Shown here: positions 1 through 64,000 of the stretch, piece by piece
Numbering within the stretch: position 1 is the first letter of the stretch
Layout: each line of letters begins with the position of its first letter
Assembly: GCA_938029215.1 (NCBI GenBank)
Contig: CALHFG010000046.1
Coordinates: 1-64,000, forward strand
DNA: 64,000 bases
Reading direction: 5' to 3'
DNA from: an uncultured Acidimicrobiales bacterium
Lineage (GTDB): Bacteria; Actinomycetota; Acidimicrobiia; Acidimicrobiales; SZUA-35
Made by a program: the position numbers and the translations under genes
Notes under the pieces: model-generated
Told to the model about the DNA's origin: nothing
Databases searched by the model: none
Seen by the model: the letters and a program-made list of their open reading frames with translations, nothing else

Positions 1-51
1 TGTGCCGTTGCCGATGGTGAATCATCACCATCAACGAGATCGGGGATTGTC

Positions 52-987
52 TTGGCGAAGGAGCGAGTCGAGCGGGACGAAGAGGACCTCGTCAGGCTGT
101 ATCTGACCGACATTGGCCAGTACCCGCTACTGACCAAAGAAGACGAAGTGCGTCTTGCCCAGGCGATCGAAGCGGGCAAGGAAGCCGCCGAAGAACTCGA
201 AGGTGCTGAGCCTCCCACGCCTGCTCGCAAGCGGGAACTGCGCCGCACGATCCGCAAAGGTCGCGAGGCCGAGCGCACGTTCGTGCAGTCGAACCTGCGA
301 CTCGTTGTGTCGATCGCCAAGAAGTATCAGGCGTCGGGCCTTCCGCTGCTCGATCTCATTCAAGAGGGCAACCTCGGTTTGATGCACGCTGTCGAGAAGT
401 TCGACTGGCGCAAGGGCTTCAAGTTCTCGACCTATGCCACGTGGTGGATTCGTCAGGCGATTACGCGAGGCATCGCGAACACCGGACGCACCATCCGCCT
501 GCCGGTGCACGCGGGCGACACGCTGGCTCGTCTACAGAAGGCTCGTTCCCGCCTGGAACTCAAGTACGGCCGGCCGGCAACCCTGCTCGAGCTCGCAAAA
601 GAGGTCGAGATGCCCGAGGAGAAGGTCACCGAGGCCCTGCGCTTTGCCGCCGAGCCCCTCTCGCTGTCGGAACCACTTCGCGAAGACGGCGACGCCGAAC
701 TGGGCGACGTTGTCGAAGACCGTGGCGCCGACTCACCGTTCGAAGTAGCCGCCACCGCGCTGCTCCCCGAAGAGATCAGCCGGTTGCTCTCGCCGCTCGA
801 TGAGCGCGAACGAGAGATCCTGAAGCTCCGCTTTGGTCTCGACCGTGGCGAACCTCGCACGCTGGAAGAGGTTGGCGAACACTTCAACCTCACCCGGGAA
901 CGAATTCGTCAGATCGAAGCTCGAGCAATGAGCAAGCTGCGGCACCCGTCGTCTGACACCGGCGCCCGCGATCTGCTTGCTGTCTAG
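52..987 (+). CDS. RNA polymerase sigma-70 family factor (group 1/2, RpoD/HrdB-like)
   Basis: Sigma factor that directs RNA polymerase to promoters. Region 1.2 lies at residues 12-40 (VRLYLTDIGQYPLL). Region 2 is at 81-150 and carries the -10-recognition and melting motif with the KFSTYATWWIRQAI signature. Region 3 is around 155-235. Region 4 is at 240-298 with a helix-turn-helix (LTRERIRQIEARA). Region 1.1 is absent, so this is a short principal-like or group 2 factor rather than a full housekeeping RpoD. The TTG start at 52 is uncertain: the reading frame stays open to the left edge of the window, so the protein may be longer. Confidence 0.93.
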   Translation: MAKERVERDEEDLVRLYLTDIGQYPLLTKEDEVRLAQAIEAGKEAAEELEGAEPPTPARKRELRRTIRKGREAERTFVQSNLRLVVSIAKKYQASGLPLLDLIQEGNLGLMHAVEKFDWRKGFKFSTYATWWIRQAITRGIANTGRTIRLPVHAGDTLARLQKARSRLELKYGRPATLLELAKEVEMPEEKVTEALRFAAEPLSLSEPLREDGDAELGDVVEDRGADSPFEVAATALLPEEISRLLSPLDEREREILKLRFGLDRGEPRTLEEVGEHFNLTRERIRQIEARAMSKLRHPSSDTGARDLLAV

Positions 988-1042
988 CTCCAACGAGCGT
1001 CGAACCTGGCGCTTTCGGGCCAACTAGCGAATACTAGGAGGC

Positions 1043-1489
1043 GTGCTTCCGCCTCCCCCTTTTGTCGAGCCCGAGGATCAGATTCGGCGTTCGGCCCGTG
1101 GACTTGCGGCGGCGTTAATCGTCTCCACGCCGATTTCGGGAATCGCAACGTTTGCGCTCATCGCAATCTTGTTTGGCGAGCCTCGCCTCGAAGGCCCCGA
1201 CGGACTCACAGTGCAAGGGGGCCTGGCTTACGGGCTCCCCGCAATCATCGGAGCCATGGTTTTGCTGTGGTCGTTCTCATCGGTCCCGTTTCCCTCACGC
1301 CAGGTCCTTGCCGCAATCTGTGCCGGGATCTCCGCCTTTTGTCTTTTGGTGGGGTTCCTATCGTTGAGAGGATCGACCGAGAGCAACGATCCGTCGATCG
1401 GAGGGCCCATCCTCATCGTGTTTTCGTTGCTGCTCGGCGTTGCCGCCTTGGTTCTCGGTGGCCGGTCAACCGGGAATGATCAACGATGA
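1043..1489 (+). CDS. Small four-helix membrane protein, unknown function
   Basis: A 148-residue protein with four hydrophobic segments near residues 20-45, 58-80, 86-108 and 121-140 and short loops between them, so an integral membrane protein. It belongs to no family I recognise. It follows the sigma factor on the same strand after 55 nt. An AGGAGG sits only one base before the GTG start, which is closer than usual, so the exact start is uncertain. Its 3' end overlaps the convergent hydrolase gene by 24 nt. Confidence 0.7.
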   Translation: MLPPPPFVEPEDQIRRSARGLAAALIVSTPISGIATFALIAILFGEPRLEGPDGLTVQGGLAYGLPAIIGAMVLLWSFSSVPFPSRQVLAAICAGISAFCLLVGFLSLRGSTESNDPSIGGPILIVFSLLLGVAALVLGGRSTGNDQR

Positions 1490-2839
1490 GGGTGCAACTC
1501 CAGCCGTTCCGCTCCTCAGGTGGCGGTCAAAGAAGTTAAGCGCTGTCCGGTTGACGGCATCGTGAACTGCCACATCGTCGGCTGGGCCCGACGACCCGAG
1601 AAGTCCCGACAGCGGCGTGAGGAACGGTTGGAGAGTGAAGTCGGCGTGGACGGTGCCCGCAATGTAGAACAGCCCCTCGTTACCGGGCGAGTCGACATGA
1701 AGTTTCTGAACCAAGGCATCGTTGTCTCGGTCCAGCCAGTCTTCGCTGCGAATGGAAACGAGCGGACTCCGCAGGCCCTGAGCCCGAAGATCGGCGGGAA
1801 TCGGTTCGACCCAGGGGTCCAACCCGAGCACTCCCGCGCATCGGTCATCCACAAGACAGAGCCGAATCATCGCTCCGCCACCGGTCGAATGGCCGCTGAG
1901 TCCAACCCTCGCAAGATCGAGCCGGTCAATGAGAACTGGAGGCCCCACGCCTGCCGATAGCTGGTCCAGGACCGCGGCAACATCTTGGGCGAAGGTCAGT
2001 TCGAGAAGCTCGATCGCTGCCTGGTATTCGTCGTCGCCAACGACGTCTTGGTCGGGAAGCGCATCGGGATTCAGACCCACGGCGTCGCCCGATTGACCGT
2101 CGACATCGGGGAACAATGCGACCGATGCCCCGTAGGTGTGATCAAGCGCCAACACGACAAACCCATTGCTCGCAAGGTATTCGGCATAGTCGGACTGAAC
2201 AGTGCGAAACCCGCTCCATCCGTGGCTGTAAACCACGACGGGCCAGTTTCCGTCGGCGAGCGAAGCATCGAGAATCGCGGGCGTCGTGACGTGATCCAGA
2301 TGCCGCAGGGCAAACGACGGGAGCGCGACTGCTGGAGCTACCTCGCGGCTGAACGACGCGGTATCGGTAATCCAAGGACTTGGGTCGCCTTGATCCGTGG
2401 TCGGGTACCACGCCTGCGCCACCAGCCTGCGGGAAGCACCACTGTCGTCGTACACCTCGACCCTCTCGGCATCAACGACCGCCCACGACGTCGTACCAAC
2501 TGCAAACGCTCCGCTCGACGCGGGCAGCGTGGGAACCGGCAGGGCCCACAGAACAGCCGCCGAGAACCCACTGACCAGGAGGCCGCTCGCCAACGGGAGA
2601 CGAGCGGGACGGGCACGCTCATCGATCCATCGGCGGGTATACCGAATGCCGACCAAGACGACCAACAACAGATAGATCCCGTACAGCTGCCAGCGGGACC
2701 CCTCGACCACGGCCTGTACCACTGCGACGGCCACAGCTCCGACGGCCGTAGCGATCGCCGCTATCCGGTGGGCGGTGATGAGAGGAGTCAGAACAGCGAC
2801 ACAAGCCGCCAGAACCAAGAGGAGTTCAAAGGTTCGCAC
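1466..2839 (-). CDS. Membrane-anchored alpha/beta hydrolase (PAF-acetylhydrolase/dienelactone hydrolase type)
   Basis: The 457-residue product has three or four N-terminal membrane helices (about residues 3-45, 50-68 and 82-102) followed by an alpha/beta hydrolase domain. The nucleophile elbow is GHSTGG at 316-321 with Ser318. Asp341 in GLDPW and His398 in TVHADF are good candidates for the other triad members. The oxyanion region is VVYSHGWSG near 202-210. The spacing and the GHSTGG motif resemble platelet-activating-factor acetylhydrolase-like esterases. Substrate unknown. GTG start. The next hydrolase ends 9 nt upstream on the same strand, so the two may be co-transcribed. Confidence 0.85.
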   Translation of the reverse strand: MRTFELLLVLAACVAVLTPLITAHRIAAIATAVGAVAVAVVQAVVEGSRWQLYGIYLLLVVLVGIRYTRRWIDERARPARLPLASGLLVSGFSAAVLWALPVPTLPASSGAFAVGTTSWAVVDAERVEVYDDSGASRRLVAQAWYPTTDQGDPSPWITDTASFSREVAPAVALPSFALRHLDHVTTPAILDASLADGNWPVVVYSHGWSGFRTVQSDYAEYLASNGFVVLALDHTYGASVALFPDVDGQSGDAVGLNPDALPDQDVVGDDEYQAAIELLELTFAQDVAAVLDQLSAGVGPPVLIDRLDLARVGLSGHSTGGGAMIRLCLVDDRCAGVLGLDPWVEPIPADLRAQGLRSPLVSIRSEDWLDRDNDALVQKLHVDSPGNEGLFYIAGTVHADFTLQPFLTPLSGLLGSSGPADDVAVHDAVNRTALNFFDRHLRSGTAGVAPSSLIIPG

Positions 2840-2848
2840 CCGGCAAGG

Positions 2849-3682
2849 TTAGATGGCGTCGGGACGACGGCCGGCGTCGTGCGGCCAGGGCTCGGAATCG
2901 TCGCCCACAGTTGACAACTCGGCGATAGCAAAGAGGTCGTGCACGATGTCGAAGTGGTTTCGCCCGAGAATTTCACGTGGCACAACACCCAACGCCTTAG
3001 CAAACGCTGTGCTCTGCGCTTTGAACGCTTCGGTCTCGTTCTCGCCCCACACGACCATCGCCGAAACCGCCGGGATCTCACCCAAGAGCGGACTCAGAGC
3101 GAACGCCTCATCCTCGTTGAGTCCAACCGCGTCGTTCACATAGGTGTCTACCAGCGGACGCAGATCGTAAACCCCCGACAGTAGGACAAGTCGATCAACG
3201 TCTTCGGTGACCGCCGCCATCGCCGCCAGGTGAGCTCCCGCCGAGGACCCCGAGACCGTCAGCTCAGCGTCGGGGAAGTGGGCTCTGACCCACCCAACAG
3301 CCGCGCGGACCTGACCAACGATGTGCGCCAAGTCAACGTCGGGACACAAGTCATATCCCACCGCCACATAGGTCACCCCGGCGGCAAGGAAGTCTTCGGC
3401 TGGGAACGAAGCGTCTGACTTTGACAGCTGCTGCCAGTACCCCCCATGAACAAAGCAGTGCACTCGGTCGTTGCCACCAGCAGCGAACACATCGAGCTCT
3501 GCCCGGGGGCCATCTCCATACCGAATCGTCTCCGGAGCGTACAGCTCGCGCACTCGGCGGCTCTCCACTTCGTACGCCGACAAGAACGGCGCGATGTCTG
3601 CGACGCAGCTGCTGGGCGAGTACGCACGTTCTCGTTGGGCACGATCGGTCGGAAACAAAACCGAATCCTCAAGACTTGGCAC
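2849..3682 (-). CDS. Alpha/beta hydrolase, arylformamidase (kynurenine formamidase)-like
   Basis: Cytosolic 277-residue serine hydrolase. HGGYW at 79-83 is the oxyanion-hole motif typical of the kynurenine formamidase branch. The nucleophile elbow is GSSAG with Ser147. His243 in NHFDIVHD is the likely catalytic His and Asp190 or a nearby acid may complete the triad. If the assignment is right, it would hydrolyse N-formylkynurenine in tryptophan breakdown. No other kynurenine-pathway gene is in the window, so a different carboxylic ester or amide substrate is possible. GTG start. It lies just upstream of the membrane hydrolase and divergent from the dehydrogenase gene. Confidence 0.8.
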   Translation of the reverse strand: MPSLEDSVLFPTDRAQRERAYSPSSCVADIAPFLSAYEVESRRVRELYAPETIRYGDGPRAELDVFAAGGNDRVHCFVHGGYWQQLSKSDASFPAEDFLAAGVTYVAVGYDLCPDVDLAHIVGQVRAAVGWVRAHFPDAELTVSGSSAGAHLAAMAAVTEDVDRLVLLSGVYDLRPLVDTYVNDAVGLNEDEAFALSPLLGEIPAVSAMVVWGENETEAFKAQSTAFAKALGVVPREILGRNHFDIVHDLFAIAELSTVGDDSEPWPHDAGRRPDAI

Positions 3683-3789
3683 ATTGCCCCCATCGTCGTC
3701 CTACCAATTGAGGCATAAAGGGAGTTTCCCACACCTACGAAATGTTCAGGAAACTCACTTGCGGACCGGGAATCGGTCACACTGTCTCG

Positions 3790-5046
3790 GTGAGCGATTC
3801 TTTGCATGAAGCGGCAAACCGTCAGTTCCAGCGGGCTGCAGACCTGATCGATTTGAACCCCGACTACCGGAAGATCCTCTCTGAACCGGAAAACGAAGTC
3901 GTCATCAACTTCCCGGTCCGCCTGGACTCGGGCGAGATGAGAATGTTCAAGGGCTATCGGATCCAACACAACAACCTGCTCGGGCCGTTCAAGGGCGGGC
4001 TTCGGTTTCATCCCGACGTCGACCTCGATGAGGTCAAGGCGCTGGCCGCCTGGATGACGTTCAAGTGTTCCCTCGTTGGACTTCCCTACGGCGGCGCCAA
4101 GGGCGGTGTCACCATCAACCCGCGGGAATACTCCGATGGTGAGTTGCAACGGCTTGTCCGCCGTTTCACCCACCAACTCGGCGACACGATCGGTCCCGAG
4201 ATTGACATTCCAGCTCCCGACGTTGGAACCAACGCGAAGATGATGGACTGGATCATGGACACCTACGCCAACGTGTCCGGACCGGGCGGACGCCAGCAGC
4301 TCAAGGGAGTCGTCACCGGCAAGAGTGTCGAGGTCGGCGGGTCCCTAGGCCGCGAAGCCGCCACCGGGCAAGGCGTTCTCTACGCCCTTCGTCACTGGTG
4401 CGGGGAAACCGGCCAACGGCTCAGCGAGCTACGTGTGTCAATCCAGGGCTTTGGCAACGTGGGTAGCCATTTCGCGCGGCTCGCCGCCTTGGAGGGCTGT
4501 CGAGTGGTCGCTGTCGCAGACCATACAGCCACACTGCACGACGATGAAGGTCTCGACATTCCGGCGTTGTTTGCCTATGCCCGCGAGAATCGGATGATCA
4601 AGGGGTTCGACGGGGCCGACGAAATCGACACCGAAAAGCTGTTCGATATCGCCGTCGACGCATTCATCCCTGCCGCACTTGAGAACCAGGTCACCGAGGA
4701 GCGAGCCGAGCGAATGTCGTGTCGGGTAATCGTCGAGGCGGCCAATGGTCCCACAACCTCCGCCGGTGAAGACGTGTTGCTCGGCAAGGGTGTCGACATC
4801 ATTCCCGATGTGCTGGCCAACGCCGGCGGCGTGGTGGTGAGCTACTTCGAGTGGCTGCAAAACCAAAGCGGCCGAGCTTGGCGGGTCGATGACGTCGACA
4901 CCCGACTCCGCGAGATCATCTGGGACGCCAACGACAAAGTCGTCGCCATGAAGGAAGAACTCAACTGCAGCCACCGCGATGCCGCCTACGCCGTATCGCT
5001 CAGTCGGCTCGCCGATGTCTACGACCGTCGCGGCATCTTTCCTTAG
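3790..5046 (+). CDS. Glu/Leu/Phe/Val dehydrogenase family (NAD(P)-dependent glutamate dehydrogenase)
   Basis: Catalyses reversible oxidative deamination, most likely of glutamate to 2-oxoglutarate plus ammonia. From the GTG at 3790 the protein is 418 residues and begins VSDSLHEAANRQF, as in the family; an upstream ATG at 3742 would add an unlikely 16-residue extension. The N-terminal ELFV dimerisation/substrate domain contains the GGLRFHP segment and the catalytic-lysine region LPYGGAKGG. The NAD(P) Rossmann domain carries GFGNVGS. The length matches hexameric GDHs. It converges with serS, and the 30-bp hairpin repeat lies between the two genes. Confidence 0.92.
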   Translation: MSDSLHEAANRQFQRAADLIDLNPDYRKILSEPENEVVINFPVRLDSGEMRMFKGYRIQHNNLLGPFKGGLRFHPDVDLDEVKALAAWMTFKCSLVGLPYGGAKGGVTINPREYSDGELQRLVRRFTHQLGDTIGPEIDIPAPDVGTNAKMMDWIMDTYANVSGPGGRQQLKGVVTGKSVEVGGSLGREAATGQGVLYALRHWCGETGQRLSELRVSIQGFGNVGSHFARLAALEGCRVVAVADHTATLHDDEGLDIPALFAYARENRMIKGFDGADEIDTEKLFDIAVDAFIPAALENQVTEERAERMSCRVIVEAANGPTTSAGEDVLLGKGVDIIPDVLANAGGVVVSYFEWLQNQSGRAWRVDDVDTRLREIIWDANDKVVAMKEELNCSHRDAAYAVSLSRLADVYDRRGIFP

Positions 5047-5111
5047 CTTTTGCAGGGAACCTCGCCAAACATCAGCGAACGGATCCCTCAAACACATCCA
5101 GAAGCAATACC

Positions 5112-5141
5112 GCGTTCGCCACGTACCGCCCAAGGCGAGCG
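5112..5141 (+). repeat. 30-bp dispersed hairpin repeat, copy 1
   Basis: A 30-bp element beginning GCGTTCGCCACG and ending AAGGCGAGCG. The ends CGTTCGCC and GGCGAGCG form an 8-bp stem (one G-T wobble) around a 13-nt loop. A second copy at 9341-9370 differs at only two positions. Both copies lie between convergent genes. There is no T tract, so a simple intrinsic terminator is not shown; a REP-like element or Rho-independent stabiliser is possible. Confidence 0.75.
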
Positions 5142-5148
5142 GAGGCAG

Positions 5149-6402
5149 TTAAGAAGGTGTGATGGCTTCGAGGTTGCCACAGTACGGGCGAAGAACTTCG
5201 GGCACGGTGATCGAACCGTCGGAGTTCTGGTGGTTCTCGAAGATCGCCAGCAACGTGCGGCCGATGGCACAGGCCGTGCCGTTCAGGGTGTGAACAAGCT
5301 CGGAACCGTTTTCGGTCTTCACTCGTGTGCCCATGCGGCGAGCCGAGTAGTCGGTGTAGTTCGAACACGACGTGAGCTCGCGGTACCGCTGCTCTGATCC
5401 CAGCCAGACTTCGATGTCATACTTCTTCGCCGCCGCCAGGCCAAGGTCGCCAGCGGCAACCGTGATGACGCGATAGGGAAGGTCGAGGTCGACAAAGATC
5501 TCTTCCTCGATTTCTCTCAAGTTCTCAAGCTCAGCCCAGCTGTTGTCGGGGTGGCTGTAGGAGAACATCTCGACCTTGTCGAACTGATGGACCCTGAACA
5601 ACCCTTGGGTGTCCTTGCCGTAGGTTCCCGCCTCCCGTCGGAAGCAGCTGGAGTAGCCGGCGTACCGAGCTGGCATTTCGTCGAGGTCGAGACGTTCGCC
5701 TCGGTGCAAACCGGCCAGACCAACCTCGCTTGTACCAACGAGGAACAGCTCATCTTTTTCCAGTTCGTACACCTGGCTGCGGTCGGTCGGGAAGAAGCCA
5801 GCTTCGACCAACATGTCTTCGCGAACCAAGACCGGCACGACGGCTGGGGTAAACCCACGATCCATCAACTTGTTCAGCGTCCACTGAACCAACGCGAACT
5901 GAAGACGCACCGCGTCACCCAAGATGTACGCGAACCGACTTCCGCTCATACGCACGGCGCGTTCGGTGTCGACCAAACCGAGGTGTTCTCCGATTTCGCT
6001 GTGGCTCATCGGCGGCGCCTCGGTCTCTACCCCAACAACCTTCTCTACCCGAAAGGCATCTTCGCCGCCGTCGGGAACCGACTCGTGCGCAGGGTTAGGC
6101 ACGTCGAGGCCCAGCTCGTTGACCTTGGCTTCCAAATCGGCCAAGTCGGCCTCGGCGGCGGTCAGGCGATCCTTGACCTGCTTCGCGCCGTCGATCTTGA
6201 CTTGCCGTTCCTCCGGAGCGGCACGACCGATGTCCTTGGAAGCTTGATTTGCCTCTGCACGGAGATCTTCGGTAGCGGTGCGTTGGTCTCGGGCTGTCTG
6301 GGCGAGCTCCAAAAGAGAACCCAGGAGAGCCGGATCGGCGCCCTTGCGGATCGCTCCATCGCGATAGTCGGCATCTTCAGCAAGTCGTCGAAGGTCGATC
6401 AT
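5149..6402 (-). CDS. serS: Seryl-tRNA synthetase
   Basis: Class II aminoacyl-tRNA synthetase that charges tRNA-Ser, and would also charge tRNA-Sec with serine as substrate for SelA encoded nearby. The 417-residue protein has an N-terminal coiled-coil tRNA-binding arm (about residues 25-105). Its class II core has motif 2 (CFRREAG...GLFRVHQF) and motif 3 (LNGTACAIGRTL, then FENHQ). The length is normal for bacterial SerRS. ATG start at 6402. It is preceded by a small membrane-protein gene after only 5 nt, suggesting co-transcription. Confidence 0.97.
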   Translation of the reverse strand: MIDLRRLAEDADYRDGAIRKGADPALLGSLLELAQTARDQRTATEDLRAEANQASKDIGRAAPEERQVKIDGAKQVKDRLTAAEADLADLEAKVNELGLDVPNPAHESVPDGGEDAFRVEKVVGVETEAPPMSHSEIGEHLGLVDTERAVRMSGSRFAYILGDAVRLQFALVQWTLNKLMDRGFTPAVVPVLVREDMLVEAGFFPTDRSQVYELEKDELFLVGTSEVGLAGLHRGERLDLDEMPARYAGYSSCFRREAGTYGKDTQGLFRVHQFDKVEMFSYSHPDNSWAELENLREIEEEIFVDLDLPYRVITVAAGDLGLAAAKKYDIEVWLGSEQRYRELTSCSNYTDYSARRMGTRVKTENGSELVHTLNGTACAIGRTLLAIFENHQNSDGSITVPEVLRPYCGNLEAITPS

Positions 6403-6407
6403 GAGAC

Positions 6408-6563
6408 TTAGTAGTTCGTTTCGAGCAGTTCTGAGTCAGCGTGCTCAGCTTCAGCGTTGCTCTTGAGTGCCCATCCAATGACCCCGGCAGCCACCGTGGT
6501 GGACATGAGGAAGCCGATCGGAAACACGAGCAGGACAGCGATGATGATGAACGTACCGGTCAC
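6408..6563 (-). CDS. Small single-span membrane protein upstream of serS (51 aa)
   Basis: Found by reading the minus strand between serS and the molybdo-iron-sulfur protein. A GTG start gives 51 codons beginning VTGTFIIIAVLLVF and ending LLETNY. One strongly hydrophobic segment (about residues 3-32) is followed by an acidic tail (AEAEHADSE). Only 5 nt separate it from the serS start and only 5 nt from the stop of the upstream gene, so it fills a tight same-strand run exactly. No family is recognised. The hydrophobic-then-acidic layout and gene packing support it being real. Confidence 0.6.
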   Translation of the reverse strand: MTGTFIIIAVLLVFPIGFLMSTTVAAGVIGWALKSNAEAEHADSELLETNY

Positions 6564-6568
6564 GGCAC

Positions 6569-8161
6569 TTAGGCTACATCGCTCCCGAGGTCAACGGGCC
6601 ATGTTTGCCGGTGACCAGATGCTCGCCAGGCCAGCCCTGCGCAGGCTGCAAAAACGGCGTCGCTAACGTTCACCGGCGTTTGCCCAGGTTCGTCGACAAC
6701 CTCCACCGAAATTGTCGGTGTGTCGATCGCTCTCATGATTCCCAGGCTCCGAACGGTGAGGTCGTGGATTTCGCCGTCTGCGTCGGTGGTCATTGCCTCC
6801 GAGGTCGCCCACGACCAGCCCATGTGGGCAGCACCGACGCAGTACGACACGAGCGCATTCTGGTCGAGCACCTCTCCCCCGCGAACGGTCAGCCGGATTC
6901 CGTCGACGCCGCCAGAAGCCACCGCAACACCACCGGTTGGGCTCACAACTTCGATCGGCTGAGAGTCAGCTGTTAAGGCCGAACGCAGAACAGCGATCTC
7001 GGCCCACACCGCACCCCGTACAGAGATGCTCGTGGCCGGACCTGGAACGTCGACCGTCTCGACGGTGAACTCTGGAGCAAACTGCGCCACCAAATCTTCT
7101 ATGCCGGCAGTTTGAGCGACCCGTAGAACACCGCTTCCGTCTTCTCGGATGCCGCCAGCAAGCGGCGGCCGCTTGGGAGCCAAGCGCATCACATCTTCGC
7201 GGCTAAAGAGCACCAACACCGGACGTTGATAGTGTTCGGCGAGCTCGCTCGCAGCATGCTCGGCATGACCATCCAGTTTGCCGCCGAACGCACCACCGTT
7301 GGCCAGAGAAGACGACGGCGTCCCTCCTGGGACGCACCACGAGGCGTCGGTTTCGAGGTACGCCGGATCCGTCCAAGTCGTTTGCAGAGCTGCCACAAAT
7401 TGGCCCTCGGGTAAGGCCACCGGATAATGGTGGTCCATCGTGGTGCGCCGGCCCTGCACCTTGCCGGCCAGCGATCGGGCCTCGGCCAAGTTCTCACCTA
7501 CAACCCACTGGCCGTTGCCAGCCATGACCGCAACCAAGGCATCGTCGGGAGCAGTGTCAGCGGCAAAGCCCCCTTCTCCGAGGGCCGACGCAGGTGACAT
7601 CACCTGCGGCACTCCCCCTTCGAGGCGAATGCGCTCAGCCCGCTGCTCGGTTAGTTCGGGCGCCGCACAGGCCGTTCCGGTTGCGACATGCACGAACGCA
7701 TCGGTGATGGTTTGCCAACCGGTGCACCGACACATGTGGGCGAGCAACGCCTGCTCGGATACCGCCTGTGCATCGGCGCGACTGAACTCGTCGTCCAGTT
7801 TGTCGAGCGAGGCCTCGAGCCGCAAGACGATGCCAGGCGTGCAAAACCCGCACTGACTACCCCCGCTGGCACACAATGCCGAACCCCACGTGTCGCGCCG
7901 ATTCTGAGTCATGCCTTCGATCGTGGTTATCGAGCGGCCCCGAACGCGTCGGGCTGGTGTCACACAGGCAACGCGGGGCTGACCGTCGACCAGAACTGTG
8001 CAGCAACCGCACTGTCCCTGAGGGCTACAGCCGTCCTTGGCTCCGGTGAGGCCCAGATCATCACGCAGCACGCCGAGCAACGTGTCGCCACGGTCGGGGA
8101 CCGAATGCACGTGACCATTGACCGTCAGCTCTATGAGTCGTCCTGACCCGTTCTCTACCAC
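6569..8161 (-). CDS. (2Fe-2S)/molybdopterin oxidoreductase of the xanthine-dehydrogenase family, compact single chain
   Basis: From the GTG at 8161 the protein is 530 residues. A plant-type ferredoxin domain has Cys45, 51, 54 and 66. The all-alpha second [2Fe-2S] domain has Cys104, 107, 144 and 146 (CGFCTPG, CRCTGW). The rest resembles parts of the molybdopterin subunit, including GGAFGGK and a C-terminal VSDAVFAACAGLA-like end. Canonical large subunits are about 750 residues; here only about 350 remain and no FAD subunit is adjacent. It may be a minimal hydroxylase or a degenerate one. An ORF extension to 8260 would overlap the divergent lipoprotein gene, so 8161 is preferred. Confidence 0.8.
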   Translation of the reverse strand: MVENGSGRLIELTVNGHVHSVPDRGDTLLGVLRDDLGLTGAKDGCSPQGQCGCCTVLVDGQPRVACVTPARRVRGRSITTIEGMTQNRRDTWGSALCASGGSQCGFCTPGIVLRLEASLDKLDDEFSRADAQAVSEQALLAHMCRCTGWQTITDAFVHVATGTACAAPELTEQRAERIRLEGGVPQVMSPASALGEGGFAADTAPDDALVAVMAGNGQWVVGENLAEARSLAGKVQGRRTTMDHHYPVALPEGQFVAALQTTWTDPAYLETDASWCVPGGTPSSSLANGGAFGGKLDGHAEHAASELAEHYQRPVLVLFSREDVMRLAPKRPPLAGGIREDGSGVLRVAQTAGIEDLVAQFAPEFTVETVDVPGPATSISVRGAVWAEIAVLRSALTADSQPIEVVSPTGGVAVASGGVDGIRLTVRGGEVLDQNALVSYCVGAAHMGWSWATSEAMTTDADGEIHDLTVRSLGIMRAIDTPTISVEVVDEPGQTPVNVSDAVFAACAGLAWRASGHRQTWPVDLGSDVA

Positions 8162-8182
8162 TCGATCAGGATACGTTCGTAT

Positions 8183-9148
8183 GTGATGACCGAACGCCGT
8201 GCTCTTCCCCCGGACACCCTGGAGGGGTTCGATCCCGGTCGTCGAAGGTTTCTTCGGCACCTCGCTGCAGGCGCAGGGCTCGCGGTGGCTGGTGTGACAT
8301 TCGTGTCGTGCTCAGAAGGAGAACCCGAAGCTGCACCGAACCTGGTGCCGCTGTTCTTCCCGTCGTTCGTGCTGGCCGCTGGCCAGGAGCAGCGTGTGCC
8401 ATTCGGTCTTATCGATCAAGGAATTCCACTGAATGAATCGACCACCGAGTTCTCGGTGAAGATCTTTCGCGGTGACGATGTGATCTTCGACGAACCGGTC
8501 GATGCCCGAATCGTTGCCCATGATCACCCGGGCGGAGACGCCGACCAAGAGCATGAGCACGCCGACTTGCTGCGTTACTTCGCAGTCCGGACCACGTTGG
8601 ACAGTCCTGGCATCTACGACCTCGAACTCAGTTTCGATGGCCGCGCCGCAACGCTGCCGTTTCAGGTCTTCGACCCTGCCGATGTCATCGTGCCACTCAT
8701 CGGCGAGAAGCTTCCGTCGCTGCGATTCCCCACGTTCGGCGACGAGATGTCGATGAACCCGATCTGCACCCAGTTTGGCGGGCCTTGCCCTCTGCATGAC
8801 AAGACGATTGAGGAGGCGTTGTCGACCGGCAAGCCGCTGGCGTTGCTCATTGCCACTCCCGCATTCTGCGCAACTGCGTACTGCGGCCCGGTCCTCGACG
8901 TTCTACTCGAGCAGCGCCCAAGCTTTCCCGACGTCGAGTTCCTCCACGCCGAAGTTTTCCTCGACCCCGGCGGTGTTCAGGGCGAACTGACCGACCCCGA
9001 TGTGCCGAAATCGCCAACGGTCGAAGACCTCGCTCTACCGTTCGAACCCACGCTCTTTTTGCTAGCGCCGGATCGCACCATCATCGACCGGATCGACAAC
9101 GTCTACGACAACACCGAGCTACGCGAAGCCCTCCAAAACCTGAGCTAG
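8183..9148 (+). CDS. Tat-exported lipoprotein with thioredoxin-like C-terminal domain
   Basis: The 321-residue product starts with a twin-arginine signal (GRRRFL around residue 20), a hydrophobic stretch, and a lipobox ending at Cys43 (FVSC). Export in folded form and lipid anchoring are therefore predicted. The C-terminal half (about 190-320) looks like a thioredoxin/peroxiredoxin fold: FCATAYCGPV contains two cysteines four residues apart rather than the usual CxxC. The middle part is beta-rich, perhaps Ig-like. A redox or metal-handling role outside the membrane is inference. It is divergent from the molybdo-iron-sulfur gene with about 20 nt between starts. Confidence 0.75.
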   Translation: MMTERRALPPDTLEGFDPGRRRFLRHLAAGAGLAVAGVTFVSCSEGEPEAAPNLVPLFFPSFVLAAGQEQRVPFGLIDQGIPLNESTTEFSVKIFRGDDVIFDEPVDARIVAHDHPGGDADQEHEHADLLRYFAVRTTLDSPGIYDLELSFDGRAATLPFQVFDPADVIVPLIGEKLPSLRFPTFGDEMSMNPICTQFGGPCPLHDKTIEEALSTGKPLALLIATPAFCATAYCGPVLDVLLEQRPSFPDVEFLHAEVFLDPGGVQGELTDPDVPKSPTVEDLALPFEPTLFLLAPDRTIIDRIDNVYDNTELREALQNLS

Positions 9149-9182
9149 CCCGACTATCTAGCAATCAGCGCAGGACACGCCC

Positions 9183-9321
9183 AGGCCAGCGGAGCGGCCC
9201 GTCCGGATCAGAGAACACCGAGCCTGAGAGCCGCGAGGCCGCTAGCAGACAACGCTAAGAAAAGGCAGCCCGCAGGCTCAGCGAAGCGACCCGCCAAACT
9301 CAGCGAACACCGAGCCCAAAG
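9183..9321. repeat. Degenerate direct repeat in the intergenic region before iscA-type gene
   Basis: Two related stretches, roughly 9183-9230 and 9273-9321, share the order AGGC-CAGCG-AGCG-CCCG-CC followed by AGAACACCGAGCC or GCGAACACCGAGCC. The region 9149-9382 otherwise holds no gene I can support, apart from the 30-bp hairpin repeat at 9341. Function unknown. Confidence 0.4.
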
Positions 9322-9340
9322 AACGGTCAAGACTTATAGA

Positions 9341-9370
9341 GCGTTCGCCACGCACCGCCAAAGGCGAGCG
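9341..9370 (+). repeat. 30-bp dispersed hairpin repeat, copy 2
   Basis: Matches 28 of 30 bases of the element at 5112-5141, in the same orientation, including the whole stem (CGTTCGCC with GGCGAGCG). It sits just past the stop of the minus-strand iron-sulfur carrier gene and downstream of the Tat lipoprotein, again between convergent genes. Confidence 0.75.
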
Positions 9371-9382
9371 CAGCGCAAAAAA

Positions 9383-9709
9383 TCAGCTGAAGCTTTGGCC
9401 GCAGCCGCAGGTGCGCTGGGCATTGGGGTTATCGATGCTGAAGCCGGTCTGCTGCAGACCGTCCTTGTAGTCCAGCGTGGCGCCGGTGAGCAGGGATGCG
9501 CTGGTGGCGTCCACGACGACCCGAACGTTCTCGCCATAGGACGCAAGCTGATCGGATTCTCCGTCGGTCTCGGCGTCGAAGAACATCTCGTAGCTAAAGC
9601 CAGAGCAGCCGCCGGGGCGAACTGCGACGCGGAGCGCCAGTGCTTCGTCGTTCTCTTCCTTGAGCAGTTCTGCGACCTTCGACGTGGCGCTGTCGGTAAG
9701 AGTGATCAC
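9383..9709 (-). CDS. Iron-sulfur cluster assembly accessory protein (IscA/ErpA/HesB family)
   Basis: A-type carrier that receives and hands on Fe-S clusters. The 108-residue protein has the three invariant cysteines: one in PGGCSGFSY and two in the C-terminal CGCGQSF. The start at GTG 9709 gives the family-typical beginning VITLTDSA and lies 5 nt after a GGAGG; the longer TTG start would place that Shine-Dalgarno inside the gene. It is divergent from the Mrp-type ATPase gene, which fits a shared role in Fe-S biogenesis. It could serve the Fe-S proteins encoded nearby. Confidence 0.93.
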   Translation of the reverse strand: MITLTDSATSKVAELLKEENDEALALRVAVRPGGCSGFSYEMFFDAETDGESDQLASYGENVRVVVDATSASLLTGATLDYKDGLQQTGFSIDNPNAQRTCGCGQSFS

Positions 9710-9875
9710 ATCAACCTCCAAAAGGTGTTCGGACTGGCCAGCCTGGCAAGACCCGTGTATCGATACCCCAATTCTACCTGAAGCCCAGCCATTACCGCTA
9801 GACCAGCCGGCTGTGACTCCTTCCGCAGACGTTCAGGGCCGCCTGAGCAGGTCGCACCAGGCCCGGGTCTCTAGA

Positions 9876-11051
9876 ATGAGTTCTATGACAAGCCCCACCG
9901 TTGACGACATCTTCGAGGTGTTGGGCTCGGTGATGGACCCCGAACTGGGTTCCGACATCGTCACCCTCGGAATGGCCAAGGCTGCCGCAATCGATGCCGA
10001 CGGCGCCGTCGAGGTCACCATCGCTCTCACCACGGCAGGCTGCCCGCTTCGGGCCCATATTCAATCCGAGACCAAAGGCCGAATCAGCGATATGGACGGG
10101 GTGTCATCGGTCTCGATCCAGTGGACCGAACTGAACGACGCCGAGAAGGCCGAGACGATGTCGATTGCCCGCCTGAAGGCTGCTGAGCGTGCCGGTGAGA
10201 CGGCCATACCGGCGAGCACCAAAGTGATCGCTATCGCGTCGGGTAAGGGTGGGGTCGGCAAATCGTCGGTGACGGCGAACCTGGCCGTTGCCTTGGCCAT
10301 GAAGGGCATGAACGTCGGCGTCATCGATGCGGACATCTGGGGCTTTTCGTTGCCTCGCATGCTGGGGCTAACCGGCCGGCTTAACGCCGACGCGGCCGAG
10401 TCGGGCACGGCCAAGATAACTCCAAATACGTTGTCGGTTGGCAGCGGACGCCTCGACGTGGTTTCGATGGGGTTCTTGGTGGAGGACGAAGAGTCCGCCC
10501 TCTTGTGGCGCGGTCTCATGCTGAACCGGGCGGTGCAGCACTTTCTAGAGGACGTCGACTGGGCGTCGGATCTGGACTATGTGGTGATCGACATGCCTCC
10601 GGGTACCGGCGACGTGGCGATGGGCTTGGCCCGCATGCTCCCGAGGGCTGAGATGTTCATTGTCACTACACCGGCGAAGGGTGCCCAGAAGGTTGCGGCT
10701 CGAGCCGTGTCGATGGCCCGAAAGTCGCACGTCCGGGTGGTCGGCGTGATTGAAAACATGACGTCGTTCACCGCCCCCGACGGAAGCGAGCATGCCCTGT
10801 TCGGTTCGGGCGGCGGGGCCGATCTGGCGGACATGGCTGGGGTTCCGCTCGTCGGTCAGATCCCGATCGAGCCTGCGGTGTCGGCTGGTGGCGACGAGGG
10901 TGCTCCTGTTGCGTTGGGCGACGGGCCGGGAGCATCAGAGTTCCATGCAATGGCAACCAAGATCGTGGACGACCTTGTGCCCCCGGTGAGCATGGCCAGC
11001 TGCACGGCTCGAATGCTCGCCGCCGTCGAAGCCGCGCTCGACGAAGCCTAG
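9876..11051 (+). CDS. Mrp/NBP35-family Fe-S carrier ATPase
   Basis: P-loop ATPase implicated in Fe-S cluster carriage. The N-terminal MIP18/DUF59 domain (about residues 8-80, DPELGSDIVTLGM) is followed by a MinD-type ATPase with the deviant Walker A GKGGVGKSS, then DADIWGFSLPR and DMPPGTGD. The CxxC found after the ENM motif in ApbC proteins is missing (ENMTSFTAPDGSEH), a feature I associate with actinobacterial Mrp. The start at ATG 9876 (or 9885) removes an upstream in-frame stretch that overlaps the divergent IscA-type gene. The 3' end is 2 nt from the next, convergent, gene. Confidence 0.92.
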   Translation: MSSMTSPTVDDIFEVLGSVMDPELGSDIVTLGMAKAAAIDADGAVEVTIALTTAGCPLRAHIQSETKGRISDMDGVSSVSIQWTELNDAEKAETMSIARLKAAERAGETAIPASTKVIAIASGKGGVGKSSVTANLAVALAMKGMNVGVIDADIWGFSLPRMLGLTGRLNADAAESGTAKITPNTLSVGSGRLDVVSMGFLVEDEESALLWRGLMLNRAVQHFLEDVDWASDLDYVVIDMPPGTGDVAMGLARMLPRAEMFIVTTPAKGAQKVAARAVSMARKSHVRVVGVIENMTSFTAPDGSEHALFGSGGGADLADMAGVPLVGQIPIEPAVSAGGDEGAPVALGDGPGASEFHAMATKIVDDLVPPVSMASCTARMLAAVEAALDEA

Positions 11052-11053
11052 AA

Positions 11054-11779
11054 CTAGGCGGGTGCTCGGGTGACCGTAAGCGGTTCGCCGACGAAGTAGC
11101 TCGATGGCACCAGCGTGATGGTTCCAGACACGTCGCGGACCTCCACCGCGGTCGGGCGAACCGCCAGAACGGTGCCCACAACGTTGCCGACCGAGACCTG
11201 GTCGCCTTCGTTCACCAAACGTCGAACCGCACGACTTGCCGCAACTTCGCGAGCAACCGACTGTCCACCCATTCCGACGAGCAGTGTCATGCTGGCCGCC
11301 AGCCCAAAGAACAACGCCCCGAGGACGATGTTGATGATCGTGGTGTCGATTCCGATCTGGGTGACGGCAACGACGGTGGCCAACCCGACGATGAGTGCCC
11401 TTACGCCTGTATTCACTTGCCGCTGAACACTGCCTGAGGACCGTCCCATCATGGGACGAAGGGCGGCCTGAACGAACGAGGTCACCACGTTGGCACCGAT
11501 CACGATGATCGCGGCGGTGAGAAGACGCGGCATGAACGCGATGAGGTCCCGGGGGATCTCCTGGGCAGCCGAGGGCTGGAGAATGCCCAGTGAAATCATG
11601 AGGCCCGTGATGATGAAGCCGTACATCACCAGGCTGCTCAGGGGCTTTGCGGCATCTTGAATGGGCAGCGGACGAGAGTCGCGAGAGAGCAGCCGGTGCG
11701 TGAGGCCGCCAGCAATGCGGCCCACCACGATGCCTCCGACGATGAAGCCGGCGAACAGTATCCATTCGGTAAGAGTCAT
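11054..11779 (-). CDS. MscS-like / conserved TM-helix membrane protein
   Basis: A 241-residue integral membrane protein with helices near residues 4-25, 48-67, 80-105 and two long ones over 125-175. A soluble beta domain (about 190-235) resembles the MscS OB-like domain: VNEGDQVSVGNVVGTV, then RDVSGTITLVPSSYF. It probably forms a small mechanosensitive-type channel or a related regulator. It lies 16 nt downstream of the anti-sigma gene in the same direction and so is likely part of the ECF operon. It resembles, in domain type, the TM-helix protein at 12969-13652. Confidence 0.82.
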   Translation of the reverse strand: MTLTEWILFAGFIVGGIVVGRIAGGLTHRLLSRDSRPLPIQDAAKPLSSLVMYGFIITGLMISLGILQPSAAQEIPRDLIAFMPRLLTAAIIVIGANVVTSFVQAALRPMMGRSSGSVQRQVNTGVRALIVGLATVVAVTQIGIDTTIINIVLGALFFGLAASMTLLVGMGGQSVAREVAASRAVRRLVNEGDQVSVGNVVGTVLAVRPTAVEVRDVSGTITLVPSSYFVGEPLTVTRAPA

Positions 11780-11795
11780 AGCTGGTGTCTGTCCC

Positions 11796-12131
11796 TTAGG
11801 TCAGTGTGTCTTGAGGAGGCGGATCGACGATGAGCAAGCGGCTCGTTTCCATACCAGCACCAAACATCTCGGCCATCAAACCAACGAGCTCGCGCCCGCC
11901 TAGCTTGGCCGAGACTCGGGATTCGAGCCGGTCGGGAAGGTTCTGCGGTGCGGCCAAAACCTGGGCAAGCGCGAAGACCAGCGGCTCGCTGATCTCCACC
12001 TCCCCCATCGCTTCGATCACGGAGCTGCAACGTTCACAGTCATCGATATGGGCCTCAATTTCGGCGTCGTTTGCTTCCGCGCCGGTCAGCCATGCCCGCA
12101 AACGTTCTTTTGACGGATGTCGAAATTTCAT
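11796..12131 (-). CDS. Zinc-finger anti-sigma factor (ZAS/zf-HC2-type)
   Basis: Short cytosolic protein with the H-x3-C-x2-C signature HIDDCERC (His28, Cys32, Cys35) of zinc-binding anti-sigma factors, which hold a cognate ECF sigma inactive until a signal releases it. The ATG at 12131 overlaps the sigma stop codon by 4 nt (ATGA), pointing to translational coupling; an in-frame GTG three codons upstream is less likely. There is no membrane segment, so the input may be redox or another cytosolic signal. Confidence 0.85.
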   Translation of the reverse strand: MKFRHPSKERLRAWLTGAEANDAEIEAHIDDCERCSSVIEAMGEVEISEPLVFALAQVLAAPQNLPDRLESRVSAKLGGRELVGLMAEMFGAGMETSRLLIVDPPPQDTLT

Positions 12132-12751
12132 GGCGCCCACTCTTCAAGTGCAGAACCAAGACGCCGCCGGGCCCTCATCAGTCGCGTTTTAACCGTGGAG
12201 AGGGGAACATCAAGGATCTCGGAGATCTCGTCGTAGGTGAGACCTTCGACGTCTCGCAAGATGACGACCGATCGGGAAAGGTCATCCAATTCACCCAAAG
12301 CTCCGACGAAATCCTCCATCGCCTCGTTGGTTTCGACCTTTCGTTCTACCGACCGGTCCGACACTGAGGATTCCTCCGGCATCGTAAACGGGTCCATCAC
12401 TACCGACCGTCGGGTCCGAATGGTTGATATGGCCGTATTCCGAGCGATGCGCAAGACCCACGACTTGAGTGATGACTCTCCTCGGAAGGTGGGCAGCGCG
12501 AGCCATGCCTTGACCAACGTATCTTGAGCCACGTCTTCGGCAAGCGCCGGGTCCCGGACGACCGACAGCGCTACTCGGTAGATCGACTCGCCGTGCTCAG
12601 CCACGAGCTGGGCCAAATCATCGGGATCTGGTTCCTTGGAAGCGGCGGACTCGCGAGCCACGGTTTCGGCGACACGTTTGGCCGTCTCAATCGCCCAGAC
12701 GATCAACGGGACGCGTTGTCGCCGTCGTGGAGGGAGAATAAGCAGCGGCAT
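12128..12751 (-). CDS. ECF-family RNA polymerase sigma factor
   Basis: Region 2 is seen in SIYRVALSVVRDPALAEDVAQDT followed by the conserved WVLRIARNTAI. Region 4 is LTYDEISEILDVPLSTVKTRLMRARRRL. The frame is open to a GTG at 12808, but a 7-bp inverted repeat lies there (12781-12799), so a start at ATG 12751 or 12772 is plausible. It is coupled to the zinc-finger anti-sigma gene by an ATGA overlap, the usual sigma/anti-sigma arrangement. Targets are unknown; the flanking MscS-type genes suggest an envelope or osmotic response (inference). Confidence 0.92.
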   Translation of the reverse strand: MPLLILPPRRRQRVPLIVWAIETAKRVAETVARESAASKEPDPDDLAQLVAEHGESIYRVALSVVRDPALAEDVAQDTLVKAWLALPTFRGESSLKSWVLRIARNTAISTIRTRRSVVMDPFTMPEESSVSDRSVERKVETNEAMEDFVGALGELDDLSRSVVILRDVEGLTYDEISEILDVPLSTVKTRLMRARRRLGSALEEWAP

Positions 12752-12780
12752 CGGGGTTGACCTTAGGCGCATCGGGGGCA

Positions 12781-12799
12781 TCTCGAAAGCCCTTCGAGA
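12781..12799. promoter_or_regulatory. 7-bp perfect inverted repeat at the ECF sigma 5' end
   Basis: TCTCGAA, five bases, TTCGAGA. It lies just upstream of the likely start codon of the ECF sigma gene. It could be a protein-binding site or an RNA hairpin. No binding factor is identifiable from the sequence. Confidence 0.45.
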
Positions 12800-12968
12800 A
12801 CTGGGCACGGATCACATCAATCCGAAAACGGCAGCGGGGGAAGCCAGACCCGAGTCTGTCTTCCCCCTACGAGGCCGGATCGCCCACCGGCCCCGTGCAT
12901 CTTTAGGACGCATCGGGACCGGAGTTAGTCGCGAAACTATTTTAGATTTTGTCTATCTCTCGATAGCT

Positions 12969-13652
12969 TTAGGAGCTTTTGTCGGTCACCGAACCGGTTA
13001 CCCGGTCATACACGTTTGGCCAGAAGCGGTCACGTGCCTCCCAGATGCCACCGATGCCGAACTTGAGGATGAGGATCAAGCTGAGGCTGGCGAGAATTGC
13101 GTTGAACAGCTGGTCGACAATGTCCTCGGCGAACTCGAGCTGGTCGAGGGCGGCGAAACCACCGATGACCCAGATGGCGCCAACGGCGACCGAGGTGGCC
13201 AGATTGCCAAAGGATTGGTCGGCGACGGCGGGGGCAAGAATGTTGCGCACGGCGTTCGCCACGAGCCCGGTGACGATGAGGATGATGATGGCGACGATCG
13301 CCTTGGGGATGAAGGCGATGAGATCGTTGATCACGTCGCTGACGGGGTTCTCACCGAACGCGCTCAGCGCGATCTGGAGGACCACGAGCATCACCAGGTA
13401 GTAGATGATCATTGCGAGGAAACGACCGCTATCGGCGAAGCCGGCTCGCTCGAGCGGGGCGCCGATGCCTGCCTTGTCGATGTAGTCGTCGAAACGAATC
13501 TTGCGTAGCAAGGTAACGACTGCACGGCGGATGAACCGAGCAACGAAGTAACCGACCACGAGGATCAGGATCAGGACGATCAGATTTGGAATGAAGCCGA
13601 ACAGTCTGCTGAACGCATCCCGGATCGGCTGTTCAAATTCAACAGCAAACAT
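12969..13652 (-). CDS. Conserved TM-helix (MscS-related) membrane protein
   Basis: A 227-residue protein with about five membrane segments, near residues 20-42, 78-100, 110-135, 148-166 and 183-200. Segments such as IPNLIVLILILVVGYFVARFIRR and IPKAIVAIIILIVTGLVANAVRN match the repeated TM-helix family related to MscS. It lacks the soluble beta domain, so it may be a membrane-sensor relative rather than a complete channel. ATG start with GGGAGA five bases upstream. It lies upstream of the ECF sigma in the same direction, separated by about 217 nt that include AT-rich sequence. Confidence 0.82.
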   Translation of the reverse strand: MFAVEFEQPIRDAFSRLFGFIPNLIVLILILVVGYFVARFIRRAVVTLLRKIRFDDYIDKAGIGAPLERAGFADSGRFLAMIIYYLVMLVVLQIALSAFGENPVSDVINDLIAFIPKAIVAIIILIVTGLVANAVRNILAPAVADQSFGNLATSVAVGAIWVIGGFAALDQLEFAEDIVDQLFNAILASLSLILILKFGIGGIWEARDRFWPNVYDRVTGSVTDKSS

Positions 13653-13997
13653 GAATATCTCCCTTAATAGTTGCGACGCACTTCGCCGGCTCTGAAGGAC
13701 GCAACCTAGGCCAGCAAGTCGCGTAATTCATCCGAAGAACTGTGGACGCGCCGTGGCAACACTGAGAGCGAGATCCAAACTACGACCCGTGAAATTTGCG
13801 ACGATTCGCCACAGTTAGTGGTTTTCCCTGCACAGAGCCGTATGAAAAGCCCTCGCACCGCCCGACGAACAGCGTCCGTTCGTGGTGTGTAACTCTCAGC
13901 TCTTTCTCATGTATGAACACTAAAAGCGACAGTTACAGCGCGCAGTTAACACACCAATTTTGGTATGGAATGCGGAATATCAATGGAAATTGAAAGG
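13653..13997. other. 345-nt intergenic region with inverted repeats, no supported gene
   Basis: No convincing ORF. The right part is richer in A+T than its surroundings. TGGTGTGTAACT (13883-13894) is matched by AGTTAACACACCA (13944-13956) as an inverted repeat with one extra base. CAGTTA occurs three times (near 13813, 13931 and 13943). The left end should hold the promoter of the TM-helix gene. The right end is the 3' flank of the metallo-beta-lactamase-fold gene, so a small RNA is possible but unproven. Confidence 0.4.
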
Positions 13998-14567
13998 CTA
14001 TTTGACCGCAACCATAGGACGGGCGTCCTCGATGAACTGACCGTGTCCAGGAGCGATCGTCTTGATGCGATCTTTCTTGACACGCGCCGGAATATCGGTG
14101 GGGATTCCGTCCTCGAACAGGTCGCCGGCCAAGATCGACCGTTCTTGTTCGAGGATGTAGACGAAATCGTCGCCGGTGAGCGACAGGACGCGGATCACGA
14201 ACTCGGTAGCGTCGATCTTGTCGCCTTCGCCGATCTCCTTGTCGGCTCCCGGGAACCCGGGTGCCGCCCACAGCTCAGCTCCGGTCTTTTCTTTCAGGGC
14301 CACGGCCCCAGCTGCGTACTCGTCGGACGTTTTGGTCATTACGATCCAGCGGATTCGATCGCCGCCGCAGCCACAGATGACATCGAGGTGGTCAACGTCG
14401 CCCGGACCCGGGTCGACGATAACGATCTCGTCGATGCCCACGAGATAGGTGTTGAGTCCTGGTTCGCCGTCGGGTCCCTGGTGAGCGATCCGACGCAGCA
14501 GCGGGCTGAGGGCTCGGGCAACACCCGGAATGATTGGTGGCGGTGGTGTTGGTTCTTCGAGTGGCAT
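13998..14567 (-). CDS. Metallo-beta-lactamase-fold protein lacking the metal-binding HxHxDH motif
   Basis: The 189-residue protein follows the LACTB2-like plan: GLNTYLVG (38-44), IVDPGPGDVDHLD (50-62), AAGAVALKEKTGAELWA, AGDLFEDG and APGHG. At the metal site, where the family reads THTHxDH, this protein reads TKTSDEY (78-84), so all four ligands are replaced. The later GHT histidine is also missing (LSLTGDDF). Asp149 and His175 remain. A non-enzymatic role or altered chemistry is likely. The start at ATG 14567 has AGAGGAGAG just upstream. It is downstream of fxsA on the same strand. Confidence 0.75.
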   Translation of the reverse strand: MPLEEPTPPPPIIPGVARALSPLLRRIAHQGPDGEPGLNTYLVGIDEIVIVDPGPGDVDHLDVICGCGGDRIRWIVMTKTSDEYAAGAVALKEKTGAELWAAPGFPGADKEIGEGDKIDATEFVIRVLSLTGDDFVYILEQERSILAGDLFEDGIPTDIPARVKKDRIKTIAPGHGQFIEDARPMVAVK

Positions 14568-14608
14568 TGGACTCTCCTCTAAGCGCTTACGAGGTTCGAA
14601 AGAGGAAC

Positions 14609-15106
14609 TCACGTGAGTTCCGGGGACGATTGGTTTTTGGCGGGACGTTGATCGGGTGCGAGATCGGTATCGATGACGTCACCGCGTTGGGTAAATGGAT
14701 TGGCGCCCGCGCCGAACAGACCACCCATCGAGCCGACTGATGAGGTGAACTGACCGCTCACCCGATGGGCGAGCAGCGAGCGAATCGGCCCGATCTGGAG
14801 CAACGCTCCGACGACCGCCGTGACGAATCCGGGGAGCATGATGAGCGCTCCACCCAGAACTGCCAGAACAGAAGACCCGATGCTTTTTGGGACACCGGCA
14901 AGACCGTCGGGTGGCTGGCTGAGAGAGGTGGAAGCCAGCAGGGCGAGGCGGGTCTTGAAAATCCATGCCCCAACCACGCTGAGCAACACGAACAATGCAA
15001 TAGTACGGAGAACGCCAAGAGCGTTGCCTACGGCAACTAGCGCGACCACCTCGAGTATCGGCAGCAATAGGACTGCTACGCCTACGAGTCCTGACTTCTT
15101 CCCCAT
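14609..15106 (-). CDS. fxsA: FxsA family membrane protein
   Basis: Cytoplasmic-membrane protein of the FxsA family (E. coli FxsA overproduction relieves F exclusion of phage T7; the normal role is unknown). From the ATG at 15106 it is 165 residues. Helices lie near residues 6-24, 27-47 and 75-105. The conserved core has LPILEVVALVAVG, VVGAWIFKTR and GGALIMLPGFVTAVVGALLQI, followed by a soluble C-terminal tail. The start choice drops 29 upstream codons that would approach selA. It is divergent from selA with about 105 nt between starts. Confidence 0.88.
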   Translation of the reverse strand: MGKKSGLVGVAVLLLPILEVVALVAVGNALGVLRTIALFVLLSVVGAWIFKTRLALLASTSLSQPPDGLAGVPKSIGSSVLAVLGGALIMLPGFVTAVVGALLQIGPIRSLLAHRVSGQFTSSVGSMGGLFGAGANPFTQRGDVIDTDLAPDQRPAKNQSSPELT

Positions 15107-15211
15107 CCGTACTAAGGATACCGGAACCAGCAACTTCCGGTACAACGGGCGGGTGGGCGATCTCATCGACCCCGGCCGCCAAGGTCCAGCCAAGAGTCCT
15201 ATCCTTCACGT

Positions 15212-16567
15212 GTGAGTGAGATCGTGACGGGTGGCAAACCCGACGCCAGCGACCGAGGCCAGCCCAATTCAGGGAACCGCCCGCCGTCGGTTGATCGACT
15301 CGCTCGGTCGATCGCCTCGTCTGGGCTCCCCCACACGTTGTGCGTCGAGGTGGCCCGTGAGGCAATCGATTCTCAACAAATCGACATCGTTGACCAGCTT
15401 GCCCGTATCCGCCTCCGGCAGCTCTTGACGCCGGTCATCAACGCCACCGGCACGCTATTGCACACCAACCTCGGTCGAGCGCCCGTAAGCATTCGGTCCC
15501 AAGCGACCTTCGCCAACGTGGAACTCGATCTTGCCACCGGCGCCCGCGGTTCTCGGCAGAGAACGATCGGCGATATCGCCGCGACGGCCTGCGGCGCCGA
15601 AGCGGCGCTCGTGGTCAACAACTGCGCGTCGGCGTTGATGCTTGTGCTGGCCGGACTCGCGAGCGGGCGCGGTGCGGCAGTAAGCCGCGGCGAATTGGTG
15701 GAGATCGGCGGAGCCTTCAGGGTTCCCGATGTAATGAAACAGTCCGGAGCCCAACTCGTCGAAGTCGGCACCACAAACCGAACGAGGCTGTCCGACTTCG
15801 CGAGCGCCTTTCGCGTCGCCGACATCGCCGTTGTCCTTAGCGTGCATCAGTCCAACTACAAGATCTCCGGTTTCACCGAACAGACCAGCGTTACCGACCT
15901 TGCGACGCTGGGAGTACCCGTCATCGCCGACATCGGTTCCGGGCTGCTCGATTCTGGTTGTCCGTGGCTCGATGGTCCACCGCCGGCATGGCTTGCCGAG
16001 GAACCCGCGGCGCGGCAAACACTCGAGGCCGGCGCTGACCTTGTCCTGTTCAGCGGAGACAAGCTGCTCGGCGGACCCCAAGCTGGCATCATCGCAGGTC
16101 GACGAGACCTCGTTGAACAATGCGGGCGGCATCCCCTGGCCCGCGCTCTCCGTCCGGGCGGACTCGTGATCGAAGCGCTACAACAGACCCTGCTGGCCTA
16201 CCTCGAACGTGACCACGAGGCAATCCCCTTCTGGAAGATGGCAAACGAATCCCAACCGTCGGTTCGAAACCGGGCCCAAGCCGTTGCCGACTCGATCAAC
16301 AGGACCAACGAGACTGGCGACCCTGCCCACCCCATGGTGAAGGTCGTCGACACCGACAGCGTTCCCGGTGGTGGCACCCTCCCTGGGCGCACAATTGCCA
16401 GCGCGGGGATCGCCGTAGCGCGGGATATCACCGAACAGCTTCGCAACTGGGACGTACCGATTGTCGCTCGGGTCCAGGATGGGCGCACCATCTGTGATCT
16501 CCGAACCGTCGATCCTTCCCAAGAGCCCGATCTCATCGATGCGCTCGATGCGGCTCTGCATCCATGA
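15212..16567 (+). CDS. selA: L-seryl-tRNA(Sec) selenium transferase
   Basis: PLP enzyme that converts Ser-tRNA(Sec) to Sec-tRNA(Sec) using selenophosphate. The 451-residue length is typical. Diagnostic stretches are NATGTLLHTNLGRAP, the PLP-lysine motif SGDKLLGGPQAGI, and VEVGTTNRTRLSDF. GTG start at 15212. It overlaps selB by 4 nt, forming a selAB operon. selD (selenophosphate synthetase) and a tRNA-Sec gene are not visible in this window and would have to lie elsewhere in the genome. Confidence 0.96.
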   Translation: MSEIVTGGKPDASDRGQPNSGNRPPSVDRLARSIASSGLPHTLCVEVAREAIDSQQIDIVDQLARIRLRQLLTPVINATGTLLHTNLGRAPVSIRSQATFANVELDLATGARGSRQRTIGDIAATACGAEAALVVNNCASALMLVLAGLASGRGAAVSRGELVEIGGAFRVPDVMKQSGAQLVEVGTTNRTRLSDFASAFRVADIAVVLSVHQSNYKISGFTEQTSVTDLATLGVPVIADIGSGLLDSGCPWLDGPPPAWLAEEPAARQTLEAGADLVLFSGDKLLGGPQAGIIAGRRDLVEQCGRHPLARALRPGGLVIEALQQTLLAYLERDHEAIPFWKMANESQPSVRNRAQAVADSINRTNETGDPAHPMVKVVDTDSVPGGGTLPGRTIASAGIAVARDITEQLRNWDVPIVARVQDGRTICDLRTVDPSQEPDLIDALDAALHP

Positions 16568-18282
16568 CGGTCATTGCGACCGCGGGACACGTCGACCACG
16601 GGAAGTCCACCCTCGTTCGAGCCCTCACCGGCACCGACCCTGACCGCCTCGCCGAGGAGAAGGAGCGGGGGCTTACGATCGACCTTGGCTTCGCCAATCT
16701 CGGATTGTCCCGCAAGCGATCGCTCAGCCTCATCGATGTGCCGGGCCACATCCGGTTCCTTCGCAACATGCTGGCGGGCGTTGGAGCCGTCCAAGGCTGC
16801 CTCTTCGTCGTCTCCGCGACCGAAGGATGGAAGCCCCAGAGCGAGGAGCACCTTCGCATTCTCGACTTGCTCGGCATAGAGCACGCGGTGATCGCGGTCA
16901 CCATGGCAGATCTCGTCGATAGTGAGCTGCTCGAGCTGGCAATCCTCGATATCGAAGACCACGTAGAGGGCACGTTCGCTCAGGGAGCGTCGATCATCCC
17001 GGTTTCCGGAGTCACTGGAATTGGAATAGATGACCTCAAAACCGCCTTGGCTGATCTGTTCGACGCCGTCGGCCGGGCAAAAAACCGAAAGGCTCCGCGC
17101 CTTTGGGTTGACCGCTCATTTGCTCCAACGGGGACCGGCACCGTGGTCACCGGAACCCTCATGGACGGCGAATTGGCCGTGGGTGATCACATCACCGTGA
17201 TACCGACCCATGACCAGGGCCGGGTTCGAACACTCCAGACCCACCACACCTCGGTGGAGTCGATCAAGCCCGGCAACCGAGTAGCCATCAATCTCAGCGG
17301 CGTGAACCACGCAGCTGTGCGGCGAGGAGATGTGTTGGTTCACCCCGACCGATGGCACAGCGCATCAATCATCGATGCCGAGGTGCGCGTGCTTCCTCAA
17401 ATGCCGCAGCCGCTGACTCGTAAGGGTGCGTTCGTCGCCTACATCGGGTCGGGCGAGTTTCCGGCCCGGGTGCGCCTCCTGGGCACCGTCGAGCAGATTG
17501 AGCCTGGTTCGAGCGGCAAGATCCGGCTCTACCTCGACCGTCCCGTCCCCGCGTTGCCGGGCGATCGCTTCATCCTTCGCGAGTCGGGTCGATCTCAGAC
17601 TGTCGGTGGTGGCCGGTTCCTCGACGTCGATCCGGTAGTCCCTGCCAAGCGCGCCAACCCCGACGGCCATCCCGACCGTGTGGTCGCCGAGCGCGGATGG
17701 ATCGAGGCATCGTTGTTCGCCAAGCTCACCGGCGAGGAGCGCCCTGCAACGTTGAGCAAGTGGATCGTAAGCCCAGAAGCACTTGCCACAACCGAAACTG
17801 CTGTCCGGGAACGGATTGCCGCTGCCGGTCAGCTCGGTCTCGATGTAGCGCTCCTCGACGACCGCGAGCGGGCGGTCGTGGAAACCCGTGACGACATCGT
17901 GGTCAGCGACGGACAGGTAACGATTGGCGAAGTCGTCTCAGAATTTTCCGACCACCCGTGGCTCGCCGAATTGAACGAAGATCCCTTCCACCCCATGAAA
18001 CCGGACGAGGTCGACCTCGACCGCGGCGAAGTGCGGGCCATGGTCCGGCAGGGGCTTGTAATAGAAACCGAAGGGATCTACTTCAGCGCCGCCGCAATCG
18101 AGCGAGCAGCAGATCTGCTTCGTGCTCGACTTCAAGAAGCGCCCGAAGGCGTTACTGTCGCCGACGTCCGAGACATGCTCAACACGAGCAGAAAGTTCGT
18201 CTTGGCACTGCTCGCCCACTTCGATGCCAACGGCCGGACCCGCCGGCGCGGGGACTATCGAATCGCGGGGCCGCGACTCTAG
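16564..18282 (+). CDS. selB: Selenocysteine-specific elongation factor
   Basis: GTPase that delivers Sec-tRNA(Sec) to the ribosome at UGA codons marked by a SECIS hairpin. The N-terminal EF-Tu-like G domain has GHVDHGKST (8-16) and DVPGHIRFLRNM. Beta-barrel domains 2 and 3 follow, and C-terminal winged-helix repeats (residues about 380-572, ending GDYRIAGPRL) bind the SECIS RNA. Length 572 is slightly short of E. coli SelB (614). ATG overlaps the selA stop. No gene in the window shows an in-frame UGA with obvious continuation, so the client selenoproteins are elsewhere. Confidence 0.96.
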   Translation: MTVIATAGHVDHGKSTLVRALTGTDPDRLAEEKERGLTIDLGFANLGLSRKRSLSLIDVPGHIRFLRNMLAGVGAVQGCLFVVSATEGWKPQSEEHLRILDLLGIEHAVIAVTMADLVDSELLELAILDIEDHVEGTFAQGASIIPVSGVTGIGIDDLKTALADLFDAVGRAKNRKAPRLWVDRSFAPTGTGTVVTGTLMDGELAVGDHITVIPTHDQGRVRTLQTHHTSVESIKPGNRVAINLSGVNHAAVRRGDVLVHPDRWHSASIIDAEVRVLPQMPQPLTRKGAFVAYIGSGEFPARVRLLGTVEQIEPGSSGKIRLYLDRPVPALPGDRFILRESGRSQTVGGGRFLDVDPVVPAKRANPDGHPDRVVAERGWIEASLFAKLTGEERPATLSKWIVSPEALATTETAVRERIAAAGQLGLDVALLDDRERAVVETRDDIVVSDGQVTIGEVVSEFSDHPWLAELNEDPFHPMKPDEVDLDRGEVRAMVRQGLVIETEGIYFSAAAIERAADLLRARLQEAPEGVTVADVRDMLNTSRKFVLALLAHFDANGRTRRRGDYRIAGPRL

Positions 18283-18295
18283 GTACTTTGATAGC

Positions 18296-18310
18296 CCTTG
18301 CGGAGCAAGG
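18296..18310. terminator. Possible short hairpin between convergent selB and whiB-type gene
   Basis: CCTTGC-GGA-GCAAGG forms a perfect 6-bp stem in the 30-nt gap between the stops of two convergent genes. There is no T tract on either side, so efficient intrinsic termination is doubtful. Confidence 0.35.
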
Positions 18311-18312
18311 AG

Positions 18313-18618
18313 TTAGCCCTTCAGAGAAATCAAAACCGCACGTCGTTCCTTGGCGGTATGACCACCCCAGATTCCGTGCTGTTCATTGCGTTTCAGGGCG
18401 ATCGCCAGACAGGTCTCTTCGATACTGCAGGTCTTGCAGATTTCCTTGGCCCGAGCCTCCCGGCGTCGCTTCGCTCGTCGAGTCTCAGAGACCGTAGGAG
18501 GAAAGAAGATCTCTTGATGTGGCCCCCGACACGCGGCCAACGACCAGATGGGTTCGCCTACTGGGCCCGATGTGTTCACGCTTTGTTGCGTCGTTGCAAC
18601 CGATGAAATGGCGGACAT
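18313..18618 (-). CDS. WhiB-family [4Fe-4S] transcriptional regulator
   Basis: Actinobacteria-specific Fe-S regulator. Four cluster cysteines are present: Cys30, Cys61, Cys64 and Cys70 (C-x30-C-x2-C-x5-C). The G(I/V)WGG turn is at 82-86 (GIWGG), followed by the basic segment TAKERR. The 101-residue length is typical. A strong GGGGGG-type Shine-Dalgarno lies 7 nt before the ATG. The neighbouring Get3-like ATPase pair recalls the mycobacterial whiB4-Rv3680-Rv3679 neighbourhood, so a WhiB4-like redox-sensing role is a reasonable but unproven guess. Confidence 0.93.
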   Translation of the reverse strand: MSAISSVATTQQSVNTSGPVGEPIWSLAACRGPHQEIFFPPTVSETRRAKRRREARAKEICKTCSIEETCLAIALKRNEQHGIWGGHTAKERRAVLISLKG

Positions 18619-18757
18619 ATCCGCACCCCCCTTCTTGTCAGAGGCACGCTACAGGTCCTGTGACGAAGAACACAATCGCCACTGGACATTTGTTCAATTT
18701 TTGAAGCAATTTTTTGGGAAGATTGCCCAAAGTCCAGCGCCCAAAGGGGTCTAAGCG

Positions 18758-20050
18758 CTAAATAGTCGCAGGTTCAACGACAAGCTGCACGCCCTTTGTT
18801 GCCACAACCTTGACCGTTTGACCCGCTGCGATCTTCCCTTCCGCTGCGGTAGCCGACCAGCGGGCGTCCGACATCTTGACCTCGCCGGACAGGCCCTGTT
18901 CGAGATCGGTTAAGGCCATCGCCTGGCTCCCCACCATCCATCGCCGACCGATCACCGGACTCGAGAATCGGGTTCGAACCATCGTTGGCATGCCGAGATA
19001 CGCATACAGGATGGCTCCGACGATGCCCACAGCACCGGTAACCCAGCTCATAGTGATGCCGTCCCAGATGAAAAACGTTCCCAGCGTGAATAGCCCAAGT
19101 CCAACAATCGTGTAGGCCCGCGGAAGGTTGGTCTGCACATCGATCGCCATAGCGAAGAACGACAGCACCAAACAGACCAGACCAACGGTCCTAAACGGCA
19201 ACGTTGCGAGTCCGTAGGTTCCGGCCAAGGTCATCAGCAAACCCAGAACGCCAGCGACACCAACACCTGCGGTGAACAACTCGAACAGCAACAGACCGAG
19301 GCCGCCGGTGAAGAACAGATAGGTGATCTCCGGGCTGGCGACCGTGTGAAAAATCTGACTAGTAATCGGGATCTTCAAGAACTCTTGGTTCACGCTCGAC
19401 ACCGTGTCGCCCGCGGCGTTCTGCTGAAGGTCATAGCCCTCCAGCCCCACGAGGAACGTGGGGAGAGTCGACTGAATAGCCACCAGGGGGTCATCGGTGA
19501 CCCCCTCACCCGGAATCTCGGTAACCAACGAAGGGTCGGGTTCATCGGCGATTCCGAGATCCATCGCTTCACGAGCGCCAATCACTTGATCGCGCAGGCG
19601 CTCGGTGGCGGAGCCAAACGCGGGCTCGAACCCAGCGGGCAGCCGCGATTCGCCCGTCTTGCCGATTCGCGACCCGCCGGCCACGCCAACGAGATCGACA
19701 ACACTTGAGAGTTCCGCAGTAGCTCCTTCGGCTGCGCTACCGCTTGGCCCTACCCAGTAGCCGGTCTGAACCGTGGTGTCCCGTAGGCGGGTAGCGAGCT
19801 CTGCAAAGCGATCGTCATCAACGACCGCGCCCAAGGAGTCCACCTGCAGCACGATCGCAAGCGCTCCTTGTTCTTCGGCCCGATCGATCTCGGAAAGCAG
19901 AAAGTCGGTCAGGACCGCGTCGAGCAAACCCGACACCTCGATGATGCGAACATCGTTGCGATCGCCTTGTTCCGCCTCCTGGGCAGCGACCACGGTCGAG
20001 GCCAGTCCGCTGAGACCAGCCATGGCAAGCAAAGTGAGGGCTAGCCTCAC
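18758..20050 (-). CDS. NfeD-family membrane protein (ClpP-class, with C-terminal OB domain)
   Basis: The product has an N-terminal signal or anchor (VRLALTLLAMAGLSG), a ClpP/SppA-like domain (about residues 30-240, DVRIIEVSGLLDAVL, then ALAIVLQVDSLGAVV), a run of membrane helices (about 265-370) and a C-terminal NfeD OB-fold. NfeD proteins associate with stomatin-like partners; none is adjacent here. The usual catalytic Ser in SPGG-type motifs is not evident, so protease activity is doubtful. The GTG start at 20050 leaves 5 nt to the divergent ATPase start; longer starts would overlap that gene. Confidence 0.85.
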   Translation of the reverse strand: MRLALTLLAMAGLSGLASTVVAAQEAEQGDRNDVRIIEVSGLLDAVLTDFLLSEIDRAEEQGALAIVLQVDSLGAVVDDDRFAELATRLRDTTVQTGYWVGPSGSAAEGATAELSSVVDLVGVAGGSRIGKTGESRLPAGFEPAFGSATERLRDQVIGAREAMDLGIADEPDPSLVTEIPGEGVTDDPLVAIQSTLPTFLVGLEGYDLQQNAAGDTVSSVNQEFLKIPITSQIFHTVASPEITYLFFTGGLGLLLFELFTAGVGVAGVLGLLMTLAGTYGLATLPFRTVGLVCLVLSFFAMAIDVQTNLPRAYTIVGLGLFTLGTFFIWDGITMSWVTGAVGIVGAILYAYLGMPTMVRTRFSSPVIGRRWMVGSQAMALTDLEQGLSGEVKMSDARWSATAAEGKIAAGQTVKVVATKGVQLVVEPATI

Positions 20051-20055
20051 CAGTA

Positions 20056-20970
20056 ATGAGTGTCGAAGACGTCGTCGGGGCATCGGGGGTCCTGATCGTG
20101 GCCGGCAAGGGCGGAGTAGGTAAGACAACGGTAGGCGCAACCGCCGCGCTCGCGGCTGCCCGAGAGGGTGCAAAAGTTCACCTTGTTGAACTAGAAGGGC
20201 AAAGCCACCTCGGCGCACTGTTCGGGTTCGGCCAGCTGGAGTTCGAACCCAAGCTGCTCCACAGCACCTCGGCAGGAGGTTCGATTTGGGGTCGTCGTAT
20301 CACGCCCGACGAAGCGCTCCTCGACTATCTCGGGGCCCATGGCCTTGACCGAATCACAGGACGGTTAAGCACGACAGGCATCATCGACGTCATAACCACA
20401 GCCGCTGTCGGACTACGGGATCTGATGGCCCTCGGCAAAATCCGACAGATCTCCAACCGAGGTGATGCCGATCTCGTGGTCGTTGATGGTCCCGCAGCCG
20501 GCCACGCTATTTCATTCCTGAGAACACCCGCCGGACTGGCGCGAGCAAGCCTTGGCGGGCCCGTTCACAGCCAGGCCGAATCGGCGCTGGAGTTTCTGGC
20601 CGACGAGTCGCGCTGCAGAGTCCAGCTGGTCTGCGTGCCGGCGGTTACGCCGGTCACCGAATGTATCGACACCGCCTATTCGCTCGAGGACGAGGTGGGA
20701 GTTGCGCTTGCCCCCGTGGTGATCAACCAGACCGAGAAGGTGCTGTCCGGTCTGGTCTCGGCATCGAAGGAGGCCAAACTGCCTCAACCGGCCAGTGCGG
20801 TGGTGGGACGACGGGTGGCATCGGCCCGAATCCAAAGGTCTCAGATATCGCGACTCGCCGAGGGGCTTCCGCTCCGCCAGATTCATCTCCCGCGGCTCTA
20901 TCAGGCCAGCCTGAATCACCAGTCGATCGGCCGGTTGGCCGATGCGTACGAGGAGCGGCACGATGGGTAG
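20056..20970 (+). CDS. ArsA/Get3-like ATPase, first of a pair
   Basis: P-loop ATPase of the anion-transporting/Get3 class. The deviant Walker A is GKGGVGKTT at residues 17-25, and DGPAAGHAISFLRTP is the switch region. At 304 residues it is shorter than its partner and lacks an evident arsenite-binding Cys cluster, so arsenite transport is unlikely. The arrangement of two unequal ATPases next to a WhiB gene matches mycobacterial Rv3679/Rv3680, described as bacterial Get3-like proteins. It overlaps the second gene by 8 nt. Its promoter must lie inside the 5' end of the divergent NfeD gene. Confidence 0.88.
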   Translation: MSVEDVVGASGVLIVAGKGGVGKTTVGATAALAAAREGAKVHLVELEGQSHLGALFGFGQLEFEPKLLHSTSAGGSIWGRRITPDEALLDYLGAHGLDRITGRLSTTGIIDVITTAAVGLRDLMALGKIRQISNRGDADLVVVDGPAAGHAISFLRTPAGLARASLGGPVHSQAESALEFLADESRCRVQLVCVPAVTPVTECIDTAYSLEDEVGVALAPVVINQTEKVLSGLVSASKEAKLPQPASAVVGRRVASARIQRSQISRLAEGLPLRQIHLPRLYQASLNHQSIGRLADAYEERHDG

Positions 20971-22012
20971 CCCGAAGCCACTCCATCTCCGTTGGTCCAA
21001 AGCCGAGGCGATCGTTCTTCTCGGCGCTGGCGGTGTCGGCAAGACCAGCACGTCGGCTGCCCTCGGGATCGCTGCTGCCCAATCGGGTCGGCGGGCGGTT
21101 GTACTCACCGTCGACCCAGCCCGCCGTTTGGTGGAAACCCTCGGGCTTGGCTCCACCTATCCGTCCGAAGTGGTAGAAGTACCAGGGATTGGGGCTCGTC
21201 GCGGCGGAACGCTTCACGCCACGATGCTCGACCCTGGCCACACGCTCGCCACTCTGGTCGACGAGTTTGCTCCCAGCCCCGCCCGAGCGGCCGCCATTCA
21301 CCGCAACCGACTGTTTCAAAGTCTCACCACCTCGCTGTCCGGGCTGAGCGAGTACATGGCAGCGGAGCGTTTTCGGCAACTTCTGCACGACCCACGGTTC
21401 GACATGGTCATCGTGGACACTCCACCTGCTCAGAACGGCGTCGATGTGCTTGACGCGCCCGAGCGAATGACGAACCTGCTCGACCACCGCATCTACCGGA
21501 CGTTGCTCGCCCCGAGGACCGGTCTCCTGCGCACACTGAACGCAGCCACGCAATTGGCAGCCCGGGCAATCGGCAAGGTCGTCGGGGCATCCCTGCTGTC
21601 CGATGTCATCGAATTCTTCGCCCTGTTCGAGGGAATGGACCAGGGATTCGGCACTCGGGCCGCCGAAGTAGATGCCCTTTTAGCGTCGGCGCGTACCCGA
21701 TTTGCGTTGGTCAGCACGCCTCGGCCCGAGCCGCTCCGCACCGCCACATGGCTCAGCGATCAACTCCGCGATCGCTCGATCGTTCCGGATGCCCTCATCA
21801 TCAACCGCCAGGTCACCCCGGTCCCAGCCGCCACATCGTCGATGCATCCGGCGATCCAGGTAGCAATAGAGGATCACAATGCGTCGGCGTTAAGCGAGGC
21901 CGACGTGCTGGATAACAGCCCGCTGGTGCAGGGCTACCAGACCACGACCATTCCCGACTCTGCCGAGGAAGACCCGCTGAGTGCACTGCTAGAAATGGCG
22001 AGCCACCTCTAA
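20963..22012 (+). CDS. ArsA/Get3-like ATPase, second of a pair
   Basis: The start at ATG 20963 follows AGGAG by 7 nt and overlaps the upstream stop. The protein is 349 residues with Walker A GAGGVGKTSTSA, LTVDPARRL, and VIDTPP-type VIVDTPPAQNG. It likely heterodimerises with the upstream ATPase; a role in membrane-protein targeting or in envelope integrity is inferred from the mycobacterial pair. No tail-anchor or arsenic operon genes are adjacent. Confidence 0.88.
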   Translation: MGSPKPLHLRWSKAEAIVLLGAGGVGKTSTSAALGIAAAQSGRRAVVLTVDPARRLVETLGLGSTYPSEVVEVPGIGARRGGTLHATMLDPGHTLATLVDEFAPSPARAAAIHRNRLFQSLTTSLSGLSEYMAAERFRQLLHDPRFDMVIVDTPPAQNGVDVLDAPERMTNLLDHRIYRTLLAPRTGLLRTLNAATQLAARAIGKVVGASLLSDVIEFFALFEGMDQGFGTRAAEVDALLASARTRFALVSTPRPEPLRTATWLSDQLRDRSIVPDALIINRQVTPVPAATSSMHPAIQVAIEDHNASALSEADVLDNSPLVQGYQTTTIPDSAEEDPLSALLEMASHL

Positions 22013-22018
22013 GGCTGG

Positions 22019-22243
22019 TCAGCTGATGGAGAGTGCTGTCATTACGCCGTCGGAGAGTCCGCCGTCGGCGTGGCATTGGCAGCTACACACCCACGGTGAC
22101 CGACCATGACGATCCTCCCACACTCCTTCACAGCCGTGGTGAAGACGGGCCTTTTCGCCACTCGGACGAGCGGTGAGTCCATAGAGCGCGGGGTCGCATT
22201 TGCCTCCGAGATGGGTGGCTGCGGCGGTGCATTTCGTTGACAT
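22019..22243 (-). CDS. Candidate small Cys/His-rich protein (74 aa)
   Basis: From ATG 22243 the product is 74 residues with CTAAATHLGGKC, a later LHHGCEGVW and a terminal CSCQCH cluster, a pattern of paired cysteines and histidines suggestive of a zinc-binding mini-domain. The ORF extends upstream to 22336 without these features. No strong Shine-Dalgarno is seen. It lies in the 368-nt gap 22013-22380, convergent with the ATPase pair. The remaining upstream 140 nt shows nothing else I can identify. Treated as plausible rather than proven. Confidence 0.5.
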   Translation of the reverse strand: MSTKCTAAATHLGGKCDPALYGLTARPSGEKARLHHGCEGVWEDRHGRSPWVCSCQCHADGGLSDGVMTALSIS

Positions 22244-22380
22244 GCTGAGAACTTCGGCCGGCCCGTCATCGCATCTTGAGGGATCTGGCGGCGTACCCCA
22301 AATCTGGTACGCGAATCCCGTGAGTCGCGGCTCCAACGACTCAATTGCGCTAGGTAGGTTTCTCTACCGAAAAGACCCGA

Positions 22381-22731
22381 CTATTCGTCTTCTTCGGGGT
22401 CAAGAAGCGCTTCTTCGGCTTCTTCAACGCTGTCGGAGACCGGCACGATTCGGTCGAATCCTGTGGTGTGCAGCAGCCGAACCAACTGGGGCTTGTTACA
22501 CGCAACAGCCACTGCATGTTCGGCCTCTCGCGAGAGCCGAATACCACCGATGAGGGCACCGAGACCAGCGGAATCCATAAACGAGACCTGGGAGAGATCG
22601 ATAAGGAGATCTCCCTGCTCAGCGAGCCGTGCGAGGGCTTCGCGAAAGGTGCCTACCGTGTAGGCGTCAAGTTCCCCTGATGGCTGGATCAGGGTGTATC
22701 CGTCATTCTCTTCGATGTTGATTTCGAGCAC
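22381..22731 (-). CDS. STAS-domain anti-sigma factor antagonist
   Basis: A 116-residue single-domain protein of the SpoIIAA/RsbV type. The core is LIDLSQVSFMDSAGLGALIGG, with Ser in DSAGLG as the expected phosphorylation site of a partner-switching kinase. It ends with an acidic tail (EEAEEALLDPEEDE). The GTG start at 22731 has GGAGG five bases upstream; the longer ORF to 22779 would bury that site. No cognate RsbW-like kinase is visible here. It is divergent from a lone receiver gene. Confidence 0.9.
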   Translation of the reverse strand: MLEINIEENDGYTLIQPSGELDAYTVGTFREALARLAEQGDLLIDLSQVSFMDSAGLGALIGGIRLSREAEHAVAVACNKPQLVRLLHTTGFDRIVPVSDSVEEAEEALLDPEEDE

Positions 22732-22809
22732 GATGGCCTCCACTTCGACCGCGACGCTTAGGCCGATGTCAGGCCACATGCTACTCCCGTCGGTGATAAC
22801 CTGCGCCTA

Positions 22810-23205
22810 GTGACCGATGTGCTGCTCGCAACAGACTCAGATGCCCTCTTCGCTTCCGTCGACGCCGCGCTCGCCAGCGACGACACCAGCGTGTACCGGG
22901 TACGTCGAGGACAGGATGTGCTTCCCGTCGTCGAAGAGAAGAACCCGGACCTCGTGATCCTCGATTTACAGATCGGGAACATGGGTGGAGTAGCAGCGTG
23001 TTTGGCGGTTCGTCAGGAAGAGGGCATGGATCGTCTTGCCCCCCGACCGGTGGCGCTCCTGCTCGACAAGGCGTCCGATACCTACATCGCTCAGCAGGCA
23101 CGAGCCGATGGATGGCTTGTGAAGCCGCTGGACCCGTTACGACTGCGGTCCCTCGCGAACACGTTGCTGGAAAATGGCACGCTATTTGAGGGCTTGGGCA
23201 GTTAG
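22810..23205 (+). CDS. Stand-alone response-regulator receiver domain
   Basis: A 131-residue CheY-like domain with no output domain. The phospho-acceptor is Asp52 in LVILDLQIG and the conserved Lys is in WLVKPLDP near residue 105. The N-terminal acidic pair is weak (ATDSD instead of DD/DE), so phosphorylation may be altered. GTG start. It lies between the divergent STAS gene and tRNA-Pro, which begins 18 nt after its stop. Confidence 0.85.
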   Translation: MTDVLLATDSDALFASVDAALASDDTSVYRVRRGQDVLPVVEEKNPDLVILDLQIGNMGGVAACLAVRQEEGMDRLAPRPVALLLDKASDTYIAQQARADGWLVKPLDPLRLRSLANTLLENGTLFEGLGS

Positions 23206-23223
23206 CCTGGAGCTCACACAACA

Positions 23224-23297
23224 CGGGTTGTGGCGCAGGTTGGTAGCGCGCCTCGTTCGGGACGAGGAGGTCGGGAGTTCAAATCTCCCCAACCCGA
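23224..23297 (+). tRNA. tRNA-Pro (anticodon CGG)
   Basis: A cloverleaf is readable by hand: acceptor CGGGTTG pairs with CAACCCG; D arm GCGC/GCGC; anticodon stem CCTCG/CGAGG with loop TTCGGGA (anticodon CGG); a five-base variable loop; T arm GGGAG/CTCCC with TTCAAAT; discriminator A. C1-G72 is characteristic of tRNA-Pro. The 3' CCA is not encoded. Length 74 nt. Confidence 0.95.
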
Positions 23298-23345
23298 CGT
23301 ACTTTCTGGCCGTTCACCGCCTGGTGACATCGTTCGGAGGTTCAC

Positions 23346-23993
23346 ATGCAGATCGCAATTCCACTCTTTGACCGGCTCACCGCCCTCGATGGCGTCGGAC
23401 CCTACGAGGTCTTGCAACGGCTGCCCGATGCTCAGGTGGTTTTTGTTTCGAACACCGTCGGAGAGGTACGTACCGAGAACGGATTCCTTGGACTGACAGC
23501 CGATGCAACGTATGGCGAGGTCCTCTCCCCCGATGTCGTGGTCGTACCCGGAGGCACGGGCACCAAGGCGGTTGTCACCGAGCACGGCCATCCGCTGGTC
23601 GAGTGGATCCAGGCCGTGCACCCCAAGACCCGCTTCACCACCTCTGTGTGCACCGGATCCCTCGTTCTGGCCAAGGCCGGCCTCCTGCAGGGCAAAACAG
23701 CTACAACGCACTGGGGCGCCTACGCCGCCCTCGAAAAACTTGGGGCGATCCCCACCGAGGAGCGGATCGTCGAGCATCTCCCCGACCGAGTGATCACCGC
23801 TGCTGGGGTCAGCTCTGGAATCGATATGGCGCTGCGGCTGTCGGAACTGTTGGTCGATGATGTGGCAGCCAAAGCCATGCAGCTCATGGTCGAATATGAC
23901 CCTGAGCCCCCGTTTGACGCCGGTAGTGTCGCCAAGGCTGGCCCCGACGTGATGCAGCGTCTAAGTGAGTACATGGCCGACGGAAAGGCCTAG
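23346..23993 (+). CDS. DJ-1/PfpI family protein (isonitrile-hydratase-like)
   Basis: A 215-residue glutamine-amidotransferase-like fold with the nucleophile elbow SVCTGSLVLAKAGLL (Cys) followed by TTHWG, which supplies the His, as in isonitrile hydratase-type members. The glutamate partner is probably in GPYEVLQ. GGAGG lies 8 nt before the ATG. Substrate is not determinable; hydratase or glyoxalase-type activity are options. It follows tRNA-Pro after about 50 nt. Confidence 0.88.
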   Translation: MQIAIPLFDRLTALDGVGPYEVLQRLPDAQVVFVSNTVGEVRTENGFLGLTADATYGEVLSPDVVVVPGGTGTKAVVTEHGHPLVEWIQAVHPKTRFTTSVCTGSLVLAKAGLLQGKTATTHWGAYAALEKLGAIPTEERIVEHLPDRVITAAGVSSGIDMALRLSELLVDDVAAKAMQLMVEYDPEPPFDAGSVAKAGPDVMQRLSEYMADGKA

Positions 23994-24049
23994 AGCGGCC
24001 ACTCAGGTCTACCAACTTTGGGCTGGCCGGGACCGATACGTTAAGGCGG

Positions 24050-24424
24050 GTGGACGAACCCCTACGGCGACTTCGAATTCTTCTGGTGGAAGACAACCTG
24101 TCGAATCAAAAAGTCATGTCGGCCTACCTTGACTACCTCGGGCAGGAATCGATCGTCGCCGGTTCCGCTACCGAAGCCCTCGAACTGGCCAACGCCACCG
24201 TCTTCGACGTGGTGCTGTCGGATATTCAGCTACCGGATATGAACGGGACCGATCTGATCGCGGCATTGAGAGAAACGATGGATCCTGTGCCCTATCTGGT
24301 TGCCGTCACGGCGATGGCCCGTTCAGACGGCGAGGAGCACTACCGCGAGCTCGGCTTTGATGGCTACCTCTCCAAGCCTGTGTGGCGAGAGGACTTAGAG
24401 GCTCTGTTGCGTCGCGTCAACTGA
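24050..24424 (+). CDS. Response-regulator receiver protein (single domain)
   Basis: A 124-residue receiver with ILLVEDNLSNQ, phospho-acceptor Asp58 (VVLSDIQLP), conserved Thr in AVTAMA and Lys in YLSKPVW. The family signature resembles receivers of hybrid kinases (VEDNxxNQ). Its 3' end overlaps the convergent histidine-kinase gene by 30 nt. With the HPt protein and the LuxR regulator nearby it fits the intermediate receiver of a multistep phosphorelay (inference). GTG start. Confidence 0.9.
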   Translation: MDEPLRRLRILLVEDNLSNQKVMSAYLDYLGQESIVAGSATEALELANATVFDVVLSDIQLPDMNGTDLIAALRETMDPVPYLVAVTAMARSDGEEHYRELGFDGYLSKPVWREDLEALLRRVN

Positions 24425-26464
24425 CTCCAGGAGCCGAGCCCGAACAGGTGGCAGTTCGATCACGATCGTGGTCCCGATCCCGGGCTCACTGGTGATCCTC
24501 AACGAGCCTGCATGAGCCTCGACCAAAGCCAGGCTGATCGGCAGACCGAGTCCAGTGCTGGACCGGTCACGCTCCATCGGATCCCCGACCTGCCCGAACG
24601 GCGCCAGCGCTCGCTCGATTTCATGGGAAGCCATGCCGGCACCGGTATCGACGATTTGGATACGCGGACGACCGTCGGAGGTTCTGTCCACGATGGTTCG
24701 AACCGAGCCACCCTCGGGGGTGAATTTGATCGCGTTGTTAACGACGTTGATGACGACCTGCTTCATTCGCCGTTCGTCGGCATAGATCCAGACCGGGCGG
24801 GATGCCTCATGTGTAAGCTCAACATTCTTGGCCCTTGCCAACTGGCCCAACAGTCCGACAACTCCCGACGCTGCGTCTGCAAGGTCGAAGGTCGACTCGG
24901 CTAGCTGCAGCTCATCTGCCTCGATCTGAGCGAGGTCAAGGATGTCGGATACCAGGTCGACCAGATGCGACGCCGCGGACTTCACTTCCTGGGCAAAGTC
25001 GATGTATCGCTCGTCGCCAACGGGGCCAAAAGCTTCGATACTCGTCAGATCGGAGAATCCGATGATCGCGTTGAGAGGCGTACGAATTTCGTGGCTCATG
25101 CTGGCCAAGAATCGTGATTTCGCTTCACTCGCCTCCTCAGCGCGAAGTTCTGCAGCGCGGCGCACTTCGTTCTGTTGGCGGAGGTCCGCGGTTCGATCTC
25201 GGACCCGAGACTCCAGCTCTCCAAGCAAGGTCCGATTGGCATCCTCTTGCTCGGCCAGTCCCGAAATCATGTGATCGAACGCGTCGGCGGTGTCCTGCAA
25301 TTCGGTAATTCGAGCCCGTATTGGACCATCGGCTGGCAATGTGCCTCCTTCGATTGCCGCGGCTCGGCGTCGAAGGGCCGAAAGTGGCCGCGTAACGTTT
25401 CGAATCAACAGCGCGGAAATCGCCAAGCCAAACAGGCCGATCACTGCCGCGATCACCAAGTTGTCGCGCTGGCTACGCCGGATGTTTCCGAGGAAGTCAT
25501 CCTCGGAGAGCGAGACTCCCAACATCCAGTTGGTTTCGCCTATCGGGGCAACGAACACGTGGTCGGCTGATTCTTCGGTATCGAGCACAAAGAACTGCGG
25601 TCCATCTTGCGCGCCAGCGGTGGTCTGAAGCCGATCGAAAGACAGGCGCACTACCGGGTCTTCAACCTCGTCAACCCGGGTGAGTCGGAACCCCTCGCCG
25701 TCGCGCTGTTGCAGTTCACCGCGTCCCCCTAAGGCGATCACTTCACCGGCTCGGTTGAAGATAAACGCCGAGCCGTTCTCCCCAAGGGAGAGCTCTCCAA
25801 GAAAGGCAGACAGCTCGCTGAGGTTTGTGTCGATTCCTACGACGCCGGTTAAGGCGCCGTCGGCGTCGTGGACCCGAAAGGCCGTTGTGACGCCAGGCTC
25901 TTGACTGCTGAAGAACACATAGGGATCGGTGATGATCGCGTCGCGCTCAAGCACCGCAGACCGGAACCAGGGGCGCTGGGTGGGGTTGTAGGTATCTTCC
26001 GGATCGAACTCGGAACGGCCAACGTTGAAGTCGTCATCCCGGTAGATCAGCTCTACTTCTCGGGTGCCACCATCGATCCTGATGGCTTTCGTTCGGTAGC
26101 CGTCCACACCGAGGTCCTCGGATCGGCTTACAAAGACAAAGTCACCATCTACTCCACCGAAGAAAGCGCCTGAGGCGCTGGGTGAGGTTGCAAGGATGCG
26201 CCCCAAATAGAGATCGAGCTCTTCTTCACTAGAAAATGCGCCCCCGGAAATCAGGCCAGCGGTGAGCACTGCGTCTTCGCGGGCATCGCTAAGAAACGCT
26301 TCGGATCGAGCGATCGTCCCGTCGGAGACGTTCACCAGAATCGACTGCATTCCGGAGATGATCTCGGTCTCGGTGGCGGCGCGTTGTGCGAGGAGGATTG
26401 CACCCACCGATCCGGTGAACAGAACAAAAAGGGCTACCACAAGGGCTCTGATTGATATTCTCAA
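24395..26464 (-). CDS. Sensor histidine kinase (dCache-HAMP-HisKA-HATPase)
   Basis: Membrane kinase of 689 residues. A first membrane helix lies at about 7-28, then an extracellular dCache-type sensor domain (about 35-330) and a second helix (about 335-355). A HAMP domain (about 357-405), a short coiled coil, HisKA with phospho-acceptor His458 in SHEIRTPLNAIIGF, and HATPase_c (NVVNNAIKFTPEGG, DTGAGM, STGLGLPIS) follow. It has no own receiver, unlike many kinases of this class; the adjacent lone receiver may serve it. TTG start with GGAGG upstream. It is divergent from the HPt gene with 35 nt between starts. Confidence 0.95.
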   Translation of the reverse strand: MRISIRALVVALFVLFTGSVGAILLAQRAATETEIISGMQSILVNVSDGTIARSEAFLSDAREDAVLTAGLISGGAFSSEEELDLYLGRILATSPSASGAFFGGVDGDFVFVSRSEDLGVDGYRTKAIRIDGGTREVELIYRDDDFNVGRSEFDPEDTYNPTQRPWFRSAVLERDAIITDPYVFFSSQEPGVTTAFRVHDADGALTGVVGIDTNLSELSAFLGELSLGENGSAFIFNRAGEVIALGGRGELQQRDGEGFRLTRVDEVEDPVVRLSFDRLQTTAGAQDGPQFFVLDTEESADHVFVAPIGETNWMLGVSLSEDDFLGNIRRSQRDNLVIAAVIGLFGLAISALLIRNVTRPLSALRRRAAAIEGGTLPADGPIRARITELQDTADAFDHMISGLAEQEDANRTLLGELESRVRDRTADLRQQNEVRRAAELRAEEASEAKSRFLASMSHEIRTPLNAIIGFSDLTSIEAFGPVGDERYIDFAQEVKSAASHLVDLVSDILDLAQIEADELQLAESTFDLADAASGVVGLLGQLARAKNVELTHEASRPVWIYADERRMKQVVINVVNNAIKFTPEGGSVRTIVDRTSDGRPRIQIVDTGAGMASHEIERALAPFGQVGDPMERDRSSTGLGLPISLALVEAHAGSLRITSEPGIGTTIVIELPPVRARLLESVDATQQSL

Positions 26465-26499
26465 GATGGAACCTCCGGCGGAACTCCACAGAAAGCGCT

Positions 26500-26862
26500 A
26501 TGGCCAACCTTGATGCCAGCAAACTTATTCGCTTGCGAAGCGACCTTGGAGACAGAACGTCGTTCGTCCGCTCGCTGATCGAGTCCTTTGAAACCGACGT
26601 TGCCTCGGTGCGAAGCGCATTGGAAGCTCCCCTTCTCTCCGAACGCGCCAATATTGTGCATCAGGTCACCGGCACTGCGGCCATGTTGGCACCGATGGAG
26701 GTGGTTCGACGCCTCAATCGATTGGAAGATGCAATACGGCGCGGGCAGGCAAGCCAAACAGAGTTGGATGCGGTCGCGGACCATCTGGATTCGTTGGTGG
26801 CGGCGCTGCTCGAATGGATCGACCAGGCGCCTCCGGACGGCGAACCGATCACCGCGCCGTAG
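26500..26862 (+). CDS. Histidine phosphotransfer (HPt) domain protein
   Basis: A 120-residue all-alpha protein with the HPt pattern around His54 (IVHQVTGTAAMLAP), where the family reads HxxKGxAxxLG. The usual lysine after the His is a threonine here (QVTGT), a mild deviation. It would shuttle phosphate between receivers. The ATG at 26500 is preferred to a start inside the divergent kinase. It ends 1 nt from the stop of the convergent LuxR-type regulator. Confidence 0.85.
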   Translation: MANLDASKLIRLRSDLGDRTSFVRSLIESFETDVASVRSALEAPLLSERANIVHQVTGTAAMLAPMEVVRRLNRLEDAIRRGQASQTELDAVADHLDSLVAALLEWIDQAPPDGEPITAP

Positions 26863-26863
26863 A

Positions 26864-27529
26864 TCATTCGGTCGACTGATCGTCGCCGAGAATTGGTGGA
26901 ACGATAAGCCCCAATCGGGTGGCGGTCGCTACCGCTTCCAGCTGGCTATTTACGTCGAGCTTGCGCAGCATCGTCTTGATTCGCGCTCGGATCGCATGGA
27001 CGCTGAGGTACAACTCTTCAGCTATTTGGGCAGCCTGTCGGCCCTGGCCGAGCAACTCGAGAACCTCTAGCTCGGCAACGGTCAAGCCCGCGTTCGAGCC
27101 CGCAGCAACCTGGTCGGCCATTGGCTCACCCCGAATCGCGCCACCAAAGGATGTGACGATCAGCGACATCGGAAGGTTCTTGGAAAGAACCGAGACGCCA
27201 CGAAGCTCTTTGGCCCGACGAATCACCTGCGGCGCAACGAACGCCGTGAGGATCAAGATTGCAGGGTCGATCGTGAGCTGAGCGTGCGCATACGCCGTGC
27301 GAATTCGTTTGGCCAAATCGAGGCCGTCCACGCCGCCTACAAGCCGAAAGTCGATCACGACAAGGTGAGGCAGCTCGCTGTTTACCAAAGCAAAACCGGC
27401 TTCGGCATCAGCAGCCTTCCCGACCACACGCATGTCGTCGGAAAGGGAAACCGCCAGCTCTAATGCATCTGCAAAAGAACGTTGGTCGTCGATGATCACT
27501 ATTCGGGACTGCTTTGTCCCCGGGTCCAT
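26864..27529 (-). CDS. NarL/FixJ-type response regulator
   Basis: Receiver domain with the acidic pair DD at residues 14-15, phospho-acceptor Asp60 (VVIDFRL), and a LuxR-type helix-turn-helix at about 165-220 (LTVAELEVLELLGQGRQAAQIAEEL, then SVHAIRARIKTMLRKL). It would be the DNA-binding output of the neighbouring signalling genes. The start at ATG 27529 (MDPGTKQS) is chosen over a GTG/ATG at 27583 because the receiver begins soon after. It abuts the HPt gene tail to tail. Confidence 0.92.
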   Translation of the reverse strand: MDPGTKQSRIVIIDDQRSFADALELAVSLSDDMRVVGKAADAEAGFALVNSELPHLVVIDFRLVGGVDGLDLAKRIRTAYAHAQLTIDPAILILTAFVAPQVIRRAKELRGVSVLSKNLPMSLIVTSFGGAIRGEPMADQVAAGSNAGLTVAELEVLELLGQGRQAAQIAEELYLSVHAIRARIKTMLRKLDVNSQLEAVATATRLGLIVPPILGDDQSTE

Positions 27530-27609
27530 TGCTGTCACAGTAGTTCCCTGACACAAATTGACTAGAAAAAGTCGCGTACCCATCTTGGTACTTCGGACAG
27601 TCTATGCAT

Positions 27610-28479
27610 CTAATCGCGACCCAGGGGGCGAGTCAAGCAGGTCGGACCCCCTTCGCAGGGCAGACAAAGCTCGCTGGCATCGAATAACTTCACGTCACAC
27701 CCCGCCAGTCGCAGTAGCTGAGCGGTTCTCGGGAACCCATCGATAGCGATGACTTCTCGAGGTGCAGTGGCCAGAATATTTAGGTTCAGACCACCGCTGG
27801 CTTCAAATTCGTCGGTCGGAGCGTGGAGCAGCTCAATACCAAGCTGTTCCATTCGCTGATAGAGCGCGGTGGGCATCAGCGGCGCGTAGACCATTGCGAG
27901 GTCCGGTGCGAGCGGGCTGCACACCGACATAAGGTGCAGACAGGCCTCGGGCCCCTTGAGATAGACCAGGTCATACGCTTCGATGGCGATCCCGTGGGGT
28001 TCGACGATGGACCGCAGCTGATCGATGCCCGATTGGTTGGTCCGGAAACCTCTCCCGACCGCAAGGGTCGTGTCGTCGAGCCAGTAGCAATCGCCACCCT
28101 CGATCGATCCCGGCGACTCGATGGAGCCGAGGACGGGAATGCCCAACGACTTGTAGAAGTTGGCATGAAGGTCTGACTCGGCGGAGCGAAGTGGCTTGCC
28201 GAGATTCATGACAACCGCACCCTGGGGGAAAGTGAACGACGGGTCGTACACAAACACCGAGTCGGCGAGGTCGTCCGCTGGATCGTCGGCAATCCAGTGG
28301 ATCTCAGCCCCGCTCTCCTCAACCAGCGAGGCGAATGTCTCATACTGGGACAGAAGGACATCCGGGTTGATGGGTTTCGCGTAGTGCCAACGCTCGCTGT
28401 CGGCCTCAAGGATCGCTCCGGGCCGCCGCATCGCAACGCTGCGCAGTCGACCGGTGTTGGAGTTGACGCCGAAATTCAT
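27610..28479 (-). CDS. Amidinotransferase/dimethylarginine dimethylaminohydrolase-like protein
   Basis: Guanidino-group-modifying enzyme of 289 residues. Catalytic landmarks are EGGDCYWL (acidic residues), His in CLHLMSVCSPL and the nucleophilic Cys in GGPTCLTRPL near the C-terminus. Reactions in the family include arginine deimination and hydrolysis of methylated arginines to citrulline; which applies here is not decidable from the window. ATG at 28479 preferred over an upstream TTG. It is transcribed alone, in the same direction as the LuxR regulator. Confidence 0.88.
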   Translation of the reverse strand: MNFGVNSNTGRLRSVAMRRPGAILEADSERWHYAKPINPDVLLSQYETFASLVEESGAEIHWIADDPADDLADSVFVYDPSFTFPQGAVVMNLGKPLRSAESDLHANFYKSLGIPVLGSIESPGSIEGGDCYWLDDTTLAVGRGFRTNQSGIDQLRSIVEPHGIAIEAYDLVYLKGPEACLHLMSVCSPLAPDLAMVYAPLMPTALYQRMEQLGIELLHAPTDEFEASGGLNLNILATAPREVIAIDGFPRTAQLLRLAGCDVKLFDASELCLPCEGGPTCLTRPLGRD

Positions 28480-28542
28480 GGGTTCAGCGTACGCCAAAGC
28501 CCCGGATGGAGCCCGACTGCGACGCCCCCGGAGCGTTGGACA

Positions 28543-31329
28543 TCAGCCGCTGACGCGCAGGGCGACAGCGGGCGAGGTCTTGGCAGCACGCAGCGCGGGC
28601 CAGGCGCCCGCAGCGAGGGATGCCAGCAACGCTACGAACCCAAGTCCTGCCAGCCACGTGAACGGCACAGCAAACCTCAGGTTGTCCTCAAAGGCGGTGC
28701 TCTGGGTGAGAACCTGCCACGAGCTCAAGAGCCCCAAACCGATACCCAACACCACGCCCTGAATCCCGATGAACGCTGCCTCGACCACGAACGTGTTTCG
28801 AATAACCGAAGGCATCACGCCTACCGCCCGCATCATTCCCAGCTGCCGGCGACGTTCTCGAACAGCTCTGACGAGCACGACGGCGAGGCCCAGGATGCCG
28901 ATAAGCAGTCCCAGCGCCAAGTATCCCTGCAGCAGATTGATGAAGGTCTCTTGTTCTGAGACCTCTGCCTCGGCGACGCTCAAGAACGTTCGGGCGTCGG
29001 CGCCCTGACGGCTCAGATCGTCGTTGATGGCCGTGGCAACCTCGTCCTTGTCTCGGTTGGCCAGAACGAGGAACCGAGTAATCATCTCATCGGTTTCGGT
29101 GAGCGCCGGTGCCAGCGCACTGTTGAGGTAGAGGCCAGCGTTCGTGGCCCAGTTGAAGTCGGTTTTGGCCCCTACCCGCACGACTTGCTGACCGCCATCG
29201 GGCGTGACGACTACAAGCTCGTCTCCCAGTTCGTGAGAAACCCATTCCGGGATTGCGATCCACGGATCTCCCGCCGCCATTGCGGTCCAGAAGGCCACAT
29301 CATCGGAGAAGTCGCTAAAGCGGGCGGTGGTAACCATGCCGAGCTCGGGCCGGAAGTCTGCCGGGATCACCGAGGACCAACGTTCGCGATCCACCGTTTC
29401 AGAAACGCCATCCTCGGTCCGTTCGAATTTGTAGGTGAGAACGCCTCGCTCGATGCCATAGGCGACTTCAACATCGGAACGAGCGTTGAGATCCTCGGCC
29501 ACGATCGGGTTGGTGCGGTTGGAGTCGACGACAAGATCGAACCCGCCACCAGCCTCAGCCGCAAAGTCGGGGGCTTGTTGGGCAAACACGGTGTTGATAA
29601 CGGCCATGAAGGAAACGGTGAAGATAACGAGTCCATACATTGCCACCAGCAACGCCGACCTGACCGGCCGGGCAAGCGGATGGGCCAACCCGAGCCGCGG
29701 GGCGACCGACCCACCGGTAAGACGACGGGCCAAGCCGACCCAGACGCTGTCGAGCGAGGCCACGATGGCGACCGCAAGCCCAACCAGAAGCACACCCTGG
29801 AGCAGGAAAAGGCTGATGTCAGGGTCGGCCATCGTCTCGCTCATGACCCCGAAGACGGCCGCTACCCAGGCCAACGCAAGGGCACATCCGACTACTACCG
29901 CGGTCCTCCCTCCCACGAGCAGGGACAGAAGCGGGATGGCGCCGACGGCGATTACGACCGGGGCCAACATCGCGATCACGGGCGTTCCGTTCGCCAGCGC
30001 AAAGGCTGCTGCTCCGGCCGCGATCATCACCAACGAGAGTGCGATCCTGCGGATCGGGTGGCGCTCGGCAGGGGGTTCGGCGATGTCCTTTAGCGCTCGC
30101 ACGATGTTCAGGCGGGTTACCCGGGCGCTCGTGAACGTGACGGTGATCTGTGAGATGGCGAGGCCGATCAGAGCACCGGTCAGCAGGCTCGTGTTGTCGA
30201 CCGAGAGCGCGAGCGTGATGTTTCCATCATCGGAGAGGCTTCCGGCAAAGCGCATCACACCGGCGGCCACCACGATGCCCAGTAGGGCTCCCAGGACCGC
30301 TGCGACAATCCCGTACACGGCCCCCTCGAGACTGAACGCTCGACGAACCGCGCTTCGACCAAGGCCTACCGCTCGCAGCGTCCCCAGCTCGGTCTTGCGT
30401 TCGCTTGCGATCATCACGAACAGGTTGATAACCAGAAGAATCCCCGCCACAACGCTGAACCCTCCGATGGTGCCGAACAACTCGGTGGTCTCGGCCGCCT
30501 CCTCATCGGCTTCTTCCAAAACTCCGCGCTTCACATCGTTGATGTCTACGTCTGCACCCACGACGCTCTCGATGACCGCTATTGCTTCGTCGGTTCGCTC
30601 GGCGCCGGCATAGACGTCGCCCGTGTTCGAAACAAGCACCACACTTCCCTGCGGGCCGGTAACTCCCAGTCCGGTGCTGATGTCGCCGGTGTTGGCAATC
30701 AACTCTCCGACTCCGGCCAATCCGGTCCGCTGCACGATCGCTCCGACGGTGACTTCGACCGAGGACCCGGGCCCAAACACTTCAAGCTGGTCTCCCACCT
30801 GAGCCGAGAGTTCCTCGGCGGTCGTCGAATTCAAAACAACCGAGCCAGCGGGCAACGATTCAACACCGGCGAGACCCGTGGCCTCGGGGTCTCCGCCGAA
30901 CCGCTTGGCGTCCTCAAAGTTGAACTCCAAAACTCGAAGTTCGGGGAGAACCTTTGGGTTTTCGCCAACGGTGCCAATGGAGACAGGCGCAAAACGGGCG
31001 GGCAAGACACCATCGATAGACCCATCGTTTGCGGCTTGTATCGCAACCGCGGTCGCTGCCGGGTCGGCATCGTCGAAGATCTCATCCACCGGCCCCCAGA
31101 ACGTTTGACCGAAACTGCGGATGCTGGTTCCGAAGCTGTCGCCAACCAGAATCGACGCCGTAATGAGCGCCGTCGCCAACATGGAGCCTCCAATGACGAG
31201 GCTCGCTTCCCCGGGTCGGCGTGACACGTTCCTCAGACCGAGTCGACGGATGGTTGGCCGGGCCGCCAAATCGAAAAGGACCGGGGGGAGCAGCACAGCG
31301 AGTGCTACGAGCGCGAGGTAAAGCATCAT
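28543..31329 (-). CDS. ABC transporter permease, FtsX/MacB type
   Basis: A 928-residue fused permease with an N-terminal helix, a MacB-like periplasmic domain, an FtsX three-helix block (around residues 290-420), a middle set of helices (430-550), a second extracytoplasmic domain and a second FtsX block at the C-terminus ending in VALRVSG. Such permeases release lipids, lipoproteins or peptides from the membrane rather than moving solutes across it. It overlaps the ATPase gene by 4 nt (ATGA), and the two form an exporter or mechanotransmission unit. Substrate unknown. Confidence 0.92.
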   Translation of the reverse strand: MMLYLALVALAVLLPPVLFDLAARPTIRRLGLRNVSRRPGEASLVIGGSMLATALITASILVGDSFGTSIRSFGQTFWGPVDEIFDDADPAATAVAIQAANDGSIDGVLPARFAPVSIGTVGENPKVLPELRVLEFNFEDAKRFGGDPEATGLAGVESLPAGSVVLNSTTAEELSAQVGDQLEVFGPGSSVEVTVGAIVQRTGLAGVGELIANTGDISTGLGVTGPQGSVVLVSNTGDVYAGAERTDEAIAVIESVVGADVDINDVKRGVLEEADEEAAETTELFGTIGGFSVVAGILLVINLFVMIASERKTELGTLRAVGLGRSAVRRAFSLEGAVYGIVAAVLGALLGIVVAAGVMRFAGSLSDDGNITLALSVDNTSLLTGALIGLAISQITVTFTSARVTRLNIVRALKDIAEPPAERHPIRRIALSLVMIAAGAAAFALANGTPVIAMLAPVVIAVGAIPLLSLLVGGRTAVVVGCALALAWVAAVFGVMSETMADPDISLFLLQGVLLVGLAVAIVASLDSVWVGLARRLTGGSVAPRLGLAHPLARPVRSALLVAMYGLVIFTVSFMAVINTVFAQQAPDFAAEAGGGFDLVVDSNRTNPIVAEDLNARSDVEVAYGIERGVLTYKFERTEDGVSETVDRERWSSVIPADFRPELGMVTTARFSDFSDDVAFWTAMAAGDPWIAIPEWVSHELGDELVVVTPDGGQQVVRVGAKTDFNWATNAGLYLNSALAPALTETDEMITRFLVLANRDKDEVATAINDDLSRQGADARTFLSVAEAEVSEQETFINLLQGYLALGLLIGILGLAVVLVRAVRERRRQLGMMRAVGVMPSVIRNTFVVEAAFIGIQGVVLGIGLGLLSSWQVLTQSTAFEDNLRFAVPFTWLAGLGFVALLASLAAGAWPALRAAKTSPAVALRVSG

Positions 31330-32063
31330 GATCGACGCTCGTCTCGCGAGATCTTGCCGTCGCGTACCTCGACGACGCGGTCAGCCCCGGCAGCAATGGT
31401 TGGATCGTGAGTGACGATCACAACGGTCTGCCCAGAGCGGTTCACTTCGCTGAACAACTCGATGACCGATGCCGCTGTCCCGGAGTCCAGATTGCCGGTC
31501 GGCTCGTCGGCCCAAATCACCGCCGGTTCCGATACCAGCGCACGGGCAACCGCCACCCGCTGCTGCTCTCCGCCGCTCAGCTCACCAGGCTTGTGGCCAG
31601 CTCGCTCGGCCAGCCCAACCCGACCGAGGAGGTCGAGCGCACGTTCTCGAGCCACCGCGGGCTTGGTCTTGGAAGCCAAGAGCGGCAGTTCGACATTCTC
31701 CGCGGCGCTGAGCACCGGGATCAGGTTGAAACTCTGGAACACGAACCCCATTCGGTCAGCACGGTGTGCCGTCCGCTTTCTGTCGCTTAGGTCGTGGATG
31801 CTGAGCCCATCGATCAGAACTTCGCCACGATCGATGTCATCGATACCGCTGAGACAGTTGACCAACGTGGACTTGCCGTTTCCGGAAGGGCCAACGACGG
31901 CCAGAAATTCCCCCGCATGGATGTCGAGATCGACACCCTGTAGCGCCGGGACCGTCAGGTCACCGGTCCTGTATGTCTTATGCACATCCCGGGCGGAGAC
32001 GATGATCTCCGCCGAAGTATGGAGCTGACTATTCCCTGATTCCCTGTTCACGGTGCCATTCAT
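31326..32063 (-). CDS. ABC transporter ATP-binding protein, LolD/MacB type
   Basis: Nucleotide-binding domain with Walker A GPSGNGKST, Q-loop FVFQSFNLIP, signature LSGGEQQRVAVARAL, Walker B VIWADEPTGNLDS and His-switch VTHDP. The Q-loop SFNL and the DEPTGNLD motif are typical of the LolD/MacB branch. ATG at 32063 (245 residues) chosen; the ORF extends to 32129 without family similarity. It is coupled to the FtsX-type permease by an ATGA overlap. Confidence 0.95.
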   Translation of the reverse strand: MNGTVNRESGNSQLHTSAEIIVSARDVHKTYRTGDLTVPALQGVDLDIHAGEFLAVVGPSGNGKSTLVNCLSGIDDIDRGEVLIDGLSIHDLSDRKRTAHRADRMGFVFQSFNLIPVLSAAENVELPLLASKTKPAVARERALDLLGRVGLAERAGHKPGELSGGEQQRVAVARALVSEPAVIWADEPTGNLDSGTAASVIELFSEVNRSGQTVVIVTHDPTIAAGADRVVEVRDGKISRDERRS

Positions 32064-32146
32064 GCTTGCATGTTGAACTGCGCGAGAGGTGCCGCCTATG
32101 GGGAGCAACCCTGAGGTCACCCCGAGCAACCCTGAGCTGGGCCGAT

Positions 32147-33409
32147 TTAGAGCGTGGCTACGGCTTCGGCAAACGCGGAGATCGTCTGTTCAATTTCAGA
32201 ATCGCCATGGGCCAGGCTGGGAAACAAGACCTCATAAGGCCCTGGTGCAAGGGCGATGCCGCGTTCCAGCAGTCCATGGAAAAGAGGAGCGAAATGACCG
32301 GTGCTGGCCGATGCGGTGGCACCGTCGTTGTCAACGACGGGCTGATCGGCGAAGAAGAAGCCGAGGAGGGGTCCGACCTGAGGAACCTGGACCGAGATCG
32401 GAGACGAATCGAATGCGGCGCGGATGCCGTCTGCTAGCCGTTCGGCGGTAGTGGTCAATTGCAGATAGGCGTCGTGATCGAGCAGTTCGAGTGTTGCCAG
32501 CCCCGCCGCGATCGCCAATGGGTTGCCACTGAGCGTGCCGCCTTGGTAGACCGGCCCGAGGGGTGCCACATGGGCCATGACTTGGCGGGTTCCGCCGTAG
32601 GCCCCCACGGGGAGCCCGCCGCCGATGACTTTTCCGAACGCCCACACGTCGGGGGTTACCCCACTCCATTCGACCGCGCCGCCGTAGCCGAGCCGGAATC
32701 CGGTAATGACTTCGTCGAACAACAGCATCGCTCCGACGCGATCGCACTCGTCGCGTAGACCTTGAAGGAAGCCAGGAACGGGCGGAACCAGCCCCATGTT
32801 GGCGGCAATCGGCTCGACCGCGACCACCGCAACATCGTCATCGAGACGCGGCACTTGGTTGTACGGAAGAACCATCGTGTCGGCGACAACGCTGTCGGGC
32901 ACACCGGCAGACCCGCTGAGACCCTGGTTTTGCACGCCTGAGCCTGCTGCGGCCAAGAGTGCATCGACGTGGCCGTGGTAGCACCCATCGAACTTGACGA
33001 TCTTGCTGCGACCGGTGGCCCCGCGGGCGAGTCGAATCGCCGACATCGCCGCCTCGGTACCACTGGAGGTCATTCGCAACATCTCCAGACCAGGAATCCG
33101 TTCGGCAACAAGCTCGGCTAGTTCGAGCTCGCCGATGGTCGGTGCCCCGTAGCTGGTCCCTCGTTGAGCTGCATGGGTAATTGCCGCGACGACCGTGGGG
33201 TGAGCATGGCCAAGGATGGCGGGCCCGTAGCTCTGCACGTAGTCGATGTAGCGAGTGCCCTCGATATCGAAGATGTAGGGGCCCTCGCCGCGGTCGACCA
33301 CATAGGGGGTCCCTCCGACGGAACGAAAGCTTCGGACGGGACTGTTGACCCCGCCGACGAGTACCTGCTTTGAGGCTTCAAACGCAGCCTCGTTTGTACT
33401 GAATCTCAT
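32147..33409 (-). CDS. hemL: Glutamate-1-semialdehyde 2,1-aminomutase
   Basis: PLP enzyme making 5-aminolevulinate from glutamate-1-semialdehyde in the C5 haem pathway. At 420 residues, it shows GGVNSPVRSF, the PLP-Lys motif FGKVIGGGLPVGAYGG and LFDEVITGFR. ATG at 33409 after GAGGTTGAAG is preferred to the TTG two codons upstream. It follows hemB after 45 nt in the same direction, so hemB-hemL is probably an operon. Confidence 0.96.
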   Translation of the reverse strand: MRFSTNEAAFEASKQVLVGGVNSPVRSFRSVGGTPYVVDRGEGPYIFDIEGTRYIDYVQSYGPAILGHAHPTVVAAITHAAQRGTSYGAPTIGELELAELVAERIPGLEMLRMTSSGTEAAMSAIRLARGATGRSKIVKFDGCYHGHVDALLAAAGSGVQNQGLSGSAGVPDSVVADTMVLPYNQVPRLDDDVAVVAVEPIAANMGLVPPVPGFLQGLRDECDRVGAMLLFDEVITGFRLGYGGAVEWSGVTPDVWAFGKVIGGGLPVGAYGGTRQVMAHVAPLGPVYQGGTLSGNPLAIAAGLATLELLDHDAYLQLTTTAERLADGIRAAFDSSPISVQVPQVGPLLGFFFADQPVVDNDGATASASTGHFAPLFHGLLERGIALAPGPYEVLFPSLAHGDSEIEQTISAFAEAVATL

Positions 33410-33454
33410 CTTCAACCTCGGGTTGGGGTGTTCGGTAGAGTCTTGGTCACAGAG

Positions 33455-34438
33455 TTACTGGCGAGCGAGCGCTCCGGCGACTTCGTCAGCAAAGTAGGTG
33501 AGGATCATGTCGGCTCCGGCACGCTTGATGCTGGTGAGGATCTCGAACATGGCGGCGTCCCCGTCGATCCAGCCGTTCGCCGCGGCAGCCTTGACCATCG
33601 CGTATTCCCCGCTCACGTGGTAGGCCGCAACCGGCACGTTCGTGATCGCCCGGGCCGCGGCGACGATGTCCAGGTAGGCCAGGGCGGGCTTCACCATCAC
33701 CATGTCTGCCCCCTCGGAGAGGTCGAACGTAATCTCTTCAATGGCCTCACGGGCGTTGCGATAGTCCTGCTGATACGCCTTGCGATTGCCGCCATCGGCG
33801 ATCGTCACGTCGACCGCATCTCGGAACGGACCGTAGAAGGAACTGGCGTACTTCGCTGCGTATGCCATGATCGCAACGTCGGTGTGATCCTCAGAGTCGA
33901 GCGCGTCTCGGATGGCAAGAACTTGCCCGTCCATCATTCCCGAGGGGGCACATATGTCGGCGCCAGCTTCGGCCTGGGCTAGGGCGATCTCGGCATACAC
34001 CTCCAGCGTGGCGTCGTTGTCCACGCGCCCGTCGGGCGTGACGATTCCGCAATGACCATGACTGGTGTACTCGTCTACGCAAAGGTCTGCCATCAGCACC
34101 ATGTCGTCTCCGAGGTCCGAGCGGAGATTCTGTAACGCCACCTGAACCACGCCCGAGGGGTTTGATGCCTCGGAACCAACGGCATCCTTCGTCTCGGGAA
34201 GGCCGAAAAGGATCACCGCTGGCACACCCAAGGAAGCAAGGCGATCCACCTCAACACGCAGCGAGTCTTGGCTGTGCTGCATCACGCCCGGCAACGATGT
34301 GATCTCTCGCGGCTGGGTGAGGGTCTCGCTGACAAACAACGGCGCGATCAGATCGTCCACGGTGAGCGAGGTCTCGGCAACCATTCGGCGCAGCGTTTCG
34401 GTCCGTCGGAGTCGGCGCAGTCGGCGTTGAGGGAACAC
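33455..34438 (-). CDS. hemB: Delta-aminolevulinic acid dehydratase (porphobilinogen synthase)
   Basis: Condenses two 5-aminolevulinates to porphobilinogen, the step after HemL. At 327 residues, it has catalytic lysines in VMVKPALAYLDI and AYAAKYASSFYGPFRDAV. The metal site reads LCVDEYTSHGHCG: two cysteines and one Asp instead of three zinc cysteines, a variant I recall from other actinobacteria. GTG start. Upstream lies the divergent ECF sigma gene. Confidence 0.96.
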   Translation of the reverse strand: MFPQRRLRRLRRTETLRRMVAETSLTVDDLIAPLFVSETLTQPREITSLPGVMQHSQDSLRVEVDRLASLGVPAVILFGLPETKDAVGSEASNPSGVVQVALQNLRSDLGDDMVLMADLCVDEYTSHGHCGIVTPDGRVDNDATLEVYAEIALAQAEAGADICAPSGMMDGQVLAIRDALDSEDHTDVAIMAYAAKYASSFYGPFRDAVDVTIADGGNRKAYQQDYRNAREAIEEITFDLSEGADMVMVKPALAYLDIVAAARAITNVPVAAYHVSGEYAMVKAAAANGWIDGDAAMFEILTSIKRAGADMILTYFADEVAGALARQ

Positions 34439-34554
34439 ATCCCAAGGGTATTCCCGATCGGCGGCACGACCACCGACCTCGACTCAGCGCAAAGAGTCTC
34501 TAAGATTTCCTCTACACGATGGAAGGATGATGGGTAGCCCGTCGTCAGAGGGGT

Positions 34555-35157
34555 ATGAAATCAGCCACGGCCTCGTTATCGATGGCCCCCACAGTCGGAG
34601 CACCCCGTATGGTCGGGACCCAGCAGTCGGCTCTTGTTGAACAGGCCCAAACCGGTGACCAACGAGCCTTTACCACCCTCCTACGGGATCACGACGACAA
34701 GATGCGTGGCCTTGCCTTTCAGCTGCTCGGAAATCAAACAGCAATGGACGATGCGCTGCAAGACGCGTATCTCAAGGCATACACCTCACTCCCCCGGTTC
34801 CGACAGGACGCCGCATTTGGTACGTGGCTCTATCGAATCGTCTACACCACCTGTATCGATCACCTGCGCCGAAGGAGCCGGCGACGGGAGGTTGGCCTGC
34901 AGGCCGTGCGAGACCTTCCGACATCGGAAGACCAAGCGCAGCGACTCGCTACCCAGGACCAGGTAACGAGGGCGCTGACAACGCTGAGCACCGATCACAA
35001 GGCTGCGCTGATTCTGATCGATCGCGAAGGCCTTTCCTACGACGAGGCCTCGCTCATTCTGGACATCCCAGCCGGCACGATCGCCAGCCGGCTTAATCGG
35101 GCCCGAACAGCGTTTCGCGCCGCCCTGACAACGAACGAAGGACCCGCAGACCGATGA
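34555..35157 (+). CDS. ECF-family RNA polymerase sigma factor
   Basis: Region 2 is seen in LLGNQTAMDDALQDAYLKAYTSLPRF followed by TWLYRIVYTTCIDHLRRR. Region 4 is LSYDEASLILDIPAGTIASRLNRARTAFR. Length about 200, with possible downstream starts (ATG 34585, 34609). It overlaps the next gene by 4 nt (ATGA), which encodes a one-helix membrane protein with an anti-sigma-like N-terminus. The signal is therefore probably extracytoplasmic. Confidence 0.93.
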   Translation: MKSATASLSMAPTVGAPRMVGTQQSALVEQAQTGDQRAFTTLLRDHDDKMRGLAFQLLGNQTAMDDALQDAYLKAYTSLPRFRQDAAFGTWLYRIVYTTCIDHLRRRSRRREVGLQAVRDLPTSEDQAQRLATQDQVTRALTTLSTDHKAALILIDREGLSYDEASLILDIPAGTIASRLNRARTAFRAALTTNEGPADR

Positions 35158-36437
35158 ACGAATCGAACCCCAACAACGACATCTCCACCGCCCTCGGACA
35201 ACTACCCGATGCACCCGCCCACGGTGAAGGGTTCTGGGACGAGCTGAACACGAGCCTTTCAATGCAATCGGTTGCGGAAACCCCCGACCAACGTGGCCGT
35301 CGCCCTTTCGGTTTGCTGGCCGCAGTGGCGGCCGCCGCCGCTGTCGTCGTTGGCGGAGTCCTCGCCTTCGGCTCGTTTTCAGACCCGAACCCCACCGTCC
35401 TGCTGGAAGCGGCTGAAGCGACCACAACAACGGTTCAGGAGGCAACGACTACACCATCGACACAGCCATCGACACAGCCCCCAACGACCCAGGCAGCCAC
35501 AACGACAACAGCACCAGCGACGGACTCGTCGGTACTGTTTCCCGAGCGGGTCACCTCGGATCGATTTCTCTACGACGTCGGCCTTCCCGATTCATTCAGG
35601 CTGGTGAGCTCGAGCGGCCGCGGTATTCGTATCGAGGGGCCATTCAACACCACGTTTGAGACAACCAACGTCATCTTTGGCGACGTCGATACCCTGGCGA
35701 CCTACGACGAGGCGTTCGGTCAAGAAGAACTGGTCCAACAGAGCCAGATCACGATCCCCTTGTTCGATCGCGAGTCGACCGGGCTCATCGACCGTGGCGT
35801 CATCTTGGCCGTCGACCAGTGGACCTACCGGGGTGGCCTTCAAGACAACCGGGTCGTGCGGGTGTACAACTTCAACGATCGATCGATTCGAGCTGAGCTC
35901 GCATGGGACAACGCCCCTGCGGCCACCTTCATGCCGACGCTCCTGCTCGACGACATCAGAATGTTCAACGCTGCATTGGACCTGCCGGAGTGCTCGAGCT
36001 TTGGCCTCACACCGCACGCCACCCCCGCAGAACTCAACGAGGCGCAAGCCATCACCTATGACGCCATCCTGCAGGCACTGGAAACGTGCGACTGGAATGC
36101 TCTCGAAGCCTTGATCCCAATTAGCGGTTTCTCGGCTTCCTTCGGAGGCGGTGAGGCTCCAGACCTCTGGCGCACCGCCGAGGCATATGGTGAGACGCCG
36201 CTGGACGCACTCCACACCACCCTCGGGCTCGAGATCGGCGTCGACACCAACGAAGCGGTCTGGCCCAAGGCGTTCAGGCAGGACTGGAGCGACGTCAGTG
36301 AAGCCTCAAAGGAACAGCTCCGACAGGCCGGATACACCGCCGAGGACTTCGCGGCGTTCGCCGAGATTGGATTTGCTGGCTACCGAACAGCCATAGATAC
36401 CAACGGGAATTGGACGTTCTTCATCGCCGGCGACTAG
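35154..36437 (+). CDS. Single-pass membrane protein, putative anti-sigma factor with Thr-rich linker
   Basis: The N-terminal cytosolic part (about residues 1-50) has the LGQLPDAPAHGEGFWDEL pattern of anti-sigma factors encoded after ECF sigmas. One membrane helix (about 52-75, LLAAVAAAAAVVVGGVLAF) is followed by a Thr/Gln/Pro-rich linker (TTTTVQEATTTPSTQ) and an extracytoplasmic domain of about 300 residues with few cysteines. That domain matches no family I recognise and would be the sensor. No zinc-finger motif is present. The ATGA overlap with the sigma gene supports the partnership. Confidence 0.75.
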   Translation: MNESNPNNDISTALGQLPDAPAHGEGFWDELNTSLSMQSVAETPDQRGRRPFGLLAAVAAAAAVVVGGVLAFGSFSDPNPTVLLEAAEATTTTVQEATTTPSTQPSTQPPTTQAATTTTAPATDSSVLFPERVTSDRFLYDVGLPDSFRLVSSSGRGIRIEGPFNTTFETTNVIFGDVDTLATYDEAFGQEELVQQSQITIPLFDRESTGLIDRGVILAVDQWTYRGGLQDNRVVRVYNFNDRSIRAELAWDNAPAATFMPTLLLDDIRMFNAALDLPECSSFGLTPHATPAELNEAQAITYDAILQALETCDWNALEALIPISGFSASFGGGEAPDLWRTAEAYGETPLDALHTTLGLEIGVDTNEAVWPKAFRQDWSDVSEASKEQLRQAGYTAEDFAAFAEIGFAGYRTAIDTNGNWTFFIAGD

Positions 36438-36445
36438 ATCGCTGC

Positions 36446-37270
36446 TCAGTTTCGAAACGCCAGCTGCACTGCCAGCGCAGCTTCATGTTCGGCGGTGTTT
36501 TCTTCATCGTGCGCGGCCAGCCACCGGAACAGCTCTGCAGCCCGATCGTGCCGGCCGCTGGTAGCGAGTGAGCGCACCAACGCCTTGTGATCGTTCAGGC
36601 CAGCCCCGGGGACGCCGAGTGCAAGCTCATGGGCGCCGATAAATGCGGCAATGTCACCGGACCGGATCGCGGCGTTCTTGATGTTGGCGATGATCCGGCT
36701 GGCGACAAACGGGGTCGGCGTAGGCCACAGCATCTTCTCAGTGAATACCGCGGCCGGAGGCGTGACCGCATCGAAGATCTGCTGGGCACCGCTGGCGGAT
36801 AGTTCTCGCCCGCCACCGAAAGGGTCGAACCATCGATCGGGAGCAACCGAGGGGTTCGTCGCATGGCCGATCAGAAAGTGGCCCGGCATCCCGACGGGGC
36901 TGAGGTCGACGCCAAGCCGCTTACCAATCTCTATGGCCACAACCGCGAGGCTGATCGGGTTACCCAGACGGGTCTCAAGCACCCGGTGGAGAAGTGAGTT
37001 GGACAATGCGTAGTAGTTGGCCGTGTTCGGTGCGAATCCGAGTGATCCGAAGACGTGTTCCATGACCTCGCTCGGATCAACCAACGATTGGTCCACAGCA
37101 CTTGCCAGCGCATCAAGTTCATCGAGCGGCGCTGCCTCCGGCGGAGCGTCGCGATCGATGCCGACCGCGATCGCAGCAGCCACCCGATCCATGGAGATTG
37201 CGGGGTCTTCAAGCAACGAGCGCAGATATTGCGCATGCGGATTCAGCGGTTCGATCGTTGCAGTGTGCAC
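36446..37270 (-). CDS. SirB1-family transglutaminase-like protein
   Basis: A 274-residue cytosolic protein. The core NSLLHRVLETRLGNPISLAVVAIEIGKRLGV followed by GMPGHFLIG is the SirB1/YchA signature, a transglutaminase-like fold with tetratricopeptide-like C-terminal helices (about residues 195-270). The biochemical role of the family is unsettled. It converges with the anti-sigma-like gene. Confidence 0.85.
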   Translation of the reverse strand: MHTATIEPLNPHAQYLRSLLEDPAISMDRVAAAIAVGIDRDAPPEAAPLDELDALASAVDQSLVDPSEVMEHVFGSLGFAPNTANYYALSNSLLHRVLETRLGNPISLAVVAIEIGKRLGVDLSPVGMPGHFLIGHATNPSVAPDRWFDPFGGGRELSASGAQQIFDAVTPPAAVFTEKMLWPTPTPFVASRIIANIKNAAIRSGDIAAFIGAHELALGVPGAGLNDHKALVRSLATSGRHDRAAELFRWLAAHDEENTAEHEAALAVQLAFRN

Positions 37271-37343
37271 TACATCCGGAACCGATTACAGACCATTCAG
37301 CCAACTGTTTCCTGACCGGTAAGAATGCGGTTGGCCCCACGGC

Positions 37344-37382
37344 ACAAAAAGACCAGACCCCGGGCGGGTGCCCGAGGTCTGG
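37344..37382 (-). terminator. Intrinsic terminator for the betaine-binding protein gene
   Basis: On the minus strand CCAGACCTCGGGC and GCCCGGGGTCTGG form a 13-bp stem (one U-G wobble) around the loop ACCC, followed by TCTTTTTG. It lies 29 nt past the stop of proX-like gene. On the opposite strand the wobble becomes a C-A mismatch and the trailing A-rich tract gives no U-run, so it acts on the minus strand. Confidence 0.9.
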
Positions 37383-37410
37383 CTTCTAAAGGAATGCTGA
37401 GACGAAACGC

Positions 37411-38388
37411 CTAGCTCGGGAGCCAGGCCTTCCATGTGTCTGCGTTGGCGTCGACCCAACGCGCCGCCACGACCGCAGGATCTTCACCGTCGATCTCCAT
37501 CGCGGGAAGCATCGACAGCTGATCTTCGTTGGAAAGCGTAAACGCATTCAAGAAGTCGTACACGGCCGCATCCTTGTCCTTGAGCTTGGCCGAAACGGCC
37601 TTGAAGATTGGGTCTTCGGGGTAGTCGCAGTCCACGCCGCCATCACCAGATGCCTGCGATGCGCCGCAAGCCTCGTTGAATTCGGGCAGCGCCACCTTCT
37701 TGAGGTTGTACTTAGAGACCGCCGCAGTGGGCTCCCACCAATACATCAGGACGGGCTCCTTGGCGGCCACACGGGCATCGAGTTCTGCGACGGTGGCGGG
37801 CTCTGATCCGGAGAACTGCACCTCAAACGGCAGGTTGAGGTTCTCGATGATTTGAGCGTCGAACTCGGAGTAGCTGGGGTCGGTGCCCAAGAAGCGACCC
37901 TTATCGCCGGTCTCAGCCGTGGCGAAGAGCTTGGCGTTGGCGGGGTCGGAGTATCCCTCCCAGGTGGCAAGTGCGGGATTCTCTTCAATGACGTAGTCGG
38001 GAACGAACCAGCCGATCCGGCCAACGGCGCCAAGAGCACCAATGTTCTCGACGGTTCCAGCATCGAAGAAGGCGTTCTCGGCGTCGGTTACACCCGAGGG
38101 CCAGATCTCCAATACCGCATCGAGCGTTCCGTCGGCCATGCCGGTGAACATTGCGTCGTTTTCGTCGACCTCTGAGATCTCCACCGGATTGCCCAGCTCC
38201 GATTCGATGATGTTCTTTGCTACCTCCACGTTGAGCCGGGAAGCGGACCACGGATTCACAATGAGCGTGATGGTCTCTTTGCTGTCGTCCGGGCCAGTGG
38301 CGCCGTCGGAAGCACTGTCGGTACTACTCCCGCACGCCGCGGCGACGAGGCCAGCGACGGCTAGGAATGCGATAAGTCGTTTCAACAT
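37411..38388 (-). CDS. proX: Glycine betaine/choline ABC transporter substrate-binding lipoprotein
   Basis: The signal peptide has a lipobox ending at Cys19 (LVAAAC), so the protein is tethered outside the membrane. The OpuAC-type binding domain contains NPWSASRLN and EIWPSGV, aromatic regions expected to form the cage for a quaternary ammonium ligand. At 325 residues it is typical. GGAGGGG precedes the ATG. It is divergent from the ATPase and permease genes, with a strong terminator downstream. Symbol given by function. Confidence 0.9.
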   Translation of the reverse strand: MLKRLIAFLAVAGLVAAACGSSTDSASDGATGPDDSKETITLIVNPWSASRLNVEVAKNIIESELGNPVEISEVDENDAMFTGMADGTLDAVLEIWPSGVTDAENAFFDAGTVENIGALGAVGRIGWFVPDYVIEENPALATWEGYSDPANAKLFATAETGDKGRFLGTDPSYSEFDAQIIENLNLPFEVQFSGSEPATVAELDARVAAKEPVLMYWWEPTAAVSKYNLKKVALPEFNEACGASQASGDGGVDCDYPEDPIFKAVSAKLKDKDAAVYDFLNAFTLSNEDQLSMLPAMEIDGEDPAVVAARWVDANADTWKAWLPS

Positions 38389-38446
38389 GGATCCCCTCCA
38401 TCAGTTCATCGGCAGCAGTTGCCAGTGCCTATTACCCTACTCATCT

Positions 38447-39481
38447 GTGAGTAATGACGCCGACCGACCCGTCTGCCTCGAAGCGAAGGGCGTATGGAAA
38501 GTCTTCGGCGCCAAGACTGACGCGGCGATTCAAATGTCCAATGCCGGTTCGACTCGGGCCGAGGTTCTGAAAGCGACCGGCTGCACGATCGGCGTGAAAG
38601 ACGTATCTCTCCAAGTCCAGCGCGGCGAGACGTTCGTCGTCATGGGGTTATCGGGATCGGGAAAGTCGACGCTGGTTCGGTGCATCGCGCAACTCACCGA
38701 CAGCACCCTGGGGAACGTGCTGCTGGACGGCGAGGACCTCACCGCCATGGATAGTTCCTCGCTCCGCGAGGTTCGCCGCCAAAAGCTCTCCATGGTCTTC
38801 CAGCACTTTGGCCTCTTCCCGCATCGCACCGTCATAGACAACGCCGCCTATGGCCTCGAGGTCCAAAAGGTCCCGAAGTCCCAACGGCTCGAGCGTGCCC
38901 GCGACGTCTTGAGCGAGGTTGGACTGCAGGGGTATGAGTTGCACTACCCCGGCCAACTCTCCGGCGGAATGCAGCAACGGGTTGGCCTGGCTCGGGCACT
39001 AACTGTGGATCCAGAAATTCTGTTCTTCGATGAGCCCTTCAGCGCCCTCGATCCACTGATTCGTCGCGATATGCAGGACCAGCTGCTCGATCTACAGCAA
39101 CGTCTTCAGCGAACGATTGTTTTCATCACCCACGATTTCGCGGAAGCGATAAAGCTCGGCGACCGGATTGCCATCATGAAGGACGGCGTTTTCGATCAGG
39201 TTGGCACAGCGAGCGAGCTGATCACCGAACCGGCGACCGACTATGTCCGCGAGTTCACCGAGGACATCCCCAAGACCAAGGTTCTCACCGCCGCCGATGT
39301 TATGTCCGCACCCACCGACACGGCGATGTCGGGGACGGTGCACGCATCGGACACCATCGAAAGCCTGCTTCCGGTTCTGCTCAAACACGGCGAGCCGGTT
39401 GGAGTAGTCGATGCCTCTGGTCAAACGGTGGGGATCGTCAATCGAGCAGCGGTAGCCGATCTTCTTGCGGGGGCCCAGTGA
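38447..39481 (+). CDS. proV: Glycine betaine/proline-type ABC transporter ATP-binding protein with CBS domain
   Basis: ATPase with Walker [11 protein letters not shown]-loop [14 protein letters not shown], signature [15 protein letters not shown], Walker [14 protein letters not shown] and a C-terminal CBS-like region (about 285-344, ending [10 protein letters not shown]). The [11 protein letters not shown] sequence and the CBS tail mark the ProV/OpuAA group. The GTG at 38447 is chosen because the ORF upstream overlaps the divergent binding-protein gene. Its stop overlaps the permease start by 4 nt. Confidence 0.93.
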
Positions 39482-41400
39482 CCGCCACGGTCCCCACCAT
39501 CACTCCTTCGGTCGACTCCCACACATTGCGCAGGTGGGGACCGCTGGCCGGTCTCGCTGCAGGGGCCGTTGTGCTCCAAGTGGTGTTCGGTGCGAGCGAG
39601 AACTTCCCGGCCCGATGGGACACAACGTTCGCTGCACCTATCGACGACGCAGGCAACTGGCTGCGAGCGAACCGTCAAACCCACCCGGTCTTCACTGGCT
39701 TCTTCACGCCGCTTCGCACGGTCGTCGATGCGATCATCAACGCGTTTACCGACATCCTGTTGTGGCTGCCCTGGTACGCAGTTCTCGCGTTGGCCGCCGC
39801 CGTACCCGCCCGCGTACGGATGTACCGAGCGGCCGCCACCATCGTTGGCGCATTGTTGTACACCGGCCTCATCGGTTTCTGGGAAGAGACGATGCAAACG
39901 TTGGCCCTCATGTCCACCGCGGTCTTTCTCGCAGTGCTCATCGGTCTTCCTCTGGGAGTCATCGCCGCCTTTCGGCCGGGCTTCGAGGCGGCTCTGCGGC
40001 CGGTGCTCGATGTAATGCAAACCGTCCCCGCGTTCATCTACTTCCTTCCACTCTTCATGCTGTTCAGCATCGGCAACGTGCCGGGCACCGTGGCCACGTT
40101 GATCTACGCCCTGCCGCCGGTCGTGCGTCTCACAACGTTGGGAATCCAGTCTGTCCCAGAATCGGCGGTTCAAGCATCGGAGATGTACGGCGCCACTCCC
40201 CGGCAGACCTTGTTCAAAGTGCAGCTTCCGATGGCGATTCCCTCGATCATCACCGGATTGTCTCAGACGATCATGATGGCGCTCGGGGTCGTGGTTCTCG
40301 CCACACTCGTGGGGGCGAAGGGTCTCGGATCGCCAGTGCTCCAAAGCCTCAATCAGCGCCGCACCGGACGCGGCATTGCCGCGGGCCTGGCGATCATGGC
40401 GGTTGCGATGGTGTTGGACCGCATGTGGAAGTCGGCCGCGGAGCGGGATCCACTGAAACGACATGATCGTCGAACGCTGCTCGGAGTTCTGGGCGCGATC
40501 CTTGTCGCGATCACGATCGGCCGGTTTGCCTCGGTTGACACATTCCCAGAAGTTGCCGACTGGACCCTGTTCGACCCCGTCGACGACGGAGTCGTGTGGA
40601 TCCGAGACAACCTTCGGTGGGTCACTCGAACCTTCAACGACACACTGGTCACCTACGCCTTCCTGCCAGCCCGCGATCTACTGAGCACGACACTCGCCTG
40701 GCCCGTCGTGGTCTTCGTGACCGGCTGGGCCTGCTGGCGAGTCAAAGGGTTGGGGTTCGCCGCCTTTAGCGCCGCGAGCCTGCTCTTCATTGGTCTGATC
40801 GGTCTCTGGGACGAAGCGATCAGCACATTGGTCTCGGTCCTAATCGCTTCGGCTCTCGCTCTGGCCATTGCGATCCCGGTGGGAATCTGGGCGGGGCGTC
40901 GCCCAAAGGTCGAGGCGTTCATTAGCCCGATTCTGGATGGTCTCCAGACCATCCCTTCCCTGGTGTACATCATCCCGGTCGTTATCTTCTTTACCGTCGG
41001 CGTCGTACCAGGAATCGTTGCGACCATCCTGTACGCAATGGTGCCGGGGGTTCGGATAACCGCCCTAGGCATTAAGGAAGTCTCAACCGAGAGCTTGGAG
41101 GCCTCACGGACCTTCGGTGCCACTCCGCGGCAAACGTTGCTCGGCGTCCGGATACCCCTAGCTGCGCCCACCATCATGGCCGGAGTGAACCAGGTCATCA
41201 TGATGTCCTTGGCGATGGTCATCATCGCTGGGCTCGTTGGCGGTGGCGGGTTGGGATTTCAAACCGTGGTGGTCCTAAAAGACAGCGAGTTCGGGCTTGG
41301 GTTCGAAGTTGGAGCCGCACTGGTTTTGATGGCCATGATTCTCGACCGGTTTACCGAGGCTGCAGCCGACAAGATGCAGCCGCACCGGTCGGCCACCTAA
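39478..41400 (+). CDS. proW: Glycine betaine/proline-type ABC permease, two permease domains fused
   Basis: The 640-residue product is about twice normal ProW length. Each half has a set of membrane helices and a BPD_transp_1 domain: first half EAALRPVLDVMQTVPAFIYFLP, then SEMYGATPRQTLFKVQLPMAIP; second half VEAFISPILDGLQTIPSLVYIIP, then SRTFGATPRQTLLGVRIPLAAP. Both keep the EAA-loop region that docks the ATPase. The fusion would give a complete transmembrane part from one chain. GTG start overlapping the proV stop by 4 nt. Confidence 0.92.
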   Translation: MTATVPTITPSVDSHTLRRWGPLAGLAAGAVVLQVVFGASENFPARWDTTFAAPIDDAGNWLRANRQTHPVFTGFFTPLRTVVDAIINAFTDILLWLPWYAVLALAAAVPARVRMYRAAATIVGALLYTGLIGFWEETMQTLALMSTAVFLAVLIGLPLGVIAAFRPGFEAALRPVLDVMQTVPAFIYFLPLFMLFSIGNVPGTVATLIYALPPVVRLTTLGIQSVPESAVQASEMYGATPRQTLFKVQLPMAIPSIITGLSQTIMMALGVVVLATLVGAKGLGSPVLQSLNQRRTGRGIAAGLAIMAVAMVLDRMWKSAAERDPLKRHDRRTLLGVLGAILVAITIGRFASVDTFPEVADWTLFDPVDDGVVWIRDNLRWVTRTFNDTLVTYAFLPARDLLSTTLAWPVVVFVTGWACWRVKGLGFAAFSAASLLFIGLIGLWDEAISTLVSVLIASALALAIAIPVGIWAGRRPKVEAFISPILDGLQTIPSLVYIIPVVIFFTVGVVPGIVATILYAMVPGVRITALGIKEVSTESLEASRTFGATPRQTLLGVRIPLAAPTIMAGVNQVIMMSLAMVIIAGLVGGGGLGFQTVVVLKDSEFGLGFEVGAALVLMAMILDRFTEAAADKMQPHRSAT

Positions 41401-41452
41401 CCACTGGGTCTTTGGGGCAAATCGACGGGTAGCTCTGCCGATCTAGAAGTTG

Positions 41453-41471
41453 TTGTTACCTGCCGTAACAA
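41453..41471. promoter_or_regulatory. Perfect inverted repeat TTGTTAC-N5-GTAACAA
   Basis: A 19-bp operator-like palindrome with 7-bp arms lies in the 231-nt gap between proW and the desaturase gene, about 160 nt before the latter. Its size and symmetry fit a dimeric repressor site such as a TetR or GntR type. The gap holds nothing else I can support. Confidence 0.5.
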
Positions 41472-41631
41472 GACATACGAAGTGGTTTCAAGTACCTGCT
41501 TTGTCAATGCAATCTCGACGCAGCGAGATCGCTTGGTGTCGGAAACGTTGCGGCGGGCGAATTCGGCACCAAGCACCATGCAGGCTGTCGGACGTTTGAC
41601 GCCGAGAAGCGGGTTCGAATTACGCTACGGC

Positions 41632-43023
41632 ATGGCTTCGGTTCGAGAAGTTCAACGAGACTACTCGCTTACAGGGGTGGAGACGTCGGTTGCCATCGCG
41701 TCCGGTCTTGCGAACGGTCAATGGTGGCAGGCCGATATCTCCCCTGCTCGTCTAAAGGAACTGTCGGCCAGGTCGAACGGGCGCGCCGCCATCGACATGA
41801 CGCTATGGGTTGTGCTGCTGGTGGGGAGCGGCATTTTGGCGTGGACCCTGCGCAGTTCGTGGTGGGCACTTCCCGCGTTCGGCATCTACGGGGCGCTCTA
41901 TGGCGGGGCGGCTGACGCCCGCTGGCACGAGTGCGGCCACGGGACCGCCTTCAAGAGCGGACGTCTGAACGACCTGTTCTACTACCCGGCCTGTTTCATG
42001 CTGGCCCGCCAACCACTGTTCTGGCGCTGGTCTCATTTCCGACACCACACCGACACCATCGTGCGCGGCAGAGACGCCGAAATCGTGTTCCAGCGACCAG
42101 CGTCAATTCCCAAGACGCTCTTCGCCTTCACGCACCTGTCGGGTGGACCGCAAATGATGGCCGGCACGGTCAGGACCGCCTTGGGCCAACTGACCGACGT
42201 CGACCGCGAACTGATTCCGCCCGACGATCTACGCCGCCTCGTGACTCACGCACGAATCTTTGCCTCTATCTGGCTCGCCGCTGTTGTCGCCTCGGTAGCG
42301 ACCGCGACACTTTGGCCCGTGCTGTTCATCGGCGGGCCCACGATCTATGGCGCTTGGCTCGTGCTCTTCTTTGGTCTCACCCAGCACGCGGGGCTTCAAG
42401 AAAACGTGCTGGACCATCGCTACAGCACCCGTACCGTGCTCATGAACCCAGTCTTCCGTTTCCTCTATCTCAACATGAACTACCACGTGGAACATCACAT
42501 GTTCCCAACCGTGCCGTACTACAACCTGCCTCGATTGCACGCCGAGATCAGAGACCAACTGGCACCACCCAATCCGAACACGGTTCACGCCTATCGTGAG
42601 ATCTTCAACGCCTTCAAACATCAGTCGGTCGACCCAGACTGGGAGATCCCGGATCGCCAAGTTCCCGAACTCCCGGGACGGCGAGCTCAGATCGCTCAGG
42701 TCACCGAGTGGGCTGGCGCCGATGGGCGAACCGATCTTGGGCCAAGCGACTTGGAACCCGGTGAGCTCCGCCCCGTTCGGATCGACGGCGTCGACTTTGT
42801 TCTCGCTCGCACCGATGAGGGAGACCATGTGTTAGCGGATCGGATGTGCACCCACGGCGAAGCCGACCTCGCAAGCGGGCTCGTGCTTGGCTGTGAGATC
42901 GAGTGTCCAAAACACAACGGAAGATTCGATCTCCGAACCGGTGAGCCAACGCGAAAGCCGGTTCGCGAACCGCTGGGGGTTCGACCGGTGTCGGTCTCAA
43001 ACGGCCGACTCTACCTGGGGTAA
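41632..43023 (+). CDS. Fatty acid desaturase fused to a C-terminal Rieske domain
   Basis: Membrane-bound di-iron desaturase of 463 residues. Histidine boxes are HECGH (99-103), HFRHH (135-139) and HVEHH (285-289), with membrane helices near 55-75, 78-95, 210-235 and 240-255. A Rieske [2Fe-2S] domain occupies about 370-463 with CTH (Cys406, His408) and CPKH (Cys425, His428). Fusing the electron donor to the oxygenase would make external ferredoxin unnecessary. Substrate unknown (fatty acid, alkane or carotenoid-like lipid). ATG 41632 chosen; the upstream ORF has no similarity. Confidence 0.9.
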   Translation: MASVREVQRDYSLTGVETSVAIASGLANGQWWQADISPARLKELSARSNGRAAIDMTLWVVLLVGSGILAWTLRSSWWALPAFGIYGALYGGAADARWHECGHGTAFKSGRLNDLFYYPACFMLARQPLFWRWSHFRHHTDTIVRGRDAEIVFQRPASIPKTLFAFTHLSGGPQMMAGTVRTALGQLTDVDRELIPPDDLRRLVTHARIFASIWLAAVVASVATATLWPVLFIGGPTIYGAWLVLFFGLTQHAGLQENVLDHRYSTRTVLMNPVFRFLYLNMNYHVEHHMFPTVPYYNLPRLHAEIRDQLAPPNPNTVHAYREIFNAFKHQSVDPDWEIPDRQVPELPGRRAQIAQVTEWAGADGRTDLGPSDLEPGELRPVRIDGVDFVLARTDEGDHVLADRMCTHGEADLASGLVLGCEIECPKHNGRFDLRTGEPTRKPVREPLGVRPVSVSNGRLYLG

Positions 43024-43163
43024 CCCCGCCGGTTTTAGTATTTCCTGTCCCGTGTCGATAGACCTTGGTGGAACTTTTCCAGCAGTCGCAGGACGCCCGG
43101 CCTCACGGTCAACGTTCCGGGCCCAGAGACGACAAGCTCTGCTTGTTAACCCGGCTCGAGGGC

Positions 43164-43442
43164 ATGAGCTTCGATCACACGTTTCGAGGCCTGGAACCCC
43201 AGGCACTCAGGCGCCTTTTCGAATCGGTCACGGCCCACGAGCCGTGCCTGCGTTCGGGTCTTCGGTACCACCGGCTTCACGGCCAATGGCCGATCGACGC
43301 CGAGTTCAAGAACTCCGTTGCCGCATTGGAAAGCGTCTCGTCGGACGATCTTCCCTCAGCGTTTCGAGGGTACGACCCGATGCAGGTCGAGCGAGTACTC
43401 AAAGCCATTCGTCAGCTCCCCGCTCACATGGATCGCGATTAG
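43164..43442 (+). CDS. Small protein with DivIVA-like N-terminal motifs
   Basis: A 92-residue ORF with two similar short segments, HTFRGLEPQALRRLFESV (5-22) and SAFRGYDPMQVERVLKAI (65-82). The second matches the FxGYDxxqVdxfL signature at the membrane-binding start of DivIVA-type coiled-coil proteins. There is no long coiled coil. A regulator or septal adaptor is conceivable but not demonstrable. The ATG at 43164 follows a GAGGG. Confidence in coding is moderate because of the short length. Confidence 0.6.
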   Translation: MSFDHTFRGLEPQALRRLFESVTAHEPCLRSGLRYHRLHGQWPIDAEFKNSVAALESVSSDDLPSAFRGYDPMQVERVLKAIRQLPAHMDRD

Positions 43443-43480
43443 CACCGCGACCATGACCAATTGACAATTAGGGTGAGTCG

Positions 43481-44695
43481 GTGGATCAAGCGACTCTGGG
43501 ACGTCGTTTTTGGACACTCTGGACGGCCTTCAGCGCTTCCAATCTCGGCGATGGACTCACCCTCGTCGGATTCCCGCTCCTCGCCATCACGCTGACAGAC
43601 GATGCTCGACTAGTTTCGCTCGTCTTCGCCGCTCGGTTTCTGCCCTTCCTCATCATCGGGCTTCCCGCCGGAGTTCTCATCGACCGGTTCGATCGTCGGC
43701 ATATCGCCATGATCGCGCAAGTCGCCCGAGCCGCCGCTCTGATCGGTATCGCTCTCACCGTCCTCTCCGACGTTGCAACGATCGCCCTGCTTTCAGTCGG
43801 TGCGTTCGTTGTGGGAGTTGGCGAAGTGCTGACCGACGGCGGTTTACCTGCGGTAGTTCGCGATGTTGTAGCGAATGAGCAGCTCGAGGTCGCCAACAGT
43901 CGGCTGCGCGCCAGCGAGACCGTTTCAAACATGTTCATCGGCCCTCCCGTGGGGGCGCTACTTTTCGAAGTACATCCGTCGATCCCATTCTTTGCCGCGG
44001 CGGCGCTCTATCTGCTCACGGTCGGCTTGCTGTCGCAGCTGCGAGGCAGCTTCAAGCCCGAAATAGACCCCACCGAAGGCACCTTCGCAGAACAGATGGG
44101 CAAGGGCTTGCGATACGTATGGGGCCACCCGGTGCTCCGCCCGCTTGCGCTCACTGTGGCGGCCTTTGCCTTCGTCGGTGAGGCTGGCAACACGGTGCTG
44201 GTATTGCTGGCCACCGAGCGTCTTGGCTTAAGTGGCGTGCAATTCGGCTTCCTTCTCACCGTCGACGCAGTCGCATCGGTGATCATGTCGTTCCTCGTGA
44301 TGCGGCTCGTGCGCCGTACAAGTCACGGTTCAAGCATGAAGTTCAGCGTGATTGCATACGCGACCCAGGCCTTTCTTCTCGGCTTCAGTACATTTCTGCC
44401 GTTCATTGTCCTGGCCATCATCCTGGGCGGCCTGTCGGATCCGACCTGGAACGTGATCAGTGCGACCGCTCGCCAGCGTCTGGTCGACGACGCCATTTTT
44501 GGTCGGATGATGACGGCATACCTCTTTGTTGCGTGGAGCTTTCAACCTCTCGGAGCGCTTTTTGGCGGCGTTATCGCCGAGGCCTACGGCCCCGAGTGGG
44601 TGTATGTAATTGCCGGAACGGTCGTTGGATCACTTCTGTTCTTTGCCCGGCCGATGTTCCGCAAGATCGATACTGCAATGGCCGAGCTGGCGTAG
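43481..44695 (+). CDS. MFS transporter (EntS/tetracycline-exporter-like)
   Basis: A 404-residue permease with about 12 hydrophobic segments. The motif between helices 2 and 3, GLPAGVLIDRFDRRHIAM, is the major-facilitator A-motif variant found in the MFS_3/EntS exporters. Substrate not predictable. GTG start. It is followed by the convergent guanine-deaminase gene after 14 nt. Confidence 0.9.
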   Translation: MDQATLGRRFWTLWTAFSASNLGDGLTLVGFPLLAITLTDDARLVSLVFAARFLPFLIIGLPAGVLIDRFDRRHIAMIAQVARAAALIGIALTVLSDVATIALLSVGAFVVGVGEVLTDGGLPAVVRDVVANEQLEVANSRLRASETVSNMFIGPPVGALLFEVHPSIPFFAAAALYLLTVGLLSQLRGSFKPEIDPTEGTFAEQMGKGLRYVWGHPVLRPLALTVAAFAFVGEAGNTVLVLLATERLGLSGVQFGFLLTVDAVASVIMSFLVMRLVRRTSHGSSMKFSVIAYATQAFLLGFSTFLPFIVLAIILGGLSDPTWNVISATARQRLVDDAIFGRMMTAYLFVAWSFQPLGALFGGVIAEAYGPEWVYVIAGTVVGSLLFFARPMFRKIDTAMAELA

Positions 44696-44709
44696 CTACG
44701 GCGGGTTCC

Positions 44710-46038
44710 CTACGTTGACGCTGTAACGACCTGCTGACCCTCGACCCAAACACCGGTAATCTCGCGCTGACCCGCAAGCCGAACGAGCTGTTCGAATCGG
44801 CGCTCGGCTGCGTAACCCCGATCCGACGGTGCGATCTCAGCCAAAGAAACCGAGACGGCATCAAAGCGACGGCCAACCTCGATCAACCCCAACGGTTGAT
44901 CCAAGACAAGCGCACCCCCGACGGTGGCGAGCCAAAACCCGGTGATTGCATCGATGCGTGATCCGGCCCTGCCCCGATCGATCGAGGCGAGCTCCGGATC
45001 CACACCCTCTTCAAGCATTCGGGCGCTGTGTATCGCCTGCGCGGCGTTTGCGAGAATCGAGGCGCTCGGCCCGCCTGCCACGTCGGTACCCAATCCCACG
45101 TGGACGCCTGCGTCGAGGGCCATCTTGGCGGGGAAGACGGCGTTTCCGAAGTAGATGTTGGACAACGGGCAGTGCGCCACTCCGGCGCCCCGTTCTCGAA
45201 TGAGAGCGAGGTCGTCCACATTCAGATGACCACCGTGGGCGAGCACGGTGGACTGCCGCATCAGGCCAAACCTGTCGAGAGCGGTTGCATCCCGAACGCC
45301 GGTGCGTTCGATCACATGGTGATGTTCCCAGTCGTCTTCGGAGCAATGAGTCTGGACGAGCAGGCCAGACTCCTCGGCCAGGTCACCGAGCGACGCCAGC
45401 AGCTCATCGGTACAGGCCGGGATGAATCGCGGAGTGATGATCGGATTGACCAGACTGAGCGGATCGTCCAGACGTTGGATCTGCTCGATCGACTCGCGCG
45501 TGGCGGCGAGGGCGATCTGCGGAGAGTCGTCCCGGTACCACCCAGGTGTTCCCTCCGGGTGGTCCATCGCAACTCGACCAACCCACGCCCGTTGTCCGTG
45601 CTCAATGCACGCTTGGGCAAGGGCAGTTGTCGCTGGGGTGTGAATAGACCCGTAATACACCGCAGAGGTTGTCCCATTGGCGAGAAGAGTTGGAACCATG
45701 GAGTCCCACATCGCCTGCGCGAACTCTACGTCTTCGTACCGGGCTTCTAGTGGAAAGGTGTATTCGAACAACCACTCCGACAGCTGCAGGTCATAACCGG
45801 TGCCAAGTTGGGGCCACTGCGGAGCATGGAGATGCAGGTCAATAAAGCCGGGAACCAACACCTCGTCGGCTCCGAGCTCAATATCAGCATCGTCTGCAGC
45901 TGGGTCATCAGCAGCTGGAACGATCGAAGCGATTTCGCCGTCGACGACCCGAATCAGCACGTCGTCGAGGACTTCCAAGCCGTCGGGGGTTGGCGTCTGC
46001 CATACCGTCGCTCGAATCGTCGTCTGCTCAGAACTCAT
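44710..46038 (-). CDS. guaD: Guanine deaminase
   Basis: Amidohydrolase converting guanine to xanthine plus ammonia. The 442-residue protein has the zinc motif HLHAPQW (His69, His71), with LVQTHCSED, TVLAHGGHL, GAGVAHCPLSNIYFG and LGTDVAGGPS following. These match GuaD rather than other subgroup members. The ATG at 46038 is chosen; the ORF extends far upstream only because of chance open frame. It could provide xanthine for a xanthine dehydrogenase. Confidence 0.92.
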   Translation of the reverse strand: MSSEQTTIRATVWQTPTPDGLEVLDDVLIRVVDGEIASIVPAADDPAADDADIELGADEVLVPGFIDLHLHAPQWPQLGTGYDLQLSEWLFEYTFPLEARYEDVEFAQAMWDSMVPTLLANGTTSAVYYGSIHTPATTALAQACIEHGQRAWVGRVAMDHPEGTPGWYRDDSPQIALAATRESIEQIQRLDDPLSLVNPIITPRFIPACTDELLASLGDLAEESGLLVQTHCSEDDWEHHHVIERTGVRDATALDRFGLMRQSTVLAHGGHLNVDDLALIRERGAGVAHCPLSNIYFGNAVFPAKMALDAGVHVGLGTDVAGGPSASILANAAQAIHSARMLEEGVDPELASIDRGRAGSRIDAITGFWLATVGGALVLDQPLGLIEVGRRFDAVSVSLAEIAPSDRGYAAERRFEQLVRLAGQREITGVWVEGQQVVTAST

Positions 46039-46141
46039 CGCTTCGAAGTTTCCCACACCTGGTCTATCGGCCTCACGATGTCCGTCGAAAGCTCGGCCGG
46101 CCGGGCCCCAAACAGGGTTACAGCTGTGCCAGGCTGGAGGT

Positions 46142-47281
46142 ATGACGCGATCCCCCGTTGCTGTCATCGCAGCACTCACGCTCATCGTTACCGCCTGCAC
46201 CGGCGGAGGTTCCACGGCTGGGGAAGAACCGGTGGGCGCCGGCACCGAAATCACAACCCCGGCCACCACGGATACCCCGGCCTCCACCGTTGAGCCAACC
46301 ACGACGACAGCAGCCGAGGCCGCGACCACCGAAACCACCACCGACAGCTCCAGTACTGGACCCGCGGTTCCGCTCCTCAGCGACGTCCTTGAAACAAGCG
46401 CGGGCTGGCCTACGCCCGTCACGTTGTGGGACAAGACCGGGGCGCGCAAACAGGGACACCTGGCGGGAGAGCCTGAGATCACCATCGTTGGTCCTCTGGC
46501 AACCTTGGCGGAGGTGCCGCTCCAGGGTTGGGTGTACCAGCGGGAACAACAGAGCAACATCATCTACTTCTCCGATGGGGTTTCTCCTGAACGAGAACTA
46601 CTGGTCGGCACCGGCGAGCAGTCACTGATCTTGGAAGGCGTGTGGCTTCGGGACGGCGACAGCGACCGGGCCGAGGTCATCTACCAGAGGTTTGACCCCG
46701 ATGGCCAAAACAGTACCCAGACGTTGCGGGGCTACTCGATGGCAACAGGGGACGTGCGAGAACTCACGATCACCGGCGGATTCGAGAGTGCCACCAGTTT
46801 CGCTCTCGTCAACGAGCGATTCGCCGCAGCCCGCTTTTATGGAGAGGGCCACTATGAGCTGTCGTTGATCGATCTCGACACCGGCGATCGACCCTACGCA
46901 TCCAGCAACGAGTTCGACTGTTTCGATGGCGGCGAACCCGCATGTCCGGAGTACGACCAGGCGGTCGCTATCGGGACCGACATCTTCGGGTTCGGTTCGG
47001 TTTCCGACTCGGTCGGTGGGGTTGTCGACCGCATGGGTGTCTACCGGTTCGACACCACAACCAGTACCGAAGAACTACTGGCGAGCTACCCCTGGGACAA
47101 TGGTGCGTACTACGCCGTTGACATGGTTCATCTCAACAACGAGATCGCCATTTCGCTCGCTACCGACCCGTTCATCCACGGTCTCGGCGAACCGCTTCCG
47201 GCGATTCTGTTTGATATCGGGACCGGTCAATCGACCCTCGCCCCAGAATCTGGATTCGTTCAGCCCAGTTGGCTCTCCTAA
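46142..47281 (+). CDS. Secreted lipoprotein with Thr-rich linker, unknown beta-rich domain
   Basis: The signal peptide ends in lipobox Cys19 (LIVTAC), followed by a Thr/Ala/Glu-rich linker (about 35-75, TTTTAAEAATTETTT) and a domain of about 300 residues without membrane helices. That domain has repeated short beta-like stretches and sequences such as VYQRFDP, suggesting a beta-propeller-like layout, but I recognise no family. GGAGG is only one base before the ATG. It is divergent from guaD. Confidence 0.7.
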   Translation: MTRSPVAVIAALTLIVTACTGGGSTAGEEPVGAGTEITTPATTDTPASTVEPTTTTAAEAATTETTTDSSSTGPAVPLLSDVLETSAGWPTPVTLWDKTGARKQGHLAGEPEITIVGPLATLAEVPLQGWVYQREQQSNIIYFSDGVSPERELLVGTGEQSLILEGVWLRDGDSDRAEVIYQRFDPDGQNSTQTLRGYSMATGDVRELTITGGFESATSFALVNERFAAARFYGEGHYELSLIDLDTGDRPYASSNEFDCFDGGEPACPEYDQAVAIGTDIFGFGSVSDSVGGVVDRMGVYRFDTTTSTEELLASYPWDNGAYYAVDMVHLNNEIAISLATDPFIHGLGEPLPAILFDIGTGQSTLAPESGFVQPSWLS

Positions 47282-47403
47282 CCAAAGGCCAAGAGCTACT
47301 ATCTCCTCGTGAACTTCGGGGAGACAGGTTCGCCTAGCACTGCTCTGTTGGTCGAGGGTATTGGTGGGCATCAACGGGCGCCGAAAGCCGATGGTCACTG
47401 AGC

Positions 47404-48120
47404 TTGTCAGCGGCAGCGAGTCATCAACTGAACGCAATCGACCTCGCGATCGAGCAGCTGGTCGACGTCGCTGCCGGATCGGGCTGCACCACCGCCCCAA
47501 CGGGATATCCCCACCTCGGGCTGGCAATCGTCGACGCAGTCTTCTGTGGCGCCGAGTGTGGTGACCGGTCGACGCGGCGAGCACTGCTGCAACGGTACGC
47601 CGACGCAGTCCCCGGGTTTGATTGGTCGAGGCGGTACTGCCTCGACGTGCCTTGGCACGGCGCGTCGGCACTCTTGGGATTCCTGCGTTCAACTCCGGCC
47701 GACGAACGGTTCGGAATCCTTGGCTGGCAAACAACAGTCGAGGGCGGTTTCCGACGTGCGGATCTTGTGCTCCGGATCGCAAATCTGTTCTTGTCCTATG
47801 GAGTCGATGACGTGGTGGACTTTGCTCGCGGGATCGGAATCAGCGAGCACCTCGAGCGCGATGTCCTCGCCATTGGCGGCGTCGACGAAGAAATGTGGCA
47901 CCGGCTACTGACCTGTAGCGGCGGCAACCTGGTCAAGCCCGACTCCTGTGTGGTCGCGTGGGTCCGGACGATTCTCTTCGATGACTCGGTGAGCGCGGCC
48001 GCCTCTGCGTGCCTCATCGAAACCGCTACTGGAAACCTTCAGGCCCGCGGTGCACTGTTTACCCTCCGCCAGGTCGAGCACCTGATTCGCAAAGACGCCA
48101 GCGAGCTTCGAGAGTCATAG
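47404..48120 (+). CDS. Unknown protein with possible HhH-type C-terminal segment
   Basis: A 238-residue soluble protein. Its C-terminal part GGVDEEMWHRLLTCSGGNLVKPDSCVVAWV resembles the helix-hairpin-helix end of endonuclease III-like folds (GVxxKxxxxLL-GxxGVKPD). That similarity is distant and may be accidental. The N-terminal part is cysteine-containing (GCTTAPTG, CGAEC) but has no clear motif. TTG start is uncertain. It lies alone between the lipoprotein and an MFS gene on the same strand. Confidence 0.6.
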   Translation: MSAAASHQLNAIDLAIEQLVDVAAGSGCTTAPTGYPHLGLAIVDAVFCGAECGDRSTRRALLQRYADAVPGFDWSRRYCLDVPWHGASALLGFLRSTPADERFGILGWQTTVEGGFRRADLVLRIANLFLSYGVDDVVDFARGIGISEHLERDVLAIGGVDEEMWHRLLTCSGGNLVKPDSCVVAWVRTILFDDSVSAAASACLIETATGNLQARGALFTLRQVEHLIRKDASELRES

Positions 48121-48179
48121 CGCCGCGGAATAACTCTCATTTCGCCGCTCGGAACCAACGGTTCTACGATGCTCCAGTA

Positions 48180-49487
48180 GTGGACCAGGGACCTCAACCG
48201 GCGACTGCTCAGACCAAACCCGACGAGACGAACGGTCCCAGCGGCGTCAAGCACGGGTTTCGAGCGTTTCGGCATCGCGACTTCCGTCGCTTCTGGGTGG
48301 GGGCTCTTATTTCGAACAGCGGCACCTGGCTGCAGAACATTACCGTTCCGGTTGTCCTGCTGGAAATTACGAACGAAGCGTTCTGGACCGGCATTGCCAC
48401 GTTTGCGGCGATCTTTCCCGCCATGCTGCTCGGCCCTCTAGCCGGCAACCTGGCCGACCGATTCGAGCGCCGCAAGGTTCTTATTGCGGGCCAGGCAGGA
48501 TCAGCCTTGGCCGCCTTCGCGCTCTGGCTGGTTTGGATAGCGGGAGTTCGAGATCCTTTTGCGATCGCTGGAGTTGCAGCTCTCACCGGCCTATTCAGCG
48601 CCTTCACCATCCCCGCCTGGCAATCCTTTATTCCACTTCTCGTCCCAATGGAGGACCTACCGTCGGCAATTTCGGCCAACAGCCTGCAATTCAACGCAGC
48701 CCGCGGGATCGGCCCCGCACTCGGCGGACTGATCCTGGCACTGGCAGGCCCCTCTTGGGCGTTCTTGGGGAACTCGCTGAGCTACTCCGCGGTCCTGATA
48801 GCTCTACTCATCGTCCGCCCGAACCAAACTCGCCAAGTCCATGTGCAACGAAGAGTGGGCAAGGGCTTTGTTGAAGCCCTTCGCTACATCCGCACGCAAC
48901 CAGGGATCGGAGCGGGCATTGGGCTCGCCGCCGTCGTCGCGTTCTTCGGCTTTCCGCTTCTGAACTTCACCGCCGTATTCGTCCAGCAGGTGTATCGAGT
49001 CGACCAGGGCTTCGTCGGTTTGCTGGGAGGCCTTCTCGGTCTAGGAGCGGTGCTCGCAGTACCGGTGGTGAGTGGAATGTTCGGCGACTTGAGCCGAGCG
49101 TCGGTCATTCGATGGGCGGTGCCGATCTATGGCGTTGCGATCGTTATCTTTGGCACCTCTACCCACCAGGCCCAGGGTGCGTTTGGCCTGCTTCTTGCCG
49201 GCACCGGTTTCATGATGATCGTCGTTACCAGCAACACAGCGGTGCAAAGCATCGTGAATGAGCAGATCAGAGGGAGGGTGATGGCGACACGCATCATGAC
49301 CTTCACCGGCAGCTATCCCATCGGTGCGTTAGTGCAGACCCGGCTCTCCGATGCGACCAACCCTCGACTTGTTGTGACCACCGCCGGACTCACTGTCCTC
49401 GCCATCGGCCTTTTCCTTCAAACCCAGAGCCACCGGCTTCGCCGCCTCGATGATCCCACTGATACCCGAAACGTGCTCCCGATCTAA
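48180..49487 (+). CDS. MFS transporter (EntS-like)
   Basis: A 435-residue 12-helix permease. The A-motif is GPLAGNLADRFERRKVLI, with sequences such as SFIPLLVPMEDLPSAISANSLQ typical of the EntS/MFS_3 exporters. The protein starts with a hydrophilic stretch VDQGPQPATAQ at GTG 48180 because the ORF upstream overlaps the previous gene. Different from the MFS gene at 43481, to which it is only a relative. Confidence 0.9.
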   Translation: MDQGPQPATAQTKPDETNGPSGVKHGFRAFRHRDFRRFWVGALISNSGTWLQNITVPVVLLEITNEAFWTGIATFAAIFPAMLLGPLAGNLADRFERRKVLIAGQAGSALAAFALWLVWIAGVRDPFAIAGVAALTGLFSAFTIPAWQSFIPLLVPMEDLPSAISANSLQFNAARGIGPALGGLILALAGPSWAFLGNSLSYSAVLIALLIVRPNQTRQVHVQRRVGKGFVEALRYIRTQPGIGAGIGLAAVVAFFGFPLLNFTAVFVQQVYRVDQGFVGLLGGLLGLGAVLAVPVVSGMFGDLSRASVIRWAVPIYGVAIVIFGTSTHQAQGAFGLLLAGTGFMMIVVTSNTAVQSIVNEQIRGRVMATRIMTFTGSYPIGALVQTRLSDATNPRLVVTTAGLTVLAIGLFLQTQSHRLRRLDDPTDTRNVLPI

Positions 49488-49496
49488 GCTCGTTCC

Positions 49497-50675
49497 ATGA
49501 GCAGTCGACAGCGGGGTTGGTTCTCAAACGTTCCGGCCAACGGATTTCAGAACCGCCCGAAAGAACAACAAGACAACGAGTCAACCGGCCTTGGCGAAGT
49601 CACCCCTGCCATCGTGATCGAGACCACACCCGAGCATCGCAATCTGGTCGCAGGCGACCCCGAATGCGTTGGTTGGACCCGCCACCCCGAGGATGCTGGA
49701 GTCTGCGCGAGGCGAGACCATCTTCGCGCCCACAATGGGATCCCAGACCTCGAACTGGTGGATCCGCGCGATGTAGAACGGGCCGTCGAACTCTTCTACC
49801 GCGACGGTTTTGTGGCGGTGCACGATGCCCTCGATACCGATGTACTCGCCGCCATCAGATGCGCTACCGATCGCGTGATGGATGAAATTCTTGATGCCGA
49901 CCCGGACGGATCGATCGGCGGTGGCGCCGGCGGGCTCCCACATCGATACTCCTTCGGAGCGACATCGGGTTCGCGACATCGCCTCCACGAGCCGGCTTGG
50001 GCCGCGCTCATCGACCTGGAAACCACAACACCAATCTTGAGCGCGATCTTCGGATCGGCGAACTACGTGGTTGGAGGCGGCGGCGGAGATGTTGCACTGC
50101 CGGGGGCAATCGAGTACCAGGGACTCCACGCCGACCGAATCTGGACCGAACCACACGATCCCGTAGGTCAGCTAGGCACACCGCAACTTCCCGTACCCGT
50201 GGTGACTATTAACTTCCCGATGATCGATCTGACGTGGGAAAACGGGCCGATCCGTCAAATTCCGGGGTCGCAGCGATCGCTTGAACCGATTCCGAGTTTG
50301 GCCAACGAGCCAGACTGGATGAAGCTGAGCACGGTGTGTCCGGCTCCGGCGGGAACGGCTGTGTTTCGAGACAACCGAGCATGGCATAGCGGCACGCCAA
50401 ACCTCTCCAACGAGATCCGAGCAATGCCGAATATCGAGTACTTCGCACCCTGGTTTCGGAGCGAGGGCATCCATCGGTGCATGCCCTATGACATCTGGTC
50501 TGGCCTGTCCGAACACGGAAAACGAATCTGTCGGTATGTGATGTGTGGACCCGAAGAGACCGTGATCGGCGCGGGATTCACCCACCCGCGCGAATCTGAG
50601 CGCGAGGCGTTCATTGAACGTCAACTGAAACAGCTAGGTCCGCCCGCGAGCACCGACTGGTGGCTTCGTCGATAG
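49497..50675 (+). CDS. Phytanoyl-CoA dioxygenase family Fe(II)/2-oxoglutarate oxygenase
   Basis: Non-haem iron oxygenase of 392 residues. The facial triad is His211 and Asp213 in GLHADRIW and His297 in AWHSGTPN; Arg308 in EIRAMPN would bind 2-oxoglutarate. Members hydroxylate lipids, sterol or natural-product scaffolds; the substrate here is unknown. ATG start. The MFS gene ends 9 nt upstream, so the two could be co-transcribed. Confidence 0.87.
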   Translation: MSSRQRGWFSNVPANGFQNRPKEQQDNESTGLGEVTPAIVIETTPEHRNLVAGDPECVGWTRHPEDAGVCARRDHLRAHNGIPDLELVDPRDVERAVELFYRDGFVAVHDALDTDVLAAIRCATDRVMDEILDADPDGSIGGGAGGLPHRYSFGATSGSRHRLHEPAWAALIDLETTTPILSAIFGSANYVVGGGGGDVALPGAIEYQGLHADRIWTEPHDPVGQLGTPQLPVPVVTINFPMIDLTWENGPIRQIPGSQRSLEPIPSLANEPDWMKLSTVCPAPAGTAVFRDNRAWHSGTPNLSNEIRAMPNIEYFAPWFRSEGIHRCMPYDIWSGLSEHGKRICRYVMCGPEETVIGAGFTHPRESEREAFIERQLKQLGPPASTDWWLRR

Positions 50676-50732
50676 CCGACGCCTCTGGCCGTGAAGGAAA
50701 TCACCAGGGCGACGCTGCGGGCGGTACTGCGG

Positions 50733-51053
50733 TTACTGACCTAGGTCGATGCTCTCTGAGATTTGCACCGTGTGGCCGTTCTCCAGAACCGGGCAGCCTC
50801 GTGCGATATCGCTCGCCGCTCCCATGTCGGAGGCCTCAACGATGGTGTACCCCGACATCGTCGCTGGATTTGCGGTGGCGGAACCGTCGGGACCGACCGA
50901 CGTGCTGGCGCCAAACGGCGCCCCGCCGTCAACCAGTGCTGATCCCATCGATTCATACCAGGCTCCCCATGCAGCCATAACCTGGCCCATGATCTCAGGA
51001 TCGTCGGGCATCGGCCCGGCTTCGCCGTGATAGGTGAGTACGTACTTTGGCAT
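50733..51053 (-). CDS. YCII-related domain protein
   Basis: A 106-residue single-domain protein starting MPKYVLTYHGEAG, with a ferredoxin-like beta-alpha fold and YTIVEASDMGAASDIARGCPVL, as in YCII/DGPF proteins. Function of the family is mostly unknown, sometimes enzymatic or linked to ECF sigmas. An upstream ORF start at 51131 is not supported by similarity. Transcribed opposite to the PhyH gene. Confidence 0.85.
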   Translation of the reverse strand: MPKYVLTYHGEAGPMPDDPEIMGQVMAAWGAWYESMGSALVDGGAPFGASTSVGPDGSATANPATMSGYTIVEASDMGAASDIARGCPVLENGHTVQISESIDLGQ

Positions 51054-51176
51054 TGGACTTTCCCCTTCGTTACGGCGGGCATGATTCGCCCGCGCACCTC
51101 TACAACGAACCACCTTTCCATAGAGGGACACTCATCGCCACAAAAGTTGACGACGGTCGTGGCCTAGGGTGGGATC

Positions 51177-51635
51177 ATGGAGTTCAGCGTCCGGCCCTTT
51201 CAGGAACCTGATCGGGAGCGCGTGCTGGCAGTGGCAGGGCGGCTGACCGAGGGCTTTGCCCCGTGGCGGGACCCCCAGAAAGTACAGGCCACCATCGAGC
51301 AGTGGGCCCAGTCGGCGGTCGACAAGGCTGGTGAGGATGACCGCTGCATGTTTGTCATTGAGGCTGAAGGTGTCGTGGTGGGTTTCGGCTCGGCGATCGT
51401 GCAAGATCACTACATAGACGGACGAGACGCCTACATCGGTGAGCTGGCGATCGATGCGGACTACGAGGGCCGTCGTGCCGGACAGATGCTCCTCGGAGCA
51501 CTAAGGGAATGGGCACTTGAGCATGGATGTGGCCAAATCACATTGCAGACCGGCGCCGCCAATCAACGCGCCCGTGACTTCTATGAGCGCTTCGGTTTCC
51601 AATACGAAGACGTAACGATGACCCTCGTCCTGTGA
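51177..51635 (+). CDS. GNAT-family N-acetyltransferase
   Basis: A 152-residue acetyltransferase. Acetyl-CoA loop at VDADYEGRRAGQMLLGAL-type ADYEGRRAGQMLL, followed by TLQTGAANQRARDFYERFGFQ, the GNAT motif B. Acceptor is not predictable. The start at ATG 51177 lies in a short gap divergent from the YCII gene. Confidence 0.9.
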   Translation: MEFSVRPFQEPDRERVLAVAGRLTEGFAPWRDPQKVQATIEQWAQSAVDKAGEDDRCMFVIEAEGVVVGFGSAIVQDHYIDGRDAYIGELAIDADYEGRRAGQMLLGALREWALEHGCGQITLQTGAANQRARDFYERFGFQYEDVTMTLVL

Positions 51636-51636
51636 T

Positions 51637-52074
51637 TTAGCCGGCGTTGACGTAGGCCCGCCCAATCGTGAAAGCCATAATCGCTGAGATCCAGCCGACC
51701 ACCAGCAACAGGAGCAGCCAGCGGCTGCTTCTCCCGCTGTCACCGCGGGCAAACCAACCGGCGGCAGCAAACGATCCCAGTGGGATCAATCCACCCACGT
51801 AGTGGATATAGAGCTGGAAGATGCCCTGTCCTTGATCGAGGAGCTTGATTCCCAGTAGCACCTGGGCCGCCAGAACAGCCACCGCGAACGCCATCAGCAT
51901 CTTGGTCAGTGCATTCACCGCTTCGTTTTTGACCGCGTGCCGGGCGACTGCGCCGGTGGCGGCTGTCATGGCAACAACCACGATCATTCCCATGATCAAA
52001 TGCACCGACGACGAAACGATGATGTTGTCGATCACGCCGTCGCCTATGTCACCAACTTGACCGAGAATCAACAC
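51637..52074 (-). CDS. Four-helix membrane protein, unknown
   Basis: A 145-residue protein with hydrophobic segments near 25-45, 58-78, 87-110 and 117-138 and a basic loop before the last. No family recognised. It starts at a GTG and its end abuts the convergent GNAT gene by 1 nt. It runs in the same direction as the hydrolase gene upstream and may be co-transcribed with it. Confidence 0.75.
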   Translation of the reverse strand: MLILGQVGDIGDGVIDNIIVSSSVHLIMGMIVVVAMTAATGAVARHAVKNEAVNALTKMLMAFAVAVLAAQVLLGIKLLDQGQGIFQLYIHYVGGLIPLGSFAAAGWFARGDSGRSSRWLLLLLVVGWISAIMAFTIGRAYVNAG

Positions 52075-52110
52075 TCCCCCAGTCTGCCGCCCTGCCGATC
52101 GGCTCGCTCG

Positions 52111-52839
52111 CTACGGCTCCGCTTGTGCCAGAGCATGAAGAAACGCTTCGGCCCACAATTCATATCCTGCATCGTTGGGATGGAAGCCGTCACCAGCGAT
52201 CCTGCCTCGCCACGAAGTGAGCAATGCCGCCACATCGGCAAGCGGACGACCGATTCGGTCGGCCTCGGTTCGGAGATGCCTGTTGATCGACTTCGCTGCC
52301 ATACTGCCCTTGTCGGGCAGGGTGGCGACGATGACTTCGGACGGCAACTCCTCAAGAAGTTGGGAGAGTTTCTTGCGGGTTACGCCCAGACGGCCAGACC
52401 GTGACAGGTCGTTGCTACCAACCGTGCACAGACCCGCCAGAACGTCGACGCCGCTCGCCCGAAGCGCCGGCAACTGGACGTCGAGGACATCGGAGACCCG
52501 AGCTCCCGAACGGGAGAGGTTCAGAATATTGAAGGGATCGGTGTTGCGGTGCCTCAGCCCGGCTTCGACTCGGAACGGGTAGCTGTTGTTGATGTCCTTT
52601 GCCCCGACACCTTGACCCAGCGAGTCGCCGAGGACGACGAGAACGGGGTCATCGGAACCGAGCGCGAATCTGGCGTTCTCAATCCACCGGTCTCGGTACC
52701 CAGCGATCTGATCGCGGGTCCGACCGACACCGGGAAACACCGCTCCGAGCGTTCGCACAAGACGGCCAGCCTCATCGGGTTGTATGGCTCGATCCACTAC
52801 GGGATCCAGTGCTAGAGATGAGCGGCTCACTGAGGTCAC
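52111..52839 (-). CDS. SGNH/GDSL hydrolase
   Basis: A 242-residue hydrolase with block I VVLGDSLGQGVG, block III GSNDLSR and block V DGFHPNDAGY, so the Ser-Asp-His triad is present. Probable esterase or lipase-type acyl hydrolase. No signal peptide is seen, so it is likely cytosolic. GTG start. It lies 22 nt downstream of the small 46-residue membrane ORF on the same strand. Confidence 0.87.
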   Translation of the reverse strand: MTSVSRSSLALDPVVDRAIQPDEAGRLVRTLGAVFPGVGRTRDQIAGYRDRWIENARFALGSDDPVLVVLGDSLGQGVGAKDINNSYPFRVEAGLRHRNTDPFNILNLSRSGARVSDVLDVQLPALRASGVDVLAGLCTVGSNDLSRSGRLGVTRKKLSQLLEELPSEVIVATLPDKGSMAAKSINRHLRTEADRIGRPLADVAALLTSWRGRIAGDGFHPNDAGYELWAEAFLHALAQAEP

Positions 52840-52860
52840 ATCGACACAACAACGATCTCA

Positions 52861-53001
52861 CTAGAGCAATTCCAGCAACGCCATCAACGTTTCGGGGGTG
52901 GCCAACAACAGCGTCGCCGTCCAGACCAAGGTCAGAGCGAGCCAAACGCATGGGAGCGACCGCTCCAGAAAGCTGCGTTCGAGGGGTGCTCCCGACCTCA
53001 T
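52861..53001 (-). CDS. Small 46-aa membrane protein between quinone oxidoreductase and GDSL hydrolase genes
   Basis: Read by hand from the minus strand: ATG at 53001 gives 46 codons, MRSGAPLERSFLERSLPCVW at the start, then LALTLVWTATLLLATPETLM and an LLELL tail. A basic N-terminus and one hydrophobic span fit an inner-membrane mini-protein. Its ATG lies only 3 nt past the upstream oxidoreductase stop. Translational coupling is plausible; function unknown. Confidence 0.55.
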   Translation of the reverse strand: MRSGAPLERSFLERSLPCVWLALTLVWTATLLLATPETLMALLELL

Positions 53002-53004
53002 CGC

Positions 53005-54045
53005 CTAGTTCGCCTTGGCACCAACGACGATTACCGACTTGCCGCTCGCTTCACCCGATTGCAGTTGGCGCAGCGCTTCCGGAGCGTCCACCAATGAGAA
53101 TCGCCCCTGCACCGCAGGGGTCACGTCGCCCGCCTCCATGAGAACAGCGAGGCGCTCCATGAAGGTGTGATGTTCCTTGCTCACCATCATGCGGAGCCGA
53201 TGTTTGACGAACGGCGACCGCAGTGCAGCCCCGATTTGGCGACCGATACCGCCGGTGATTTTGTTGCCGCCCTCTCCGCCGACGATGACCAGCGTGCCCC
53301 GCGGAGCGAGAACACTGCGAAGCCGCCGGAGACTGTTTCGGCCGCCTACGTCAAGGATGAGATCGTACCGCTCATCGGTATCGGTAAAGTCCTGCTGGGT
53401 GTAGTCAACCGTGTGCGTGGCCCCCAAGCCCCGTACGAACTCGAGCTTCGAGGTACTGGCAATCGCGGTCACCTCAGCTCCTTGGGTGGCGGCCAACTGA
53501 ACCGCGTAGCTCCCGACGCCACCGGAGGCGCCCACCACGAGAACCCGCTGGTCCGCCTCCAGATCACCAACGTCGGTAAGCGCCTGCAACGCGGTGATCC
53601 CCGACACTGCGGCAACTGCTGCCTGCTCAAACGTCAAGCTTGGGGGCTTGCCGGCCAGTTTGGACTCGTCCGCCACGGCGTACTGCGCCAAGGAGCCATC
53701 CGCAATACCAAAGACTGCGTCACCGGGAGCGAAGCGGGTAACTTTCGGGCCAACCGCAACCACCCAACCAGCCACGTCGAGGCCCGGCACCGGCTGCTTT
53801 GGTCTCCTGAATCCGTACCCGAGCAGTCGAATGAGGTACGGCAGACCTGTCATCAGATGGCAGGTTCCTTGGTCGATTCCGGCGGCCTGAACCTCGATGA
53901 GAACCTGCGACGCACGAGGTTTTGGGACAGGGACCGATGCGATCTCAAGCGCGTCGGAGTTGCCATATCGGTGTTGGACAATGGCGTCCATCATCAGACC
54001 TGGTTCCGTCACGCCTGTCGTCTCGAGTGCGTTGTTTGCGACCAT
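53005..54045 (-). CDS. NAD(P)-dependent quinone oxidoreductase-like alcohol dehydrogenase (MDR family)
   Basis: A 346-residue medium-chain dehydrogenase/reductase. The GroES-like N-terminal part ends with PGLDVAGWVVAVG, and the nucleotide-binding motif is VVGASGGVGSYAVQLA. Catalytic zinc ligands are not evident, so a zinc-independent quinone or enal reductase is likely. AAGGAG lies 6 nt before the ATG. It is divergent from a TetR regulator, with two operator palindromes between them. Confidence 0.92.
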   Translation of the reverse strand: MVANNALETTGVTEPGLMMDAIVQHRYGNSDALEIASVPVPKPRASQVLIEVQAAGIDQGTCHLMTGLPYLIRLLGYGFRRPKQPVPGLDVAGWVVAVGPKVTRFAPGDAVFGIADGSLAQYAVADESKLAGKPPSLTFEQAAVAAVSGITALQALTDVGDLEADQRVLVVGASGGVGSYAVQLAATQGAEVTAIASTSKLEFVRGLGATHTVDYTQQDFTDTDERYDLILDVGGRNSLRRLRSVLAPRGTLVIVGGEGGNKITGGIGRQIGAALRSPFVKHRLRMMVSKEHHTFMERLAVLMEAGDVTPAVQGRFSLVDAPEALRQLQSGEASGKSVIVVGAKAN

Positions 54046-54069
54046 GATGTGCTCCTTCTTCGAGTGTTT

Positions 54070-54082
54070 CGTACTAAGTACG
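54070..54082. promoter_or_regulatory. TetR operator palindrome 1, CGTACTAAGTACG
   Basis: A perfect 13-bp palindrome with one central base, 25 nt upstream of the oxidoreductase ATG. A near-identical palindrome is at 54104-54116, centre-to-centre distance 34 bp. The position between the divergent oxidoreductase and TetR genes strongly implies that the TetR protein binds here. Confidence 0.82.
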
Positions 54083-54103
54083 ATTCGGTTGCATGACCCT
54101 AAC

Positions 54104-54116
54104 CGTACTTAGTACG
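54104..54116. promoter_or_regulatory. TetR operator palindrome 2, CGTACTTAGTACG
   Basis: The second 13-bp palindrome, identical to the first except for the central base. It overlaps the likely TetR promoter, so autoregulation is expected. Confidence 0.82.
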
Positions 54117-54147
54117 ATTGGCAAGGAACAATTTCGAGAGGCGACCA

Positions 54148-54840
54148 ATGTCACCAGCCCCCAAATCTCAGAACCCTTCAAAACCCAGGCTCAGCCGAGA
54201 GCGAATCCTTGCGGGTGGCGTGGCGCTGGCCGACCAAATCGGCATGGCCGACTTCACTATCCGCAAGTTGGCGACTGAGCTGGACACCAAGCCCATGACG
54301 CTCTACCACCACATCCCAAACAAGGAGGCGATCGTCGATGGGATGGTGGATGCCGTGTTCGCCGAGATCGAGCTTCCGTCGCACGAGGTTCGGTGGCAAG
54401 ACGCCATCGCAGCGCGAGCCCGCTCGGCGCGCACAACGCTGGCCCGTCACCCGTGGGCGACTCCTCTGATGGAGTCGGGCACCAATCCTGGCCCCGCCAC
54501 ACTCACCCACCACGACGCCGTGATCGGCTGCTTCAGAAACGCCGGGTTTTCGATCGAACTCACCGCGCACGCCTACGCGTTGGTCGACGCGTTCATCTAC
54601 GGTTTCGCGACCCAAGAGGCCAACCTTCCGGCCACCGGGGGCGAGGAGATGACTGAACTGGCGACCGAGATGTCGCGGCACTTCTCACCCGACGACTACC
54701 CGTATCTGATCGAATTCACCGTGGAACATGTGATGAAACCGGGTTACGACTTCACCAAAGAATTCGACTTTGGGCTGAACCTCATCCTAGAAGGACTCAC
54801 CGCAGCGCTCGATCGGGATGAAACCCCGCAGGAGTTCTAG
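54148..54840 (+). CDS. TetR-family transcriptional regulator
   Basis: N-terminal helix-turn-helix: LSRERILAGGVALADQIGMADFTIRKLATEL, then KPMTLYHHIPNKEAIVDGM, the classic TetR_N pattern. The C-terminal domain is TetR_C-like. Likely represses the divergent quinone oxidoreductase via the two palindromes and is released by a small-molecule ligand. ATG 54148 after a GAGAGG is preferred to TTG 54118, which lies right beside the operator. Its stop overlaps the convergent lipoprotein gene by 4 nt. Confidence 0.93.
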   Translation: MSPAPKSQNPSKPRLSRERILAGGVALADQIGMADFTIRKLATELDTKPMTLYHHIPNKEAIVDGMVDAVFAEIELPSHEVRWQDAIAARARSARTTLARHPWATPLMESGTNPGPATLTHHDAVIGCFRNAGFSIELTAHAYALVDAFIYGFATQEANLPATGGEEMTELATEMSRHFSPDDYPYLIEFTVEHVMKPGYDFTKEFDFGLNLILEGLTAALDRDETPQEF

Positions 54841-55934
54841 CCCTCAGCGATGAAATCAGCCGAGGCCCACACCTTGGAGTCCAGAGCGTCGCGGACATGA
54901 CCGATGTAGTCGGTGGCCGGTTGGGTATACCACTGACCAGCGAACCAGCGACCTATGCATCCCCAGCCGTCACCTGCGGCATATTGGCGACCGCGTTCGC
55001 TGTCGTTTAGCCAGCCCTGACGCCCTTCGTAACAGTTTCGCCAGACCGCGTACGCGTAGTCGACGCTGTAGGCCGTTGAGTCAGCGGCGCCAGGGAATGA
55101 CTCTTGGAAGAATTTGTACTTGATCTGAAGGAGCCCAATGCTCTGGGGGCACTCCCCCGGCCGACCGTCTGAGCCGAGGCTGTGACCAGGCGCACAGTCG
55201 GCAGCGGTCGAAGTCCAATCTCCGAGAAAGCCCTGTCTCCACCAGGTTTCCGTCGCCGCCTGAGCTCTCGCAACATCTGCCGGAAGTCCCCACTTACACG
55301 CCGCCCACTGCAGAATTTCGTCCGTCGTGCCCGACATATTGCCCGTCACGCGTTCGAATTCGGGACCGGACAACGCCGGGCCGCCGCGCTTGGAGTTCGG
55401 ACCTACGTTGGCCGCTCGAACTTCACCGGCCGCCTGTACTCGGGCTTCACATTCGGCATCAGACGGAAGCGCCGTTCCGGGCGGCAAGAACCCGTCGGCA
55501 TCGGGCGCCGCCGATGGTGTGGTTGCACCCCCGATGGTGCTGGAGGTCACCGCAGCCGGGCTACTCGTTTCCGAGGTTGCTGGCTCGGGCGACACCGATG
55601 AACCCGCGGTCGTTGTTGGAGGCGTAGGCGCGCCCGCGGCACCCGTCGTCGGGTTTCCTTCCTGAGTGGTGTCGGCTGGGGGCACTACGCCGTCGGTCTC
55701 GCCCTGTGCCGCGAGATCAGATGCATCGGCGGCTGGGTCGGCGTCATCGGCCTCGGCATCGTCGTCGGTGCCATCGTCGGTGCCATCGTCGGCGGAAACA
55801 TTGGCAAGAATCTCTGGGACAGACGTGTCTGTCTGCATCGCCTCGACATCTTCAGTAGAAAGGGTTGCGCCGGCACACGCCGCCGCCGCCAATGCCAGAA
55901 GAAGGAAGACTGCCGATCGCCCGATTGCATTCAT
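54837..55934 (-). CDS. Lysozyme-like (lytic transglycosylase-type) lipoprotein with long low-complexity linker
   Basis: Signal peptide with lipobox Cys20 (AAAAC). A long Asp/Ala/Thr/Pro-rich linker spans about residues 45-150, coded partly by tandem 12-bp units around 55767-55790. The C-terminal domain (about 205-365) carries ARAQAATETWWRQ, SIGLLQIKYKFF and YAVWRNCYEG, with an E before the aromatic cluster and a GLLQI motif as in SLT-type lysozyme folds. It probably acts on peptidoglycan at the cell surface. Stop overlaps the TetR stop. Confidence 0.75.
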   Translation of the reverse strand: MNAIGRSAVFLLLALAAAACAGATLSTEDVEAMQTDTSVPEILANVSADDGTDDGTDDDAEADDADPAADASDLAAQGETDGVVPPADTTQEGNPTTGAAGAPTPPTTTAGSSVSPEPATSETSSPAAVTSSTIGGATTPSAAPDADGFLPPGTALPSDAECEARVQAAGEVRAANVGPNSKRGGPALSGPEFERVTGNMSGTTDEILQWAACKWGLPADVARAQAATETWWRQGFLGDWTSTAADCAPGHSLGSDGRPGECPQSIGLLQIKYKFFQESFPGAADSTAYSVDYAYAVWRNCYEGRQGWLNDSERGRQYAAGDGWGCIGRWFAGQWYTQPATDYIGHVRDALDSKVWASADFIAEG

Positions 55935-55981
55935 GGGTCACCATCGGCGGCGGGCTGGTGGATCTGAGCAGTCCGGGACGA

Positions 55982-57160
55982 CTACGAAAGCAGGCGTTTC
56001 TGCAATGGGGCAGGGAACCGTGGACGAACCACGACCCCACCAACGGCCTCTTGCAGCTCCTGGATCGCTTCTTCGAGCAGCGTGGCGTGTTCGGGATCGA
56101 GCGCAGAAGTGAGCTCAACAGCTATCTGACCGTCGGATCGTTGCACCCATCCACCGACGACGCGCCCGTCGGCCCACACGGTCGGCCCCACGTTGCCGAA
56201 CCGGTCGAACAGCAGGGGCACATCAGCTGGATCAACGTACCAGTCACGTTCCTTCCAGCCCATCGCCGTTGGATCAAGGCCCGGAAGCAGGCGCACCCAG
56301 GGTCCGGGGTTCGCCACATCATCGGAATCGCCGTCAGCCACAAAAGCCTGGCGATCACCTTGGATAGTCACCACCTCGGGTTCGCAATCGGCCACTGCCT
56401 GTTTGGCCAACCCGGCGGTCCAACCGAACCACCAGCGAATATCGGTCATCGTCGCGGGCCCGAACCGGCTCAGCCACCTGTGTAGCAACGGACCAGCAGC
56501 CTCCTGCTCGGCGAGTCCGTGGATGTCGACCCCAAGCCATTGACGGGTTGTCGACCACGGGTATTCGGCGGAGTTCCAACTACCGGGCCGACCTCGAACG
56601 ATGAGCGCATCGAAGCCAGCCCCCTGCATCACTTTGGTGTGAGCATTCAATGGGGCCGGGTGCCTGGTTGCGGAGCCAAAGGTCACCGGCATCACCAGGT
56701 GCGGCAGCGCACGACCAATCTCTCTGGTGGTTAACGACCCGTGGGCATCCAGGAGATCCATGACCTCGGCCTTGGCATCGTTCAACCACGCACGCGGATC
56801 GTCGATATCGGTCGTAGATGCGAGAGCGGCAATGGTGCGCTCAGCCTCGGCCCTCGCCACCTTGGCGGTTGCGCTGCCATGAGCCAGGCGAGCAACCTCC
56901 GGTGTCATAACCCAGAGCGTTCGGCGCATCGCGTGGTGCCGGACCACCGCTCGCTCCTCATACAGCACTCGTTCAAGTTCGTCGACCGACGGTGTCGTCA
57001 TTCGAACCAGAGCGGAAAGAAATACCGTTGCGGGGTCCGACGAATGCAGCGCTACCAGGTCGTCGGCGATTCGCGCAAGGTCATCGGTGCGGCTCTGAGA
57101 AATCAGGCGGTGCCGGTGAGCCAGCCGCCACCGGCGTTGTTCATCTGAGAGACTGCGCAC
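55982..57160 (-). CDS. Winged-helix DNA-binding protein of the AlkZ/YcaQ (HTH_42) family
   Basis: A 392-residue soluble protein of the family that includes DNA glycosylases AlkZ and YcaQ. The region holding the catalytic QxQ or QxD reads LVALHSSDPATVFLSAL, so the first Gln is His and the second Ser. It continues with RRTLWVMTPEVARLA and C-terminal QELQEAVGG. Loss of the QxQ may mean altered or no glycosylase activity. GTG start. The NmrA-type gene lies 16 nt upstream on the same strand. Confidence 0.82.
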   Translation of the reverse strand: MRSLSDEQRRWRLAHRHRLISQSRTDDLARIADDLVALHSSDPATVFLSALVRMTTPSVDELERVLYEERAVVRHHAMRRTLWVMTPEVARLAHGSATAKVARAEAERTIAALASTTDIDDPRAWLNDAKAEVMDLLDAHGSLTTREIGRALPHLVMPVTFGSATRHPAPLNAHTKVMQGAGFDALIVRGRPGSWNSAEYPWSTTRQWLGVDIHGLAEQEAAGPLLHRWLSRFGPATMTDIRWWFGWTAGLAKQAVADCEPEVVTIQGDRQAFVADGDSDDVANPGPWVRLLPGLDPTAMGWKERDWYVDPADVPLLFDRFGNVGPTVWADGRVVGGWVQRSDGQIAVELTSALDPEHATLLEEAIQELQEAVGGVVVRPRFPAPLQKRLLS

Positions 57161-57176
57161 GACGATCGCTCCGCCA

Positions 57177-58154
57177 CTAGCCCTTCAGGTCCGCCGCTTC
57201 CTTCATGGCGTCCTCGCACTTCTTCCAGAGATTTCCCTGCCAGAGCTCCTCCAAACCCGTTTCACCCGACGCCCCCTCGGTGGTCAGGTAGTCGTAGTAG
57301 GCGGTCGGCTTGTGGCCGGTCAGATTGTAGAAATCGGGGCTACAGCGGCAGTAGAAACCGTTGGTGAGGTACTCGAAAAACTCCGCCCTCGTGCTACCAA
57401 AGTCTCGCTCAAAGTCGTCCATGTTTTGGGGGCGGTACTCGATGGACTTGTTCATCGCTCGACCCAGGTCGGCCGCGATCTCGGCCATCGTCTGGGGCTG
57501 CGGACCAGTGAGATCGTAAAACTTGTCACCGTGACGTTCCGGCCCCTCGCTGAGCACCACAGCGGCGGCCTCGGCGATATCTCGGGTAGCAACGAAGGAA
57601 TTCCGCGCCGTGCCCAAGGGGTTGCTGAACCAGCCTTCGTTGGCGATGGTTTCGCAGTCGGTCTTCAACAGATGATTCATAAAGAAGTTGTTGCGTAGAA
57701 CAGTCACCGGCAGGCCAGCATCGATCAACGCTTTCTCTCCCCACCAGTAGTGTTGCAACATCAGCGGAATCGGTGCCCCCTCACGGGATGAATGCTGATC
57801 AGGCTCATAGGACGCAGTATTGGTATCGGCCCCCATACAACTGACTCGTACGACGTGTTTGATCTGATCGGTGCGTTTACCTAGCTCGGAACAGAAGGCA
57901 AGGTGACCTTCGAGCATTGGGTCGAGTGAGGCGGAATACACCACGCTCACGCCATCGAGCGCCGCATCCCAGGAGCTTGGATCGGTGAGATCGAAATGGA
58001 CAACCTCGTGGGCACCAAGGGCCTTCAACGCGTCAGCCTTCCCGCTGAACGAACAGGCACGAACCACAAACTCGTCAGCTTGCGCGAGTCGAGCTACGAG
58101 CTCCTTGCCTATGCGGCCCGTGGCCGAGGTGATCAATGCAATGGGCTTGGTCAT
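57177..58154 (-). CDS. NmrA-like NAD(P)-dependent reductase/SDR
   Basis: Atypical short-chain dehydrogenase of 325 residues with the N-terminal TSATGRIGKELVARLA dinucleotide loop, a variant of GxxGxxG, and LRNNFFMNHLL with DIAEAAAVVL. These mark the NmrA/azoreductase-like group, which binds NAD(P) and sometimes acts as redox sensor. ATG 58154 with AGGAGA upstream chosen over the longer ORF to 58181. Substrate unknown. Confidence 0.87.
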   Translation of the reverse strand: MTKPIALITSATGRIGKELVARLAQADEFVVRACSFSGKADALKALGAHEVVHFDLTDPSSWDAALDGVSVVYSASLDPMLEGHLAFCSELGKRTDQIKHVVRVSCMGADTNTASYEPDQHSSREGAPIPLMLQHYWWGEKALIDAGLPVTVLRNNFFMNHLLKTDCETIANEGWFSNPLGTARNSFVATRDIAEAAAVVLSEGPERHGDKFYDLTGPQPQTMAEIAADLGRAMNKSIEYRPQNMDDFERDFGSTRAEFFEYLTNGFYCRCSPDFYNLTGHKPTAYYDYLTTEGASGETGLEELWQGNLWKKCEDAMKEAADLKG

Positions 58155-58240
58155 GGCTTCTCCTGACGCGACCTCCAACAACTAGAGGACAGACGCCGAC
58201 CGTATCCCCTTCTTACCTCGGTGGTGTACCGTCATATTCC

Positions 58241-58432
58241 ATGAGGGCCATCGACGCAATCGTTGAACGCCGGATACGCACCGCCCGCGAAAACGGCGAG
58301 CTCGAGGGACTTTCGGGGCACGGCGAACCCCTACCCGATCTCGATCAGGTCCGCCCCGAAGGTTGGTGGGCTCGGCGACTCGTCGCCACCGAGCTGCCCG
58401 AGCTCGCTCGAGACCCATCGATCCTCAGGTAG
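58241..58432 (+). CDS. DUF1992 domain protein (DnaJ-homologue C28-like)
   Basis: A 63-residue protein consisting of the conserved DUF1992 core: DAIVERRIRTARENGELEGLSGHGEPL. The full family is often longer and sometimes fused to a J domain; here only the core remains. Function unknown. It is divergent from the NmrA gene. Confidence 0.8.
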   Translation: MRAIDAIVERRIRTARENGELEGLSGHGEPLPDLDQVRPEGWWARRLVATELPELARDPSILR

Positions 58433-58457
58433 CGGGCCCGGCGCCGAGCGAGTGGGC

Positions 58458-58709
58458 CTAGGTTGCGAAGTAGCTGACGAGATTCACCACAACCGTGAGA
58501 CCGACGCTGATGGCAAGCATCGCTTTCCACGGAAAGAACACCTTGACCCGGGCGCCGTCGTGCGGTTGCTGTTCGAAGGCCTCTTCCATTCGTTGGTGGA
58601 CTGCTTGCTCAGTCTTTCTGGCCGTCTTAGGGAAGAGCCTTGGCAACACGTTGAGAAGCAGTGTCAGCACGACCGAAGCCACCAAGGACACCACAACAAA
58701 ATCCTGCAT
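58458..58709 (-). CDS. Two-helix membrane protein, unknown
   Basis: An 83-residue protein with hydrophobic segments at about 3-24 and 60-82 separated by a charged region (TARKTEQAVHQRMEEAFEQQ). No family known to me. It lies between the DUF1992 gene (convergent) and the methyltransferase gene (divergent). Confidence 0.65.
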   Translation of the reverse strand: MQDFVVVSLVASVVLTLLLNVLPRLFPKTARKTEQAVHQRMEEAFEQQPHDGARVKVFFPWKAMLAISVGLTVVVNLVSYFAT

Positions 58710-58756
58710 TCCTCGACGCTAGCGGGCCAACACGAACGTGTTGGTAGTGTCCCCGC

Positions 58757-59395
58757 ATGACCTCCCGGCGAAACACGCTCGCTCTGTTTGATCGCTGGTC
58801 CGACACCTACGATGCGCAGCTTCTTCAGCGGTTCACCTACAGACCGCTGCACAATGCTGTTCTCGAGGAAGTCCGCGGGCACCAACCCGAGTCGATTCTG
58901 GACCTCGGCTGTGGCACCGGTCAGCTCTTGGTTCGGCTCGCTGAGGAGTTCCCCGACGCCCACACCACCGGGCTCGACTACTCAGCCTCCATGTTGACCC
59001 GGGCTCGAAACCGAGCCCCGTCTTCACTGGTCCACGCCGACGCCGAATATCTTCCGTTCGCGCCCGAATCGTTCGATCTGGTGACCTGTACCGAATCGTT
59101 CCACTGGTACCTCGATCAGGCAAGCACCCTGGGCCAGGTCGCCCGACTGTTACGCCCAGGTGGGATGGCGGTGATCGGGTCGATTGCGGCCTTCGGCCGA
59201 CTCGATCGGGCAGGGGTTGAACGCCTGTCGCATCGGCTTGACCAACCGATCAAAGCGCTCACCGGGTCCGAGCTCCGCTCGCTTGTCGCCCGTGCCGGAC
59301 TTGATGTTCAGCGGCAGCGAAGGGTCCCTCGCCCATCGGTTCTGATTCCACTTCCGCTACTCACCATCGCAAGCAAGCCTGCGAATCGCGATTGA
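58757..59395 (+). CDS. Class I SAM-dependent methyltransferase
   Basis: A 212-residue methyltransferase of the UbiE-like type. Motif I ILDLGCGTGQLLVRLA, post-I GLDYSASMLTRARNR, motif II FDLVTCTESFHWYLD. Acceptor not predictable. ATG start. Its stop is 6 nt from the convergent downstream gene. Confidence 0.93.
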   Translation: MTSRRNTLALFDRWSDTYDAQLLQRFTYRPLHNAVLEEVRGHQPESILDLGCGTGQLLVRLAEEFPDAHTTGLDYSASMLTRARNRAPSSLVHADAEYLPFAPESFDLVTCTESFHWYLDQASTLGQVARLLRPGGMAVIGSIAAFGRLDRAGVERLSHRLDQPIKALTGSELRSLVARAGLDVQRQRRVPRPSVLIPLPLLTIASKPANRD

Positions 59396-59401
59396 CCGCC
59401 T

Positions 59402-59824
59402 CTATTCCGAGCGTTTCGCCCGCTTGGCCTCCGCGGCGGCAGCGCGTTCGGCCGGATCCATTTCCCACGCGTACTTCCGCACGGGCACGGTGCTCTCCAC
59501 CTTCTTGCGTCGGGGTGTTTTCCGCGCAGTTGAACCAGCCAAACCGCTCGCCTTCTTCTTTGGAGGCCGCTTGGATCGCTTCTCCATCGGCTTGGGGTCA
59601 GGCAACAGGGTGGACACGCCATCGACGGCAGCCAACCGGGTGAGCGGAATGTCAATGATGCTCGCGAACGCCTTCAGCCGGTCGTTATGGCTCAGGGAGC
59701 GATAGCCATCGGCAGCCTGATCGCGTTCCATACGGGCCAGTGCACGCTCCAGATGTCCTTCGGTCACGCCGAGTTCCGCCGCCACCTTACGGCGATAGTG
59801 CGGGGTGCCCCACGACCCGCTCAT
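59402..59824 (-). CDS. Small basic protein with Lys/Arg-rich C-terminal tail, unknown
   Basis: From ATG 59824 (MSGSWGTPHYRRKV) the product is 140 residues. The first 80 are helical-looking (LGVTEGHLERALARMERDQAADGYR), and the tail is rich in Lys, Arg and Ala (KRSKRPPKKKAS, ARKTPRRKK), consistent with nucleic-acid binding. No family identified. The longer ORF to 59977 would overlap the upstream membrane-protein gene. Confidence 0.65.
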   Translation of the reverse strand: MSGSWGTPHYRRKVAAELGVTEGHLERALARMERDQAADGYRSLSHNDRLKAFASIIDIPLTRLAAVDGVSTLLPDPKPMEKRSKRPPKKKASGLAGSTARKTPRRKKVESTVPVRKYAWEMDPAERAAAAEAKRAKRSE

Positions 59825-59898
59825 GGCTGAATCGACCGACGGTTCATCACAACAAGGATGGTAGACCGCACGCGTCGATAAGGCGCCCCAGCGATCGG

Positions 59899-60564
59899 CT
59901 AGTGGAAGGACTCGATGAACGTCGTGATGCGTGGCAAACAGAACGCAACCATCGGCCCGATTCCGAGCGTGAACCACACGGTCCCGAGACCAAGGACGGA
60001 GAGATCACGGAGAAGGGCGAGGCCTGCAAGCAGAGCGAGCATCTCAATTCCGGTGCGGGCCTTGGCGATCGGAATCCCTCGCTTACCCAGGCCGGTCATC
60101 AAACCGTCGCGAGGACCGGGCCCAAGGCCTCCTCCGATGTACAGGCCTGAACCAATAGCGATCACCATCGGTCCCCCGATGGTGAGCACCATGCGGGGCA
60201 CGAGCCCCTCGGGAGCATCGAAGATCCCGACCACCACGTTGACCGTGTACCCGATAAGGATCGCGTTCAGAATGGTTCCAACGCCCATTCGCTCACCGAG
60301 TGGGATAAACAGCAGGACGATGGCAAAACCGACCAAGTTGAGCACCGTGCCGAATCGCAGGCCCGTTGTTTCGCTGAGGCCCTGATGCAGCACATCCCAT
60401 GGTGCAAGGCCCAGATCTCCGAGAACCATCATGGCAATCCCGACGCCGAACGCGACAAGACCCGCAACGACCCACGGGAGCCTCCGTATCGTTTCGCGAG
60501 GGGTAAGCACCAACAGAAAGCGGCGCCACCCTTGCGGCGTTGTTGACCCAAGAACCGAGTTCAA
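59899..60564 (-). CDS. YczE-like integral membrane protein
   Basis: A 221-residue protein with six or so membrane helices. Diagnostic stretches LGDLGLAPWDVLHQGLSETTGL and YIGGGLGPGPRDGLMTGL match the YczE/YitT-related family. Role unknown; some members influence membrane or stress traits. The TTG start at 60564 is uncertain. Confidence 0.85.
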   Translation of the reverse strand: MNSVLGSTTPQGWRRFLLVLTPRETIRRLPWVVAGLVAFGVGIAMMVLGDLGLAPWDVLHQGLSETTGLRFGTVLNLVGFAIVLLFIPLGERMGVGTILNAILIGYTVNVVVGIFDAPEGLVPRMVLTIGGPMVIAIGSGLYIGGGLGPGPRDGLMTGLGKRGIPIAKARTGIEMLALLAGLALLRDLSVLGLGTVWFTLGIGPMVAFCLPRITTFIESFH

Positions 60565-60621
60565 GCACTGAACCTATCGCTGATAGATGCCGGGGGAGCT
60601 CGATTTTGTCGAGGCGACGGC

Positions 60622-61359
60622 CTACGGGCGGGCCACGATTGAATCGTCGTCAATGTGAGCTGATTCCAGCAGGCTTTTGGCCGACCAATCACCCACAAGG
60701 CCGCTCAAAGCCAGCTGCCGAGCTTCCCGATCGAGCGGGGCGAGGTAGGGAAGAATTCTGGCCACCAGCTTCCATGCGAACGGCCAGTCGCGTTTGCCGC
60801 CGAGGTGCTGGGCCACCTGAAAAGATGCCTCGTCCCGATCCGCTGCGGAGACGTTGGGATGAAGGTTGAAGTAGCGGGCGAACTCTGCGGGCGGAAGCGC
60901 GGACCATGCGGCCCAGTCCTGCGGACGTAAGCGAACGAAGTCGAGCTCGAGAAGACGTTTTGACAACTCCGCTGGCATCCCCTGGTCGAGGGAACGGTCG
61001 CCGCGAGGGACGGCGGTAAAAACGAGCCGGACAGCCTCCGGCAGCTTAAGGCTGCCGACCCTACGACGCTCGACCAGTTCAACCAGGCGATCGGTCACGG
61101 TCACGTCGAGCCGTTCAGTCGGCTCTACCAACAGGACTCCATCACCTTGAATCGCCGCCGTTTGAAGCGCCCAGGGCTGTAGTTCAGAGAGGTCGTTTTC
61201 GCCAGAGAAGCCACTCAGGCCCAAAGTGACGCACGGGATCTCAAGCTTTTGAGCCAGGGTCTTCACGGTTGCTGACTTGCCAACACCCTTACTACCCCAC
61301 AAACAAAGCGGAACGTTGGCCTGTACGGCGGCACCGAGTACGTCATCATGAGCAGGCAC
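60622..61359 (-). CDS. MoxR-like AAA ATPase with atypical Walker B
   Basis: A 245-residue AAA ATPase with Walker A GSKGVGKSATVKT. At the Walker B position it reads GVLLVEPTER, lacking the usual Asp-Glu pair (LLxDEIN). The sensor 1 Asn is replaced (VFTAVPRGD). The arginine-finger region AELSKRLLELDF is retained. This suggests reduced ATP hydrolysis. No von Willebrand partner gene is adjacent. GTG start. Confidence 0.78.
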   Translation of the reverse strand: MPAHDDVLGAAVQANVPLCLWGSKGVGKSATVKTLAQKLEIPCVTLGLSGFSGENDLSELQPWALQTAAIQGDGVLLVEPTERLDVTVTDRLVELVERRRVGSLKLPEAVRLVFTAVPRGDRSLDQGMPAELSKRLLELDFVRLRPQDWAAWSALPPAEFARYFNLHPNVSAADRDEASFQVAQHLGGKRDWPFAWKLVARILPYLAPLDREARQLALSGLVGDWSAKSLLESAHIDDDSIVARP

Positions 61360-61404
61360 ACATGGTGTATCGACCCAAGAATTCAGTGCCTTGAATTAGG
61401 ACGT

Positions 61405-62460
61405 CTAGGTGAGCGGCGAAACGTTGATCGACCTAGCAGCGGCGTTCAACTCGGCCACTGTCGCATCCTCAACCACGATGCCTTCGTGCCGTTCTCGACG
61501 AGCGCGAGCCTCGGGCTCGCCCGGGAGCAGTATCTCGTCGAACCCGGCGCGTCGAGTTGCGTTCTGCGCGTACTGGAGGAAACCAGATGCCTCGGTCGAG
61601 AGGGTCTCGGCGCTACCAACGGCGGCAGGGTCGATAAGGATCGAAAGCATGTTGTTGATGATGGCTCCGGTCCGTTCGTACTTCGGATGCACAGTCATCC
61701 CGCCAATCAATGCCGCTCCAAGGATCTCGCACATCAGTGCGAGGCCTGAACCCTTGTGATCTCCCATGGCCACGAGTGCGCCCTTGGGACCGTCGTCGTT
61801 CCACATCACATTGGGATCGGTCGTCAGCTCTCCCGAAGGGTCAAGCACTGTGCCAGCAGGCACCGGCTCACCCCGATTCTTGGCCACGCGGGTCTTGCCC
61901 AGCGCGATGGTGGAGGTTGCCATATCTAGCAAAGCGGCGGGAACACCACCATCGGCCGGGATCGCGATGCACACCGGATTCGTTCCGAACCGAGCCGAAG
62001 CACCGCCGTGTGGTGCCACCAACGGTTCATGCCCTGCGACGTTTACAAAGTGAATACTGGCCAGACCTGAAGCCACCGCCTGCTCGCCCCAATGACCGAT
62101 GCGCCCGACGTGAAAACTGTTGCGCAGACCGACCAGAGCAACACCCTGTTCCTTTGCACGCTGGATTCCTGCGGTCATCGCTCTGAAGCCAGCAACCTGC
62201 CCGAACCCGAAATGGCCGTCGAACACCATGACCGGGCCGCTGTCGATAACGGCTTCAGTTTCGGCGTTCAGGCTCAGCAGTCCTGCGGCTACCGCATTGA
62301 CGTAGGTGGGCAACATGCCGATCCCGTGACTGTCGTGACCGGACAGATTGGCCTGGATTAGCTGATCTGCGACCAGGGTCGGCTCGTCACCATCTGACCC
62401 AAGAGCGCGAACAACCGACACTACAAACTGGTGAAGACGGTCAGGAGCGAAGGTCGACAT
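61405..62460 (-). CDS. Malate/L-lactate dehydrogenase family (Ldh2/YlbC-type) NAD(P)-dependent oxidoreductase
   Basis: A 351-residue 2-hydroxy-acid dehydrogenase of the Ldh_2 family with the conserved active-site stretch SGHDSHGIGMLPTY and cofactor/active segments GLRNSFHVGRIGHW and GDHKGSGLALM. Candidate reactions are reduction or oxidation of malate, lactate or ureidoglycolate. Its ATG start is separated by about 50 nt from the LuxR regulator stop upstream on the same strand. Confidence 0.9.
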   Translation of the reverse strand: MSTFAPDRLHQFVVSVVRALGSDGDEPTLVADQLIQANLSGHDSHGIGMLPTYVNAVAAGLLSLNAETEAVIDSGPVMVFDGHFGFGQVAGFRAMTAGIQRAKEQGVALVGLRNSFHVGRIGHWGEQAVASGLASIHFVNVAGHEPLVAPHGGASARFGTNPVCIAIPADGGVPAALLDMATSTIALGKTRVAKNRGEPVPAGTVLDPSGELTTDPNVMWNDDGPKGALVAMGDHKGSGLALMCEILGAALIGGMTVHPKYERTGAIINNMLSILIDPAAVGSAETLSTEASGFLQYAQNATRRAGFDEILLPGEPEARARRERHEGIVVEDATVAELNAAARSINVSPLT

Positions 62461-62509
62461 GGTCTGAAGCTAGCGGTCGGGCCTTTGCGCGTCTATGCGA
62501 CAGCCAAGA

Positions 62510-63997
62510 TCAGTCCGGCCCTGGGGCGGCGGCCGTCCATACTGCTACCGCCTCGGCCCGATTGCGACACTTCAATCGCCGCAGGATGGCCGACACATGA
62601 GTCGACGCTGTTCGATCGCTGATGAACAACTGCGCTGCGATCTCCTTGTTACTCCACCCGCCCGCCATCAGTTCGAGCACGTCGGCCTGGCGAGCCGAGA
62701 TGGGCAAGCCACGATGAGAAGTGGTTCGGGCGTGGGTTGCACGAATGGCGTCGACCGCGTGAACGATCCACACAATCTCAGCCGCTTCTGCCTGATCACG
62801 TAGAACGAGATCAACCACCCGGTCGATCTCCGCCGCAGCCAAGCGCGCCCTCATGGACTCATAGCGATAGTTGAGCCGTTCCAAGATGTCCCCTGCCGCT
62901 CGGATCTTCTTGGGGTCTGCTTCGACCAGGCCTCGACAGAGTTCCACATATGCGGCGCCCGCAGAGGTGCTCCCATCGAGCTTGGTGATGAGCGCGTCGG
63001 GTGAATCGAACCGTCCCGCAGCAACCTGGACCCGAATCGACTCGGTGACTACCTCACGAACCCAGGTCTGATTTGGGCAGTCGCCCAACCAGTGCAATGC
63101 ACGACGCGACTCCTCAAGGGCTGCTTCGTAGTTTCCATGCAGCCGCCAGGTCTCTGCCAGCAGCAGATGGTGCACACCGGTGTACTGCGATGCTTGGAGC
63201 CCGGACGCAACGTCGACGCTCTGCTGCAACCGCTCGAGTAGACCCTCATGCCGCTGAAGCAGTAACGCCAACCGCGCTTCCAGATGCGTCAGATCGAGCT
63301 GATCGACAGACGACAAAACGCGGTCACCGATCAGTCCGATGGTTGCCGACGCCAGGTGCGGTTCGGCTCGATCGAGATACAAGCTGCTCAGCCCGACGAT
63401 TGGCAGCAGCGGGACCGACAATGACCCTCGCTCACGGGCGAGCCAGACGGTTTGCTCGGCAAGCGCAAGCGCCCGATCGCTGGGTCCAACGCTCGTGTGC
63501 TCGACGACGACGCGCGCATACACCGCTCGGACCGCGACATCATGCTGATGCGCCCGACGGGCCTGCACGTAGAGCGCCTCGGCTTTGGCGTCAGCTTCTG
63601 CGGTCTGCCCGTCGACCAGCAACCCGAACACTTCGGAGAACTGAAGGTCATAGCTGGGGTCGGTGGCGGGCGCAGTGCCATCGGAAAGATCGGCGATGGC
63701 GGCCGACAACTCCTTCATTTCCGCACCATTGGCGCTGGCCAACGCTATTCCCAGGGCGGTGGTTTGGATCCGCCGCTGAAGGTCCTTATCGCTCGTGAGC
63801 GACATCGCTTCGGCAAGCAGGAGTCGAGCGGCGACCCCATCACCGTCGCTATGAGAAGCGGACGCTTGCTGTACCAGCAGCAATACCTGATTCTCCAGCG
63901 AATACCGGGCATTCGGCGCGCCGAGCTCGCTTCGGATGAGCGTCGCGACCTCGGAGGCTCGTCGTTGGTACGCCAACACCGATGCCTTTGCTGACAC
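62510..63997 (-). CDS. LuxR-type transcriptional regulator with helical repeats, truncated by window edge
   Basis: At the C-terminus a LuxR helix-turn-helix, SARQADVLELMAGGWSNKEIAAQLF, then SDRTASTHVSAILRRLKCRNRAEAV. The 400 residues before are helical and repeat-like (TPR/MalT-type). No P-loop is visible in the part seen. The first codon at 63997 is a GTG three bases from the window end, so the gene may extend upstream into a P-loop domain as in LAL/MalT regulators. Confidence 0.75.
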   Translation of the reverse strand: MSAKASVLAYQRRASEVATLIRSELGAPNARYSLENQVLLLVQQASASHSDGDGVAARLLLAEAMSLTSDKDLQRRIQTTALGIALASANGAEMKELSAAIADLSDGTAPATDPSYDLQFSEVFGLLVDGQTAEADAKAEALYVQARRAHQHDVAVRAVYARVVVEHTSVGPSDRALALAEQTVWLARERGSLSVPLLPIVGLSSLYLDRAEPHLASATIGLIGDRVLSSVDQLDLTHLEARLALLLQRHEGLLERLQQSVDVASGLQASQYTGVHHLLLAETWRLHGNYEAALEESRRALHWLGDCPNQTWVREVVTESIRVQVAAGRFDSPDALITKLDGSTSAGAAYVELCRGLVEADPKKIRAAGDILERLNYRYESMRARLAAAEIDRVVDLVLRDQAEAAEIVWIVHAVDAIRATHARTTSHRGLPISARQADVLELMAGGWSNKEIAAQLFISDRTASTHVSAILRRLKCRNRAEAVAVWTAAAPGPD

Positions 63998-64000
63998 CAG

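Follow-up and report, generated by a model that had tools for sequence, protein, structure and literature searches.

The locus of interest in the window, i.e. the whole 64-kb stretch of DNA that was analysed, comprises, in this order, genes for an Mrp-like protein, an MscS-like protein, an anti-sigma-like protein (our own label, Pfam having given no match there), an ECF sigma factor, another MscS-like protein, a metallo-beta-lactamase (MBL)-fold protein devoid of its catalytic motif (hereafter the dead MBL), FxsA, SelA and SelB. The coding sequence of the dead MBL, a LACTB2-like protein, covers positions 13998–14567 on the minus strand, the stop codon counted, and its product consists of 189 residues with a pI of 4.6. 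The start codon ATG (14565–14567, minus strand) follows closely a Shine-Dalgarno-like GGAGAG read from the sequence at 14572–14577 (minus strand), in agreement with the ribosome-binding site assigned by an earlier, sequence-only reading of this DNA; an in-frame GTG is also present at 14612, overlapping the stop of the upstream fxsA. The latter gene (14609–15193, minus strand; Pfam FxsA, E-value 4.6e-17), whose listed TTG start may be too early, is directly upstream and co-directional, and is followed by the divergent selA (15212–16567, plus strand). The selA and selB genes lie side by side (15212–18282, plus strand) and score 398.9 and 301.6 bits, above their NCBIfam cut-offs, so that the organism probably makes selenoproteins; the only tRNA found by ARAGORN in the 64-kb window was a tRNA-Pro, with no tRNA-Sec. 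Among the 37 named family-type loci, some of which are truncated at the end of a contig, SelA was found in 33, SelB likewise in 33, the sigma factor in 29 and Mrp in 28.

Concerning the metal site, residues 78–84 of the window protein (14316–14336, minus strand) read T-K-T-S-D-E-Y against T-H-T-H-x-D-H in the intact orthologues, the swaps being His to Lys, His to Ser, Asp to Glu and His to Tyr. All four ligands of the HxHxDH motif have thus been replaced, as the sequence-only reading had stated, and its remark that the histidine of GHT is gone proved correct, too, since the histidine of the PGHAS segment has no counterpart around residues 129–134. Two ligand positions are left, Asp149 of AGD (14121–14123, minus strand) and His175 of PGHG (14043–14045, minus strand); the protein lacks five of the seven metal-ligand positions. 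There are two more losses, which the sequence-only reading had not named: AGD and PGHG are no longer separated by the GSTVVI.PPDGDM segment, and a C-terminal domain of about 80 residues is missing, the total loss in length being about a third.

A Pfam scan of the window protein gave no match, and the sole NCBIfam match was GSH_gloB (glyoxalase II) with 16.7 bits, far under the cut-off of 200.8; among 16 family members scanned with Pfam, Lactamase_B_5 was recognized in ten and Lactamase_B in eight (E-values up to 1). AlphaFold2 predicted a confident MBL fold (pLDDT 94.3, pTM 0.90), a part of this confidence being inherited, because the input alignment—68 rows with the window protein and translations from related loci—included intact relatives. 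Human LACTB2 (4ad9) was ranked first by both Foldseek (E-value 8.9e-12) and VIA-align (Z 21.0, rmsd 2.7, 175 residues aligned), residues 11–189 of the window protein aligning with the MBL domain of 4ad9, and the Z values among the matches listed (best 50), all of them MBL-fold entries, ranged from 18.4 to 21.0. By its predicted structure, the protein is thus a member of the MBL-fold superfamily from which the catalytic HxHxDH is missing. It should be pointed out here that alignment A2 (68 rows) leaves out L126, L139 and other near-duplicates, that masked positions occur in L126 and L197, both of which read through a stop that is masked, and that L143, a fragment, was excluded from the trees.

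With regard to distribution, 61 genomes were examined, the window's own and 60 relatives; of the 37 belonging to the window's family, 36 were found to have an orthologue, the only exception (G035) being 81% complete and split into 980 contigs. The intact HxHxDH was looked for in these close relatives and found in none of the 36 family orthologues, the window protein included, so that a lone variant or a sequencing error—the outcome that would have undone the sequence-only reading—is rejected; other families of the order do have intact homologues. The 80 named loci are assigned by name to Acidimicrobiales (52), Acidimicrobiia without an order (11), the class Actinomycetes (7), sources without class or order (8) and other orders (2), the last two, named Bifidobacteriales and Thermoanaerobacterales, being taken for misnamed bins. 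The winged-helix domain at the C-terminus is absent in all 36 family orthologues, which are 188–195 residues long and end after PGHG, and a profile of intact C-termini detected this domain in 20 of the 21 longer dead copies. Short dead forms are present in other families of the order, too (L037/L124, L114, L140, L142 and L182, in f24, f44, f51 and f57). L182, with 209 residues, was grouped with the longer dead forms in the 102-protein tree described below and with the short ones in the AU test, which did not reject a single clade of short forms (p 0.42); it is thus not claimed that the C-terminal domain was lost several times independently. A natural single-ligand variant was also seen (L215 of G114), i.e. 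a resident MBL-WH protein intact but for the first motif histidine, replaced by glutamine (TQTHPDH).

The dN/dS values were 0.035–0.158 for 13 chosen close pairs (dS 0.54–1.70) and 0.03–0.458 with a median of 0.195 for all 259 family pairs with dS 0.2–1.5, many of the latter being near saturation. For the same reason, the medians of the family (0.195), of the intact copies (0.32) and of the longer dead copies (0.065) are not comparable between the groups. At the 20 loci where each of six genes of the window could be compared, the median identity to the window was 68.8% for Mrp, 65.4% for the dead MBL, 64.9% for the sigma factor, 61.6% for SelA, 60.1% for the MscS-like protein and 58.6% for SelB. 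As judged from these sequence comparisons, the dead MBL is under purifying selection and conserved about as well as its neighbour genes. Several positions, among them P14, A17, R18, L20, I45, I48 and G66, are fixed in the dead proteins, 36 of them short and 21 longer, and more variable in 50 intact ones. The conserved stretch is already seen in some intact copies (e.g. L121), and its presence in the dead proteins therefore represents retention and no new invention.

Elsewhere in the order, which the named hits indicate to be Acidimicrobiales, an intact LACTB2-like enzyme is encoded at the same locus; the intact orthologue tested (L102) was recognized as Lactamase_B plus BLACT_WH. In the tree of 102 proteins, based on 134 columns with the motif columns removed, the dead proteins form one clade (27 rows, support 97/92) nested among the intact resident copies, i.e. 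those at this locus, outside of which the long paralogues form a clade of their own (24 rows, 100/99). In a separate tree of 89 rows, the dead row L142, having an end branch of 2.92, is positioned apart from the other dead rows, and the intact and dead rows are split in one step in just 24% of bootstrap trees. Taken together, the tree and the shared neighbours indicate that the dead and intact proteins at the locus share a common descent. The representative of the long paralogues in the window's own genome (L051), located elsewhere than the window, is an intact relative of 338 residues that contains HTHTDH and PGHT and matches BLACT_WH; the HxHxDH motif is present in all 26 long paralogues fetched.

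Where the resident copy was fetched, the long paralogue accompanies it in 53 of 64 dead-copy genomes vs 1 of 102 intact-copy genomes, this one (G362) being a MAG of 540 contigs. The genome with the single-ligand variant (G114) was kept out of the dead count, which gives 64, and the 102 intact-copy genomes consist of 82 (83 rows, since G224 has two copies; none with the long paralogue) and 20 added by a profile search, the added orthologues being intact in all 20 cases. Profile matches with E-values up to 1e-26 were obtained in 162 genomes, 13 of which are unclassified: G063, G112 and G147 have the long gene, the match in G112 being the long gene itself, and the unfetched G083, G100, G189, G190, G204, G257, G291, G305, G399 and G412 are all absent from the list of long-paralogue genomes. 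A strict mutual exclusion of the intact resident copy and the long paralogue was dropped as G362 has both, and since the dead copies cluster in the tree, only a small number of evolutionary events may underlie the pattern. The dead-copy genomes in which the long paralogue was not found are G008, G010, G018, G087 and G092, 94–97% complete, as well as six MAGs of 55–84% completeness (G004, G024, G030, G105, G284 and G302), in which, due to their incompleteness, the absence may be false. From the window's own family, they include G004, G008, G010, G018, G024 and G030, five of which are also without a second, distant Nudix gene; the latter gene, located in the window's genome at G000:C15:24305-25024, was not found in seven of the 37 family genomes. 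The long MBL and the second Nudix thus tend to co-occur, which suggests a shared pathway, and the dead copy persists in genomes having neither of them.

Concerning the upstream neighbours at loci with enough flank, the MBL has a Nudix gene upstream at 13 of the 20 intact loci vs 2 of 38 short dead and 1 of 15 longer dead loci. Among the short dead loci, fxsA was found on the same strand within 1.5 kb upstream at 34 of 38, and it is the immediate neighbour, no Nudix intervening, at 32 of these; the corresponding figures are 15 of 15 and 14 for the longer dead loci, and 18 of 20 and 7 for the intact ones. Over all dead-copy loci with enough flank, this corresponds to 49 of 53 within 1.5 kb, 46 adjacent and 45 with a gap below 60 nt. 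Outside the order, a phylum sample of 29 loci includes 22 with Nudix and one with FxsA at a distance of up to about 1.5 kb from the MBL, so that Nudix and MBL look like the older pair and FxsA like a neighbour at the level of the order.

Several explanations may be weighed for a protein with such a history. That it is a decaying relic could be argued from the loss of whole segments and of the C-terminal domain; the 36 orthologues contain no internal stop, however, their dN/dS is low and 61 positions are invariant among them, which makes decay highly improbable. The sequence-only reading, which spoke of a maintained pseudoenzyme instead of a decaying gene, is borne out here by the presence in nearly all family genomes, the purifying selection and the conserved neighbourhood. 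It had also considered a changed metal, and a hydrolase, residual or with a new metal, could in principle use Asp149 and His175—retained in 34 and 33 of the 36 family orthologues, respectively—together with the new residues, which are often polar. None of the four replaced ligand positions has a fixed residue, however: position 79 is occupied by D in 23 orthologues, Q in five, and K, N, E and S in two each, positions 81 and 83 are even more variable, and the four ligand columns have an average entropy of 1.90 bits vs 0.89 over the protein as a whole. The replacement residues are unlikely to make up a new metal site as they vary among the orthologues, and the longer dead proteins of one clade have lost the Asp in all 15 cases and the His in 13. 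As the substitutes differ from species to species and neither of the two ligands left is fixed, the changed-metal site was rejected, and a residual hydrolase as a whole is considered very unlikely. The same variability bears on the point made there that a conserved TKTSDEY would support a new subfamily: a family with the motif lost in 36 of 36 members does exist, but TKTSDEY itself is not conserved.

The remaining two explanations involve a partner. The dead MBL might pair with the live long paralogue as the inactive half of a heterodimer, as in CPSF100/CPSF73 and INTS9/INTS11, precedents taken from PMC4819959 and PMC7980224; the frequent presence of the long paralogue in dead-copy genomes is suggestive only. 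The long paralogue was not found, however, in 11 of these 64 genomes, and the five that are 94–97% complete weaken a simple dead/live heterodimer. Moreover, the 116 long-paralogue genomes divide into 38 with a dead copy, one with an intact copy and 77 without an identified resident copy, the long form thus doing without the resident protein there; such a heterodimer therefore appears unlikely. The protein could, alternatively, be a cytosolic partner of the membrane protein FxsA, an idea to which we give slightly more credit, without regarding it as likely. It is in line with the tight co-directional arrangement described above and with the detection of FxsA in 22 of the 23 dead-copy genomes that were searched, among them G008, G010 and G018, which are without the long paralogue. 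On the other hand, FxsA also occurs in 32 of 45 genomes without an identified resident MBL and, where the resident copy is intact, in 10 of 12, fxsA lies likewise upstream of most intact copies, and the protein evolves fast in the window's family, where tblastn with the window FxsA recovered 18 of 37 loci with a median identity of 32.4% compared with 37 of 37 and 63.8% for the dead MBL. An obligate FxsA pair is thus weakened by the frequency of FxsA where no resident MBL was found. In the FxsA search behind these genome counts, the E-values were 2e-9 to 5e-22 in 11 family genomes, where the protein is more diverged, and 3.3e-26 or better in the other matching genomes, except for G378 with 1.2e-20.

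The loss of the ligands, the retention of the predicted fold and of the locus, the purifying selection and the near mutual exclusion among the classified genomes are established, and the reading that we favour as probable is that of a true pseudoenzyme: a LACTB2-like MBL whose metal site was lost in a lineage with an intact long paralogue and which has been kept for a putative binding role. The ancestor would have been a LACTB2-like MBL adjoining a Nudix gene, and its dinuclear metal site would have been lost where the second, longer paralogue could take over the enzymatic job and make the resident catalysis redundant. The dead protein may then have been kept as a binder, either a protein–protein adaptor or a binder of a small molecule, RNA or DNA binding being unlikely for such an acidic protein (median pI of 4.56 over 36 orthologues). 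Candidate binding parts are those that have stayed fixed, i.e. residues 14–27 (PGVARALSPLxRRI), the hairpin 41–48 (YL(V/I)GIDEI) and residues 60–75 (H.....GCGG..I.WI). Somewhat more tentatively, with the balance slightly against it, the dead LACTB2-like proteins could represent an undescribed non-enzymatic family of Acidimicrobiales with a putative conserved binding function that predates the loss of activity. If so, the surviving natural series—intact copies accompanied by Nudix, dead ones that still have the C-terminal domain, truncated dead ones, and dead ones lacking the paralogue—would let one watch an enzyme turning into a pure binder.

In the partially covered open-access literature, no bacterial dead LACTB2-like family was found described, which is weak evidence of novelty, and the dead MBL-fold proteins found there are eukaryotic RNA-processing subunits. 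What the present locus offers are intact, intermediate and fully dead orthologues in one bacterial lineage, with the presence of a live paralogue tracking the loss, and the matched proteins make the question of what stays when an enzyme dies testable by comparison. The best fold match of the window protein is LACTB2 (4ad9), a human mitochondrial endoribonuclease (PMC4770246); compared with it and with the bacterial LACTB2-like MBLs having BLACT_WH, the protein is without most metal ligands and without the C-terminal domain. According to PMC4819959 and PMC7980224, CPSF100 lacks key motif residues, the crystal structure of its yeast orthologue showing no metal, and INTS9, termed a pseudoenzyme, has NYHC in place of HxHxDH; both thus resemble the window protein in having lost the motif 2 ligands and kept the MBL fold. 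Both, however, contain a beta-CASP domain and pair with a live protein, whereas the window protein is a 189-residue MBL domain alone, and some dead-copy genomes are without any paralogue found. Two MBL paralogues with differing metal sites per genome are known also from RNase J1/J2 of Staphylococcus epidermidis, where, according to PMC7864078, RNase J2 retains one metal ion and still acts as an endonuclease, unlike the window protein with all four HxHxDH ligands replaced. Finally, PqsE from Pseudomonas aeruginosa, found among the Foldseek matches of the window protein, is a bacterial MBL-fold protein that works via protein binding, complexing with and solubilising RhlR (PMC9715718); it is, however, an active thioesterase, whereas the site of the window protein is gone.
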